A DNA stretch of 53,648 nt, from the NCBI GenBank assembly GCA_017447645.1, contig JAFSNA010000021.1, forward strand, positions 1 to 53,648. Direction: 5' to 3'. Under the pieces are notes generated by a model. It had not been told where the DNA came from. It worked only from the letters and a program-made list of their open reading frames with translations, and searched no databases. Positions 1 to 53,648 of the stretch are shown one piece after another. The DNA comes from Oscillospiraceae bacterium (GTDB taxonomy: Bacteria > Bacillota > Clostridia > Oscillospirales > Oscillospiraceae). Position numbers and translations under genes: made by a program. Numbering within the stretch: the stretch's first letter is position 1; each line of letters opens with the position of its first letter.

Positions 1-50
1 CGATCGCGGCGTATCACAGCCGCGACCGCCGCTTCGGCGCGGTCAAATGA
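1..50 (+). CDS. uppS: Undecaprenyl diphosphate synthase, C-terminal end (partial)
   Basis: Only the last 15 codons are in the window. Read in the frame that closes with TGA at 48-50, they end in a Tyr-His-Ser-Arg-Asp-Arg-Arg-Phe-Gly-like tail. That resembles the conserved R-x-R-R-F/Y-G-G end of cis-isoprenyl transferases (UppS), which make the C55 lipid carrier for cell-wall synthesis. The stop overlaps the ATG of the next gene by the ATGA pattern. The following dxr-rseP-ispG order is the usual downstream context of uppS in Firmicutes. The call rests on this short tail plus context, so it is moderate. Confidence 0.6.
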   Translation, partial: IAAYHSRDRRFGAVK

Positions 51-724
51 GTATCCGCGAGCGCCTGGAGGCGCTTTCCGACGCGAAGAACGCCGACTTC
101 GTCGCCTCTCTCGCGCCCGACGTGGCGCGGGAGAAGATCCTCGGCGTGCGTTTTCCGGCGCTGCGCGCGCTGGCAAAGGAGCTGCGCGGCACGCCGGAGG
201 CGGCGGCCTTTCTCGCCGCGCTGCCGCACGAGACCTTCGAGGAGAACAATCTCCACGCCGTGCTGCTCTCCGGCATACGGGATTATGACGCGCTGCTCGC
301 CGCGCTCGAGGCCTTTCTGCCCTTCGTGGACAACTGGTCCACCTGCGACACGCTGCGCCCCGACGCGGTCAGAAAGCATCTTCCGGCGTTCGAGCGCGTG
401 ATCGGGGCGTATCTCGCCTCGGAGCATCCCTACACCGTCCGCTTCGGCATCGAGATGCTGATGGCGTATTATCTCGGCGAGGCCTTCGACCCCGCCCAGC
501 TCGACAAGGTCGCGGCGATCCGCTCGGAGCATTACTATGTGCGCATGATGCAGGCCTGGTACTTCGCCACGGCCCTCGCCAAGCAGTACGACAGCACGAT
601 CCGCATCCTCGAGGAGCGGCGTCTGGAGCGCTGGACGCACAACAAGACGATCCAGAAGGCCTGCGAGAGCTATCGCGTGAGCGACGAGAGAAAGGCGTAT
701 CTGAAAACGCTCAAGGACAAATAA
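47..724 (+). CDS. DNA alkylation repair protein, AlkD-like HEAT-repeat glycosylase
   Basis: The 225-residue protein is built of helical repeats, as in the AlkC/AlkD family of DNA glycosylases, which remove bulky or charged alkylated bases without flipping them out. The segment VDNWSTCDTL near residue 98 corresponds to the family motif around the catalytic Asp and DNA-contacting Trp, and both residues are kept. Length fits the family (about 220-240). The start overlaps the uppS stop and dxr follows 12 bases later, so it is co-transcribed with isoprenoid genes. That is an odd home for a repair enzyme: cdsA often sits here. The family call is firm; the actual substrate cannot be told. Confidence 0.85.
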   Translation: MSIRERLEALSDAKNADFVASLAPDVAREKILGVRFPALRALAKELRGTPEAAAFLAALPHETFEENNLHAVLLSGIRDYDALLAALEAFLPFVDNWSTCDTLRPDAVRKHLPAFERVIGAYLASEHPYTVRFGIEMLMAYYLGEAFDPAQLDKVAAIRSEHYYVRMMQAWYFATALAKQYDSTIRILEERRLERWTHNKTIQKACESYRVSDERKAYLKTLKDK

Positions 725-736
725 AGAGGAATCGTT

Positions 737-1882
737 ATGGTATCATCCATTTCCATACTCGGCTGCACCGGCTCGATCGGGCGGCAGACCGCCGCGGTGG
801 CGGAGCATCTGGGACTGCGCGTCGCGGCGCTGAGCGCCCAGAGAAAGATCGATCTGCTGGAGGAGCAGACGAGAAAGTTCAAGCCCTCCTTCGTCGCGGT
901 CTACGACGAGGAGGCGGCGAAGCGGTTCACAATCGCCGTCGCGGACATGAACGTACGCGTCGGGAGCGGACTTGAGGGCCTGATCGAGGCCGCTTCGCTC
1001 GACGAGAGCGCCTGCGTCGTGACCGCGGTCTCCGGCGCGATCGGCCTGCGGCCCACGCTCGAGGCGATCCGCCAAAAGAAGCGCATCGCCCTGGCCAACA
1101 AGGAGACCCTGGTCTGCGCGGGCGAGCTGGTCATGGCCGAGGCAAAGAAAAACGGCGCCGAGATCGTGCCCGTGGACAGCGAGCATTCCGCCATCTTCCA
1201 GTGCCTGATGGGGCGGGGAGAGGGCGAGCTGAAAAAGATCCTGCTCACCGGCTCGGGCGGGCCCTTCCGCGGCAGGGCGCGCGAAGAGCTGGAAAACGTC
1301 ACGCCCGCGCAGGCCGTGAGCCATCCGAACTGGAGCATGGGCGCGAAGATTTCGGTCGACAGCGCGACGATGATGAACAAGGGCCTGGAATTCATCGAGG
1401 CCATGCACCTCTTTTCTGTAACGCCGGACGACATTCAGGTGGTCATCCACCCGCAGAGCGTCATACACTCTATGGTAGAGCTCGTCGACGGCACGGTCAT
1501 CGCCCAGCTGGGCGTGCCCGACATGGGCCTGCCGATCCAGCTGGCGCTGACTTACCCGCAGAGATGCGCGAGCATGTTCGAGCGCCTCGACTTTTATCAT
1601 CTGCACGATCTCAGCTTCGAGGCGCCGGACTATGAAAAGACGCCCTGCCTCAGGCTCGCGATGGACTGTGCGCGCGAGGGCGGTCTCGCTCCCTGCGTGA
1701 TGAGCGCGGCCAACGAGGTCGCCGTACACGCCTTTCTGCGCGGCGAGCTCGGCTATAACCGCATCTACGACGCGGCCGCGGCCGCGGTGGATGCGCTCGG
1801 GCACGCGCGCGCGGAGGATCTCGACACGATCCTGGAGGCGGACCGCGCCGCCCGCCAGTTTGTAACGGAGAAGTATCTGTAA
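737..1882 (+). CDS. dxr: 1-deoxy-D-xylulose 5-phosphate reductoisomerase
   Basis: Catalyses the NADPH-dependent rearrangement and reduction of DXP to MEP, the committed step of the non-mevalonate isoprenoid pathway in the cytoplasm. The N-terminal GCTGSIG is the NADPH-binding loop. NKETLVCAGE and the PVDSEHSAIFQ segment (residues about 115-155) are the signature metal- and substrate-binding region, and the Asn/Lys-rich MNKGLEFIEA segment follows. At 381 residues it is full length. A GAGG Shine-Dalgarno site precedes the ATG. The gene is directly joined to rseP, with no base between the stop and the next ATG, and ispG of the same pathway lies two genes on. Confidence 0.97.
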   Translation: MVSSISILGCTGSIGRQTAAVAEHLGLRVAALSAQRKIDLLEEQTRKFKPSFVAVYDEEAAKRFTIAVADMNVRVGSGLEGLIEAASLDESACVVTAVSGAIGLRPTLEAIRQKKRIALANKETLVCAGELVMAEAKKNGAEIVPVDSEHSAIFQCLMGRGEGELKKILLTGSGGPFRGRAREELENVTPAQAVSHPNWSMGAKISVDSATMMNKGLEFIEAMHLFSVTPDDIQVVIHPQSVIHSMVELVDGTVIAQLGVPDMGLPIQLALTYPQRCASMFERLDFYHLHDLSFEAPDYEKTPCLRLAMDCAREGGLAPCVMSAANEVAVHAFLRGELGYNRIYDAAAAAVDALGHARAEDLDTILEADRAARQFVTEKYL

Positions 1883-2944
1883 ATGAGCATCCTGTATATC
1901 GTCATCGGAATCCTGATCTTCGGTCTGCTTATCGCCGTGCACGAGCTCGGACATTTCGCCGCCGCCAAGGCCTGCGGCGTCAAGGTCAACGAGTTCGCCG
2001 TCGGCATGGGCCCGGCGATCGTCAAAAAACAAAAGGGCGAGACGCTCTATTCCCTCCGCTGCATCCCCTTCGGCGGCTACTGCGCCATGGAGGGCGAGGA
2101 CGAGAGCACGGACGACGAGCGCGCCTTTACCAATCAGAAGCCCTGGAAGCGGCTGATCATCCTGGCCGCGGGCTCCTTCATGAACTTCCTGCTCGGCTTC
2201 GTGATCGTGCTGATCCTCTTCTCAAACGCCGGCGGCTTCCGCGCCCCGGTGATCGAGGACTTTGTGGAGGGCTGCCCCTACGAGAGCGCCGACGGCCTGC
2301 AGCAGGGGGATCGCTTCCTTCGCATCGACGGGCGCCGCGTATGGCAGTACTATGACGTGGGAGATCTGCTCAACCGGGGCGGAGAGGAGCACGACATCGT
2401 CGTCCGCCGCGACGGCAGGAGAGTCAGACTGAAGGACTACCGTATGGTACCCGTCGAGTACGAGGGGCAGGAGCGGAAGATGTACGGCTTCTACTTCGGC
2501 ACCGATGAGCCGACGCTCGGCAATAAGCTGCGCTATTCCGGCGCCACAACGATGGAGTTCGTGCGCATGGTCTGGGACGCGCTCGGCCAGCTCGTGCACG
2601 GCAAGGTCTCGGTCAACGATCTCTCAGGCCCGGTCGGCATCGTGGACATGATGGCCGAGACGGGCGAACAGGCCGAAAGCGTCTCCGCCGGGCTGTACGA
2701 CATTTTCTATCTCGGCGCCTTCATCGCGGTGAACCTCGCGGTGATGAACATGCTGCCGATCCCCGCGCTGGACGGCGGGCGGATCTTCTTCCTGCTCGTG
2801 ACGGCGCCGATCGAGGCGATCACGAAAAAGAAGCTCAATCCCAAGTACGAGGGCTACGTGCACGCGGCGGGCATGATCCTGCTGCTGGGGCTCATGGCCT
2901 ATGTGCTGTTCCATGATATTTTCAGGATAGTGACGAAGACATGA
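1883..2944 (+). CDS. rseP: Site-2 zinc metalloprotease RseP (M50 family)
   Basis: Integral-membrane intramembrane protease that cleaves anti-sigma factors, signal-peptide remnants or similar substrates. The zinc-binding HELGH is at residues 20-24 inside the first membrane segment. A second hydrophobic segment follows at about 90-110, a PDZ-like region lies between about 120 and 200, and the conserved MLPIPALDGGR (third zinc ligand, LDG motif) is near residue 290. A last membrane helix lies near the C-terminus. At 353 residues it has a single PDZ, as is usual in Firmicutes. It starts immediately after the dxr stop and its own stop overlaps the ispG start (ATGA), so translation is coupled. Confidence 0.95.
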   Translation: MSILYIVIGILIFGLLIAVHELGHFAAAKACGVKVNEFAVGMGPAIVKKQKGETLYSLRCIPFGGYCAMEGEDESTDDERAFTNQKPWKRLIILAAGSFMNFLLGFVIVLILFSNAGGFRAPVIEDFVEGCPYESADGLQQGDRFLRIDGRRVWQYYDVGDLLNRGGEEHDIVVRRDGRRVRLKDYRMVPVEYEGQERKMYGFYFGTDEPTLGNKLRYSGATTMEFVRMVWDALGQLVHGKVSVNDLSGPVGIVDMMAETGEQAESVSAGLYDIFYLGAFIAVNLAVMNMLPIPALDGGRIFFLLVTAPIEAITKKKLNPKYEGYVHAAGMILLLGLMAYVLFHDIFRIVTKT

Positions 2945-3999
2945 AGAGAGAGAACACCAAGCAGATACGCGTCGGCTCCGTCGCCGTCGGCGGCGGCGCG
3001 CGCGTGAGCGTGCAGTCGATGTGCTGCACCAAGACCTGGGACGTCGAGGCGACGGTGGGACAGATCCTCGCGCTTGAGGCGGCGGGCTGCGACATCGTGC
3101 GCCTGGCCATCCCCGACATGCGCGCGGCGGAGGCGATCAGCGCGATCAAGGAACGGGTGCACATCCCGCTCGTGGGCGACATCCACTTTGACTACCGTCT
3201 CGCGCTGGAGGCGGCGGCGCGCGGCATCGACAAGATCCGCATCAACCCCGGCAACATCGGCGGCGAGGAGAACGTCAAGGCCGTTGCCGAGGCCTGCCGG
3301 AAGCGGGGTATCCCGATCCGCATCGGCGTGAACGCGGGCAGTCTCGAAAAGAGCCTGCTCGAAAAATACGGCCATCCCTGCCCCGAGGCGCTCGTCGAAA
3401 GCGCGCGGGGCCATATCGCGCTCCTGAACAGATACGACTTTGACGACATCTGTCTGTCTCTGAAATCCTCCTCCGTGCCGCTGACGATCGCGAGCTATCG
3501 CGCCGCGGCCGAGGCTTTCCCGTACCCGCTTCACCTGGGCGTGACCGAGACGGGCACGCTCTTCAACGGCACGGTCCAGTCAGCCGTCGGCATCGGCACG
3601 CTGCTCTCCGAGGGCATCGGCGACACGATCCGCGTCTCGCTGACGGCGGATCCCGTCGAGGAGGTCAGGGTCGGCCTTGCGATCCTGAAGGCCGCGGGCG
3701 TGCGCACGGGAGGCGTGAAGTTCGTCTCCTGCCCGACCTGCGGGCGCACGGAGATCGACCTGATCTCGCTGGCGCAGCGCGTCGAGGAGGCCGTCAGACC
3801 TATCGAGCGGGACATCACCGTGGCCGTGATGGGCTGCGTGGTCAACGGTCCGGGCGAAGCGCGCGAGGCCGATTACGGCATCGCCGGCGGCCGCGACAAG
3901 GGCCTGATCTTCAAAAAGGGCGTCGTCGTGGGGACCTGGCCCTATGACGAGCTGTTCGACGCGCTGCTGAACATGATCGAAGAGGACGGCCGGCCATGA
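2941..3999 (+). CDS. ispG: 4-hydroxy-3-methylbut-2-enyl diphosphate synthase (flavodoxin/ferredoxin)
   Basis: Iron-sulfur enzyme of the MEP pathway that converts MEcPP to HMBPP. The N-terminal TIM barrel contains the family segments VSVQSMCCTKTWD and DIHFDYRLALEA. The C-terminal half has the cluster ligands SCPTCGRT (about residue 261) and MGCVVNGPGEA (about residue 300), which bind the [4Fe-4S] cluster. At 352 residues it matches the bacterial short form. It overlaps rseP upstream and polC downstream by four bases each, placing it in one tightly coupled operon with dxr. Confidence 0.97.
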   Translation: MKRENTKQIRVGSVAVGGGARVSVQSMCCTKTWDVEATVGQILALEAAGCDIVRLAIPDMRAAEAISAIKERVHIPLVGDIHFDYRLALEAAARGIDKIRINPGNIGGEENVKAVAEACRKRGIPIRIGVNAGSLEKSLLEKYGHPCPEALVESARGHIALLNRYDFDDICLSLKSSSVPLTIASYRAAAEAFPYPLHLGVTETGTLFNGTVQSAVGIGTLLSEGIGDTIRVSLTADPVEEVRVGLAILKAAGVRTGGVKFVSCPTCGRTEIDLISLAQRVEEAVRPIERDITVAVMGCVVNGPGEAREADYGIAGGRDKGLIFKKGVVVGTWPYDELFDALLNMIEEDGRP

Positions 4000-6900
4000 G
4001 CGAGCATACTCCTTTTCTGACGATGTTCCCCGGCTGCGCCGAGCTGTCCGATTGCTGCGGAGGGCTGGACAAGGCCTGCGTGACCGACGTGCAGATCGAC
4101 TTCGGCGAAAAGGTCCTGACGGTCAGCGCGCATTTTGCCGCCATGCCCTCCATGGCGGACATCGCGCTGCTCACCGAGCGGCTGCGGACGGACTACGCGC
4201 TCTCCGGCGCGGCGATCATCCCGGATTATCCGAGGACGAAGAGCGCCACGGCTCCCGCCGTGGACGCCGCCGCAAAGCCCGGCGAGCCGTCGAAGGGCAA
4301 GGTACTGATGGGCAAGACCATCAGGCAGAAGCCTGTCGAAATGCGCACGCTCGGCATGGATTCCGGCAGGGTCTGCGTCGAGGGCGACGTCATCGACGTG
4401 ATGAGCCGCACGGTGAAAAACGGCGGCGCGGTGCTCAGCTTCGACATGACGGACAACACCGGCTCGATCCGCGTGAGCAAGTTCCTGCGCTCCGACGACG
4501 ACCGCTCGATCATCGACAAGATCAAGAAGGGCATGCACCTCTTCGTGCAGGGCGAGGCCGTTTTCAGCAAGTACGACGACGACCTCGTGCTGGACCCGCG
4601 CCATATCATGCAGGGCAAGAAGCAGATCCGCGCGGACGACGCGCCGGTAAAGCGCGTCGAGCTGCACATGCACACGCGCTTTTCCGCTCTCGACGCGCTG
4701 ACCGAGCCGAAGAAGATCGTCGAGCGCGCGGCCCAATGGGGCATGCCGGCCATCGCCGTGACCGACCACGGCGTCGCGCAGGCCTTCCCGGACATGTGGA
4801 CCGCGGGGAAGAAGCACGGCGTCAAGATCATCTACGGCATGGAGTGCTACTTCACCAACGACATGGACGGCAACAGCGCCGTCATCGGCAAGAGCCGCCT
4901 GCCTCTGGACGCCGAGTTTGTGGCCTTCGATATCGAGACGACGGGTCTCAACGCCTCGTCCGACCGCATGACCGAGATCGGCGCCGTGATCTTTTCAGGC
5001 GGCGAGATCAAGCAGAGCTTCAACACCTTCGTCGACCCGGAGATGGCCATTCCCGCGGACATCACCGAGCTCACCGGCATCCGCCAGAGCGACGTGCAGG
5101 GCGCGCCGCGCGAGGCCGAGGCGCTGCGCCTCTTCCTCGATTTTGCCGGAGACCGTCCGCTGATCGCCCATAACGCCCACTTCGACGTCGGCTTCATGAG
5201 CGCCGCGGCGCGGCGGCACCGCATCCGCTTTTCCCCGGTCTTTCTCGATACGCTCGCGCTCTCGCAGGCCCTGTGCCCGGAGCTCAAGCGCTTCAAGCTG
5301 GACATCGTCTCCAACCACCTGGGCCTGCCGAAGTTCAATCACCACCGCGCCTCGGATGACGCGATGGTCGTCGCGCGCATCATGGGCCGCTTCCTGCCCA
5401 TGCTCGCCGCGCAGGGCGCGCGGACCGTGGACGACATCGAGACGGTCTATCACACGCTGCGCCGCACGGACGTGGAGAAAACGTACCACATGGTTCTGCT
5501 GGTGCTGAACAAGACGGGTCTGAAAAACCTCTACGAGATGATCTCGCAGAGCTATCTGAAATACTTCTACCATGTCCCGCGCATTCCCAAGAGTCTGCTC
5601 GTACAGCACCGCGAGGGCATCCTCGTCGGCTCGGCCTGCGGCATGGGCGAGCTGTACGGTGCGGTCATGCGCGGCGCGAGCCAGAAGGAGCTTGAGCGGA
5701 TCGCCTCCTTTTTCGACTATCTGGAGATCCAGCCGATCTGCAACAACGGCTTTCTGGTGGAAAACGGCGTGGTCAAGGACGAGACCGTGCTCCAGGACTA
5801 CAACCGCACGATCCTCGCGCTGGGAAAGAAGCTCGGCAAGAAGGTCGTGGCGGCCAGCGACGTGCACTTCCTCGACCCAGAGGACGAGCAGTACCGCAAG
5901 ATCCTGCAGGCCGCGAAGAAATTCTCGGACGCCGACCGCGACTGCCCGATCTACTTCCGTACGACCGATGAGATGCTGGCGGAATTCGCCTATCTCGGCG
6001 AGGAGACGGCCCGCGAGGTCGTCATAGAGAACACCCGCGCGATCGCCGACATGGTCGAGCCGATCGAGCTGCTGCCCAAGGGCCTTTTCCCGCCGAGGAT
6101 CGAGAACTCGGCCGAGCAGCTCAAGGAGCTGGTCTATTCCAAAATGCACCGCATCTACGGCGAAAAGCCGCCCGAGATCGTGCAGAGCCGCGTGGACACC
6201 GAGCTCAACACCATCCTCTCGCATCACTACGACGTCATTTACATGAGCGCGCAGAAGCTGGTGCAGAACTCGCTCGAGCACGGCTACCTCGTCGGGAGCC
6301 GGGGCAGCGTGGGCTCGTCGATCGTGGCCTACATGTCCGGCATCACGGAGGTCAACTCCCTGCCGCCGCACTACGTCTGCCCCAAGTGCCGCCGCAGCGA
6401 GTTCGTGACCGACGGCAGCTACGGCTGCGGCGCGGACATGCCCGAAAAGGACTGCCCGGACTGCGGCAGCAGGATGCGCCGCGACGGCTTCGACATCCCG
6501 TTCGAGACCTTCCTCGGCTTCCCGGGAAATGAAAAAACGCCCGACATCGACCTCAATTTCTCGGGCGAGTATCAGGCGAAGGCACATAAATATACCGAGA
6601 CGCTTTTCGGCGCGGACCACGTGTTCCGCGCCGGGACGATCGGCACGCTGGCGGACAAGACGGCTTACGGCTACGTCAAAAAATACCTCGAGGAGCGCGG
6701 CATCCGCGCCACGAAGGCGGAGGAAAACCGGCTCACGCAGGGCCTTGTCGGCATCAAGCGTACGACCGGCCAGCACCCCGGCGGCCTCGTCATCATCCCG
6801 CAGGACATGGACGTGACGGATTTCTGCCCGGTGCAGCATCCGGCCGACGACCCGAACAGCGACATCATCACGACGCATTTCGAGTACCACTGCATGGAGG

Positions 6901-7994
6901 ACAACCTTCTCAAGCTGGACGAGCTAGGCCACGACGACCCGACGATGATCCGCATGATGGAGGACATGACAGGCGTCAACGCCCGCGAGATCTCGCTGTC
7001 AGACCCCGAGACGATGGCGATCTTCACCTCGCCGGAGGTGCTCGGCCTGCCGGAGGACGACCCGATCATCGGAAAGACCGGCTCGATCGGCGTACCGGAG
7101 TTCGGAACGCCCTTCACGCGCCAGATGCTGGTGGATACCCAACCGCGGCAGTTCGACACGCTGGTGCGCCTCTCCGGCTTCTCGCACGGCACCGACGTGT
7201 GGGCGGGCAATATCCGGGATCTCGTCCTCAACGGCACCGCGACCGTCAACGAGACCGTCGGCTGCCGCGACGACATCATGCTCTATCTGATCGCCAGGGG
7301 GATGCAGCCCTCGCTGGCCTTCCAGTTCATGGAGGCGGTGCGCAAGGGCGCCATCCACAAGGGCAAGTCCTGGCCCGCGGGCATCGTGGACGAAATGAAG
7401 GGCCTGGGCGTGCCGGACTGGTGGATCGAGTCCTGCCGCAAGATCCAGTACCTCTTCCCCAAAGCGCACGCGGTGGCCTATGTCATGATGGCCTTCCGCA
7501 TCGCCTGGTTCAAGGTGCATGAGCCGCTGGCCTTTTACTCGGCCTATTTCTACCGCCGCAGCCAGAAAGGCGGCTTTGACGCCCAGATGATGTGCGGCGG
7601 CACCGAGAGCGTGCGCCGCCGGATCAACGATATGCACCGCCGCGGCGATCTCACGGCGAACGAGGAGGATCTGCTCGTCACGCTCGAGGCCGTGTACGAG
7701 TTCAACATGCGCGGCTTCTCCTTCCTGCCGATCGACCTGTACCGTTCCGACGCGGCGAAGTTCCTGATCGAGGACGGCGCGCTGCGCCCGCCCTTCATTT
7801 CCGTCTCCGGTCTGGGCGAGGCGGCGGCGGAGGACCTCTGCCGCTGCGGCCGCAGCGGCAAGCGCTACATCTCCGTGCAGGATCTCGGCAGCGACTGCCC
7901 GAAGGTCAGCCAGACGCACCTGGATACGCTCAAATCCCTCGGCGCGCTCGGCGATCTGCCGGACAGCAACCAGATCAATCTGTTCGATCTCTAA
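3996..7994 (+). CDS. polC: DNA polymerase III PolC-type, replicative alpha subunit with proofreading
   Basis: The Gram-positive replicase. Domains in order: N-terminal domain (about 1-90), OB fold (about 120-200), PHP domain starting at RVELHMHTRF (about 221), an inserted DEDDh 3 prime-5 prime exonuclease (FDIETTG at about 310, IAHNAHFD, and HHRASDD), then the C-family polymerase core. A four-cysteine zinc finger (CPKC ... CPDC, from about 794) and the catalytic aspartates of PDIDLNF (about 850) are visible, as is GIKRTTGQHPGG. At 1332 residues it is about 100 shorter than B. subtilis PolC, mostly at the N-terminus. It is the last gene of the operon and is followed by a strong terminator. Confidence 0.98.
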   Translation: MSEHTPFLTMFPGCAELSDCCGGLDKACVTDVQIDFGEKVLTVSAHFAAMPSMADIALLTERLRTDYALSGAAIIPDYPRTKSATAPAVDAAAKPGEPSKGKVLMGKTIRQKPVEMRTLGMDSGRVCVEGDVIDVMSRTVKNGGAVLSFDMTDNTGSIRVSKFLRSDDDRSIIDKIKKGMHLFVQGEAVFSKYDDDLVLDPRHIMQGKKQIRADDAPVKRVELHMHTRFSALDALTEPKKIVERAAQWGMPAIAVTDHGVAQAFPDMWTAGKKHGVKIIYGMECYFTNDMDGNSAVIGKSRLPLDAEFVAFDIETTGLNASSDRMTEIGAVIFSGGEIKQSFNTFVDPEMAIPADITELTGIRQSDVQGAPREAEALRLFLDFAGDRPLIAHNAHFDVGFMSAAARRHRIRFSPVFLDTLALSQALCPELKRFKLDIVSNHLGLPKFNHHRASDDAMVVARIMGRFLPMLAAQGARTVDDIETVYHTLRRTDVEKTYHMVLLVLNKTGLKNLYEMISQSYLKYFYHVPRIPKSLLVQHREGILVGSACGMGELYGAVMRGASQKELERIASFFDYLEIQPICNNGFLVENGVVKDETVLQDYNRTILALGKKLGKKVVAASDVHFLDPEDEQYRKILQAAKKFSDADRDCPIYFRTTDEMLAEFAYLGEETAREVVIENTRAIADMVEPIELLPKGLFPPRIENSAEQLKELVYSKMHRIYGEKPPEIVQSRVDTELNTILSHHYDVIYMSAQKLVQNSLEHGYLVGSRGSVGSSIVAYMSGITEVNSLPPHYVCPKCRRSEFVTDGSYGCGADMPEKDCPDCGSRMRRDGFDIPFETFLGFPGNEKTPDIDLNFSGEYQAKAHKYTETLFGADHVFRAGTIGTLADKTAYGYVKKYLEERGIRATKAEENRLTQGLVGIKRTTGQHPGGLVIIPQDMDVTDFCPVQHPADDPNSDIITTHFEYHCMEDNLLKLDELGHDDPTMIRMMEDMTGVNAREISLSDPETMAIFTSPEVLGLPEDDPIIGKTGSIGVPEFGTPFTRQMLVDTQPRQFDTLVRLSGFSHGTDVWAGNIRDLVLNGTATVNETVGCRDDIMLYLIARGMQPSLAFQFMEAVRKGAIHKGKSWPAGIVDEMKGLGVPDWWIESCRKIQYLFPKAHAVAYVMMAFRIAWFKVHEPLAFYSAYFYRRSQKGGFDAQMMCGGTESVRRRINDMHRRGDLTANEEDLLVTLEAVYEFNMRGFSFLPIDLYRSDAAKFLIEDGALRPPFISVSGLGEAAAEDLCRCGRSGKRYISVQDLGSDCPKVSQTHLDTLKSLGALGDLPDSNQINLFDL

Positions 7995-8000
7995 GGCATG

Positions 8001-8043
8001 AAAAAGACAGGGTATCCGTCGTTCGGATACCCTGTCTTTTTTC
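8001..8043. terminator. Bidirectional Rho-independent terminator between polC and the aldolase gene
   Basis: An 18-bp perfect stem (8001-8018 with 8024-8041) with a 5-base loop, flanked by an A-run on the left and a T-run on the right, so it can end transcripts from both convergent genes. Confidence 0.93.
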
Positions 8044-8049
8044 GCCCGC

Positions 8050-9075
8050 TTATCGCAGCGCGTCGAGCACGGCGTCGATCTCCGCCTCCATCGTGCGCCA
8101 GGATGCGCACAGCCGCACGACGGCCGAGCCGTCGGCGCGCCTTTCCCAGACCTCGAAGCCGACCTTGTCCCGGAGCCTGTTTAGCTGCTCCGCCGTCAGG
8201 ACGGGGAACTGCTGGTTGCTCCCGCTCTCGGGGGAGAAGGAGACGCCCAGGCTCCGCAGCCCCTCGCGCAGGCGCAGCGCGCAGGCGACGCCCTGCCTGC
8301 CGAGACGGAGGTAGAGACCGTCCGTAAAGAGCGCGTCGAACTGCAGGCCCAAAAGAAACCCCTTGGCCAGCAGCGCGCCGCGCTGCTTATGCGCGGGGAA
8401 GAAGCAGGGCTGCTTTTCGCGGAACACGACGGCCTCGCCGCAGAGCGCGCCGCATTTGGTCCCGCCGATATAGAACACGTCGCACAGCTCGCCGAGCAGG
8501 GGCAGCGTCACGTCCGTCTCCGGCGAGGCGAGCGCGTAGGCCAGGCGGGCGCCGTCGAGGAAAAGACGCAGACCGTATTCATCGCAGAGCGCGCGGAGCT
8601 CGCGCAGCGCCGCGGCCGTGTAGAGCCCGCCGAGCTCCGTGGGGTGGGAGACGTAGAGCGCGCCGGGCCGCACCATGTGCGGATATGTCTCGTCGGCGTA
8701 AAAGCCGCGCAGATAAGCGCGCAGCGTCTCGGGGGAGAGACGGCCGAAACGGTCGGCCTCCAGCGCCAGGACCTTGTGGCCGGACGCCTCCACGGCGCCG
8801 GATTCGTGCACGGCGATATGACCGCTCGCGGCGCTGATCACGCCCTCCCAGGGACGGAGGATCGCGGCGAGCACGGTGGCGTTCGTCTGCGTGCCGCCGA
8901 CGAGGAGCCAGACGTCCGCGTCGGGATTGGCGACCGCGGCGCGGATCTTTTCCTTCGCGCGCGCGGAGAAGGCGTCAGAGCCGTAGGTGGCGTGCTGCGT
9001 TTCATTCGCCGCGCAGAGAGCCGCCAGCAGCTCCGGCGCGCAGCCGACGTTGTAATCACAGGACAGGTCGATCAT
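8050..9075 (-). CDS. Low-specificity L-threonine aldolase / beta-eliminating lyase family PLP enzyme
   Basis: PLP-dependent enzyme that should split L-threonine or L-allo-threonine into glycine and acetaldehyde. Visible features are the N-terminal S-x-D-Y-N-x-G-x-x-P block, the VGGTQTN cofactor loop, HPTELGG, the substrate-site DGAR, and the Schiff-base lysine in IGGTKCG. At 341 residues it has normal length. The frame stays open far upstream, but the ATG at 9075 has a GGAGG site eight bases before it, and the next ATG upstream (9111) falls inside the -10 box of the gene's own promoter. It is transcribed toward polC and ends at the shared terminator. Confidence 0.9.
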   Translation of the reverse strand: MIDLSCDYNVGCAPELLAALCAANETQHATYGSDAFSARAKEKIRAAVANPDADVWLLVGGTQTNATVLAAILRPWEGVISAASGHIAVHESGAVEASGHKVLALEADRFGRLSPETLRAYLRGFYADETYPHMVRPGALYVSHPTELGGLYTAAALRELRALCDEYGLRLFLDGARLAYALASPETDVTLPLLGELCDVFYIGGTKCGALCGEAVVFREKQPCFFPAHKQRGALLAKGFLLGLQFDALFTDGLYLRLGRQGVACALRLREGLRSLGVSFSPESGSNQQFPVLTAEQLNRLRDKVGFEVWERRADGSAVVRLCASWRTMEAEIDAVLDALR

Positions 9076-9106
9076 GTCCGATCCCTCCGGGCCGATAGAT
9101 GCGTTT

Positions 9107-9135
9107 ATCATAAAACGCGCCGCGGAAAAAGTCAA
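9107..9135 (-). promoter_or_regulatory. Sigma-A-type promoter of the threonine aldolase gene
   Basis: On the minus strand, TTGACT (9130-9135), 17-base spacer, TATGAT (9107-9112). It abuts the divergent promoter at 9139-9167. Confidence 0.75.
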
Positions 9136-9138
9136 ATA

Positions 9139-9167
9139 TTGCGCGAGGGGGAAAAACGTGCTATCCT
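9139..9167 (+). promoter_or_regulatory. Sigma-A-type promoter of the HTH/H1-like gene
   Basis: TTGCGC (9139-9144), 17-base spacer, TATCCT (9162-9167), lying back to back with the aldolase promoter. Weaker match than its neighbour. Confidence 0.55.
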
Positions 9168-9210
9168 GTGGGCAGTGGAACAAATAAAACACGGAAAGGA
9201 TCTGAACAGA

Positions 9211-9792
9211 ATGGCAAAGAAAGTCGGAACCCTCATCAAAGAGGCGCGCACGGACGCCGGTCTGAGCCAGGAACAGCTGGCGCGCAAGATCAAGGGCCTC
9301 TCCGCCGCGGAGCTCGGCAAGGCCGAGCGCGGCGAGACCGAGCTGACACAGGCCTTCCTCAAGGAGATCGCCAAGGCCACGGGCGTCACGCAGGCATCTC
9401 TGCTGAACGCCGCGAAGGGCAGCGCCGCCGCGGCCAAGAAGACCGAGACCGTGAAGAAGACGGCGACGGCCAAGAAGACCGAGACCGCGAAGAAGACGAC
9501 CGCGGCCAAGAAGACCGAGACGGCGAAGAAGACGACCGCGAAAAAGACGACGGCCAAAAAGACGGACACCGAGCTGACGGCGGCGGAGAAAAAGCTGCTG
9601 GAGGCTTACCGCGAGGCGAGCGCGGACGCGAAGAAGAACGCGCTCAAGCTCCTCAAGGGCGAGGATCTGGAATTCGCGGACATCATGAAGCTCCTGAAGC
9701 TGGACAGCAAGCTCGACAGCCTCGGCTCGGGCGACGGTATCCTGGGCGGCCTGAAGGAGGGCCTGCTCGGCGGGATCTTGGGCAAAAAGTAA
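9211..9792 (+). CDS. XRE-family helix-turn-helix protein with lysine/alanine/threonine repeat tail
   Basis: A 193-residue protein in three parts. Residues about 5-65 form a Cro/C1-type HTH (IKEARTDAGLSQEQLARKI ... LAKAxxV). Residues about 70-120 consist almost only of Lys, Ala, Thr and Glu in repeats of the type TAKKTE, resembling the C-terminal tails of histone H1 and bacterial H1-like proteins. Residues about 125-165 look helical and acidic. The end is Gly/Leu-rich (GGLKEGLLGGILG). The ATG at 9211 has the purine-rich GGAAAGGA 10 bases upstream; the frame stays open much further 5 prime but without a start signal. Monocistronic. It may bind DNA specifically and compact it; function unknown. 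Confidence 0.8.
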   Translation: MAKKVGTLIKEARTDAGLSQEQLARKIKGLSAAELGKAERGETELTQAFLKEIAKATGVTQASLLNAAKGSAAAAKKTETVKKTATAKKTETAKKTTAAKKTETAKKTTAKKTTAKKTDTELTAAEKKLLEAYREASADAKKNALKLLKGEDLEFADIMKLLKLDSKLDSLGSGDGILGGLKEGLLGGILGKK

Positions 9793-9803
9793 AGGAAAAC
9801 GAA

Positions 9804-9892
9804 CCGCCCGCATGCGCATAAATGCACATGCGGGCGGCAGGATGATACGGCAAGCTCGGCGCGGCCATTTCGGCCGCGCCGAGCTTTCTTTT
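9804..9892 (+). terminator. Double hairpin terminator after the HTH/H1-like gene
   Basis: A first 11-bp hairpin (9804-9814 with 9828-9838) is followed by a perfect 15-bp GC-rich stem (9852-9866 with 9872-9886) and the T-rich run TTTCTTTT. The second is a textbook Rho-independent terminator; the first may protect the 3 prime end. It lies between convergent genes. Confidence 0.85.
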
Positions 9893-9924
9893 CGTGCCGG
9901 CGGGAAGGAGCGGGAAGCGGAGCC

Positions 9925-10959
9925 CTACGCCATGGCAAGCAGGCGTGCCTGCTTCTCCTTCGCTTCTTTCAGCGCGGTCTCGTCGCTGAAGCCCCACTCT
10001 TTTTCCAGCAGCTCGGCGATCCGGCCCCAGGTCTCGGCCGCCTTCCGGAAGTCGCCCCGGATCTGATAGATATCGGCGATGCCCATCAGCTCGTCGGTGA
10101 ATCTCGGCCTGCGCTTTTCATTCGCAAAGGAGCGCTCGTAGAGCTCGATCGCCCTGTCATAATCGCACTTTCCGGCGTAATACTGGGCTGCCTCAAACTC
10201 GCAGGCAAAATCGCCCGGGTGCTCGGAAAGCAGCTTTTCGATGATCCGGTCCGCTTCCGGCTCGTCAAAGCGCGCAAGCGCGATATGGGCGCGGTAGACC
10301 TCGTTGATGACGGGCCGCGTGTCCGTCAGCGCGCTCATCCGCGCCAGGATCTCCTCGGCCTCGTCCGCGCGATGGTCGGCGATCAGATTGTCGAGCAGGT
10401 AGGAATAAGACAGCCTGCTTTCGGGATGAGCTCTGACGAGCTCGCGGTAGAAGTCGATCGCCGCTGTGTGGTTGGCAATGTTCCAGTCCCACGCGGCGTG
10501 CCCCTCCGCCTTCTGCAGCATCCACTGGCAGCCCTTTTCATCCGGGCTGAGACGCACCGCGTCCTTCGCCCAGCGCTGCACCTTTTTCGCATAGCTCTCC
10601 ATGCGGTGCCAGCAGAGAGCGGCGAGAAGCTCCGTCGCGCGCTTCCTGTACGGATCAGCGGAGAGCTGCCCTTTCAAAAACTCCTCGTATTCCCGGAACA
10701 CGTCCTGGGGAAGCTCCTCCTCGACGTCCATGCGGTTTTCGATCCGATTGAAGCGCTGCTCGGTCGTCAGATCGAACAGCTCGTCGATGCTGACGCCGAA
10801 GACCTCGGACAGGAGAGGCAGTATCGTGATGTCCGGCATGGCCGCCGCGTTCTCCCATTTGGAGACCGACTGCGGAGCGATCCCGAGCTTTTCGGCCAGC
10901 TGCTCCTGCGTCAGGCCCGCCTTGAAACGGAGCTGCCGGATCTTCTTTCCCAGTTCCAT
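9925..10959 (-). CDS. XRE-family transcriptional regulator with TPR-like C-terminal domain
   Basis: A 344-residue protein. Residues 1-65 are a canonical HTH_3 domain (IRQLRFKAGLTQEQLAEKLG ... VSKWENAAAMPD). The rest (about 90-340) is helical, with repeated pairs of helices containing Tyr/Ala patterns typical of tetratricopeptide repeats (for example CDYDRAIELYERSF). This layout resembles regulators of the Rgg/PlcR/Rap-like type, where the TPR part binds a peptide or partner, but no peptide gene is visible nearby, so that is only analogy. The ATG has AAGGAGG nine bases upstream and a good promoter. Monocistronic. Confidence 0.85.
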   Translation of the reverse strand: MELGKKIRQLRFKAGLTQEQLAEKLGIAPQSVSKWENAAAMPDITILPLLSEVFGVSIDELFDLTTEQRFNRIENRMDVEEELPQDVFREYEEFLKGQLSADPYRKRATELLAALCWHRMESYAKKVQRWAKDAVRLSPDEKGCQWMLQKAEGHAAWDWNIANHTAAIDFYRELVRAHPESRLSYSYLLDNLIADHRADEAEEILARMSALTDTRPVINEVYRAHIALARFDEPEADRIIEKLLSEHPGDFACEFEAAQYYAGKCDYDRAIELYERSFANEKRRPRFTDELMGIADIYQIRGDFRKAAETWGRIAELLEKEWGFSDETALKEAKEKQARLLAMA

Positions 10960-11003
10960 CCTGTTTTCCTCCTTGTTGGGTGCCGTTCTTTCTATGCAAG
11001 CCC

Positions 11004-11032
11004 ATTATAGGAAAAGCGGCGTATGAATTCAA
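11004..11032 (-). promoter_or_regulatory. Sigma-A-type promoter of the HTH-TPR regulator
   Basis: On the minus strand, TTGAAT (11027-11032), 17-base spacer, TATAAT (11004-11009). Confidence 0.75.
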
Positions 11033-11080
11033 TAACGCAGTTTTCCACCCGTCTCGCCCGGCGGTGGAATCGGCGGCGTT

Positions 11081-12130
11081 TTATGACGCGAACACGCGCG
11101 CGAGCTCCTTTGCCGTGAAGGCGTCGAGAGAGGGAAAGTCCATATAGGGCCGACAGATCGCCTCCAGCTCGTCATGCAGCGCTTTGGCCTCGCGGAGGAG
11201 AGCGCAGGCCGCCTCGGTGCAGCGCGTCCGTTCCCGCCGTGCCGTCCGCAGCTGCCGCCGGCGCTCCTTGATCTCGTCCAGCGAGCCGCACAGCCGGTCG
11301 AGCGCGACCTTTTTCTGCCCGCCCTGCTGCGGCGCGGCGCGCACGAAGGCGGCCGAGAGCTCGCCGAGCACCACGCCCTCGGCGGAGCGGCCGTCGAGAG
11401 GGGAGAGCAGCTCGACCACGCGCTGCCCGCGCGCGAGCGCCTCGTCCCGTGCCGCCGCAAGCGCGCCGGCGGCAAGACCGCAGCCGTCCTCGCAGACGTA
11501 GATCAGCCGGCAGGACGCCAGCGAGGACGCGTCGCGCACGATCCCCTCGCAGCTGACGGCGCCCGCAAAGCGCCTCGAGAGCGTGCCGGGGCGGCCGCAG
11601 GGTGGCGCGATGCGGTCGACGAGCGCGCGCAGCACGGCCTCCGCCCGCTCGGCGGTCCTGTCGCCGCAGTCCGGCGGAACGAGCGCCGCCTCGATCTTTT
11701 CACCCGCGTCGAGCAGCGCGTAGGCGCGCGCGTAGCGTTCCTTATAGGCCGCGTTCAGCGCGCGGGCGCGGGAGGCGTCCGCGGGGGAGAGCGGCGTCCG
11801 GCAGAATTGCCCAAGGTTTACATAATCTCCATCCGCGCCGAAAACGCCGGGTTCCGAGACGTGCGGCGCGGTGCCGTCGACCCATCCGAGCCCCAGCGCG
11901 GGGATATACAGTCCGTCGAGCGAGCCGGGATCGCCCGAGCAGCGGACGAGCTCGACGTCATAGCCGCGCCGGACCGCCTCGCGCCCGAGCGCGCGCATGA
12001 AGCCGGATTTGCCCGTCCCCGGGCCGCCCTTGACGATGCGCAGGTACTCGCCCCCGCCGCGGCAAAAGCCGCTGTAGAGAGAAAAAAAGCCGTCCGCGGT
12101 GTTCGCGCCGAGAAAATAAGAAGTTTCCAT
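11081..12130 (-). CDS. P-loop ATPase, PRK06851-like protein of unknown function
   Basis: A 349-residue protein with a Walker A loop (GGPGTGKS, about residues 34-41) close to the N-terminus, after FLGANTADGFFSLY. That opening is typical of a conserved clostridial ATPase family annotated only as hypothetical (PRK06851-like). Beyond the P-loop I see no DNA-binding or protease domain. The C-terminal third is Arg/Leu-rich and probably coiled. Start chosen at 12130 because AAGGAGG lies five bases before it; a longer frame begins upstream without such a site. It is divergent from the HAD phosphatase gene. The family usually has two related halves, and I cannot confirm the second half here. Confidence 0.7.
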   Translation of the reverse strand: METSYFLGANTADGFFSLYSGFCRGGGEYLRIVKGGPGTGKSGFMRALGREAVRRGYDVELVRCSGDPGSLDGLYIPALGLGWVDGTAPHVSEPGVFGADGDYVNLGQFCRTPLSPADASRARALNAAYKERYARAYALLDAGEKIEAALVPPDCGDRTAERAEAVLRALVDRIAPPCGRPGTLSRRFAGAVSCEGIVRDASSLASCRLIYVCEDGCGLAAGALAAARDEALARGQRVVELLSPLDGRSAEGVVLGELSAAFVRAAPQQGGQKKVALDRLCGSLDEIKERRRQLRTARRERTRCTEAACALLREAKALHDELEAICRPYMDFPSLDAFTAKELARVFAS

Positions 12131-12189
12131 CCTGACCTCCTTGATCGTTGATCTTCTTTCTCTATGTATATTCCACTCCGCCGCCGTGA

Positions 12190-12219
12190 TTGACAGCGCA
12201 TGCGGTCCTCCTGTATAAT
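12190..12219 (+). promoter_or_regulatory. Strong sigma-A-type promoter of the HAD hydrolase gene
   Basis: TTGACA (12190-12195), 18-base spacer, TATAAT (12214-12219). Both hexamers are consensus. Confidence 0.85.
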
Positions 12220-12257
12220 ACCCAAAAGATCCGAAGAGAATCACGGGGGAGCTTTCG

Positions 12258-12914
12258 ATGTATCGCTATGTTTTGTTCGACTTTGACGGCACGCTCTACG
12301 ACACCGTCGAGGGCATCGCCAAGAGCGCGCAGTACGCGCTCCGAAAGCTCGGCGTCCGCGCAGAGCTCGACGAGCTGCGCTGCTTCGCCGGCCCGCCGCT
12401 GGTGGACAAGTTCATGGAGATGTTCGGCTTTTCGCTCGAAAAGGCCTGGGAAGCGCGCGGCCTGTTTCAGGAGCGCTATATCCCGATCGGCGTGTATGAG
12501 AGCCGCCCTTTTCCCGGCATGACGGAATTCCTCACGGCGCTGAAGGACGCGGGTCTCGTCCTCGCCGTGGCCACGTCCAAGCCGCTCCCGCTCTGCGAGC
12601 AGCTGCTGGAGCGCAGCGGCATGCGGGAGTTCTTTTCCGTCGTCCGCGGCAGCGGCCTGGCGGGGAACAACAACACCAAGCGGGAGATCGTGGAGAGCGT
12701 GATCGACGATCTCGGCGCGGGAAAAGAGGACTGCGTGCTCATCGGCGACACGAAGTACGACGTGGCCGGCGCACACGCGGCAGGCATCCCCTGCATCTGC
12801 GTGAGATACGGCTGCGCCGCCCCCGGAGAGCTGGAGGAGGCGGGCGCCGACGCGATCGCCGCCGACCTCTCCGCGCTGCAAAAGATGTTGACATGCGGCG
12901 AAAAGTTGCTATAA
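12258..12914 (+). CDS. HAD-superfamily phosphatase, phosphoglycolate-phosphatase (Gph/PpaX) type
   Basis: A 218-residue haloacid-dehalogenase hydrolase. Motif I FDFDGTLYDT (residues about 6-15) carries the nucleophilic Asp; the cap helices (about 16-85) are of the alpha-helical C1 type. Motif II is the VATSK segment (about 98), motif III is the conserved Lys around NTKREIVE, and motif IV is IGDTKYDVAGAHAAG (about 160-175). This is the Gph/PpaX/YcsE group acting on small phosphate esters such as phosphoglycolate or pyrophosphate; the exact substrate is unknown. A consensus promoter sits upstream, and the promoter of guaB overlaps its 3 prime end. Confidence 0.88.
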   Translation: MYRYVLFDFDGTLYDTVEGIAKSAQYALRKLGVRAELDELRCFAGPPLVDKFMEMFGFSLEKAWEARGLFQERYIPIGVYESRPFPGMTEFLTALKDAGLVLAVATSKPLPLCEQLLERSGMREFFSVVRGSGLAGNNNTKREIVESVIDDLGAGKEDCVLIGDTKYDVAGAHAAGIPCICVRYGCAAPGELEEAGADAIAADLSALQKMLTCGEKLL

Positions 12915-12915
12915 T
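12888..12915 (+). promoter_or_regulatory. Promoter of guaB, embedded in the end of the HAD gene
   Basis: TTGACA (12888-12893), 16-base spacer, TATAAT (12910-12915). It gives a leader of roughly 65 nt for guaB. Confidence 0.8.
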
Positions 12916-12930
12916 TTTGATAGAAACAGA

Positions 12931-14467
<1,537 letters not shown>

Positions 14468-14474
14468 TAATCCG

Positions 14475-14510
14475 CCCGGGAGACGTTTGAGAAAACGGCT
14501 CCCGGGTTTC
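14475..14510 (+). terminator. Terminator after guaB
   Basis: A 14-position stem (14475-14488 with 14493-14506, one mismatch) closed by a GAGA loop and followed by a short T-run. Confidence 0.75.
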
Positions 14511-14539
14511 GCGCCCATTATAATGAAAGAGGGACCGAC

Positions 14540-15817
14540 ATGGAAAAAAACGATCGATGTTATGAACAGTATGTGCAGATCCTGCACGAGGAGCTGATGC
14601 CCGCCATGGGCTGCACCGAGCCTATCGCCGTGGCCTACGCCGCCGCGAAGGCGCGCGAGACGCTCGGAAAGACGCCGGATCGCGTGCTCGTCGAGGCCAG
14701 CGGCAACATCATCAAAAACGTCAAGAGCGTCGTCGTGCCGAACACCGGCGGACTCAAGGGCCTTCCGGCGGCGGCCGCCGCCGGCGTCGCGGCCGGGGAC
14801 GCCTCGGCCGAGCTGCAGGTGCTCGCCTCCATTACGCCGGAGCAGATCAAAACGATCGGGGAGTACCTTGAAAAAACGCCGATCGAGGTCCGTCACGCCG
14901 ACACGCCGCATATCTTCGACATCGCCGTGAGCGTTTTCTCCGGCGCGGAGAGCGCGTACGTGCGCATCACGGATTTTCATACCAACATCGTCTGCATCCG
15001 CCGCGGCGACGAGACGCTGCTGGAAAAACAAGGCGCCGCAGGCACGGAAGAGGCGCTGACGGATCGCAGCTGCATGACGGTGGAGCGGATCGTAGACTTC
15101 GCCGAGAGCGTGGACCCCGGCGACGTGCGCGAGCTTCTGCAGCGGCAGATCGCCTACAACATGGCCATCGCCGAGGAGGGCCTGCGGCACGATTACGGCG
15201 CAAACATCGGCAAGACGCTCCTCAGAGGCCATGAGGACGACATCAACTACAAGCTGCGGGCCTGGGCGGCGGCCGGCAGCGACGCGCGCATGAACGGCTG
15301 CGAGATGCCGGTGGTCATCAACTCCGGCAGCGGCAACCAGGGCATCACGACCTCCGTGCCCGTCATCGTCTATGCGCGCGAGACAGGCGCGAGCGAGGAA
15401 GAGCTGCTGCGCGCGCTGTGCGTGTCGAACCTTGTGACGATCCACCTCAAGACCGGGATCGGACGCCTGAGCGCCTACTGCGGCGCGGTCAGCGCGGGCG
15501 CGGGCGCGGCCTCCGGCATCGCGTATCTGCAGGGCGGCCGCTTTGAGGTGATCGCCCATACGATCGTCAACACCGTGGCCGTGACCTCCGGCATCGTCTG
15601 TGACGGCGCGAAGGCCAGCTGCGCGGCCAAGATCGCCGCGGCCGTGGACGCGGGTCTGCTGGGCCTTGCGATGTACCGCGGCGGCAACCAGTTCTTCGGC
15701 GGCGACGGCATCGTCAAGAAGGGCGTCGAGCGCACGATCGAGATCGTCGGAAAGCTCGCCAGCCGCGGCATGGTCGAGACCGACAAGGAGATCATCCGCC
15801 TGATGATGGAAAACTGA
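14540..15817 (+). CDS. cyuA: L-cysteine desulfidase family protein (CyuA/YhaM, UPF0597)
   Basis: A 425-residue member of the serine-dehydratase-alpha-like UPF0597 family, whose characterised members (CyuA/YhaM and archaeal cysteine desulfidase) break L-cysteine into pyruvate, ammonia and sulfide with an oxygen-sensitive [4Fe-4S] cluster. Visible family marks are MGCTEPIAVAYA near residue 24, NSGSGNQGITTSVPV in the middle, TGIGRLSAYCGAVSAG, and SGIVCDGAKASCAAKI near residue 350, which supplies two of the expected cluster cysteines. Monocistronic, between terminators. Serine or another amino acid as substrate cannot be excluded. Confidence 0.85.
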   Translation: MEKNDRCYEQYVQILHEELMPAMGCTEPIAVAYAAAKARETLGKTPDRVLVEASGNIIKNVKSVVVPNTGGLKGLPAAAAAGVAAGDASAELQVLASITPEQIKTIGEYLEKTPIEVRHADTPHIFDIAVSVFSGAESAYVRITDFHTNIVCIRRGDETLLEKQGAAGTEEALTDRSCMTVERIVDFAESVDPGDVRELLQRQIAYNMAIAEEGLRHDYGANIGKTLLRGHEDDINYKLRAWAAAGSDARMNGCEMPVVINSGSGNQGITTSVPVIVYARETGASEEELLRALCVSNLVTIHLKTGIGRLSAYCGAVSAGAGAASGIAYLQGGRFEVIAHTIVNTVAVTSGIVCDGAKASCAAKIAAAVDAGLLGLAMYRGGNQFFGGDGIVKKGVERTIEIVGKLASRGMVETDKEIIRLMMEN

Positions 15818-15838
15818 GCTCGGCCCATCGGACGAAGA

Positions 15839-15863
15839 AGCACCCTCCCGAAGGGTGCTTTTT
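15839..15863 (+). terminator. Terminator after the cysteine desulfidase gene
   Basis: An 8-bp stem AGCACCCT/AGGGTGCT with a 5-base loop followed by TTTTT. Confidence 0.85.
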
Positions 15864-15889
15864 CGCTGCTTTTCGACAGGCGCAGGCGA

Positions 15890-15919
15890 TTGACGGAAGA
15901 GGCGGCGGAGCGCTATAAT
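15890..15919 (+). promoter_or_regulatory. Promoter of the carboxylesterase gene
   Basis: TTGACG (15890-15895), 18-base spacer, TATAAT (15914-15919). It rules out any start codon upstream of about 15926. Confidence 0.8.
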
Positions 15920-15943
15920 GGAAAAAAACGCGGAGGAAGGAAT

Positions 15944-17710
15944 ATGAAAAAACGTTCGAGCGGCTTTTGGATCGGTTTTATCCTGACGCTGCTGGCGATG
16001 CTCGCGCTGCTGGAGCTGTGCAGGAACACGACGGCGGGCTTCGTCCTTTTGCTGCCTGCCGCGGCGCTCTTTGTGCGGCTGCGCGGCCGCGCGGAGGGAA
16101 AAGGGAAGCGCGCGCTGTGCTGGCTCGGATTCCTCGCGCTCTTTGCCGCCGTCCTCTTCGTCACGAAGCCGCCCGTCAGGGCCGTTCCGGCCGTGGAGGG
16201 GAAGGAAAGCGCGCGCTCGCAGGTCGTCGTGACGCGCAAGGGCAAGGTGCAGGGCCTGATCAGCGCCGACGGCGCGGTCGAGGTCTTTGCGGGCATCCCC
16301 TATGCCAAGCCGCCCGTGGGCGAGCTGCGCTGGCGTGAGCCGCAGGATCCCGATCCCTGGGAGGGTATGCTTGCCTGCGACCATTTCGCGCCGCAGTCCA
16401 TGCAGCCGGTCAACTCCGCGATCTACAGCTCGCTCGCACAGATCATCGGCTATCACGACTATAAGATCACGCCCGAAGACAACTACGTCGCGCCCGTGAG
16501 CGAGGATTCGCTCTACGTCAACGTCTGGAAGCCCTCCGGCGAGGTCAGCGGTCTGCCGGTATACGTTTTTATCCACGGCGGCTCGCTGCAGACCGGGCAG
16601 CCCTGGTACGCCGACTACAGCGGCCTCGGCCTCGCGCGCGAGGGCGTGATCGTTGTCAACATGGGCTACCGCCTCGGCGTGTTCGGTTATTTCGCCGATG
16701 AGGAGCTCGCGGCCGAGTCTCCGAACGGCACGACGGGCAATTACGGTCTGCTTGACCAGATCAAGGCGCTCGAGTGGGTGCGCGACAATATCGCGGCCTT
16801 CGGCGGCGATCCGGACAACGTGACGCTCGCGGGAGAATCGGCCGGCGCGGCGTCGGTCAGCGCGCTGTGCACCTCGCCGCTGGCGAAGGGCCTCTTCCGC
16901 CGCGTGGTCCTGGAGAGCTCTACCGTTGCCTCCGCCGAGCCGCCGCATTCCTTCCGCACGATGGACGAGGCGCTGGAGAGCGGACGCGCGCTCAAGGCGC
17001 GCTACGGCGTTTCAAGCATTGCCGAGCTGCGGGCGCTGAGCGCCGACAAGCTGGTGGGGGAGGCGGAGACGCAGCACCACATGACGATCGACGGCTATGC
17101 CCTCGTCGAGACGCCGTACGAATCCTATCGCCGCGGCGTCCACAACGAGGAGGCGATCCTGCACGGCTACAACAGCGCCGAGAGCGGCCCCTTCATCCTG
17201 TTCTCGCAGGCGGGCATGAAGGATTTCGAGGGACGCATCCGCCGTTATTTCGGCGACTATGCCGACGAGGTGCTGGCGATCTATCCGGCCGCGACGGACG
17301 CCGAAGCAAAGGCGTACTGGGCCGAGATCTACGGCGCGATCTTCTTCGACTATCCGCACTACTGTCTCAACCGCCTGGCCGTCGAAAACGGGATCCCGGT
17401 CTGGGAATACTACTTCTCCAAGACCAACGGCCGCCTCGGCCCCTGGCACAGCGGCGAGGAGGTCTACTGCTACGGCAATATCCCCGCGGGGTCGAAGCTC
17501 TATGACGCGCGGGATCGCGAGCTGAGCGCGCAAATGCTGCACTATTGGGCGAACTTCGCCTCGAACGGCGACCCGAACGGCGAGGGCCTTCCGTTTTGGG
17601 ATCAGAACATCGAATCCTCGCGCCTGATGGAGTTCGGGGACGAGACGCAGATGATCGACGAGCGCGAGCACGCGCTCTTCGCCGTGCTCGACCGGATGCA
17701 GGGCTTCTGA
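15944..17710 (+). CDS. Membrane-anchored type B carboxylesterase
   Basis: A 588-residue alpha/beta-hydrolase of the carboxylesterase type B (cholinesterase-like) family. Residues 1-85 hold a basic start and about three hydrophobic segments, so the enzyme is probably anchored with its catalytic domain outside. The domain opens with VVVTRKGKVQGL and VFAGIPYAKPPVGELRW. The nucleophile Ser299 lies in GESAGAAS, a probable acid is Glu413 (NSAESGPF), and the base is His502 (GPWHSGEE). The oxyanion loop reads HGGSL rather than HGGGF. The ATG at 15944 follows GGAGGAAGG. Monocistronic; the natural ester substrate is unknown. Confidence 0.9.
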   Translation: MKKRSSGFWIGFILTLLAMLALLELCRNTTAGFVLLLPAAALFVRLRGRAEGKGKRALCWLGFLALFAAVLFVTKPPVRAVPAVEGKESARSQVVVTRKGKVQGLISADGAVEVFAGIPYAKPPVGELRWREPQDPDPWEGMLACDHFAPQSMQPVNSAIYSSLAQIIGYHDYKITPEDNYVAPVSEDSLYVNVWKPSGEVSGLPVYVFIHGGSLQTGQPWYADYSGLGLAREGVIVVNMGYRLGVFGYFADEELAAESPNGTTGNYGLLDQIKALEWVRDNIAAFGGDPDNVTLAGESAGAASVSALCTSPLAKGLFRRVVLESSTVASAEPPHSFRTMDEALESGRALKARYGVSSIAELRALSADKLVGEAETQHHMTIDGYALVETPYESYRRGVHNEEAILHGYNSAESGPFILFSQAGMKDFEGRIRRYFGDYADEVLAIYPAATDAEAKAYWAEIYGAIFFDYPHYCLNRLAVENGIPVWEYYFSKTNGRLGPWHSGEEVYCYGNIPAGSKLYDARDRELSAQMLHYWANFASNGDPNGEGLPFWDQNIESSRLMEFGDETQMIDEREHALFAVLDRMQGF

Positions 17711-17732
17711 CCGTCCGCAGATTTCGGAAAAT

Positions 17733-17771
17733 AAAAAAGAGAAGTGAGCATCCGGCTCACTTCTCTTTTTT
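17733..17771. terminator. Bidirectional terminator, carboxylesterase / ElyC-like gene
   Basis: A perfect 17-bp stem (17733-17749 with 17755-17771) with A-run and T-run ends, between two convergent genes. Confidence 0.93.
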
Positions 17772-17781
17772 GTCGGAATAT

Positions 17782-18659
17782 TCAGTTGCCGAAGACCCAG
17801 AAATGCGTGACGCCGAAGGCCTCGCGGATGAAATAGTTGAGCATCACGAAGAAATAGCCCCAGGGCGCGGCGACGCCCGCGGCGTCCGTCACGCCGAGCT
17901 TCTGCGCGAAAAGCTTGGCGCGGTACAGGTGATAAGCGCTCGATACGATCGCGACCTTGCCCTGCGGATCTTCGCCGCGCGCGCGGATGATCGCGAAGGA
18001 GTTTTCGAGATTCTCCTCGGTGGAGGTGGCCTTGTCTTCCACAATGATCCGCGCGGGGTCGACGCCGTGGGCGCACAACCAGTCGTACATGGCCCGGCCC
18101 TCGGTCACGGTCTCACCTGGGCCCATGCCGCCGGAGACGATGGCGACGGAATCCGGATAGCGCTCAAGATAGTCCATCGCGCCCTCCATGCGGCGCACGA
18201 GCGTCAGCGAGGGCTGATCGCCGTAGACCGCGGCGCCCAGCACGATCAGATAGTCGCGCTCGGGCTCCGGGTCGGTGCGGGCGTTTCTGATGATGAAGCT
18301 CTCGACGAAGCAGAAGTAGGCGAGACCCAGACAGGTCAGCGCCACGACGAGCTTCCACAGCGCGGCGGGCAGGAAGCGGTGCAGCACCACGAGCGCCGCG
18401 ACGAAGAGCAGCGCATAGCCCCACCAGGCATAGCCGCGCACCGCGAAGCGCAGTACCAGCGCCGCGGCGACAAGAGCCCCGGACACGGCGACCCAGTTTT
18501 TCCGGATCTTCCACAGGGCGAAGCAGCCGGCGCAGATCCCCGCGATTCCGACCGCGTAGGCCGGGGTGTAAATGTGCACGGCAAAGCGCAGCACGAGCGC
18601 CAGCAGCACCAGACCCGCGGCGAGAGCGAGCCAGAAGAGGGATCGTTTGCTTTGCTGTT

Positions 18660-18663
<4 letters not shown>
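17782..18663 (-). CDS. ElyC/SanA/YdcF-family membrane protein (DUF218)
   Basis: A 293-residue protein. Residues about 8-125 hold four or so hydrophobic segments; the C-terminal half is a DUF218 domain with YLIVLGAAVYGDQPSLTLVRR, VSGGMGPGETVTEGRAM, EDKATSTEENLENS and VSSAYHLYRAK, the conserved acidic and His residues of the family. Characterised relatives (ElyC, SanA) affect peptidoglycan precursor lipid handling and vancomycin sensitivity in E. coli. Start taken at 18663 because it overlaps the stop of the ABC-F gene (ATGA) and follows a GGAGG site. It closes an operon of wall-synthesis genes, which agrees with an envelope role. Confidence 0.85.
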
Positions 18664-20531
<1,868 letters not shown>

Positions 20532-20535
20532 AGTC

Positions 20536-21843
20536 TTATCCCTCTGCCGCGATCGCCGCGTGCAGCATCCGGTTGGCGACCGGGGCAGCGGCCGCGAGAC
20601 CGCTGCCGGCACGCTCGATCACGACCACAAAGGCGTAGGGGTGCGCCGGATCGTCAAGAAAGCCGGTGAACCAGGCGTGGGAGGCGCCGTCCCCGAGCTC
20701 GGCCGTGCCGGTCTTGGCCCCGGCGTAGTACAGGCCGGGGAAATAGATCTCGGGCATATAGCGCGTCTGAAAGTTGTAGATCATCATCTGCTTGAGCTTC
20801 GCCGCCGTCGAGGCCTCGATGAGGCGCGTCTGCTCGACCGGCTCGTCCGTGAGGATCAGCCGCGGCGTCGCAAGCATGCCGTCGTTCGCGATGGCCGCGA
20901 CGTAGCGCAGCATCGTGTAGGGACACACCAGGTCGGTGGACTGGCCGATGCCGGACCAGGCGAGCTCCGGATCGCCGGCGTACTGCGTGCGGTACGCTCC
21001 GGCGACGGAGGGGATGCCGTCCAGCTCGTGAGGATCGAGAAAGCCGTAGGCCTTGACGTGGTCATACAGGCTGTTGTAGCCGGCCGCCACGGCGATCTGC
21101 GCGAAGGCGCTGTTGCAGGAATTGGCCAGCGCCTCCTCGATGCTCTGTTCGCCGTGCACGCCGGTGCAGTGGATGTCCACCGTGCCGATCGTATAGTCGC
21201 CCTCGCAGACGAAGGTCCTGTTGAAAATGTCGGGCACGTCCTCGATCGCGGCGGCCGCCGTGACCAGCTTGAAGATCGAGCCGGGCGGGAAGCTCGCCGA
21301 GAGGCAGCGGTTGATAAAGGCCGTGTCGGCGACCGGAGCCTCGCCGTTGATCGGATCGACCGAGGGAAGGCTGACCATCGCCAGCACCTCGCCCGTGCGG
21401 TAGTTCATCAGCATGGCCGCGCCGCGGCGGTTGTATCCGATCGCGTTCCAGGCCGCGCGGCAGATCGAGGCGTCGATCGTGAGCGTCAGGCTCTTGGGCT
21501 CTTTCTTCACGGTGCCCTCGATCAGGCTGTATTCCTGCATCCTGTCCCAATAGGCGCCGAGCGCGCCCGTGCCGCTGCGGTTCCAGTAGTCGCCGGTCAC
21601 GTGATAGCAGGCCACGCGCGTCTCCGCGTCGTCGGAAAAGGCGTAGCGCGTCGCGTCGAAGGAGGCGAGGACGACGCCCTTGCGGTCGCGCAGCTCGCCG
21701 CCCGCGCCGGCGTTGGCGGAGGCGAAATACAGCGCCCAGTCGCTGCCCTCGTCGGTGTAGCGCAGCACGAACACCGTCATGCCGAAGATGATCGCCAGGG
21801 CGAGCAGCAGCACGGAGAAGGCGCGTCGGGTGATTTTCTTCAT
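20536..21843 (-). CDS. Class B penicillin-binding protein (PBP2/PbpA-like transpeptidase)
   Basis: A 435-residue membrane-anchored D,D-transpeptidase. One N-terminal membrane helix (about 8-28) precedes a short non-catalytic linker, then the transpeptidase domain with S189-x-x-K192 in PPGSIFKL, the S242-C-N244 triad in NSCNSAF, and K377-T-G-T in AGAKTGTAE. All three active-site motifs are intact. The protein is short for the class (usually 550-700) because the N-terminal dimerisation region is reduced, much as in actinobacterial PbpA. It overlaps the upstream FtsW-like gene by ATGA, so the pair probably forms a SEDS polymerase-transpeptidase complex that builds peptidoglycan. Confidence 0.93.
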   Translation of the reverse strand: MKKITRRAFSVLLLALAIIFGMTVFVLRYTDEGSDWALYFASANAGAGGELRDRKGVVLASFDATRYAFSDDAETRVACYHVTGDYWNRSGTGALGAYWDRMQEYSLIEGTVKKEPKSLTLTIDASICRAAWNAIGYNRRGAAMLMNYRTGEVLAMVSLPSVDPINGEAPVADTAFINRCLSASFPPGSIFKLVTAAAAIEDVPDIFNRTFVCEGDYTIGTVDIHCTGVHGEQSIEEALANSCNSAFAQIAVAAGYNSLYDHVKAYGFLDPHELDGIPSVAGAYRTQYAGDPELAWSGIGQSTDLVCPYTMLRYVAAIANDGMLATPRLILTDEPVEQTRLIEASTAAKLKQMMIYNFQTRYMPEIYFPGLYYAGAKTGTAELGDGASHAWFTGFLDDPAHPYAFVVVIERAGSGLAAAAPVANRMLHAAIAAEG

Positions 21844-23564
21844 GTCCCGCGGCCCCCCTTCTTTTCATGCTGCGCGGCCGGGCGGGTGAAGAGCTGAGCC
21901 GCCGGCCGCACGACGAAGCTGCCGCCGCGGCGGGTGTCGGCTCCCTTGATGAAGGCCATCATCATCCAGCACGCGAGCAGCGAGCTGCCGCCGCGCGAGA
22001 CGAAGGGGAAGGTCACGCCCGTGAAGGGCAGCAGATCGAGCGAGCCGAAGACGTTCAGCGCCATCTGCGTCATCAGCATGGTCACCGCCGCGCAGGCCGC
22101 GATGGAATAGTAGGCCGAGCGCGCGCGGCGCGCGGTGCGCACGGCGAAAAAGCTCAGCGTCAGGACGGCGAGCACCGCGCAGCAGGCGATGATGATGCCC
22201 TCCTCCTCGCAGAGCACGGCAAAGACCATGTCGGTATCGGCCGCGACGATGTCCGTCAGCCAGCCGCCCCCCGCGCCCTTGCCGAAGAGCCCGCCGGCCG
22301 CCGCCGCTCCCAGCGCGCGGGTCTGCTGATAGCCGGCACCGTAGACGTCCTCCCAGACGTGGCCCCAGGTGGCAAAGCGCCGCGCGATATAGGGCTTGAC
22401 GCTTACGGCGAGAAAGCCGGCCATCGCCGCGCCGGAGACGGCAAGGAAAACCGTCGCGATCGACCCCGAACGCAGGAAGGAGATCACGAGAAAGCAGATG
22501 AAGAATACCAGGGCCGAGCCGAAATCGCCGATGAGCGCGAGCGCCCCGACGCAGACGGCGGAAAAAACGATAAAGACGAACAGGTTGCCCCGGCGGTAGA
22601 GCTTTTCGAGCGTCGCGGCGCCGACGTAGAGGTACAGCACCTTGACGAACTCCGAGGGCTGGAGGGAAAAGCCGCCGATCGACAGCCAGCTCTTCGCGCC
22701 GTTGAGCGTGTCGCTGGTGAAGATGTTCAGCGCCAGCAGCGCCAGAGCCAGGATCGCCGCAAAGGGGCGTAGCGCCTCGCTGCGGCGCAGGTCGCGCAGC
22801 CACAGCCCCAGCAGCACGAACAGCACGAAGGCCGCGAGGATCAGCAGGCTCTGCTTGAACATGTCCTGCGGCGCGGCCGAGGCCGTCACCGACACGCCGA
22901 GCGCGGTGAGATAGAAGGCGATGGTCTCGACCTCGAAGCCGCTGCGGCCGATGAGGCGCATCGCCCAATAGCAGAACCATTCCAGCAGGATCAGCACCGC
23001 GAAGCCGAGCGCGACCTGCACGGGCCGCCTGTCGGGCGAGGTGATCAGATGCTGCAGCAAAAGCAGAAGCTCAAAGACCGTCAGTTCCGCAAGCGTCAGC
23101 GCCGGGGTGATGCGCTTGCCGACGAAGGTGCGCTTCGCCTCGAGCGCGCCGCCCTTTTCCGCGCCCAGATCCTGCAGACGCAGATTAACGTCGCCGATCC
23201 GTGCGACGGAGCCCGCGGCGAGCTCGGCGCCCTCGGGGCCGACGGGACGCCCGTCCACCGACACGCCGCCGCGTGCGAAGATGTCGAAGAGCATCCATCG
23301 CCCGTCGTCGCGCCGTGTCAGAACGGCGTGCGTGCGCTCGACGCCCTCGCGGTCGATGCGGATGTCGGCCGAGCGCGCACGTCCGATCAGATTTTCCCAG
23401 TGCGTCACGTCCGCGGCGTCGCGTCCGAAGCGCGCCGTGGCCCAGACTTCGGATTCATAGCCGGAGGAGAGCATCGAGCGGATGCAGCGCAGCATGATCA
23501 GCAGCGACAGCGGGATCAGCATGTATTTCGAAGCGGTGAGGATCTCGGGGAGATACTGCTCCAA
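21840..23564 (-). CDS. FHA-domain / FtsW-RodA-SpoVE (SEDS) glycosyltransferase fusion
   Basis: A 574-residue protein. After one N-terminal membrane helix (about 10-30), residues about 60-135 form a forkhead-associated domain (IGRARSADIRIDREGVERTHAVL is the phosphothreonine-binding core, followed by VSVDGRPVG). From about 145 on there are roughly ten membrane segments of the SEDS peptidoglycan polymerase family, with GDFGSALVFF and FVSRGGSSLLACW as signature loops. Start is a TTG at 23564: AAAGGAGG stands seven bases before it, and no ATG fits. The gene leads the envelope operon. The FHA part suggests control by a Ser/Thr kinase; none is encoded in the window. Confidence 0.92.
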   Translation of the reverse strand: MEQYLPEILTASKYMLIPLSLLIMLRCIRSMLSSGYESEVWATARFGRDAADVTHWENLIGRARSADIRIDREGVERTHAVLTRRDDGRWMLFDIFARGGVSVDGRPVGPEGAELAAGSVARIGDVNLRLQDLGAEKGGALEAKRTFVGKRITPALTLAELTVFELLLLLQHLITSPDRRPVQVALGFAVLILLEWFCYWAMRLIGRSGFEVETIAFYLTALGVSVTASAAPQDMFKQSLLILAAFVLFVLLGLWLRDLRRSEALRPFAAILALALLALNIFTSDTLNGAKSWLSIGGFSLQPSEFVKVLYLYVGAATLEKLYRRGNLFVFIVFSAVCVGALALIGDFGSALVFFICFLVISFLRSGSIATVFLAVSGAAMAGFLAVSVKPYIARRFATWGHVWEDVYGAGYQQTRALGAAAAGGLFGKGAGGGWLTDIVAADTDMVFAVLCEEEGIIIACCAVLAVLTLSFFAVRTARRARSAYYSIAACAAVTMLMTQMALNVFGSLDLLPFTGVTFPFVSRGGSSLLACWMMMAFIKGADTRRGGSFVVRPAAQLFTRPAAQHEKKGGRGT

Positions 23565-23601
23565 ACGATTCTCCTCCTTTCAGACACAAAATAACTATAT
23601 T

Positions 23602-23630
23602 AGTATACCACAAAACGGGACCCTTGACAA
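23602..23630 (-). promoter_or_regulatory. Promoter of the envelope operon (FHA-FtsW, PBP, ABC-F, ElyC-like)
   Basis: On the minus strand, TTGTCA (23625-23630), 17-base spacer, TATACT (23602-23607). Confidence 0.8.
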
Positions 23631-23646
23631 CCGAGCTGCCCGGACG

Positions 23647-23784
23647 AAAAGAAGCCGCCTCAAAACAAGGCTGAACGTTCATCCCGGGGACAGCGGGAAG
23701 AGGAATCCTTTTCCGCAGGATGCCCGCGGGAAAGGATCCCTCTTCTCGCCCAGAATGACGCCGCATTTTGAGACGACTTCTTTT
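23647..23784. repeat. Long imperfect inverted-repeat element, possible REP/MITE-like sequence
   Basis: Outer arms (23647-23665 and 23766-23784, 19 bases, two mismatches that are G-U compatible in RNA) enclose a second inverted pair around 23696-23715 and 23725-23744 (GAAGAGGAATCC-type against GGATCCCTCTTC-type). The whole 138 bases could fold as one long stem. It ends exactly at the aroE/K stop codon and may also end that operon. The CAGAATGAC segment near its right side recalls a class of intergenic palindromes common in gut Firmicutes; that link is from memory. Confidence 0.6.
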
Positions 23785-25002
23785 TTACAGTTTTTCCAGG
23801 ATCGCGCGCACGGTATCCTCCGGCGCGCCGTCGTTCGATACGGAAAAGTCCGCAAAGCGTTCGTAATGCGGCCGTCGGCGCTCGTACAGCTCGGCCGGAT
23901 CGGAGCGGAGCGAGATCGGCCGCCCTTCTTTTGCCAGCTTGTCGGGATCCCGCTGCAGCCAGACGATCACGCCGTTCTGGTGCAGCAGGGGATAGTTCTC
24001 CGCGCGCGTCACGCAGCCGCCGCCCGTGTCGATCACCTTGCCGGAGAGCTTGCCGAGCTCCGTGAGCGCCTCGGTCTCCCGCGCGCGGAAGAGGGTCTCG
24101 CTCCCGCGCCGGAAGATCTCCGGGATCGAAAGGGCGGTCTCCCGCTCCACGAGCGCGTCGGACGAGCATAGCTCACGGCCCGTCGCCGCGGCGAGCAGAC
24201 GGGAGACAGTGCTTTTGCCGCAGCCCGGCATGCCGATGAGGATGATATTTTGCATGCCGCGCGCGAGCTCTTTTTCGATGCGCACGACCTCGCCGTCCGG
24301 GATCGCGGCGCCCAGGAAAAGCTCGCAGGAGCGTCTGGCCTGCGCGACGAGCATGCCCAGACCGTTGACGCAGGGCAGACCGAGCGCCTCGGCCTCCATC
24401 AGCAGCGCGCTGCGCGCGGGGTTGTAGATCAGATCCGCGACGGCCTCGCAGCTCGTAAAGGCCGCAAGCGAGGCGGCCGCCTCGCCGTTGTGCGGGAACA
24501 TGCCCGCGGGCGTGGCGTTGACGACGAGCTGCGCGTCCGCGTGGCGGCCCAGATGATCATAGTTGTTTTCACCGCGGCGGGATACGGTGACGATCTCACG
24601 CGCCCTGCGTGCTTCGAGCACGGCGCGCACCGTCGCCGCCGCGCCGCCGCTGCCGAGGATCACGGCCTTTTTCCCCGCGGGATCGAAGCCGAGCGCACGC
24701 AGCAGATACGCAAAGCCGTCGGCGTCCGTGTTCTCGCCGCGGATCCCGCCGCCAGGGAGGCGGCGCAGCGTGTTCACGCTGCCGCAGCGCCGCGCGGTAT
24801 CGGAGATCTCGCTGCAGAAGGGCATTACGGCCTTTTTATAGGGGATCGTGACGTTCAGGCCGTCCCACTCGCCGCGGAGGATAAATCCCTCCAGCTCGTC
24901 CGGCGTTTTCTCATACAGACGGTAGTCGTAGTCCGCAAGCATGGCGTGGATGGCGGGGGAGTAGCTGTGGGAGAGCTTTTCGCCCAGCAGACCGCATCTC
25001 AT
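23785..25002 (-). CDS. aroE/aroK: Bifunctional shikimate dehydrogenase / shikimate kinase
   Basis: A 405-residue fusion. Residues 1 to about 248 are shikimate dehydrogenase (LGEKLSHSYSPAIH substrate loop with Ser pair, NVTIPYK with the catalytic Lys, NTDADG, and the NADP loop LGSGGAAATV). Residues about 250-405 are shikimate kinase, with Walker A GMPGCGKST, the SDALVERE substrate Asp, and the DTGGGCV loop. One protein therefore does two consecutive steps, dehydroshikimate to shikimate to shikimate 3-phosphate. It overlaps aroC/CM by ATGA. Last gene of the shikimate operon, followed by the inverted-repeat element. Confidence 0.95.
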   Translation of the reverse strand: MRCGLLGEKLSHSYSPAIHAMLADYDYRLYEKTPDELEGFILRGEWDGLNVTIPYKKAVMPFCSEISDTARRCGSVNTLRRLPGGGIRGENTDADGFAYLLRALGFDPAGKKAVILGSGGAAATVRAVLEARRAREIVTVSRRGENNYDHLGRHADAQLVVNATPAGMFPHNGEAAASLAAFTSCEAVADLIYNPARSALLMEAEALGLPCVNGLGMLVAQARRSCELFLGAAIPDGEVVRIEKELARGMQNIILIGMPGCGKSTVSRLLAAATGRELCSSDALVERETALSIPEIFRRGSETLFRARETEALTELGKLSGKVIDTGGGCVTRAENYPLLHQNGVIVWLQRDPDKLAKEGRPISLRSDPAELYERRRPHYERFADFSVSNDGAPEDTVRAILEKL

Positions 25003-26330
25003 GCCCGTTCCTCCCCGCGCAGTTCTTCCTGGCGCTGTCTCGAAAGAGCCATCAGTTGTTTGAAAAACGCGGCGTCGTACGGCGCCATGTCCGCGGCGGC
25101 GCGCGCGTCGACGGACAGGAGCTTTTCGGCCTCCCGGGCCGCGGCGCGGACGGGCAGGCCCCGGTCCCGTTTGTACGCGGCGATCCGGTCGACCAGCTCC
25201 ATCCGGCGCTCGAAAAGCGTCTGAAGATCGCCGTCGATCCGGTCGATCCGCGCGCGGAGAGCGGGGAGATCGTCTCCCCTCCGCTCGAAGGAGATCAGCG
25301 CGTCGCAGAGCGCGATCGCGGCCGCGGCCTCGACGCAGGGCAGGGCGCGCGGCACCACGCAGGGATCGTGCCGCCCGGGAACGGTGAGCTCCGTCTCCGT
25401 CATGCTTTCCAGGTCGACGCTCCTCTGCTTTTTCGCGATCGAGGGCGTGGGCTTGAAGGCCGCGCGGAGGACGAGCGGCATACCGTCCGTAACGCCGCCG
25501 AGCAGACCGCCGCAGTGGTTCGTCGCGGTCTCGACGCGTCCCCGCCGCAGCACGAAGGGGTCGTTGTTCTCGCTGCCGCGCAGCCGCGCGGCGGCAAAGC
25601 CGGAGCCGAACTCCACGCCCTTGACGGCGGGGATCGCATACAGCAGCGCGGCGATGCGGCCCTCGAGCCCCTCAAAGAGCGCTCCGCCCAGACCGGCGGG
25701 AAGGCCGAAAACGGCGCATTCGGCCACGCCTCCGAGCGAATCGCCCTCCTCCCGCGCCGCGGCGATGGCGGCGATCATGTCTCTGCCGCGCGTCTCGCTG
25801 AGGGTCGGAAAGGCTCCGGGCCGCGAATCCTCGGTCAGCGCGCCCTCGTCAAGGACGGAGCCGATCCCGGCGATACGGGAGAGGAGGGTAATACCGCGCC
25901 GCTGCAATGCCTGCAGGCAGATCCCGCCTGCGAGACACAGCGCCGCGCTCATGCGTCCGGACCAGGCTCCGCCTCCGGCAGGGATGGAGCCCGTCTTGAC
26001 CCAGGCGGTATAATCCGCGTGCCCGGGGCGCGGGACCGTCGAGAGCGCGGCGTAATCCGCGCTGCGCGCGTCCGTATTGCGGATCACCGCCGTAATGGGC
26101 AAGCCGTCGCTCAGCCCGTCCTGCACGCCGGAGAGGATCTCCGGCTCGTCCTTTTCGCTGCGCGCCGAGCTCCAGGCGTTCTGTCCCGGCGCGCGGCGCG
26201 CCAGGAAGGCCCTGAGCGCGTCGGGATCGATCCGCTCTCCGGCGGGAAAGCCGTCGAGCGTCATGCCGATCCGTTCTTCATGCGAGGCGCCGAAGATCGA
26301 AAGCCGCAGGTTTTCACCGATATAGTTCAT
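24999..26330 (-). CDS. aroC: Bifunctional chorismate synthase / chorismate mutase
   Basis: A 443-residue protein. The first about 350 residues are chorismate synthase (IFGASHEERIGMTLDGFPAG, RPGHADY, GGAWSGRMSA, SGFAAARLRGSENND, TNHCGGLLGGVTDGMP, RHDPCVVPRALPCVEA), which makes chorismate from EPSP with reduced FMN. The C-terminal about 80 residues are an AroQ-type chorismate mutase helix bundle (LRARIDRIDGDLQTLFERR, YKRDRGLPV), giving prephenate for Phe and Tyr. The ATG at 26330 has GGAGG six bases upstream and lies one base after the aroA stop. A classic synthase-mutase fusion would channel chorismate toward Phe/Tyr. Confidence 0.94.
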   Translation of the reverse strand: MNYIGENLRLSIFGASHEERIGMTLDGFPAGERIDPDALRAFLARRAPGQNAWSSARSEKDEPEILSGVQDGLSDGLPITAVIRNTDARSADYAALSTVPRPGHADYTAWVKTGSIPAGGGAWSGRMSAALCLAGGICLQALQRRGITLLSRIAGIGSVLDEGALTEDSRPGAFPTLSETRGRDMIAAIAAAREEGDSLGGVAECAVFGLPAGLGGALFEGLEGRIAALLYAIPAVKGVEFGSGFAAARLRGSENNDPFVLRRGRVETATNHCGGLLGGVTDGMPLVLRAAFKPTPSIAKKQRSVDLESMTETELTVPGRHDPCVVPRALPCVEAAAAIALCDALISFERRGDDLPALRARIDRIDGDLQTLFERRMELVDRIAAYKRDRGLPVRAAAREAEKLLSVDARAAADMAPYDAAFFKQLMALSRQRQEELRGEERA

Positions 26331-26331
26331 T

Positions 26332-27579
26332 TCAGACCTCCAAAGAGGTAAAGTCGTCCCAGAAACGGGGATCGGACTTGTTGACACATTCCGCGCCGCG
26401 CAGCGTCACGCCGTTTTCACAGCCGCAGGCTGCGACGGCGGCCGCCATCGCGATGCGGTGGTCGGAGAAGCCCTCGGTCACGCCGCCGGGAAGAAAGGCT
26501 TTGCCGCGGACGGCGAGACCGTCGGCCAGCTCGGTCACGTCCGCGCCGAGGGAACGGAGCATGGCCGCCGTCGTATGCAGCCGGTCGCTCTCCTTGCCGC
26601 GCAGCCGCGAGGCGTTTTCAATGCGCGTCTCGCCCTCCGCGAGCGCTCCGAGCGCGGCGATCACCGGCGCAAGGTCGGGCGTCTGCGCAGCGTCGAAGCG
26701 GATGCCGTGCAGGGTCTTTTTCCGCACCGTTACACGCTCGTCCCCGACCGAGACCTCCGCTCCGAAGTCGCGCAGCAGCCCGACGATCGCACGGTCGCCC
26801 TGCACGGAATCCGGTTTGAGACCGGAGAGGGAAACCCCCGCCTCGGACAGCGCGCCCATCGCCAGGAAATTTGCCGCGGCGGAGAAGTCGCCCTCCACGG
26901 CAAGGGAAGAGGGGAGCGACGGCCGCTGCCGGCCGGGGATCGCATAGAGCGTGCCGTCGCGCACAAAGCGGATCGATGCCGCGCGCAGGGTCTCTTCCGT
27001 CAGCGTGATATAGGGGACAGATTCCAGCGGAGGCGTGAGCGTGAGCGTGCTGTCCTCCTCGAGAAGGGGCAGCGCGAGCAGCAGGGCCGAGATGAATTGG
27101 GAAGAAACATCGCCCGGCAGCGTCCAGCTCCCTCCGCGCAGCCGTCCCGCGCAGCGCAGGACGCCGCCATCGTCCCCGATCGTCATGCCGTGGCGTTTGA
27201 GCTCGGAAACAAAAGGCTCGAGCGGACGCTCGCCGAGCCGGCCGCGAAGAGCAAAAACGGCGTTCAGGCCCCAAACTCCGGCAAGGGGCAGGAAAAAGCG
27301 CAGCGTGGTGCCGCTCTCGCCGCAGGGAAGCAGACGCTCGCCCGCGGGGACGGCGCGCATCGGCTCGATCCGCACGCGCCCGTCCGTATGAGAGACGGAG
27401 GCGCCGAACGCGCCGAGACAGCCGAGCGTGGCCTCGAGGTCGGCGGAGAGGGGATCGCAGGCGATCTCACAGGGCGCCGCGCCGAACGCGGCAAGAATAA
27501 AAAGGCGGTGCGCCGCGGATTTTGAAGGCACGGCGGCGAGCGCGCCGCGTCTGGCGCCGCCCGGCAGAAAAACCGTCAT
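26332..27579 (-). CDS. aroA: 3-phosphoshikimate 1-carboxyvinyltransferase (EPSP synthase)
   Basis: Adds enolpyruvate from PEP to shikimate 3-phosphate. A protein of 415 residues from the ATG at 27579, with [13 protein letters not shown] (substrate Lys-Ser), [29 protein letters not shown], the catalytic Asp in [21 protein letters not shown] and [12 protein letters not shown]. The two-domain inside-out barrel is complete. The GESGTTLRF loop keeps Gly-Thr at the glyphosate-contact region, but sensitivity cannot be read safely from sequence. Start overlaps the aroB stop (ATGA) with a GGAGGGG site before it. Confidence 0.96.
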
Positions 27580-28634
27580 CGCGCCCCTCCGTCCCGCAGC
27601 CATCCGCCGAGCTCCGCAAGGGGGACTTCGATCAGCTCGCAGCGGCCGACCGCGCGCGGCACGACGAGCCGCAGCGTGTCCGCACGGCGTTTTTTGTCAT
27701 GCTTCATGATCTCCAGCAGCTCCGCCGCGGGATAGGGGCAGTCCGTCGGCAGGCCGAGCGTCCGCAGCAGCGAGACGATCTCCTCCGCCGTTCCCGCGTC
27801 GCAGAAGCCGCGCCCCACCGCGGCGCGCGCGATCATGGCCATACCGATCGCAACGGCCTCGCCGTGACTGAGAGAGTAGCCGCTGCGCTGCTCGATCGCG
27901 TGCCCGAAGCTGTGGCCGAGGTTCAGGAGCTGCCGCTCACCGCGGTCGAACTCGTCCCGCTCGACGACGTCTCGCTTGTGCGCGACGCAGCGCGCGACGA
28001 GCTCTCCAGCGAGGGAGAGATCCCAGCCGCCGCGCAGCGAATCGAACAGAGCGCGGTCGAAGAGCACGCCGGTCTTCACGGCCTCGGCGAGACCGCAGCG
28101 CAGCTCGCGGACGGGAAGCGTCCCGAAAAGCTCGGGATCGCAGAGCACGGCGAGGGGCGAATAAAAGAAGCCGGCCTGGTTTTTCCCGCCGGGCAGGTCG
28201 ATCGCGGTCTTCCCGCCGACGGAGGCGTCTATGGCCGCGAGCAGGGTCGTGGGGATCTGTACGAAGGGACAGCCGCGCTGATAGCTCGCCGCGGCGAAGC
28301 CGGAGAGATCGCCCGTCACGCCGCCGCCCAGGGACACGATCGGATCGTCGCGTCCGAGCTCGCTGTTCCACAAAAAGGACAGGATCTCGCCGTAGGTGTC
28401 CAGGTTTTTATGCCGCTCTCCGTGCGGGATGGTCTTTACACAGACGTGAAAGCCCGCCCTTTCGAGCGCGCGCACGGCGCGCCCGGCATAGAGCGGGTAC
28501 ACGTGATCGCCGCAGATCAGCGCGGCGCGGTCGGTTTTTACAAGCGGACGCAGCAGCTCCCCGGCCCGATCGAGCAGGCCGGGGGCGATCAGAACGTCAT
28601 AGGGCCGGGCGCTGCGGATCGTGATGCTCGTCAT
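27576..28634 (-). CDS. aroB: 3-dehydroquinate synthase
   Basis: NAD- and metal-dependent cyclisation of DAHP to dehydroquinate. Key segments in the 352 residues are [12 protein letters not shown] near the N-terminus, [22 protein letters not shown] (NAD and phosphate site), [25 protein letters not shown], the metal ligands in [12 protein letters not shown] and [10 protein letters not shown]. Start at 28634 overlaps the aroF stop by four bases. The reading frame runs further 5 prime inside aroF without a ribosome site, so the short start is right. Confidence 0.96.
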
Positions 28635-29635
28635 GACAGGGCTGCCTCCCTCACCGCACGGATCTTCTCCGCCAGCGCGGCGAACTTCTCGCAGCTCAGG
28701 GCCTGGGCCGCGTCGGAGAGAGCGCGCGGCGGATCGCAGTGCACCTCGATCATCACGCCGTCCGCTCCGGCGGCCGCGGCGGCGAGCGCCATCGGCCCCA
28801 CGAGCGCGCTGCGCCCCGTGGCATGGCTGGGATCGACGATCACGGGCAGCTGCGTCAGCTCGTGCAGCTCCGGCACGGCGGAGAGATCGAGCGTGTTGCG
28901 CGTGTAGTCGCTGAAGGTGCGGATGCCGCGCTCGCACAGGATCACGCGCTCGTTGCCGCCGGCCATGATATGTTCGGCGCTCATGAGCAGCTCGCGCAGC
29001 GTGGCCGAGAGGCCGCGCTTGAGCAGGATCGGCTTGTCGATCCGGCCGAGCTCGCGCAGCAGCTCAAAGTTCTGCATGTTGCGCGCGCCGACCTGCAGCA
29101 GATCCACGTCCTCAAAAAGGGGCAGCTGTTCGCAGCTCATGATCTCCGAGACGATGGGCAGGCCCGTTTCGGCGCGGGCGAGCTTCAGAAGCGCAAGGCC
29201 CTCCTCGCCCAGACCGGAGAACACATAGGGCGAAGTGCGGGGCTTGAAGGCGCCGCCGCGCAGCATATCCGCGCCCGCCGCCCTGACGGCGCGCGCCACG
29301 GCGAGGATCTGCTCCTCGCTCTCGACCGCGCAGGGCCCCGCGATCAGCGCGAAATGTCCGCCGCCGATCCGGACGTGTCCGATCTGCGCGACGGCGCTTT
29401 CGCCGTGCTCACGGCGGCTGCAGCGGCGGAAGGATTCCGTCACGCGCCGGGCGGACTCGACGCCCTTGAGCGAGGCGATCTGCGCCTCGTCCAGAGAGGA
29501 GGTGTCGCCGACGAGGCCGAGCACGGTCTGCCGCTCGCCCTCCGAGACGTCGACGCGCAGACCGCGGCCCTCAAAGGCGGCGATCAGAGATTGTTTTTCC
29601 TCCGGGGAGATCCCGGGTCTGAGAACAACGACCAT
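28631..29635 (-). CDS. aroF: DAHP synthase, type Ib, with N-terminal ferredoxin-like regulatory domain
   Basis: First step of aromatic biosynthesis, PEP plus erythrose 4-phosphate to DAHP. The 334-residue protein starts with an about 70-residue ferredoxin-like domain ([20 protein letters not shown]), which in Thermotoga-type enzymes mediates feedback inhibition by Tyr or Phe. The barrel follows, with [58 protein letters not shown] and [11 protein letters not shown]. First gene of a five-gene operon with its own promoter. A terminator hairpin lies between that promoter and this start, so expression may be attenuated. Confidence 0.96.
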
Positions 29636-29661
29636 CGTGTTTCTCCTAAACTGTCATCTTT

Positions 29662-29690
29662 AAAAAACTGCACAGGAAAGGCCCGTGCAG
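29662..29690 (-). terminator. Terminator-like hairpin in the aro operon leader (candidate attenuator)
   Basis: On the minus strand, a 9-bp stem (CTGCAC and following bases against CCTGTGCAG, with one G-U pair) at 29668-29690, directly followed by six T (29662-29667). It lies after the aroF promoter and before the aroF start, so it can end the transcript before the operon. No leader peptide or T-box fits in the about 65-nt leader. Confidence 0.7.
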
Positions 29691-29707
29691 CAGATCTCAA
29701 CAAATCC

Positions 29708-29736
29708 ACTATAAGCGGAAATCCCTGTGCTGTCAA
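29708..29736 (-). promoter_or_regulatory. Promoter of the shikimate operon
   Basis: On the minus strand, TTGACA (29731-29736), 17-base spacer, TATAGT (29708-29713). Confidence 0.82.
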
Positions 29737-29814
29737 GGAAAAAGGATGAAAGGAAAAAGTATGATGCGATACTCAAATCGACGGGAGGACGTCCGACAGG
29801 CGCGCCCGGGGAAC

Positions 29815-29849
29815 GACAAAACACCCCGCGTTCTTTTGAGGACGCGGGG
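29815..29849 (-). terminator. Terminator after htrA
   Basis: An 8-bp core stem CCCCGCGT/ACGCGGGG, followed on the minus strand by a T-rich run. A T-run on the other side (29857-29862) makes it possibly bidirectional. The remaining bases between 29737 and 29815 hold nothing I recognise. Confidence 0.75.
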
Positions 29850-29928
29850 CGCTTCGTTTTTTGCTGTGGATAGTGGGGGAGAAAAGAGAGGATAAAGGAG
29901 TGGAAAAGTAGCAAATTCAAAAAGGAGA

Positions 29929-31293
29929 TCAGCCCTTCGCTTCGTCGAAGGTGATCGTGAGGACGATCTCCTCGCCGCCGCGGTAGACCGTCAGTTCGGT
30001 CGTGTCGCCGGCGGAGTAGCCGTGCAGGGCGGAGGTGAGATCGGAGTAGTTTTTGATTTCCGCTTCGCCGAGCCTGGTGATGATGTCCTCGGCCTGCAGG
30101 CCCGCCTTCTCGGCGCAGCTGCCGGGCTCGACCGATTTGACGTAGGTCCCGGCGGGCATGTTCCAATAGGAGGCGTAATAGCGGCCGTAGCCGACGTTGT
30201 AGTCGCGATCGAAGCTGATGCCCATGTAGGCCCTGCCGGTGACGTAGCCCTTGGTGATGAGATCGTCGGCGATCTTTGCCGCGTCGTTGATCGGGATCGC
30301 GAAGCCCAGGCCCTCGACGCCGGAGCTGGCGTATTTGGCCGTGACGATGCCGATGACCTCGCCCGCGGCGTTGTAGACCGGACCGCCGGAATTGCCGGAG
30401 TTGACGGCGGCGTCGAGCTGGAACATGTTGATCGGCACGCCGCTCTCGTCCGAGGTGATGGCGCGGTCGAGCGCGCTGATGTGGCCGGTGGACATCGAGA
30501 AATCCAGCTCGCCGAGCGGGTTGCCGACGGCGTAGATCACCTCGCCCACGGAAATGCTGTCGCTGTTGCCGAGGCGGACGGCGTGCAGGCCGCTCGCGTC
30601 GATCTTGAGCAGGGCGACGTCGTTGTATCTTTCATAGCCGACGATCGACGCGGTGTAGCGCGTGCCGTCGTGCAGGATCACGTTCACGCTCTGGCCGTTC
30701 TGCGCCGCATATTCGATCACATGGTAGTTGGTGAGGATATAGCCGTTGTCCGAGATGATGAAGCCCGTGCCGGAAACGGCGGAGGAGCTGTTCATGCCGA
30801 AGAAGTTGGTGTAGGTCACCTCGGTGGTGACGCCGACGACCTGCTCGCAGGCCTGTTCGTAGATCGCGGAGGCGGAGAGGGCGGAGCCGTCGTTTTTCAG
30901 CGCGGTCGCCGTCGGCGCGGATTCCGCACCGGACTGCGCGGCGGCCTGGGAGATCTGACTGATCGCCTGCTCGGTCTGCGCTTTTTCAAGCGCGTCGACC
31001 CGCTCGTCCAGGCTGCGGCCCATGAATCCGGCGCCGATGAGGCCGCCGAGCAGCGCGCAGACAAGACAGAGCGCGACGACGCCGACGATGCGGCCGCCCT
31101 TGCCGCTCTTCTTGCGCGGCTCGGCCTTTTTCGGCTCGGGCGGGATATAGTAGCGCGGCGGGACCGCGCCCTCGCCCGCGGGCGTGTAGTGTGCGTCGGA
31201 ATAAATGCTCTCCTTGGCAAAGCCTCCGGCGTAGCGGTATTCGCTTTCGCCTTTCTGTTCGGGAACTGCGTTTTCGTTTTCGGGCTCGAACAT
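29929..31293 (-). CDS. htrA: HtrA/DegP-like serine protease with PDZ domain, membrane anchored
   Basis: A 454-residue surface protease and possible chaperone for misfolded exported proteins. Residues 1-65 are cytoplasmic and polar, about 68-91 form a membrane helix, about 95-140 are a linker, and the trypsin-like domain follows with His191 (NYHV), Asp225 (YNDVALL) and Ser302 (GNSGGP). A C-terminal PDZ domain (about 355-450, AGLQAEDIITRLGEAEI) ends the protein. All catalytic residues are present. Promoter at 31353-31381; the gene stands alone. Regulation by a CssRS-like stress system is possible from family knowledge but no operator is recognised. Confidence 0.95.
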   Translation of the reverse strand: MFEPENENAVPEQKGESEYRYAGGFAKESIYSDAHYTPAGEGAVPPRYYIPPEPKKAEPRKKSGKGGRIVGVVALCLVCALLGGLIGAGFMGRSLDERVDALEKAQTEQAISQISQAAAQSGAESAPTATALKNDGSALSASAIYEQACEQVVGVTTEVTYTNFFGMNSSSAVSGTGFIISDNGYILTNYHVIEYAAQNGQSVNVILHDGTRYTASIVGYERYNDVALLKIDASGLHAVRLGNSDSISVGEVIYAVGNPLGELDFSMSTGHISALDRAITSDESGVPINMFQLDAAVNSGNSGGPVYNAAGEVIGIVTAKYASSGVEGLGFAIPINDAAKIADDLITKGYVTGRAYMGISFDRDYNVGYGRYYASYWNMPAGTYVKSVEPGSCAEKAGLQAEDIITRLGEAEIKNYSDLTSALHGYSAGDTTELTVYRGGEEIVLTITFDEAKG

Positions 31294-31352
31294 GGTGACA
31301 GCCTCTTTTATGATGAGATGGGGACAGCTGCTCCCCTCGGTTTGTTGTGCTT

Positions 31353-31381
31353 ATCATAATCGGGAAATATGACCGTGTCAT
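31353..31381 (-). promoter_or_regulatory. Promoter of htrA
   Basis: On the minus strand, ATGACA (31376-31381), 17-base spacer, TATGAT (31353-31358). Confidence 0.65.
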
Positions 31382-31413
31382 GAATAAAACGGCAAGTTTT
31401 TTTGAACAAGGTG

Positions 31414-31456
31414 TGAAAATCCCGCGGCGGGAAGGATCGCTTCCCGGCCGCGGGAT
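31414..31456 (-). terminator. Terminator after gltX
   Basis: A 16- to 17-bp GC-rich stem (31418-31434 with 31440-31456, one mismatch), followed on the minus strand by TTTTC. Confidence 0.8.
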
Positions 31457-31482
31457 CGCGTGTCGGATCCGGTATCCGGTTT

Positions 31483-32961
31483 TCAGCCCTTGAGCTTTTC
31501 GACGCCGATGCGCAGACGGCGCAGTGTTTCCTCTTTTCCGAGGATGCGGCAGATCTCCACCGCGCCGCCGGGCGTGACGGCCTTGCCCGCCGCGGCGATG
31601 CGCACGGGCCACATGACGCGGGCGTTCTTGGCGCCCGTCTTTTCGGCAAGCGAGACCATCGTGTTCAGGATCGCCTCGTCGTTCCAGTCCTCCAGCGCCT
31701 CAAACAGCGGGATCACCGCCTCGAGCGCTTCGAGCGAGCTCGCCTCGTCGGACTTGGACTTCTTGTGGACGAAGAGCTCGGTGGAATAGTCGGGCAGCTC
31801 GTCAAAGAAATCGATCTTTTCGGGGATCTCGCCGAGCACCTCGGTGCGCTGCTGCAGCAGCGCGGCGATCGCCGCGGCGTCGTAGCGCTCGTCCTTCACG
31901 GCCATGCGGATCCAGGGCTCGGCCACGGCGGCGAAGGCCTCCAGGCTCATGGCGCGGATGTAGGCGCTGTTGAAATAGCGCAGCTTCTCGATGTCGAAGA
32001 TCGCCGGAGATTTGGAGATGCCGGAGAGGTCGAAGCACTCCTTCAGCTCGTCCATCGTGAAGAACTCCTGCTCGCCCTTGGGGCTCCAGCCCAGGAGCGT
32101 GACGTAGTTGATCACCGCGTCGGTCAAAAAGCCCTGCGCGATCAGGTCCTCATAGCTCGGGTCGCCGTGGCGCTTGGACATCTTGTTGTGCGCGTCGCGC
32201 ATGACGGGGGAGCAGTGCACGTACTTCGGGATCTCCCAGCCGAAGCCCTCGTAAAGAAGATTGTACTTCGGCGCGCTGGAGAGGTATTCGCTGCCGCGCA
32301 CGACGTGGGTGATGCCCATCATATGGTCGTCGATCACGTTTGCGAAGTTGTAGGTGGGCAGGCCGTCGCGCTTGATGAGCACCTGGTCGTCGAGCGAGGC
32401 GTTCTCCACCGTGATGTCGCCGAAGATCTCGTCGTGGAAGGTGGTCGTGCCCTCGTGCGGGATGCGCTGGCGGATGACGAAGGGCTTTCCGAGCGAGGCG
32501 AGGCGGTCCGCCTCCTCCGGGCTCATCGAACGGCAGGGATCGTCGCCGCGCTCGAACTCGCCGGAATCCTCCTCGCTTTCGGCCTTCTCGCAGAAGCAAC
32601 GGTAGGCGTGGCCGCGCTCGATCAGAAGCTCCGCGTATTTGCCGTAGAAGGGACGGCGCTCGGTCTGCACATAGGGGCCGACGGGACCGCCGACGTCCGG
32701 GCCCTCGTCATGCTCGAGATGGCACTCGCGCAGCGTCTTGTAGATCACGTCGACCGCGCCTTCGACCAGGCGGCCCTGGTCGGTATCCTCGATGCGCAGC
32801 AGGAATTTGCCGCCCTCGTGGCGGGCAATCAGATAGGTGTAGAGCGCCGTGCGCAGATTGCCCACGTGCATGTAGCCCGTGGGAGAGGGGGCAAAGCGCG
32901 TACGCACCTCGCCGCGCGGGATACGCGCTTCCATCCCGGCAAACCACTTTTGATCGGTCAT
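31483..32961 (-). CDS. gltX: Glutamyl-tRNA synthetase
   Basis: Class I aminoacyl-tRNA synthetase. The HIGH-type signature reads PSPTGYMHVGN (about residues 26-36) and the KMSKS loop reads NKMSKRHGD (about 255). RIEDTD and GLPTYNFANVIDDHMMGITHVVRG are typical of the glutamate-specific catalytic domain. The C-terminal about 160 residues form the helical anticodon-binding cage. 492 residues, normal for bacteria. The ATG follows CTGGAGG. Whether it is discriminating or also charges tRNA-Gln cannot be told. It is divergent from trpS and shares its -35 region. Confidence 0.97.
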   Translation of the reverse strand: MTDQKWFAGMEARIPRGEVRTRFAPSPTGYMHVGNLRTALYTYLIARHEGGKFLLRIEDTDQGRLVEGAVDVIYKTLRECHLEHDEGPDVGGPVGPYVQTERRPFYGKYAELLIERGHAYRCFCEKAESEEDSGEFERGDDPCRSMSPEEADRLASLGKPFVIRQRIPHEGTTTFHDEIFGDITVENASLDDQVLIKRDGLPTYNFANVIDDHMMGITHVVRGSEYLSSAPKYNLLYEGFGWEIPKYVHCSPVMRDAHNKMSKRHGDPSYEDLIAQGFLTDAVINYVTLLGWSPKGEQEFFTMDELKECFDLSGISKSPAIFDIEKLRYFNSAYIRAMSLEAFAAVAEPWIRMAVKDERYDAAAIAALLQQRTEVLGEIPEKIDFFDELPDYSTELFVHKKSKSDEASSLEALEAVIPLFEALEDWNDEAILNTMVSLAEKTGAKNARVMWPVRIAAAGKAVTPGGAVEICRILGKEETLRRLRIGVEKLKG

Positions 32962-33017
32962 GTTATCCTCCAGACCTGCGCGCCGACGCGCGCAGAGATC
33001 GTTGTTTACAGCCTCTT

Positions 33018-33046
33018 ATCTTATTTTAGAAACTGCGCCTTGTCAA
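33018..33046 (-). promoter_or_regulatory. Promoter of gltX, overlapping the trpS promoter
   Basis: On the minus strand, TTGACA (33041-33046), 17-base spacer, TAAGAT (33018-33023). Its -35 box covers almost the same bases as the trpS -35 box. Confidence 0.78.
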
Positions 33047-33068
33047 GCCGGTGTTCTTTTGATAAAAT
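33040..33068 (+). promoter_or_regulatory. Promoter of trpS, overlapping the gltX promoter
   Basis: TTGTCA (33040-33045), 17-base spacer, TAAAAT (33063-33068). The trpS leader is only about 55 nt, too short for a T-box. Confidence 0.72.
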
Positions 33069-33129
33069 ACGGATTTGTAAAAGAAAACGGGGCCGGAGGC
33101 GCCCCGGCGTGTATAAACGAGGGAACGAA

Positions 33130-34155
33130 ATGGATACAATCAACAACGAAAAGAAAAAAGTCATGCTCTCGGGCATCAAGCCCACCGGCGATCTGACGCT
33201 GGGCTCCTACCTCGGCGCGATCAAGAACTGGGCAGAGAGGGCCGAGCAGTTCGACTGCTACTACTTCATGGCGGACCTGCACGCGCTCACCACGCGCAAC
33301 GACCCCGCCACTCTGCGCCGCCGCACGCTCGAGCAGCTGGCCCAGTACGTCGCCTGCGGTCTCGACCCGCAGAAGAACACCCTCTTCCTGCAGAGCGACG
33401 TGCATGAGCACGCCGAGCTCGGATGGATCCTGAACTGCTACACGATGTTCGGCGAGCTTTCGCGCATGACCCAGTTCAAGGACAAGAGCGCGAAGAACGC
33501 CGAGAACATCAACGGCGGACTCTTCACCTATCCGGCGCTGATGGCGGCGGACATCCTGCTCTACCAGGCGGACTACGTCCCCGTGGGCGAGGATCAGAAG
33601 CAGCATTGCGAGCTCACGCGCGACATCGCCATCCGTTTCAACAATCTCTACGGCGAAACCTTCAAGGTGCCCGAGCCCTATGTGCCCAAGGTGGGCGCGC
33701 GCATCATGGATCTGCTGGATCCGACGAGCAAGATGTCCAAGTCCGACGAGATCGGCAACGGCCGCGTGTGCATCATGGACGCGCCTGAGGACATCGCCCG
33801 CAAATTCAAGCGCGCCGTGACCGACTCGGATACCGAGCACTGCGTGCGCTACGACCCGCAGAACAAGCCCGGCGTGGCCAATCTGATGAGCATTTATTCC
33901 GCCGTCACGGGCGAGAGCTTCGACGCGATCGAGCGGGAATTCGACGGCAAGGGCTACGGCGTCTTCAAGCCGGCGGTCGGCGACGCCGTCATCGAAATGC
34001 TGCGCCCCATCCGCGAGGAGGCAGGCCGCATCATCGCGGACAAGGCCTACCTGCGCGAGATCTACACCGACGGCGCGCACCGCGCCCAGCGGATCGCCTC
34101 GCGCACGCTGCGCAAGGTCTACAAAAAGGTCGGCCTGGTCGAAAAGCCCTTCTGA
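33130..34155 (+). CDS. trpS: Tryptophanyl-tRNA synthetase
   Basis: Class I synthetase of 341 residues. It opens with MLSGIKPTGDLTLGSYLGA, whose TLGSY is the HIGH-like motif, then MADLHALT, the tryptophan-binding region with YPALMAADILLY and VPVGEDQKQHCELTRDIA, and the KMSKS loop DPTSKMSKS (about residue 200). All catalytic signatures are intact. The ATG at 33130 has GAGGG about seven bases upstream; the frame is open for over 1 kb further 5 prime, but that region is the antisense of gltX. Single gene with its own terminator. Confidence 0.97.
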   Translation: MDTINNEKKKVMLSGIKPTGDLTLGSYLGAIKNWAERAEQFDCYYFMADLHALTTRNDPATLRRRTLEQLAQYVACGLDPQKNTLFLQSDVHEHAELGWILNCYTMFGELSRMTQFKDKSAKNAENINGGLFTYPALMAADILLYQADYVPVGEDQKQHCELTRDIAIRFNNLYGETFKVPEPYVPKVGARIMDLLDPTSKMSKSDEIGNGRVCIMDAPEDIARKFKRAVTDSDTEHCVRYDPQNKPGVANLMSIYSAVTGESFDAIEREFDGKGYGVFKPAVGDAVIEMLRPIREEAGRIIADKAYLREIYTDGAHRAQRIASRTLRKVYKKVGLVEKPF

Positions 34156-34170
34156 AAAACATACATACAA

Positions 34171-34202
34171 GACGGCGGGCGTCTGCCCGCCGTCCTTTCT
34201 TT
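34171..34202 (+). terminator. Terminator after trpS
   Basis: A perfect 10-bp stem GACGGCGGGC/GCCCGCCGTC with a 4-base loop followed by CTTTCTTTC. Confidence 0.85.
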
Positions 34203-34222
34203 CAAAAGGAGCCTCTCTTCCC

Positions 34223-35302
34223 ATGTTTCTGCCGTCCCCGCTTGTCCTGCGCTTGTCCTGCGCGCTGCTCTCGGCCGCGCTCTGCGCCTTTTTCCTGACG
34301 CCCTCGGCCGGGAGCCTGGCGCTGCGCCTCGGCGCTGTCGATCAGCCGGGAGAGAAGAGAAAGATCCACACGCGCGCGACGCCGCGTCTCGGCGGAGCGG
34401 CGATCGCGGCGGGCTTTTTTATCAGCTCGCTCGCTTTCACCGTCCCTTCCCCCGTCCTCAGCGGCGTGCTGCGCGGCGCCCTGCTCGTTGCGCTCATGGG
34501 CGCGGCGGACGACTGCTTTTCCCTGCGCGCGCCGCTCAAGCTCGGCATGCAGCTCCTTGCCGCGCTGCTCGCCTGGCGCGCGGGCGCGCGCATAGAGGTG
34601 CTGAGCCTGCCCTTTGCCGGAGGGCGCTTCATAAGCATCGGTGCCTGGGGCCAGCCACTGACGCTGCTGTGGATGCTCGTGTGCACCAACGCCGTCAATC
34701 TCATCGACGGCCTGGACGGGCTAGCCTCCGGCGTGACGGCCATCGGCGCGCTGAGTCTGCTGCTCGTCGCCGCCGCCGTGGGCGAGAGCGAGATCGCCGT
34801 GCTGCTTGCCGCGCTCGCGGGAGGCTGTCTCGGCTTCCTGCCGCACAACCGCTGCCCCGCGCGCATTTTCATGGGCGACACGGGCTCGCAGCTGCTGGGC
34901 TTTGTGCTCGGCGCTGCCTCTACGGTCGGCATGTTCAAATCCCATGCGGCGCTGAGCTTTTTCGTGCCGCTGCTGGCGCTGGGGCTGCCGCTGTTTGACA
35001 CGGCTTTCGCCTTTTCCCGCCGAGCGCTGCACGGAGAAAACCCGCTGCGGGCCGACCGCGGGCATATCCACCACCGCCTGCTCGACCGCGGTCTCGGCCA
35101 GAGGGGCGCGGTCGCTCTGCTCGACGGCGTGTCGGCGCTTCTGGGTCTCACGGCGGTGCTGCTGGCCCTGCGCGGCGGCGCGGCGCGCATCCTCGCCGCG
35201 CTGCTCATGACGGCCGCGGCGTGGGCCGCCCTCGCGCTGATCCGCGCCAGAGCGCTCGCGCTGCGCAGACGGAAACGGCTAAAGCAGGAGCATGGCGCCT
35301 AA
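34223..35302 (+). CDS. tagO: Undecaprenyl-phosphate sugar-1-phosphate transferase (TagO/WecA/MraY family)
   Basis: A 359-residue polytopic membrane enzyme that loads a HexNAc-1-phosphate on undecaprenyl phosphate to start teichoic-acid or surface-glycan synthesis. Family loops are visible: DQPGEKRKIHTRATPRLGG, GAADDCFSLRAPLK, NAVNLIDGLDGLASG (catalytic Asp), the MGDTGSQLLGF loop, and HIHHRLLDRGLGQRGA, whose HIHHRL is the WecA/TagO-type sugar-recognition motif rather than the MraY type. About ten membrane segments. The AAAAGGAG site is 11 bases from the ATG, somewhat long. The 3 prime end overlaps a convergent small gene by 24 bases. Confidence 0.92.
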   Translation: MFLPSPLVLRLSCALLSAALCAFFLTPSAGSLALRLGAVDQPGEKRKIHTRATPRLGGAAIAAGFFISSLAFTVPSPVLSGVLRGALLVALMGAADDCFSLRAPLKLGMQLLAALLAWRAGARIEVLSLPFAGGRFISIGAWGQPLTLLWMLVCTNAVNLIDGLDGLASGVTAIGALSLLLVAAAVGESEIAVLLAALAGGCLGFLPHNRCPARIFMGDTGSQLLGFVLGAASTVGMFKSHAALSFFVPLLALGLPLFDTAFAFSRRALHGENPLRADRGHIHHRLLDRGLGQRGAVALLDGVSALLGLTAVLLALRGGAARILAALLMTAAAWAALALIRARALALRRRKRLKQEHGA

Positions 35303-35554
35303 AATGAAGAGCATTTCCGTGTCGCCGCTCTCGCGGTAGAGAAGATAGAGGATCCCCAGCAGGATCAGGTCCTCGGTCTCCAGCTCGCCGGTGATGCGGC
35401 CGAGCAGCGATTCCACCGTCTGGCGGATCGGGTCGGCAAAGCCGTCCTGCCGCGGCGGAGGCGGGGGAGGAGCGTGCGGACGCGCCCGCGCGTCTCGCTC
35501 GTGCGGCTCTTCGACGCGGCGCGGCGGCCCGCCTCCGCGATAGACCTTATACAT
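35279..35554 (-). CDS. Small protein with Pro-rich middle and hydrophobic C-terminus
   Basis: A 91-residue protein of unknown function. The N-terminal part has many Arg and Pro (a run of six Pro near residue 28). The last about 35 residues alternate acidic and strongly hydrophobic stretches (LETEDLILLGILYLLY ... MLFILGAMLLL), which could form one or two membrane helices or a hairpin. The ATG follows GGAGGGA and overlaps the end of the preceding small gene by eight bases, implying coupled translation. The end lies inside tagO on the other strand. I do not recognise a named family. Confidence 0.65.
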   Translation of the reverse strand: MYKVYRGGGPPRRVEEPHERDARARPHAPPPPPPRQDGFADPIRQTVESLLGRITGELETEDLILLGILYLLYRESGDTEMLFILGAMLLL

Positions 35555-35900
35555 CCTGTCCCTCCGCGCCGATCAGCCCCGCCTGCGCCAGACGCAGCAC
35601 GCGCGCGAGCTTCATCGCCCGCGCGAGCTTCTCCCGCCGCTTTTCGCCCAGGCAGGGCGCGAGCGCCTCGAGCGCCTCGAGCCGGGGATTTTTCCCGCCG
35701 AGCCCCCCGCGCAGCAGCGCGCCGAGCCTGCCGAGCGCGGCGGCATCCGGCGCGCCCTTTTCGTCCGGCGCGGCCCGGCCGTCCTCCCCGGACGCCTCCT
35801 GCGGCAGCCCGCCCATCAGCGACTGAGCCATCGCGCGGATCTGCGCGAGCTGTTCCGGGTCCGAGAGTACGCTGTTGATCCTGTCCTCGAGCTCGCCCAC
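35547..35900 (-). CDS. Small helical protein of unknown function (GTG start)
   Basis: A 117-residue protein, Ala/Leu/Gly/Arg rich. It opens with MGELEDRINSVLSDPEQLAQIRAMAQSLMGG, which looks like paired amphipathic helices, then a charged linker, then a basic helical C-terminus (EKRREKLARAMKLARVLRLAQ). Start is GTG at 35900, nine bases after AAGGAGG; the ATG just upstream is in another frame. Middle gene of a tightly packed row of three small genes. No known family assigned. Confidence 0.65.
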   Translation of the reverse strand: MGELEDRINSVLSDPEQLAQIRAMAQSLMGGLPQEASGEDGRAAPDEKGAPDAAALGRLGALLRGGLGGKNPRLEALEALAPCLGEKRREKLARAMKLARVLRLAQAGLIGAEGQDV

Positions 35901-35914
35901 GGCGCATGCCCTCC

Positions 35915-36154
35915 TTACTTACCCATGATCTTCCCCACGTCGTCCGCCAGCCGCCTGCCCTCGGGCGTCGACAGCAGTTCGCCGAGCATCCTTTTGAGCG
36001 AGGCGGCGTCGCCGCGCCGAAAGGCTTTTTCGAGCGCCGCGCCGTCGACGGCGTTTTCCAGCGCTTTTCCGTCGACGGAAGAGCCGAGACGCCGCAGCGC
36101 CGCGCCCTTTTCCCCGCCTTCGAGCTCTTTTGCGAGCTTTTCCATCTCGTTCAA
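35915..36154 (-). CDS. Small acidic/basic helical protein of unknown function (probable TTG start)
   Basis: About 79 residues from a TTG at 36154, which has AAGGAAG about 10 bases upstream; a GTG at 36178 extends the frame by 8 residues but has no ribosome site, and an ATG three codons later (36145) is too far from one. The body is a string of short helices with EKLAKELEGGEKGAALRRLG and a C-terminal STPEGRRLADDVGKIMGK. First of three consecutive small genes. No family recognised; likely cytoplasmic. Confidence 0.62.
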   Translation of the reverse strand: MNEMEKLAKELEGGEKGAALRRLGSSVDGKALENAVDGAALEKAFRRGDAASLKRMLGELLSTPEGRRLADDVGKIMGK

Positions 36155-36166
36155 GCGACCACTTCC

Positions 36167-36195
36167 TTGCAAATTCACTCGATTTATTCTATTCT
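36167..36195 (+). promoter_or_regulatory. Probable promoter of the phosphodiesterase gene
   Basis: TTGCAA (36167-36172), 17-base spacer, TATTCT (36190-36195). I found no convincing promoter for the divergent small-gene row. Confidence 0.5.
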
Positions 36196-36230
36196 ATGAC
36201 TGTCGAAATGATACAAAAAGGAGCGTCTCC

Positions 36231-36701
36231 ATGAAGATCGCCGTTTTTTCGGATACCCACGGCAGCACCGCGCGCATGCTGCGCGCCGCGGAAGAGCTGC
36301 GCCCCGACGCGCTGGTGCACCTGGGCGACTGTGAGCGCGACGCCGACTGCCTGGAAAAAGCCCTCCCGGACGTCCCGCTCTACCGTGTCTGCGGCAACTG
36401 CGACGTCTCTCCGCGCGCGCCGGCAGAGCTCGTCGTCGGCTTCGGACCCGTGCGGGCCCTGCTCTGCCACGGCCATCGCTATGCCGTGGATTGGGGACGG
36501 CTCGACTCGATGGTCTACGCCGCGCAGGAAAAAGGCTGCTCGCTCGTTCTCTACGGCCATACGCACCGCGCCGAGAATGCGGAGATCGGCGGCGTGAGGC
36601 TGGTCAACCCCGGCACGGCGGGCGTCGGCGCCGCGCGCTCCTTCGCGCTCGTGGAGGTTTTTGAAAACGGCGGCGTCACGGCGGAGATACGCCCCTTGTA
36701 A
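36231..36701 (+). CDS. YfcE/MJ0936-family metallophosphoesterase
   Basis: A 156-residue single-domain phosphodiesterase. Metal-binding motifs are in order: FSDTHG (residues 6-11, Asp and His), HLGDCERD (Asp), GNCDV (the usual GNCD, Asn), CHGHRY (His) and YGHTHRAE (two His). Complete set, so probably active on phosphodiesters; natural substrate unknown. The ATG has AAAAAGGAG about seven bases upstream. Followed by the ATPase-CYTH gene, which has its own promoter overlapping this gene's stop codon. Confidence 0.92.
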   Translation: MKIAVFSDTHGSTARMLRAAEELRPDALVHLGDCERDADCLEKALPDVPLYRVCGNCDVSPRAPAELVVGFGPVRALLCHGHRYAVDWGRLDSMVYAAQEKGCSLVLYGHTHRAENAEIGGVRLVNPGTAGVGAARSFALVEVFENGGVTAEIRPL

Positions 36702-36724
36702 TGCAAAATAGGACATGGTAAAAT
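36696..36724 (+). promoter_or_regulatory. Promoter of the ATPase-CYTH gene
   Basis: TTGTAA (36696-36701, overlapping the previous stop), 17-base spacer, TAAAAT (36719-36724). Confidence 0.65.
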
Positions 36725-36755
36725 ACTGCTATCAGAAAGAAAGAGAGAAGCAGCC

Positions 36756-37862
36756 ATGAGCAAGAAGATCACGCGCATCGTTCTCACCGGCGGTCCCGCT
36801 GCGGGCAAAACGACCCTGATCAGCCGCATCCTCAAGGAGTTCACACAGGAGGACGGCTGGAAGGTCGTCATCATCCCCGAAACGGCGACCGAGCTGATCT
36901 CGGGCTTCGGCATCGGGCCCTTCCCGGGCTGCATGAGCATGCTGGAGTTCCAGTATTTCGTCATCGAGGACCAGCTCCACAAGGAACGTCTCGCGCTCAA
37001 GGCCGCCGAGACCGTGCCGGAGGAAAAAGTGCTCATCATTTACGACCGCGCGGTATTCGACGACAAGGCCTATATCTCCGACGAGGAGTTCCGCACGGTG
37101 CTCGCCCACTTCGGCAAGACGGAGGAGGAGCTGCTCGCCGGCTATGACGCGGTGCTGCATCTTGTCTCCTGCGCCAAGGGAGCGGAATTCGCCTACGACT
37201 ACGGCAACGCCGCCCGCTACGAGACCGTCGAGCAGGCCCGCACGATCGACGATCGGACGATCCGCGCCTGGAGCGCGCATCCCTCGCTGCATATCATCGA
37301 CAACTCCGTGGACTTCGAGGACAAGATCAACCGCGCCATCGCCGCGATCTACGGCGTCCTCGGCCAGGAGGTCCCCGACGTGGAGAAGAGGAAATACCTC
37401 ATCGCCATGCCCGACGTCGGGACCCTCGCCGAAAAATACGGCGCGCTGTCCAGCGAAATGATGCAGACCTATCTCATCACCGCCAATCCGCTGCTCGAGC
37501 GGCGCGTCCGCCAGCAGCGCAGCGGCACGGAGTATCTGTACTTCTTCACCGAAAAGCGCGTCGGCGAGGACGGGAAGCGCTGGGTCACCGAGCGGCCGAT
37601 CTCCGAGAAGGAATACATCCGTTATCTCATGGAAAGCGACCTGACGCTGCGCGCCGTGCGCAAGACCAAGTACCGCTTTCACTATGCGGGCCGCGCGATG
37701 GAGATCGACGTCTACCCCTTCTCAAAAGAGAGGGCGATCCTCTTCGTCTACGGCGACGGAGAGAAGACCGCCGCGCTGCCGGAGGAGCTTGAGGTGCTCA
37801 AGGACGTGACGGGCGACGCGGAGTATAAAAACCGCCGCCTCGCGGCGGCGCAGCAGCTGTAA
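36756..37862 (+). CDS. P-loop ATPase/kinase (AAA_28, NadR-like) fused to a CYTH-like domain
   Basis: A 368-residue two-domain protein. Residues 1 to about 205 form a P-loop nucleotide kinase-like domain with Walker A GGPAAGKTT (12-20), IIPETATELI, and YDRAVFDDKAYI as the lid or substrate region. Residues about 210-350 resemble a CYTH/triphosphate-tunnel domain, alternating strands with Arg/Lys (RKYLIAMPD, EYLYFFTEKR, RWVTERPISEKEYI, MEIDVYPFS). The diagnostic ExExK opening appears as V-E-K-R-K, so two metal-binding acidic residues seem lost. Plant TTM1/TTM2 proteins join similar domains in the same order. Function unknown. Confidence 0.78.
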   Translation: MSKKITRIVLTGGPAAGKTTLISRILKEFTQEDGWKVVIIPETATELISGFGIGPFPGCMSMLEFQYFVIEDQLHKERLALKAAETVPEEKVLIIYDRAVFDDKAYISDEEFRTVLAHFGKTEEELLAGYDAVLHLVSCAKGAEFAYDYGNAARYETVEQARTIDDRTIRAWSAHPSLHIIDNSVDFEDKINRAIAAIYGVLGQEVPDVEKRKYLIAMPDVGTLAEKYGALSSEMMQTYLITANPLLERRVRQQRSGTEYLYFFTEKRVGEDGKRWVTERPISEKEYIRYLMESDLTLRAVRKTKYRFHYAGRAMEIDVYPFSKERAILFVYGDGEKTAALPEELEVLKDVTGDAEYKNRRLAAAQQL

Positions 37863-37874
37863 ATCATTTATCAT

Positions 37875-37914
37875 AAACGGGAAGGCCGGAGCGGATGCTC
37901 CGGCCGTCCCGTTT
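37875..37914. terminator. Bidirectional terminator, ATPase-CYTH / mnmA
   Basis: A long GC-rich stem (37875-37892 with 37897-37914, small internal mismatch) with A and T ends, between convergent genes. Confidence 0.88.
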
Positions 37915-37924
37915 TCAAGGCTTT

Positions 37925-38920
37925 TTACACGATAAAGCCGCCGCCGAGGACCTTGTCGCCGTCGTAAAGCACGGCGGACTGTCCCGGCGCGGGGGCGCGG
38001 ACGGGCGTGTCGCATTCGATGCGCACCCGGCCTTCCCCGATGGGCGTCGCGATGCACGCCGGCTCCTCCCACCTGGTGTGCCTCACGCGCACGCCGGCGC
38101 GGATCGGCCCCGCGGGCACGTCGATCAGCCAGTTGAAGTCCCGCGCGGTCAGCTCGGTTTTGAACAGCTCCTCCCACAGCGCCAGCTCGATCGCGTTTGT
38201 CCCGGCGTCGATGCGGGAGATATAGACCTTGCGGCCGTCGATCAGGCCCGCCTTCCGCTGCCCGACGGTATAGCGCACGATGCCCTCGTGCCGTCCGACG
38301 ACCTCGCCGTGAAAGATGAAATCGCCCGGCGGAGGGAGCTCTCCGCGGCGGGAGAGCCAGCCGACGTAATCCTTGTCGGGGATGAAGCAGATCTCCATGC
38401 TGTCCTTTTTGTGCGCGACGGGGAGGGAGAGACGCTCTGCCAGCGCGCGGGTCTCGGTCTTCTCCATGCCGCCGAGCGGGAGCACGAGCCGGTCCAGCTG
38501 CTCGCGCCGCAGACGGCAGAGCATATAGCTCTGGTCGTTGGACGGCTGCCCTTTGTACAGCGCGCCGCCCTCCGCGCGGGCGTAATGCCCGGTGGCGATC
38601 GCCTCCGCGCCGAGACGGTCGGCTGTCTCGAGCAGGGCGCGGAATTTCACGGACGGATTGCAGAGGATGCAGGGATTGGGCGTCTCGCCGCGCAGATAGC
38701 TTTGACAGAACGGCGCGCAGACCTTCTCCTCCAGCTCCGCGCGGACGTCGCGGATCTCGAGCGGGATCGAGAGGAACGCCGCCGTATCGACGGCGTCGCG
38801 GCGCGCGTTTTCGTCGGTATTGTCGAGATAGAGGCCGACGACCTCCCAGCCTGCGCGGCGCAGCAGCGCGGCGGACACGGCGGAATCGACGCCGCCGGAA
38901 AAACCGAGCACGACCTTCAT
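37925..38920 (-). CDS. mnmA: tRNA 2-thiouridylase MnmA
   Basis: ATP-dependent thiolation of U34 in tRNA for Lys, Glu and Gln. PP-loop [12 protein letters not shown] at the N-terminus, catalytic Cys in [12 protein letters not shown] and the second, persulfide Cys in [11 protein letters not shown], with GHYAR and VGQRKAGL between and after. At 331 residues it is a little shorter than usual (about 360), with a reduced C-terminal barrel. It overlaps mnmG by ATGA; both enzymes modify the same wobble uridine, which explains the pairing. Sulfur is expected from the cysteine desulfurase encoded at 42823. Confidence 0.95.
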
Positions 38921-40785
38921 CTGTTCTTCTCCAGCCAGATCATCAGTACGGCGAGATCCGCGGGGGAGACGCCGGAAATGCGCCCCGCGCGGCCGAGGTT
39001 TTCCGGCCGGATCGCCTTGAGCTTCTCGCGCGCCTCGAGCCGCAGCCCGGTGATCGCGTCGTAGTCGAGATCCTCCGGAAGCGCGCGCTCCTCCATGCGG
39101 GCAAATTCCTCGACCTGCCGGAGCTGGCGGCGGATATAGCCCTCGTACTTCAGATTGATCTCCACGGATTCGGCCACGGCGCGCGGCAGTGCCGGCCGCT
39201 GCGGGTCGAAGGCCGCGAGATCGGCGTAGGAAAGCTGCGGGCGGCGGATGAGCTCGGCAAGGCTGACGCCGGAGAGGACGGGAGCCGTCCCGCGCTCTTC
39301 CAGCAGCGCGTTGAGCGCTTCACCCGGCGCGAGATGGCTGTTTTCCAGCCGCTCGATCTCCGCTCGCACGGCGGCGTATTTTTCCAGCACGGCCGCATGA
39401 CGCTCCGGAGAAACGAGACCGAGACGAAGGCCGATCGCGCTCAGACGCTCGTCGGCGTTGTCCTGGCGCAGGATCAAACGGTACTCGCTGCGCGAGGTCA
39501 TCATGCGGTAGGGCTCGTTCGTGCCCTTGGTGACGAGATCGTCGATCAGCGCGCCGATGTAGGCCTCGCTGCGCCGCAGGATCAGAGGCTCTCTCCCGAG
39601 CAGCTTCAGCGCGGCGTTCACACCGGCGACGAAGCCCTGCACGGCAGCCTCCTCATAGCCGGACGAGCCGTTGAACTGGCCCGCGCCGTAGAGCCCGGCG
39701 ATCTTTTTGCACTCGAGCGTGGGGCGCAGCTCCGTCGGGTCGATGCAGTCGTACTCGATGGCGTAGGCGCAGCGCGTCATCTCGGCGTGCTCGAGGCCGG
39801 GGATCGTATGCAGCATCTCCAGCTGTACCTCCTCCGGCATGGAGGAGGAAAAGCCTTGGATATACAGCTCCTCGGTCTCGAGCCCCATCGGCTCGACGAA
39901 GAGCTGATGCCGCGGCTTGTCGGGAAAGGTCATGACCTTGGTCTCGATGCTGGGGCAGTAGCGCGGGCCGACGCCCTCGATCACGCCCGCGTAGATCGGG
40001 CTGCGGCCGAGGTTGCGGCGGATGATCTCGTGCGTGCGCTCGTTGGTGTAGGTCAGATAGCAGACCGCGCGGTTCTCCGGCGCGGTCTCGGTCGAAAAGG
40101 AAAAGGGCTCCGGCTCGGGATCGCCCGTCTGCAGCTCCATTTTGGAAAAATCCACGCTGCGGCGGTTGACGCGAGGGGGCGTGCCGGTCTTGAAGCGGCG
40201 CATGGAAAGACCCATCCCGCGCAGCCGCGCGGCCAGCGGAACGGCCGCGGCCAGCCCGTCGGGGCCGGAGGAGCGCAGCACCTCGCCCACGATCGTGCGC
40301 CCGTCGAGATAGGTGCCCGAGGCGATCACGACCGCGCGGCAGGCGAAGACCGCGCCAGTCTGTGTGACGACGGAGACGACGCGCCCGTCCTCCACGCCGA
40401 TGTCGACGACCTCGGCCTGCCGGACGCGCAGATGCTCCTGCCGCTCAAGCGTGTGCTTCATGATCTCGCTGTAGCGCCGACGGTCGGCCTGCGCACGCAG
40501 TGAGTGCACGGCGGGCCCCTTGCCGAGGTTGAGCATGCGGTACTGGATGCAGGCGCGGTCCGCGGCCTTCGCCATCTCGCCGCCCAGCGCGTCCAGCTCG
40601 CGCACGAGGTGCCCCTTGCCCGTGCCGCCGATCGCGGGGTTGCAGGGCATGTTGCCCACGCTGTCGAGATTGACCGTGAAGCAGACCGTGTCCAGCCCCA
40701 GACGCGCGGCGGCAAGCGCTGCCTCGATGCCCGCGTGTCCCGCGCCGATCACGGCGATATCACATTGTCCCGCGTCGTATCTCAT
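38917..40785 (-). CDS. mnmG: tRNA uridine 5-carboxymethylaminomethyl modification enzyme MnmG (GidA)
   Basis: FAD-dependent partner of MnmE that adds the carboxymethylaminomethyl group to U34. The N-terminal Rossmann motif is [30 protein letters not shown] follows, and the conserved [13 protein letters not shown] and TSRSEYRL segments lie in the second half. 622 residues, normal. Start at 40785 has GGGAG six bases upstream; the frame is open further 5 prime but upstream of the promoter. The operon is mnmG-mnmA. Confidence 0.96.
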
Positions 40786-40822
40786 GAGGATCTCCCGTTC
40801 CGTTTGGGTGGATAATACAAAA

Positions 40823-40850
40823 ATTATAGCAGATTGCGCGCAAAATACAA
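40823..40850 (-). promoter_or_regulatory. Promoter of mnmG-mnmA
   Basis: On the minus strand, TTGTAT (40845-40850), 16-base spacer, TATAAT (40823-40828). Confidence 0.68.
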
Positions 40851-40929
40851 TCCTTTTTGCCGCGCTTGAAAAGAGAGGGAAGGAGGGAGGAAAAAGGGCG
40901 GAAAAACGCGCGGCGGCGCGAAAAAAGCA

Positions 40930-40958
40930 TTGACCGGCAATCCCATAAGTTGTATAAT
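40930..40958 (+). promoter_or_regulatory. Promoter of the Pro/Glu-rich surface protein gene
   Basis: TTGACC (40930-40935), 17-base spacer, TATAAT (40953-40958). Confidence 0.8.
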
Positions 40959-41009
40959 TCATTTAATAGGGAAACTATATCCTGTGTTTGTTAAGTGAGG
41001 TGCTGCGGA

Positions 41010-42194
41010 ATGGTCCGAAAGTTCTCCAGGCTGGTCACGCTCGCGCTGGCGGCGTGCCTGCTCCTTTCCATGATAGGCGTTCCCGTCTCGGCGGAGGACA
41101 CCATCCTTGAAAAAGCGCTCGTCACGATGAGCAGGGAGCCCGTCGTGATGCTGACGCCGAACGACATCGTCTTTACGACCAGCATGGAGGGGGCCACGGT
41201 CACCTCCGTCACCTGGACCGACGCCGCGGGCAAGACCGTGGGCGGGACGGAGGCTTTCCAGAGCCAGACGAGCTATACCTTCGTGGTCAAGCTCACCGCG
41301 AAGGCCGGCTATGTCTTCGGCGCGTCCCCCAAGGGCTATGTGAACAATGACGGCAGCAACGTGCAGACCGCCGTCAGCGCCGACGGGAAGACGGTCTCGC
41401 TGCGCCGCACCTACGGCCAGCTGGTCATCTATTCGCCGACCATCCTCAAGCAGCCCCAGCCGGACCCCCCGATCAATCCGGGCGGCCGCGTCTCCTATGC
41501 CGCCACAGCCAGCTTCGCCGTCAAGCACGACTGGTTTCTCAAGAGCCCCGACAACAAAGAAACGCTCGACCTTGCCGCCGCGCGGGAGCGCTTTCCCGGC
41601 GTCGTCATCAACGACACGGGCAACAGCCTGATCATCGACAGGGTCCCGGCGGAGATGAACGGCTGGAAGGCCTTCTGCCGCTTCCAGGAGAGTACGGGCA
41701 CGTATTTCACCGACACCCAGACGGCGGAGATCCAGGTGAAGCTCCCCGCTCCGACGCCCACGCCGGAGCCCACGCCTGAGCCGAGCGCCGAGCCGGAACC
41801 GACGCCGGAGCCCACGGCCGAGCCGGAGCCCACGGCCGAACCGGAACCGACGCCGGAACCGACGCCGGAGCCCACGCCGGAGCCGACGCCCTCCGCCGTG
41901 CCGCAGCCGCGCGCCTGGCAGTCTAACGAGGGAGGCCACTGGCATGAGAACGCTGCGGGCGAGACCAGCGACCTCGGCGAGCACAGCTACGTCTGGTCCT
42001 CTGCGGACGAGCAGGGAAGAGAGACGGGCGTGTGCAGCGTCTGCGGATTCACGACCACGCGCGTCAGCCCGACGTACACCAGAAACGAGGTCAAGGCCAA
42101 GCTGCTCATCGGTCTCGGCGTCGCCGTGGCGGTGCTGATGATGCTTTCCCTGGCCGCCCCGCGCAAGAAGAAAAAACACAAGGGCAAAAAGTAA
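41010..42194 (+). CDS. Surface protein with Pro-Thr-Glu repeat stalk and C-terminal membrane anchor
   Basis: A 394-residue exported protein. A signal peptide (basic start, hydrophobic core to about 28, cut after VSA) precedes an about 210-residue beta-rich region (two Ig/Big-like blocks by appearance). Then comes an about 47-residue repeat of Pro-Glu and Pro-Thr pairs (41751-41895) that may span the wall, a Trp/His-rich segment, a CxxC (VCSVCGFT), one membrane helix near residue 362, and a tail rich in Lys. There is no LPxTG, so it is membrane anchored, not sortase linked. The ATG at 41010 has GAGGTG before it; a GTG 15 bases upstream is less likely. Function unknown. Confidence 0.85.
   Translation: MVRKFSRLVTLALAACLLLSMIGVPVSAEDTILEKALVTMSREPVVMLTPNDIVFTTSMEGATVTSVTWTDAAGKTVGGTEAFQSQTSYTFVVKLTAKAGYVFGASPKGYVNNDGSNVQTAVSADGKTVSLRRTYGQLVIYSPTILKQPQPDPPINPGGRVSYAATASFAVKHDWFLKSPDNKETLDLAAARERFPGVVINDTGNSLIIDRVPAEMNGWKAFCRFQESTGTYFTDTQTAEIQVKLPAPTPTPEPTPEPSAEPEPTPEPTAEPEPTAEPEPTPEPTPEPTPEPTPSAVPQPRAWQSNEGGHWHENAAGETSDLGEHSYVWSSADEQGRETGVCSVCGFTTTRVSPTYTRNEVKAKLLIGLGVAVAVLMMLSLAAPRKKKKHKGKK
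41751..41895 (+). repeat. Tandem Pro-Thr-Pro-Glu coding repeat
   Basis: Short in-frame units of 6-12 bases such as CCGACGCCGGAG and CCCACGGCCGAG repeat about a dozen times and encode the stalk of the surface protein. Such tracts can change in length by slippage. Confidence 0.85.
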
Positions 42195-42215
42195 ATGAAC
42201 GCAGAGCGTCAAACA

Positions 42216-42250
42216 GCCGCGGAAGAGAGATCTTCCGCGGCCGTTTCTTT
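42216..42250 (+). terminator. Terminator after the surface protein gene
   Basis: An 11-bp stem GCCGCGGAAGA/TCTTCCGCGGC with a GAGA loop, followed by CGTTTCTTTT. Confidence 0.83.
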
Positions 42251-42325
42251 TCTGCCGGTCAGGATCGCCTTTCGGCGTATGGACGCCCTGCCCGCTTTTT
42301 CGAGATCGGAGACCATGGCGCCCCG

Positions 42326-42358
42326 TGAAAAACGCCCCGTCACCGACGGGGCGTTTCG
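42326..42358 (-). terminator. Terminator after iscU
   Basis: A perfect stem AAACGCCCCGTC/GACGGGGCGTTT, followed on the minus strand by TTTTTC. The roughly 75 bases between this and the previous terminator hold nothing recognisable. Confidence 0.85.
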
Positions 42359-42361
42359 TTG

Positions 42362-42793
42362 TTACTCGTGGCAGTGCTCGCAGTTTTCCACGTTCTTGAA
42401 AAGCTCGGGATCGTAGGCGATGCCGTTCTTGTCGTAATAGTCCTTCACCGCGGCCTTGACGGCCTCCTCGGCCAGCACGGAGCAGTGCAGCTTATAGGCG
42501 GGCAGCCCGTCGAGCGCCTCGACGACCGCCTTGTTCGAGAGCTCCAGCGCCTCTTCGACCGGCTTGCCCTTGATCAGCTCCGTCGCCATCGAGCTCGTGG
42601 CGATCGCGCTGCCGCAGCCGAAGGTGTTGAACTTGCAGTCGACGATCACGCCGTCGCGCACCTTGATATACATGCGCATGATGTCGCCGCATTTGGCGTT
42701 GCCGACCTCGCCGATGCCGTCCGCGTCGTCAAGCTTGCCGACGTTGCGGGGATTCTGGAAATGGTCCATGACCTTATCGCTGTAAAGTGCCAT
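42362..42793 (-). CDS. iscU: Iron-sulfur cluster scaffold protein IscU/NifU-N
   Basis: A 143-residue scaffold on which [2Fe-2S] and [4Fe-4S] clusters are built. The three ligand cysteines are present: Cys35 (NAKCGD, with the stabilising Asp37), Cys60 (NTFGCGSAIA) and Cys103 (KLHCSVLAEEA). The C-terminus adds a CxxC (NCEHCHE) found in clostridial NifU-like forms. The lack of the SUF-type insertion marks it as Isc/Nif type. Third gene of iscR-iscS-iscU; the 29-base gap to iscS contains a GAGG site. Confidence 0.95.
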   Translation of the reverse strand: MALYSDKVMDHFQNPRNVGKLDDADGIGEVGNAKCGDIMRMYIKVRDGVIVDCKFNTFGCGSAIATSSMATELIKGKPVEEALELSNKAVVEALDGLPAYKLHCSVLAEEAVKAAVKDYYDKNGIAYDPELFKNVENCEHCHE

Positions 42794-42822
42794 CTTTCTA
42801 TTCCTCCTGTATTTAGCTCTGC

Positions 42823-44010
42823 TCAGATCAGATGCGCTCGCGTGCCCTTTTCCAGCTCGTCCCAGACGGGGGAGATGGAGCGGAGATACTCGACGACGCG
42901 CGGAACTGTTTCGATGATGTGGTCGATCTGGTCCATGCTGTTGTACTCGCCGATCGAGAGACGCAGCGAGCCGTGCGCAACCTCGTGCGGGATGCCGAGG
43001 GAGAGCAGCACGTGGCTCGGATCGAGCGAGCCGGAGGTGCAGGCGCTGCCCGAGGAGGCGCAGATCCCCTCTTTGTCGAGCAGGAGCAGCAGGCTCTCGC
43101 CCTCGATGCCCTCAAAGCACATGTTGACCGTTCCGGGAACGTGATGCTCCAGGCTGCCGTTGATTTTGCTGTGCGGGATCTTCGAGAGCTCGGTGAAAAG
43201 CCTGTCGCGCATGGGGATGATCTTCGCGGCGTTTTCCTCGATGTGGTCGCAGCTCTCCTTGAGCGCGGCGGCCAGCGCCACGATGCCCGCGACGTTCTCG
43301 GTGCCGGCGCGCTTGCCGCGCTCCTGCGCGCCGCCCTCGATGATGTTGACCAGCGGCATATTCTTCTTCGCGTACAGCACGCCCACGCCCTTGGGCGCGT
43401 GGAACTTGTGGCCGGACATCGAGAGCATGTCGATGTTCATCGCCTCGACGTCGATGGGCGTGTGGCCGGCGGCCTGCACGGCGTCGGTGTGGAAGGGGAT
43501 GCCCCTCTCGCGGCAGAGCGCGCCGATCTCGGCGATGGGCTGCACGGTGCCGATCTCGTTGTTGGCGAACATCACCGTGACGAGGCAGGTGTCGGGGCGG
43601 ATCGCGGCCTCCACGTCCTCAAGACGGACGACGCCGTCCTCGTGGACGTCGAGCAGCGTGACCTCAAAGCCCTCTTTCTGCAGCTTCGAGAGCGTGTGCA
43701 GCACGGCGTGGTGCTCGAACTTCGTGGAGATCAGATGCTTTTTGCCCTTGCGCGCGCCAACGCGGGCGGCGGATACGATGGCCTGGTTGTCGGCCTCGCT
43801 GCCGCCGGAGGTGAAGTAGATCTCGCGCGGCTGGGCGTTGATGCACTTCGCCACGATCTCGCGCGATTCCTGCAGCGCCTCCTGCGCCCTCTGGCCGAAG
43901 GCGTAAAGGCTGGAGGGGTTGCCGTAGTCCTCGAGCAGGAAGGGGAGCATCGCGTCGAGGGCGGCGCGGCTCACACAGGTGGTGGCCGCGTTGTCTGCGT
44001 ATACGAACAT
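42823..44010 (-). CDS. iscS: Cysteine desulfurase IscS/NifS
   Basis: PLP enzyme that takes sulfur from cysteine and passes it as persulfide to IscU and to thiolation enzymes such as MnmA. Lys202 in SMSGHKFHAPKG binds PLP, and Cys324 in the mobile loop ASSGSACTSG is the persulfide carrier. The opening YADNAATTCVS and NEIGTVQPI are family marks. The length of 395 residues and the short loop fit the NifS/IscS group I. Lies between iscR and iscU in one operon. Confidence 0.96.
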   Translation of the reverse strand: MFVYADNAATTCVSRAALDAMLPFLLEDYGNPSSLYAFGQRAQEALQESREIVAKCINAQPREIYFTSGGSEADNQAIVSAARVGARKGKKHLISTKFEHHAVLHTLSKLQKEGFEVTLLDVHEDGVVRLEDVEAAIRPDTCLVTVMFANNEIGTVQPIAEIGALCRERGIPFHTDAVQAAGHTPIDVEAMNIDMLSMSGHKFHAPKGVGVLYAKKNMPLVNIIEGGAQERGKRAGTENVAGIVALAAALKESCDHIEENAAKIIPMRDRLFTELSKIPHSKINGSLEHHVPGTVNMCFEGIEGESLLLLLDKEGICASSGSACTSGSLDPSHVLLSLGIPHEVAHGSLRLSIGEYNSMDQIDHIIETVPRVVEYLRSISPVWDELEKGTRAHLI

Positions 44011-44041
44011 GGTCAGTTTCCTTTCTTTATATGAAGTGGAT

Positions 44042-44461
44042 TCAATTTCTCCATTTGTCGCCTGTCAGCAGATCCCGGAGGGAAACGGAGTCGAGATAGC
44101 GGTTCGTCAGCTCGTCCAGCTCGCGCCACATGGGCAGCGTCAGACAGGCGGAAGCCTGCGCGCAGGCGACGCCATCGGCCGTGATGCAGGACACGGGAGC
44201 AAGCTTGTCCTCGGTGCTGCGCAGGATCTCGCCGACGGGATAGTCCTCCGGCGGGCGCGACAGCGCATAGCCGCCCTCCTTGCCGCGGCTGCTCTCGACG
44301 AGACCGGCCTTTTTCAGCGCCCCGACGATCGATTCGAGATATTTCATCGAAATATCCTGCCGCTCGGCAATGGTCTTGAGAGAGATGAAGCCCTCGTCCG
44401 GGTGCCGCGCGAGGTCGAGCATGACACGCAGCGCATAGCGCCCCTTGGTGGTGACGTTCAA
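44042..44461 (-). CDS. iscR: Rrf2-family iron-sulfur regulator (IscR-like)
   Basis: A 139-residue winged-helix regulator. The N-terminal TTKGRYALRVMLDLA and the recognition part ISMKYLESIVGALKKAGLV are typical of Rrf2. Three cysteines, Cys92, Cys100 and Cys106 (SCITADGVACAQASACLT), fit a [2Fe-2S] cluster site like that of IscR, which marks it as an Fe-S sensor rather than the cysteine-metabolism regulator CymR. First gene of the isc operon, so it probably controls its own operon through the symmetrical element at 44481-44532. Confidence 0.92.
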   Translation of the reverse strand: MNVTTKGRYALRVMLDLARHPDEGFISLKTIAERQDISMKYLESIVGALKKAGLVESSRGKEGGYALSRPPEDYPVGEILRSTEDKLAPVSCITADGVACAQASACLTLPMWRELDELTNRYLDSVSLRDLLTGDKWRN

Positions 44462-44480
44462 GAGCAGACCCCCTTTTTCA

Positions 44481-44532
44481 ATTCCTACCGCGATACTGTG
44501 GATTTAATATACCACGCTTTTGGTAGGAATTA
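44481..44532. promoter_or_regulatory. Symmetrical operator-like element upstream of iscR
   Basis: Two perfect 10-base inverted half sites, AATTCCTACC (44481-44490) and GGTAGGAATT (44523-44532), have centres 42 bases apart, about four helical turns. Between them, GTGG (44499-44502) and CCAC (44513-44516) form a second symmetrical element around the TATATT-like -10 region of iscR. This arrangement suits two dimers of an Rrf2-type repressor. Confidence 0.6.
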
Positions 44533-44565
44533 AAGAGGCGAGGACGCGGAGACGGGAAAAAGACT

Positions 44566-44631
44566 TGTGCGTTTTTTGCACAACAAACTGCACAAAAAAG
44601 GCTTGCTTTATTTGACTAATGTGCTATCATG
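44566..44631 (+). promoter_or_regulatory. Promoter and possible operator of the amino-acid transporter operon
   Basis: Promoter TTGCTT (44604-44609), 16-base spacer, TATCAT (44626-44631). Just upstream are TTGTGC (44566-44571), its inverted copy GCACAA (44579-44584), and another GCACAA (44591-44596), spaced about 12 bases apart, which could bind a regulator. Confidence 0.5.
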
Positions 44632-44684
44632 CTAACATGTAAAAGCAAACAAAACACCGAGGACTTCATACGGAGGATGAGAAA

Positions 44685-45485
44685 ATGAAAAAGATGATGT
44701 GTGTTCTTCTGGCGCTGACCATGATCTTCGCCCTGTGCGCCTGCGGCAAGACCGCCGCGCCGGCCGCCGAAAAGAAGGTTTTTGTGATGGGCATCGACCC
44801 GGAGTATCCCCCCTTCAGCTATCTCGCGGACGACGGCACTTACGGCGGCTTCGACGTGGAGATCTGCCAGGCGGTCTGCGATTATCTGGGCTGGGAGTTT
44901 AAGATCTTCGGCGTGAACTGGGATGAGAAGCTGGTCCAGCTCGATTCGATGGAATGCGACTGCGTCTGGTCCGGCATGACGATCCTCGACAGCATGAAGG
45001 AAGCCGGCTATGTGATCTCCGCGCCCTATTACGACAACACGCAGGTGCTGGTCGTGAAGGCGGACAGCGGCTATGCGTCCTCGTCCGATCTGGCGGGCAA
45101 GGTCGTGGCGGTGCAGCTGGGCACCTCCGGCGAGGCGCTGCTGCAGGGCGATCTGGCGGATCTCTCCTCCAGCTTTGCGGATGTCGTGACCTGCAACAGC
45201 TTTCTGACCTGCTTTACCGAGCTGGCCGGCGGCGCCGTTGACGCCGTGTTCGTCGACATGCCCGTCGCGGCGAGCTACGTCGCCAAGAACGAGGGCTTCG
45301 CGATCATCGACGAGAACCTCGGCGCCGAGCAGTACGGCATCGCCTTCCGCTCCGGCGACGGCGAGCTCTGCGCACAGGTGGAGGCGGCCGTCCAGGCGCT
45401 GGTCGCGAACGGCACCTACGCCGCGATCGCAAACAAGCCGGAGTACGCCGAGATCGTCAACAATCTCCTCTTCCTCAACGGCTGA
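44685..45485 (+). CDS. Amino-acid ABC transporter substrate-binding lipoprotein
   Basis: A 266-residue family 3 solute-binding protein, exported and lipid anchored. The signal peptide ends in a lipobox with Cys20 (LCAC-G). The mature part starts with VFVMGIDPEYPPFSYL and GGFDVEICQAVCDYLG, typical for polar amino-acid binding proteins (His, Arg, Gln, Cys and others). The ligand-binding Arg/Asp pattern cannot be assigned to one amino acid by eye. First gene of the importer operon; separated from the permease by a strong intercistronic hairpin. Confidence 0.93.
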   Translation: MKKMMCVLLALTMIFALCACGKTAAPAAEKKVFVMGIDPEYPPFSYLADDGTYGGFDVEICQAVCDYLGWEFKIFGVNWDEKLVQLDSMECDCVWSGMTILDSMKEAGYVISAPYYDNTQVLVVKADSGYASSSDLAGKVVAVQLGTSGEALLQGDLADLSSSFADVVTCNSFLTCFTELAGGAVDAVFVDMPVAASYVAKNEGFAIIDENLGAEQYGIAFRSGDGELCAQVEAAVQALVANGTYAAIANKPEYAEIVNNLLFLNG

Positions 45486-45515
45486 GAGAAAAGCGAAGGA
45501 AAGACAGGCATCTGA

Positions 45516-45547
45516 CCCGGGAGCGCATCCCCCCATGCGCTCTCGGG
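45516..45547 (+). promoter_or_regulatory. Intercistronic stem-loop between binding protein and permease
   Basis: A 13-bp stem (45516-45528 with 45535-45547, one G-U) with a six-C loop and no T-run. It can protect the upstream message and so give more binding protein than permease, as seen for other importers. Confidence 0.7.
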
Positions 45548-45583
45548 CAATTGTTCATTCCAAACACGAACGAGGTTTCCCAC

Positions 45584-46231
45584 ATGTCCTTACTGACCAT
45601 GATCGTCAAGATGAGCGAGGGTCTGGGCAAGACCTGCGCCATCTTTTTTCTGACGCTGATCTTTTCGCTGCCGCTGGGCATGCTCGTCGCGCTGCTGCGT
45701 ATGAGCCGGATCAGGATCGTCTCCGCCGTCACGCGCTTTTTCATCACGGTGCTGCGCGGGACGCCGCTGATGCTGCAGCTGCTCGCGGTCACCTACGGGC
45801 CGTATTATCTCTTCGGCGCGACGGTGGCCCGCAACAAGCTGATCCCGGTCGTCGTCGCCTTTGCGATCAACTACGCGGCCTACTTCGCCGAGATCTACCG
45901 CGGCGGGATCGAATCGATCCCCGTGGGGCAGTATGAGGCGGCGGAGGTGCTGGGCTACTCAAAGGTCCAGACCTTTATGCGGATCATCCTGCCCCAGGTG
46001 ATCAAGCGCATCATGCCGAGCGTGACGAACGAGGTCGTGACCCTGGTCAAGGACACCTCGATCGCCTTTACGGTGTCGTATCAGGAGATGTTCACCATCG
46101 GCAAGCAGATCGCGAACTCGCAGACGAGCTTCGTGCCCTTTGTCGTGGCCGGCGTTTTCTATTATCTGTTCAACGCGATCGTCGACTATGCGATGGGCCG
46201 GATCGAGAAGCGGCTGGATTACTATCAATGA
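45584..46231 (+). CDS. Amino-acid ABC transporter permease (HisM/GlnP type)
   Basis: A 215-residue membrane protein with about five helices. The EAA loop that docks the ATPase is visible as [21 protein letters not shown], and RGTPLMLQL is a signature of polar amino-acid permeases. The ATG at 45584 has GAGG eight bases upstream; a TTG 33 bases earlier would add a poor N-terminus. Only one permease is encoded, so it should act as a homodimer. Stop overlaps an ATG of the ATPase gene region. Confidence 0.93.
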
Positions 46232-46245
46232 GAGGGAGCAGAGAC

Positions 46246-47019
46246 ATGGCTGACATCAACATCGGCGCTGCGCCGGACATTCTGGAGATCCGCTCTCTCG
46301 AAAAATCCTTCGGCTCGCTCTGCGTGCTCAGGGACATCTCGCTCTCGGTCGGGAGGGGCAACGTGCTGTCGATCATCGGGCCATCCGGCTCGGGCAAATC
46401 GACGCTGCTGCGCTGCGCGTCCTTTCTCGAGAGCGCCGACGGGGGAGACATCCTCTACGACGGGCAGTATGCGCTCAGGGACGGCGTCTATGCCTCCAAA
46501 GCGGAGCTGAACCGCTTTCGCCGCCGCTTCGGGCTGGTGTTCCAGAACTTCCAGCTCTTCCCGCACTACTCGGTGCTCAAAAACGTCTCCGAGCCGCCGA
46601 TCCTGCAGGGCGAGGACCGCGAGGAGGCGCGCGGGCGGGCGGCGGAGCTTTTGAAAAAAATGGGTCTGGAGGGGAAGGAGAACGCCTATCCCTACCAGCT
46701 CTCCGGCGGCCAGCAGCAGCGCGTGGCGATCGCGCGCGCCCTCGCGATGAGACCGGAGATCCTCTATTTCGACGAGCCGACCTCCGCTCTCGATCCGGAG
46801 CTCACGGGCGAGGTGCTCAAGGTCATCCGCCAGCTCGCGGAGGAAAAGATGACGATGGTGGTCGTCACGCACGAAATGCCCTTTGCCAGGGCGGTCAGCA
46901 GCCGCGTAATCTTCATGGCCGACGGCGTGATCGTCGAGCAGGGAGAGCCGCGGCAGGTATTCGACGATCCGAAGGAGGAGCGGACACGGCAGTTCCTGCG
47001 CGTGTTCGAAAGAGGATGA
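46246..47019 (+). CDS. Amino-acid ABC transporter ATP-binding protein (HisP/GlnQ type)
   Basis: A 257-residue ATPase that drives the importer. Walker [10 protein letters not shown] (about 47), Q-loop in [10 protein letters not shown], signature LSGGQQQR, Walker [15 protein letters not shown], and the H-loop VVTHEM are all intact. The start is uncertain between an ATG at 46228 that overlaps the permease stop and the ATG at 46246, which has GAGAGGGAG before it; I prefer 46246 because of the ribosome site. Overlaps the racemase-like gene by ATGA. Confidence 0.94.
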
Positions 47020-47855
47020 TGGAAAAGACGGAAAAGCTGCGCGTCAGTCTCTTCGACCCCAGCGGCAACGTCACCGCCCTGGTCGACAGCCCCGTCGCGC
47101 CCGAGGCGCAGCCGGGCGTCGCCGCGCGGATCATGGCTCGTTTCCCGAGCGTCGAGCAGGTCGGCTTCGTGCGTCTGCCGACGGAGGAGGGCGCGCCGGT
47201 CGGGCTGCGCATGGCGGGCGGAGAGTTCTGCGGCAACGCCTCGATGAGCGCGGCCGCGCTGTATCGGCTGCGCCGGGGAGGCGTGCCCTTCGGCGAGCGG
47301 GAGACGGTGACGCTCCGCGTCGCGGGCGTCTCGCGCGCGGTGGAGGTCGGGTTGGAGCGGGAGACGGAGGCGTGCTTTCTCGCCTCGGTCCGCATGCCGG
47401 GCGTTCTCTCGGTCACGGAGCAGGTCTTCCCCTTCGGCGAGCGGCGCGATCCGATCAGCGTCGTGCGGATGGAGGGGATCGCCCATGCGATCGTCACGCC
47501 CGGATCCGGCTTTTTTTCGCTGCGCTGTAACAAAGCGGCCGCCGAGGAGGCGGCCGGGCGGCTGTGCGCCGCCCTCGGCGCGGAGGCGCTCGGACTGATG
47601 TTCCTGGAGGGGGAGGCGCCGCGCATGCGCCTGACGCCGCTCGTCTATGTTCACAAAAGCGGAACGATGATCTGGGAAAGATCCTGCGCCAGCGGCAGCG
47701 CCGCCGTCGCTGCGGCGCTCTCCGAGCGAAGCGGTGCGGCCGCGGCGCTCATACTCGAAGAGCCGGGCGGCGTTCTGAAGGTCGAGAGCGGAGGCCCGCG
47801 CGGTGAAACGATCCTTTCGGGACGAACGCGGTTTATGGGAGAGGAAATCCTGTGA
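47016..47855 (+). CDS. DapF-fold amino-acid epimerase/racemase-like protein
   Basis: A 279-residue member of the diaminopimelate epimerase fold. The two catalytic cysteines of cofactor-free racemases are present: Cys72 in GGEFCGNAS and Cys224 in [10 protein letters not shown]. The rest differs much from true DapF, and the DapF substrate-binding Asn/Glu-Arg set is not obvious. The fold also includes histidine racemases (CntK-like). Location as the last gene of an amino-acid importer operon, with ATGA overlap to the ATPase, suggests a racemase acting on the imported amino acid. That substrate link is inference. Confidence 0.75.
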
Positions 47856-47860
47856 AGGAA

Positions 47861-47887
47861 AAAGCCATTCTTCGGAATGGCTTTTTT
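47861..47887 (+). terminator. Terminator after the racemase-like gene
   Basis: A 10-bp stem AAAGCCATTC/GAATGGCTTT with a TTCG tetraloop, followed by a T-run. Confidence 0.92.
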
Positions 47888-47890
47888 ATG

Positions 47891-47920
47891 TTGACTAAAG
47901 ACCGTCCGATAAGGTAAAAT
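47891..47920 (+). promoter_or_regulatory. Promoter of holB-ricT
   Basis: TTGACT (47891-47896), 18-base spacer, TAAAAT (47915-47920). Confidence 0.72.
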
Positions 47921-47958
47921 AATTTAGTTAGAGTTCCGCATGCACGGGGAGGAAAGAG

Positions 47959-48756
47959 ATGAGAGAGCTTCGCTTCAATAGCGCGGACGAGCTGGCCCAC
48001 GCCTATATCCTTCTCTCACCCTCCGCGGAGGAGCGGGAGCAGACGGCCCAAAGCCTTGCCGCCGCGGCGCTGTGCGGCGCGAAGGACGGCGTCCCCTGCG
48101 GACGCTGCCGCGACTGCCGCAAGGTGCGCGAGGGGATCCATCCCGATCTCATCCGCGTCGCGCGCCTTTCCGACGACAAGGGAAAGAAAAAGCGCGAGAT
48201 CACGATCGACCAGATCCGCGCCGTCGTCGCAGATTCGGTGGTGCTGCCCAACGAAGCCGAGCGCAAGGTCTATCTGATCGAGGACGCGGACACGATGAAC
48301 GTCCCGGCGCAGAACGCCGCGCTCAAGCTGCTCGAGGAGCCGCCCCGCGGCGTGATCTTCCTGCTCTGCGCCGCGAACGCCGAGACGCTGCTGGAGACGG
48401 TGCGCTCCCGCTGCGCCGAGATCGTCTGCGGCGCGCGCGAGGAGGAGAGCGATCCGGAGAGCGAAAAGCTCGCCTCCGCCTTCCTCAAGTGCTGCGCGGC
48501 GGGCGACGAGGCCGCTCTCTTCCGCTTGTGCGCGGCGAACGAGAGCATGGACAACGCCGAGGCGACCGCCTTTGTCAGCGCCGCGATCATGCAGCTGCGG
48601 GACATGCTGTGCAAAAGAAGAAACTCGCTCTCCATGAGCGACAGAAGCGTATACGACCTGGAATCCCTGATGGAAAAATGCCTTGCGATGCTGCGGCTGA
48701 ACGTGTCCGTCAAGCATGTGTTCGGGCTGCTCGCCGTCAGCGCGATCCGGAAATGA
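47959..48756 (+). CDS. holB: DNA polymerase III delta-prime subunit
   Basis: A 265-residue clamp-loader subunit. The zinc-binding CGRCRDCRKV (with an earlier Cys) near residue 47, the ITIDQIRAV segment, VYLIEDADTMNVPAQNAALKLLEEPP (the pseudo-Walker B and sensor region) and RSRC (sensor-arginine loop SRC) are all recognisable. There is no Walker A loop, which is normal for delta-prime. Shorter than the usual 320, with a reduced C-terminal collar domain. Directly followed by ricT, a gene order conserved in Firmicutes. Confidence 0.9.
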   Translation: MRELRFNSADELAHAYILLSPSAEEREQTAQSLAAAALCGAKDGVPCGRCRDCRKVREGIHPDLIRVARLSDDKGKKKREITIDQIRAVVADSVVLPNEAERKVYLIEDADTMNVPAQNAALKLLEEPPRGVIFLLCAANAETLLETVRSRCAEIVCGAREEESDPESEKLASAFLKCCAAGDEAALFRLCAANESMDNAEATAFVSAAIMQLRDMLCKRRNSLSMSDRSVYDLESLMEKCLAMLRLNVSVKHVFGLLAVSAIRK

Positions 48757-48771
48757 TGTGAGGAAAACAAA

Positions 48772-50022
48772 TTGATCGAAGTAGTCAGTATCAAATTCAA
48801 AAACAAGGGGAAATGCTATTTCTTCTCCCCGAACGGCCTGCAGATCCGCAGCGGCGACCGTGTGATCGTGGAGACCTCGAAGGGCCTCGAGATCGCGGAC
48901 TGCTGCCGCGGCAACCACATGGTGGAGGAAACCGCCGTCGTACAGCCGCTGCGCGGCGTGGTGCGTCTGGCCACGACGGACGATCTGCGCGTGGCGGAGA
49001 TCAACAAGAAGCGGGAAAAGGAGGCCTTCGGCATCTGCGAGAAGAAGATCGCCGAGCACGGCCTCGACATGAAGCTCGTCGACGTCGAGTGCAATTTCGA
49101 GGGCAACAAGACGACCTTTTTCTTCACCTCGAACGGCCGCGTCGATTTCCGCGAGCTCGTCAAGGATCTCGCGGGCATCTTCCGCAACCGCATCGAGCTG
49201 CGCCAGATCGGCGTGCGCGACGAGACGAAGATGCTCGGCGGCATCGGCATCTGCGGACGGCCGTACTGCTGCAGCCAGTTTCTGGAGGATTTCCAGCCCG
49301 TCTCGACCAAGATGGCCAAGGTGCAGTCGCTTTCGCTCAACCCCGCCAAGATCTCCGGCGCCTGCGGGCGGCTGATGTGCTGCCTGCGCTATGAGCAGGG
49401 GGCCTATGAGGACCTGGTCAAAAAGGTGCCCAAGCAGGGCGCCTTTGTCGAGACGATCGACGGCTACGGCACGGCGGTGCAGGTCAATCTCCTGCGCCAG
49501 ACGGTGAAGGTGAAGCTCGACTCCGACACGGACGACAGCCTGCACCTCTATAAGGCCAACGAGCTGTGCGCCGTTCCGGGCGGACGGCCCCGAGACGGCG
49601 AAGAGCCGCCGCACGTCCTGCACTACGTCCCGGAGGAGCCGGAGGAGGAAGAACTCCCCTCGGCCGACAGCTGGGAGATCCCGACGCTCGTGGTGCCGGA
49701 GATCAAGGAGGAGCCCCATCCCGCCGAGGGCGGCGCACGCGAGGGGAAGAGCCGCCGCAGCCGCCGCAGGAGAGGCGGGGAGAAGAAGAGCGGAGAAAAG
49801 AAATCGCCCGCCCCCGAGAAGAGCGAGAGCAAAGCCGCCGAGGCGAAGAAGCCGGCCCAAGGGAAAAAGGCGACCGTCAAGCCCGTGAAGCTCACGGGGA
49901 AGACCGAGAAGAGCGCCGTTCCCAAGAGCGGCGAGGGCGCGGAGAAGAAGGAAAAGCGCTCCGCGCGGCCCAATCGCCGCCGCCGTCCCCACGCCAAAGC
50001 CAAGGGCGGCGCCGCCGAATAA
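48772..50022 (+). CDS. ricT: PSP1-domain protein RicT (YaaT) with long basic tail
   Basis: A 416-residue protein. Residues about 1-270 are the PSP1/RicT core, with cysteine-rich loops GICGRPYCCSQF and GACGRLMCCLRY that bind Fe-S clusters in the RicA-RicF-RicT complex of Bacillus, where it directs RNA processing with RNase Y. Residues about 280-416 are a low-complexity tail rich in Lys, Glu, Ala, Arg and Pro, ending in RRRRPHAK; B. subtilis RicT has no such long tail. Start is TTG at 48772, eight bases after a GAGG site. Co-transcribed with holB. Confidence 0.9.
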   Translation: MIEVVSIKFKNKGKCYFFSPNGLQIRSGDRVIVETSKGLEIADCCRGNHMVEETAVVQPLRGVVRLATTDDLRVAEINKKREKEAFGICEKKIAEHGLDMKLVDVECNFEGNKTTFFFTSNGRVDFRELVKDLAGIFRNRIELRQIGVRDETKMLGGIGICGRPYCCSQFLEDFQPVSTKMAKVQSLSLNPAKISGACGRLMCCLRYEQGAYEDLVKKVPKQGAFVETIDGYGTAVQVNLLRQTVKVKLDSDTDDSLHLYKANELCAVPGGRPRDGEEPPHVLHYVPEEPEEEELPSADSWEIPTLVVPEIKEEPHPAEGGAREGKSRRSRRRRGGEKKSGEKKSPAPEKSESKAAEAKKPAQGKKATVKPVKLTGKTEKSAVPKSGEGAEKKEKRSARPNRRRRPHAKAKGGAAE

Positions 50023-50136
50023 GGCGCACGGCGCGAAAGGGAACAAAATCGCGTGTCTTTCGTCGAATACGGACGAAAGCCCCGGCGAGGCGTGCCGAAG
50101 AGCGTCGAATTTTCGGCGCGAAGGGCACAGTTGCTC
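50023..50136. other. Intergenic stretch after ricT with weak hairpins
   Basis: Two short inverted repeats (CTTTCGTC/GACGAAAG near 50058-50079 and GCCGAA/TTCGGC near 50095-50118) lack T-runs. I see no gene and no clear terminator here; ricT may read through. Confidence 0.4.
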
Positions 50137-50165
50137 TTGACGAACGCCGGCGGAAGTTGTATTAT
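50137..50165 (+). promoter_or_regulatory. Promoter of the zinc-ribbon protein gene
   Basis: TTGACG (50137-50142), 17-base spacer, TATTAT (50160-50165). Confidence 0.65.
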
Positions 50166-50223
50166 TATTATAAATCCGAGTAACCGTTTTGTTTTTCATT
50201 TGTCATAGAATGGGGGAAGATCC

Positions 50224-50880
50224 ATGAGCTTGATTCCTGAGGTCAAATGCCGCCGCTGCGGAGAACGTTTTTCCTCTCTGCGCAGCCGCTGCCCGAACTG
50301 CGGCACCCGCCGCGTCACACAGAGCAGCCGCACGCCGAGCGCCACGCCCGGCACCGTCGGAGGGACCGCTTCGTATGAGCGTGCCGCCAGCAATACCAGA
50401 TGGCAGATGATCTTCGGTCTGATTCTGGTCGCCGCGGTGATCCTCGCGGTCATCGTGATGGTGACGACGAGCCTCAACGGCACGGACGTCTCCGTCAAGC
50501 CCAACAAGCCCGCCGCCGTCGCCCCGACCGTCGAGCCCGCACAGCCCTCGGCCGAGCCGGTCCCGACGCCCACGCCCACGCCTCCCCCCACGGTCGAGGT
50601 CCTGCAGATCCGCTTCAATGACAAAGAGCTGCCGGAATTCACCACCTATCCCGGCGAGATCCTGCCCCTCAACGCCTATGTTTCCCCGCTGACCATCACC
50701 GACAAGGTCAAGTGGAGCAGCGACGACAAGGACGAGGAGTTCTTCACGATCACCGTGGACAAGGACGACGGCAACAAGGTCACGTTCGAGTGCCTGAAGT
50801 ATTCCGAGACGCCTCTGAAGATCTACGCCGAGATCTTCGGCAAGAAGTACGAGTGCGTCGTCCGCTTCAGAAAGGCCTGA
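50224..50880 (+). CDS. Zinc-ribbon membrane protein with extracellular beta domain
   Basis: A 218-residue protein. Residues 8-27 form a zinc ribbon (CRRCG ... CPNCG). A polar linker leads to one membrane helix (about 60-82), followed by a Pro/Thr/Val linker with PTPTPTPPP and an about 85-residue beta-strand-rich domain that looks like a bacterial Ig-like (Big_2) fold (VLQIRFNDKELPEF, VKWSSDDKD). The zinc ribbon should be inside and the beta domain outside. Single gene with promoter and terminator. Function unknown; the fold calls are by eye. Confidence 0.78.
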   Translation: MSLIPEVKCRRCGERFSSLRSRCPNCGTRRVTQSSRTPSATPGTVGGTASYERAASNTRWQMIFGLILVAAVILAVIVMVTTSLNGTDVSVKPNKPAAVAPTVEPAQPSAEPVPTPTPTPPPTVEVLQIRFNDKELPEFTTYPGEILPLNAYVSPLTITDKVKWSSDDKDEEFFTITVDKDDGNKVTFECLKYSETPLKIYAEIFGKKYECVVRFRKA

Positions 50881-50896
50881 TCATTTTGCACAATCC

Positions 50897-50930
50897 AAAA
50901 CGGGAACAGCCATGGCTGTTCCCGTTTTTT
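50897..50930 (+). terminator. Terminator after the zinc-ribbon protein gene
   Basis: A perfect 14-bp stem AAAACGGGAACAGC/GCTGTTCCCGTTTT with a CATG loop and T-run. Confidence 0.93.
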
Positions 50931-50988
50931 GTTTCCCGGGCCGTCGGTTTTCCGGACGGCGGAGACAGCGGAGACAGCCTTTTCTTCC

Positions 50989-51017
50989 TTGCTATTTCGG
51001 GAAAAATATGTTTTAAT
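50989..51017 (+). promoter_or_regulatory. Promoter of the ATP synthase operon
   Basis: TTGCTA (50989-50994), 17-base spacer, TTTAAT (51012-51017). Confidence 0.6.
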
Positions 51018-51088
51018 CAAAAAATAGGAAGAGCGGAGGATCTCCGCCCGAACGGAGAGCCTCTCATCCCTGCTTTGGAGGTGATCGA

Positions 51089-51778
51089 ATGGAGCACGGC
51101 TCAACGGTCCTCTTTCATATCGGCCCGCTGGAGGTGACGAGCGCCGTCACGACCATGTGGGCGATCATCGCGGTATTGACGCTGCTGTCCTGGCTGGCCA
51201 CGCGTCGTCTCAAGGAGGTGCCCGGCCCGCTGCAGAGCGCGGCGGAGATCGCGGTAGAGAAGCTGCGGGATTACTATGAGGGCCTGCTCGGAAAGAAGAA
51301 CGCGCGGAAGTACTTCCCGGTCTTCGCTACGTTTTTTGTCTTTATCATCATCTGCAACTACTCCGGGCTGCTGCCCGGCGCGGGACACCTCAAGGGCTTT
51401 GCGCTCCCGACGGCAAGCCTGTCCGTCACGGCGGGCCTTGCGATCGTGGCCTTCTTCACGACGCACGTCATCGGCGTGCGCGAGCGCGGATGGAAGCACT
51501 ATCTGCTCAGCTTCGCCCAGCCGCTGTATCTGTGCATCCTGATGCTGCCGCTGAACCTGATTGAGCAGTTCATCCGCCCCGCCTCGCTGGCGCTGCGTCT
51601 TTACGGCAACATGTACGGCGAGGAGACCGTGACCGAGAACCTCTATGCGATCTTTCCGATCGGCGTTCCGCTGATCATGAATATCCTGAGCCTGCTGTTC
51701 TGCCTGCTGCAGGCCATGGTCTTTACAATGCTGCTTTCGATCTATGTATCGGAAGCGGTCGAAGAGGAAGAAGAATAA
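51089..51778 (+). CDS. atpB: F-type ATP synthase subunit a
   Basis: A 229-residue membrane stator that carries the ion half-channels. The essential Arg lies in PASLALRLYGNMYGEE, the strictly conserved fourth-helix motif, and a partner region (FPIGVPLIMNILSLLFCLLQAMVFTML) forms the last helices. Five to six membrane segments. No atpI precedes it. The ATG at 51089 has TTGGAGGTG about eight bases upstream. First gene of the atp operon, with 33 bases to atpE. Confidence 0.95.
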   Translation: MEHGSTVLFHIGPLEVTSAVTTMWAIIAVLTLLSWLATRRLKEVPGPLQSAAEIAVEKLRDYYEGLLGKKNARKYFPVFATFFVFIIICNYSGLLPGAGHLKGFALPTASLSVTAGLAIVAFFTTHVIGVRERGWKHYLLSFAQPLYLCILMLPLNLIEQFIRPASLALRLYGNMYGEETVTENLYAIFPIGVPLIMNILSLLFCLLQAMVFTMLLSIYVSEAVEEEEE

Positions 51779-51811
51779 AAAACAGTACGATTATTTGAGG
51801 AGGAACACACT

Positions 51812-52039
51812 ATGGCAACCGGAACTATCGCAATCGCAGCCGCTATCGCGCTGGCCGTCACCGCCGTGGCGACCGCCACCGCCCAGGGCGTCACCGCCAC
51901 AAAGGCCATGGACGCCATCGCCCGTCAGCCCGAAGCCGCCGGCAACATCCGCGGCGCGCTCGTCATCGCGCTGGCGCTGATGGAGGCGCTGACGATCTAC
52001 GGCATGCTCGTCGCCTTCATGCTGATAGGAAAAATCTGA
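51812..52039 (+). CDS. atpE: F-type ATP synthase subunit c
   Basis: A 75-residue helical hairpin that forms the rotor ring. The ion-binding carboxylate is Glu58 in [11 protein letters not shown], and the polar loop is ARQPEAAGN (37-45). Helix 1 has Ala20, Ala22, Ala24 and Gly26 where most c subunits have GxGxGxG. Gln25 sits at the place of the sodium-binding Gln of Ilyobacter-type rings, but the E-S-T sodium signature after the Glu is A-L-T here, so proton use is more likely though not certain. AGGAGG site before the ATG. Confidence 0.95.
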
Positions 52040-52067
52040 TCGAACGCCTTTGGAGGAAGTCTGAGAG

Positions 52068-52496
52068 ATGTTGAGCATCAACGTTTCGGAACTGATCTGG
52101 ACCATCGTCAACTTCTTCCTGCTGTATTTTCTGCTCAAGCACTTCCTGTATACGCCCGTTTCCCGTTTTCTCGACGCGCGCCAGGCGCGGCTGGATGAGG
52201 CCAAGGCAAAGGAGGCCGAGGCCCGCGCTGCCGCCGAGGAGAACGAGAAGGAGATCGAAGCCGGAAAGGCCCTCCACCGCGAGAAGGCGGCGGAGCTCCT
52301 GGCCGAGGCGCAGCGCGTCGACGCCGAGCGCAGCCGCGAGGCCTTTGCCGAGGCGGAGAAGGAGGCCGCGCGTTCGCTTGAGGACGCGCATGCTGCCCTC
52401 CGCTCCGAGCAGGAGCGGGAGCGCGCCTCGCTCGAGGGCGACACGCCGGAGCTCGCGGACATTCTGGCCAAGCGGCTTCTGGGCGAGGAAAAATGA
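52068..52496 (+). CDS. atpF: F-type ATP synthase subunit b
   Basis: A 142-residue peripheral-stalk subunit. One N-terminal membrane helix (LIWTIVNFFLLYFLLKHFLY, residues about 9-28) precedes the typical PVSRFLDARQARLDEA and a long Ala/Glu/Lys coiled coil to about 125. It is shorter than usual (about 160-170), and the C-terminal part that normally touches delta is brief. GGAGG about ten bases before the ATG. The next gene encodes a second b-type segment fused to delta and alpha, so the two b chains probably pair as a heterodimer. Confidence 0.93.
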   Translation: MLSINVSELIWTIVNFFLLYFLLKHFLYTPVSRFLDARQARLDEAKAKEAEARAAAEENEKEIEAGKALHREKAAELLAEAQRVDAERSREAFAEAEKEAARSLEDAHAALRSEQERERASLEGDTPELADILAKRLLGEEK

Positions 52497-52539
52497 AGCG
52501 GAGCTTTAAGACTGACAGCGGGAAGGAGATGAGAGGGAC

Positions 52540-53648
52540 ATGAGCGGTTGGAATATCGTCTACGGACTGATCAACTTCGCGATCCTGGCCGCGGCGCTGT
52601 TTGTCATCGGCCGCAAGATCGTGCTCAAGGGATACCGCGATCACCGTGAAAAAGTGAAAAATACGTTTTTGCAGGCCGACGAGAGCGTCAGAGAAGCGGA
52701 GCGCCTTCTCGACGCCATCCCGGACGCAAAGGCCGCGGGCGAGCGCGCCTGCGGCGAGATCCTTGACGCGGCCAGGGCTGCGGCCGAGGAGAACGGCCGT
52801 CTCGCGCGCGAAAAAGTCGCCGACGAGGCGGCGCGTCTTGCCGCGGAGAACGATCGGACGCTGGAGCTCGATCGCGCCGACCTGCGCCGTACGCTCGGCG
52901 GGGAGTCGGCGCAGAGCATTTCCGACGCCGCTGCCGCGCTGCTGGCGCAGGAGCGTTTCGCATCCCGGCGCGCGGCCCTGTGCCGGCGGCAGATCGACGC
53001 GTTCGTCGCCGACTACAGCCCCTATCCCGGCGAGCTGGAGAGCTTTGCCGACCTGGGCGAGGCGCGCATCTCCGTCCGTTTTGCCGAGGAGCCGCAGCAA
53101 GGCGAAGCCGAGCGCATCGCCCGCGCGGTCGCCGACGGGATCCGGAAGGCCTGCGGGAAGGACATTCCCGCCAGACTGAACGTCAGCGTCGATCCGGCGC
53201 TGATCGGCGGCGTGAAGATCGAGGTCGGGGACACCGTCTTTGACGGCAGTCTCGCCGATCAGCTTCGCCGCGCCCGGAAAACGCTCGCCGGAGCCGGCGA
53301 GGGAGAGGATCTCGCGGGAGAACTGAGAGAAAAGGTCTCGCGCTTCGAGGGAGGCGTCAAGGTCTATCAGATCGGGCATGTCGCCTCGCTCTCCGACGGC
53401 ATCTGCAGCGTCACGGGCCTGTCCGACGTCATGGCGGGCGAGATGCTGGCCTTCCCGGGCGCGCTGCGCGGCATGGTCATGGACCTGCGCGAGGGCAGCG
53501 TCGGTGTGGCGCTGCTGGGCAATTACGACGAGCTGCGCGAGGGCGATCTCGTGCTGCGTACCCGCCGCGTGATGGAGGTGCCCGTGGGCGAGGCCCTGCT
53601 GGGCCGCGTCGTGGACACGCTCGGCCGTCCCGTGGACGGCAAGGGCGA
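52540..53648 (+). CDS. ATP synthase b-prime / delta C-domain / alpha subunit fusion (partial, runs off the window)
   Basis: One open frame from ATG 52540 to the window end, at least 369 codons with no stop. Residues 1-165: membrane helix (VYGLINFAILAAALFVI) and b-type coiled coil. Residues about 168-250: C-terminal domain of delta/OSCP (LNVSVDPALIGGVKIEVGD, then DGSLADQLRRARK). From about residue 268: N-terminal barrel of the alpha subunit (GICSVTGLSDVMAGEMLAFP, LLGNYDELREGD, EVPVGEALLGRVVDTLGRP). The delta N-terminal six-helix domain and the first alpha helix are absent. Fused b-delta exists in mycobacteria; an added alpha is not something I know as standard. Stalk plus catalytic subunit in one chain. 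Confidence 0.85.
   Translation, partial: MSGWNIVYGLINFAILAAALFVIGRKIVLKGYRDHREKVKNTFLQADESVREAERLLDAIPDAKAAGERACGEILDAARAAAEENGRLAREKVADEAARLAAENDRTLELDRADLRRTLGGESAQSISDAAAALLAQERFASRRAALCRRQIDAFVADYSPYPGELESFADLGEARISVRFAEEPQQGEAERIARAVADGIRKACGKDIPARLNVSVDPALIGGVKIEVGDTVFDGSLADQLRRARKTLAGAGEGEDLAGELREKVSRFEGGVKVYQIGHVASLSDGICSVTGLSDVMAGEMLAFPGALRGMVMDLREGSVGVALLGNYDELREGDLVLRTRRVMEVPVGEALLGRVVDTLGRPVDGKG

Follow-up and report, generated by a model that had tools for sequence, protein, structure and literature searches.

The window analysed here is a stretch of 53,648 nucleotides of Oscillospiraceae DNA, contig C143 of a 148-contig genome (87% complete, 6.9% contamination). It ends inside a gene in which a b-type stator subunit (b'), the C-terminal domain of delta (deltaC) and subunit alpha follow one another. 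The locus raises the question of what stator an ATP synthase would have when its membrane anchor is part of the alpha chain itself.

The fusion frame (52540..53646, +) is open for 369 codons up to the contig end, and the rest of the gene lies on contig C24. AAGGAG at 52523..52528 (+) was read in the sequence as its likely ribosome-binding site, and a GGAG no more than 20 bases before the fusion start is present in 20 of the 25 fused relatives checked. Pfam places ATP-synt_B at residues 6-130, OSCP (PF00213) at residues 173-249 and ATP-synt_ab_N at residues 278-341, a domain order that confirms what had been read from the sequence alone, a single-frame fusion of b, the delta C-domain and alpha. 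The b' part (52540..53034, +) covers residues 1 to about 165 by Pfam and our own b profile, its end being approximate, and consists of a membrane helix followed by a coiled coil. The helix, at about residues 6-28 (52555..52623, +), is the only hydrophobic membrane stretch, with a hydropathy maximum of 2.37 over 19 residues at residue 6; beyond residue 40 of this frame, no further stretch of this length above 1.6 was found. The delta part (53056..53286, +) is limited to the C-domain, since the OSCP match covers profile positions 101-172 of 172, and the loss of the delta N-domain claimed by the sequence-only reading is thus borne out. That reading also held that the N-terminal helix of alpha was missing and that a link of about 20 residues replaced both lost parts. 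Neither point on alpha's helix or the link length stood: the match to the alpha model TIGR00962 begins at residue 257 with model position 6, and the delta model match ends at residue 249, leaving a spacer of about 7 residues (53287..53307, +). The alpha N-terminal helix and beta-barrel then occupy 53308..53646 (+; TIGR00962 positions 6-118 of 503). The alignment of Bacillus PS3 alpha chains with the family profile begins at residue 4 or 5 of these chains. The NCBIfam models for alpha, delta and the N-type ATPase B subunit each matched the window's frame partially, and none of the matches listed spans the whole fusion. The atpA model scores 786 bits on a full-length relative, L070.

Upstream of the fusion are atpB for subunit a (51089..51778, +; 229 aa; Pfam ATP-synt_A, E 2.1e-49), atpE for subunit c (51812..52039, +; 75 aa; Pfam ATP-synt_C, E 4.2e-13) and atpF for a free subunit b (52068..52496, +; 142 aa; Pfam ATP-synt_B, E 9.4e-14). 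The free b is the expected coiled-coil partner of the fused b. Subunit c has Glu followed by Ala, within MEALTIYG, which we take to be an H+-type motif. A gene at 50224-50880, starting MSLIPEVKCRRCGERFSSLRSRCPNCGTRR, precedes the operon; it occurs directly ahead of the atp operon in L030, L031 and L033 as well. The sequence beyond the window, where the end of alpha and the remaining subunits had been sought, was recovered from C24. The last 74 bases of the window (53575..53648, +) recur without a mismatch at the start of this contig, their only other full-identity place in the genome; beyond them, C24 completes alpha and continues with gamma, beta and an epsilon of 87 residues. Together, the window and C24 hold an F-type operon by Pfam and our own profiles, with parts of a, c, b, delta, alpha, gamma, beta and epsilon in the order a-c-b-fusion-gamma-beta-epsilon. 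The single two-domain delta that caps F1 in ordinary F-type enzymes is replaced by a C-domain fused to alpha.

A gene that ends with its contig could be an assembly or sequencing error or a decayed gene, and two fetched loci, L030 and L055, have frame breaks in alpha. However, b, deltaC and alpha were found in one frame in 44 fetched loci, a count that includes the window, L030 with its broken frame and L070, which was read as the same contig as L038 because contig and match lengths agree. The frame stays open from b through the whole of alpha, over 736-793 residues, in 42 of these 44, the other two being the window (contig end) and L030 (broken inside alpha); no stop codon or frameshift between delta and alpha, which would have separated the two, was seen in the 42. 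All 44 also have a separate b gene in the operon, and the alpha barrel has a dN/dS of 0.04-0.16. Because the fusion is conserved across relatives, chance and assembly error can be excluded, and we give this explanation virtually no credence.

Among 60 genomes searched with the 369-residue protein, 40 had a match, the genome of the window included. Within the genus, 26 of the 36 other genomes matched, four of them incompletely: G002 (frame break), G026 (frame break in alpha, locus L030), and G005 and G016 (contig ends). Of the ten others in the genus, which had no match, three that are at least 95% complete (G001, G008 and G027) yielded no F-type alpha in our searches, their only two rotary-ATPase genes being read as V/A-type; G021, also among the ten, has a piece of F-type alpha at a contig end. 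In the order sample (395 genomes, including that of the window), the matches listed included 13 genomes besides the window's own with the full fusion, under five family codes. One genome of this sample, G353, was scored there from position 85 and seen whole on locus scoring; in G255, the b part falls below the threshold of our own profile, yet it matches A2 from position 4. The class sample (393 genomes) added one carrier, G794, among the matches listed, and in G445 of that sample a stop lies between b and deltaC-alpha. Among the matches listed for the phylum sample (398 genomes), no carrier besides the window's own genome was found. The named collection has at least 7 carriers among the best 80 of 578 relatives. 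All are uncultured assemblies titled Ruminococcaceae, Oscillospiraceae, Clostridiales or Clostridia: RUG13294 and RUG282 (RUG presumably denoting rumen), UBA3758, and assemblies from goat ileum, roe deer colon, sheep rectum and horse faeces. A match in Acetoanaerobium noterae (83% cover) was rejected as a carrier, as it has ordinary separate b, delta and alpha. No place in the phage records covered 80% of the fusion. Three phage-named records (H6-H8) contain a near-complete alpha gene, matching the alpha part only, and are probably host DNA.

TIGR00962 and PF00213 were used to look for a second alpha or delta in 28 genomes, of which 24 carry the fusion. The fused gene was the sole match above the atpA cut-off in 21 of the 24. 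A separate atpA, which would have offered the enzyme a free alpha, was thus found neither in the window's own genome (87% complete) nor in 20 of the 23 other fused genomes. The three exceptions are G116 and G339, which have a second, ordinary operon with a free alpha and a complete delta, and G344, which has a second deltaC-alpha besides the fusion. A complete separate delta was accordingly confined to G116 and G339, so that only 2 of the 24 fused genomes hold an intact delta N-domain, in that second operon; in all 24 fused chains, the OSCP match starts at profile position 91 or later. Ahead of the deltaC-alpha gene on contig C36 of G344 lies an OSCP match that begins at profile position 34 and contains three stops; it looks like a decayed, stop-broken delta N-domain. 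In five genomes (G054, G114, G088, G291 and G237), the alpha and beta of the fusion enzyme are the only rotary-ATPase family matches of the atpA model. The window's own genome has further ATPase alpha/beta family matches on C119, C111 and C103; these are probably V/A-type ATPase genes and, therefore, a second rotary ATPase. RnfC was above the cut-off in 22 of 23 fused genomes and in 25 of 26 genomes without the b-fusion. Since it is equally common without the fusion, a special link to Rnf was rejected.

The suggestion of a new stator architecture is supported by these results: the b-deltaC-alpha fusion is conserved, the delta N-domain is gone and the window lacks an ordinary start codon for a free alpha. 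On balance, we think it probable that the genes encode a natural three-stalk F-type ATP synthase with up to three a-subunits. The fusion chain would run from a membrane-anchored b' through the delta C-domain into a whole alpha. With three copies of alpha in every F1, the enzyme would have three b'-deltaC arms, one per alpha, and since b is fused too, every alpha would bring its own membrane arm unless the chain is cut. In ordinary enzymes, the delta N-domain sits on the threefold axis and permits one stalk only; it is this domain, as Ueno et al. (2025, PMC12229609) argued, that restricts them to a single stalk. With that domain gone, three deltaC could sit one per alpha. Each b' would then pair with the free b encoded by atpF to form three b'b stalks, each of which would hold one a-subunit, and the protons moved per turn could reach three times the number of c subunits. 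Such a low gear would suit a cell that has to make ATP with a very small proton-motive force or, alternatively, one that exports protons in bulk per ATP. Three stalks, three a-subunits, a high H+/ATP ratio, H+ as the coupling ion and the absence of processing are all parts that we infer. Should the gear ratio follow, it would reveal how gut fermenters could obtain ATP when their proton-motive force is very small, or how they could pump out many protons for each ATP.

The multi-stalk design has so far been built and shown in the laboratory only. In the Bacillus PS3 enzyme made by Ueno et al. (2025, PMC12229609), delta was stripped of its N-domain and deltaC was fused to alpha. This deltaDeltaN-alpha enzyme is reported to bear as many as three stalks, an a-subunit accompanying each, and about two stalks and two a-subunits on average by gel. 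Its H+/ATP ratio is 5.8 vs 3.0, and it makes ATP at a proton-motive force where the wild type fails (PMC12229609). By cryo-EM, 15, 51, 26 and 8% of the engineered particles had 0, 1, 2 and 3 stalks, respectively (PMC12229609), and three arms, therefore, need not all assemble in the natural enzyme either. The fusion would fix a stoichiometry that the engineered enzyme could not, because a fused arm cannot fall off. An obligate, covalently locked enzyme of three b'-deltaC-alpha, three b and three a around one c-ring, with protons per ATP up to the number of c subunits, is a serious candidate, if somewhat short of probable. If true, such an enzyme would lie at the far end of the H+/ATP ratios found in nature, and some gut Clostridia would have no rotary ATPase besides it.

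It is also conceivable that all three b'-deltaC arms assemble around one a-subunit, with two of them acting as passive anchors that stiffen the stator at an ordinary H+/ATP ratio. Each fused operon scored has a single atpB gene, and the number of a-subunits is not fixed by sequence. However, the stalks of the engineered enzyme seen by cryo-EM always came with an a-subunit (PMC12229609), and we find this arrangement improbable.

Whether the arms stay attached to alpha depends on the joint, which has a dN/dS of 0.19-0.74 (31-32 codons, five pairs). The joint was considered as the fastest-evolving part of the chain, and this was rejected because the values are much like those of b' and deltaC (0.29-0.71), with the alpha barrel lower at 0.04-0.16. 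Its loose constraint means that it may be only a tether. In the alternative of a processed polyprotein, which the sequence-only reading also named, a protease could cut most chains between deltaC and alpha, leaving two free alphas and one uncut or re-bound arm in a single-stalk enzyme. A joint that tolerates this much sequence change could be exposed, and, according to Ueno et al. (2025, PMC12229609), every ATP synthase reported to date has one a-subunit only, none with several having come to light. Against such processing, no conserved motif was found at the joint, which differs in sequence among rows but hardly in length. Also, the match to alpha begins at model position 3-22 in 46 rows, which leaves little room for a removable peptide, and a 2:1 cut ratio would need to be held. 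Processing, therefore, seems unlikely to us.

Free alpha could alternatively come from an internal translation start and be mixed with some full-length fusion. An in-frame ATG, GTG or TTG is present near the joint in 44 of 46 rows, with a Shine-Dalgarno match of at least 4 bases in 18 of 46. However, the positions of these codons differ between species and a match of at least 5 bases occurs in 1 row of the 46, so an internal start was rejected as a conserved feature. The window itself has no such codon between those at 53212 and 53431, and the claim that none lies in frame in 53215-53430 was exact. We consider an internal start very improbable.

In the fused operons, subunit c has Glu followed by Ala in 44 of 44 (E-A-L in 42, E-A-I in 1 and E-A-M in 1), which suggests H+ as the coupling ion of the b-fusions. 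E-T or E-S is found in 16 of 18 deltaC-alpha operons and in 8 of 8 free-alpha operons, and L163 has E-T-L. Operons in which a full delta is fused to alpha have E-A-T in 7 of 10, E-G-T in 2 and E-T-S in 1. In 37 of the 38 fused operons where epsilon is readable, its C-terminal half is absent. The C-terminal part is also missing in 5 of 8 ordinary free-alpha operons, so a short epsilon is not special to the fusion.

The fetched loci were scored with profiles built from ordinary operons; those beyond the relatives were hand-picked from match lists, so that the counts are not frequencies. Besides the 44 with b, deltaC and alpha, there were 23 with deltaC and alpha, 9 with a full or nearly full delta and alpha, 1 with deltaC, deltaC and alpha, and 10 with a free alpha, two of them N-ATPase-like with b and deltaC. 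The 23 deltaC-alpha rows include L042 and L067 (cut at the contig end), L055 (frame break), L075 (described with the tree below) and L163, which has the length of the triple fusion with its b part under the threshold. The tandem deltaC-deltaC-alpha gene (L179 in G122) has a 681-residue open frame. In L045 (G051), a free delta of 72 residues, consisting of the C-domain only, lies at 3008-3226 beside an ordinary alpha. The full or nearly full delta-alpha fusions (L165, L170-L174 and L176-L178) have frames of 671-706 residues and come from several families; their three delta N-domains per F1 would compete for one axis.

The alpha tree was built from 99 sequences, including 15 named reference loci chosen from L078-L149, with L030, L055 and L070 left out. 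The fusions, L042 and L075 are set apart from the other sequences by a 46-row branch (support 99/90). L075, from assembly RUG044, has a deltaC-alpha gene preceded by a separate 324-residue b' frame in which two deltaC-like repeats can be seen by eye (b'-deltaC-deltaC), and it seems to represent the fusion in split form. Apart from L170, the delta-alpha and deltaC-alpha fusions form another group of 28 rows with the free alpha of L045 (99/96). Delta and alpha were thus joined on at least two occasions, possibly three, and in this sample b was added in only one of these lines. Full-delta and deltaC-only fusions stand side by side in the second group, which would be expected had the N-domain been lost once delta was fused.

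Several known systems share parts of this architecture. V/A-type ATPases have several peripheral E/G stalks, each on a non-catalytic subunit, with one a-subunit; these stalks belong to other protein families and are not known to be fused to the B subunit. The b subunit of N-type ATPases (TIGR03321), which is treated in PMC5706428, has b and a deltaC-like domain in one chain without the delta N-domain, and TIGR03321 matches residues 9-243 of the window's frame. In the two loci with N-ATPase order, L168 and L169, this subunit (271-281 residues) consists of b and a weak deltaC match without a delta N-domain. Unlike the fusion operons, these have the order beta-epsilon-a-c-b-alpha-gamma and a separate, distant alpha, and the alt_F1F0 alpha model gives 635 bits on L070, below its cut-off of 750.5. 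Fusions of delta and b are recorded for Gordonia and some Mycobacterium (PMC5709465). The mycobacterial b-delta (PDB 7jg5 chain d) likewise joins a b-type subunit to delta, but its delta is complete, with about 210 residues between the b and deltaC matches, and its alpha is separate (7jg5 chain A), whereas here the delta N-domain is absent and alpha is fused.

Our literature searches of the open-licence PMC library listed no description of a b-delta-alpha fusion. Natural deltaDeltaN-alpha fusions, namely that of Acidaminococcus fermentans and two UniProt entries, have been proposed to be multi-stalk (PMC12229609), and they share the joined deltaC-alpha with the present family but have no b part. 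The deltaC-alpha fusions fetched here, among which Acidaminococcus is not included, fall in the other alpha clade and mostly differ in the subunit c motif. The closest known system is the engineered deltaDeltaN-alpha enzyme of Bacillus PS3 (PDB 9jc1). Its chain 9jc1_I is the best PDB match of the family profile, with 190 residues aligned and the joint in register, 9jc1_I being 3 residues longer there. Both have a deltaC without its N-domain on the N-terminus of alpha and an epsilon without the C-terminal domain. The PS3 enzyme, however, is engineered and has a separate b2 dimer, whereas the fusion has a covalent b' and a second, free b gene. In most genomes examined of the b-delta-alpha lineage, the fused alpha is the sole alpha found, and with such a lineage it becomes directly testable whether multi-stalk ATP synthases are used in nature.
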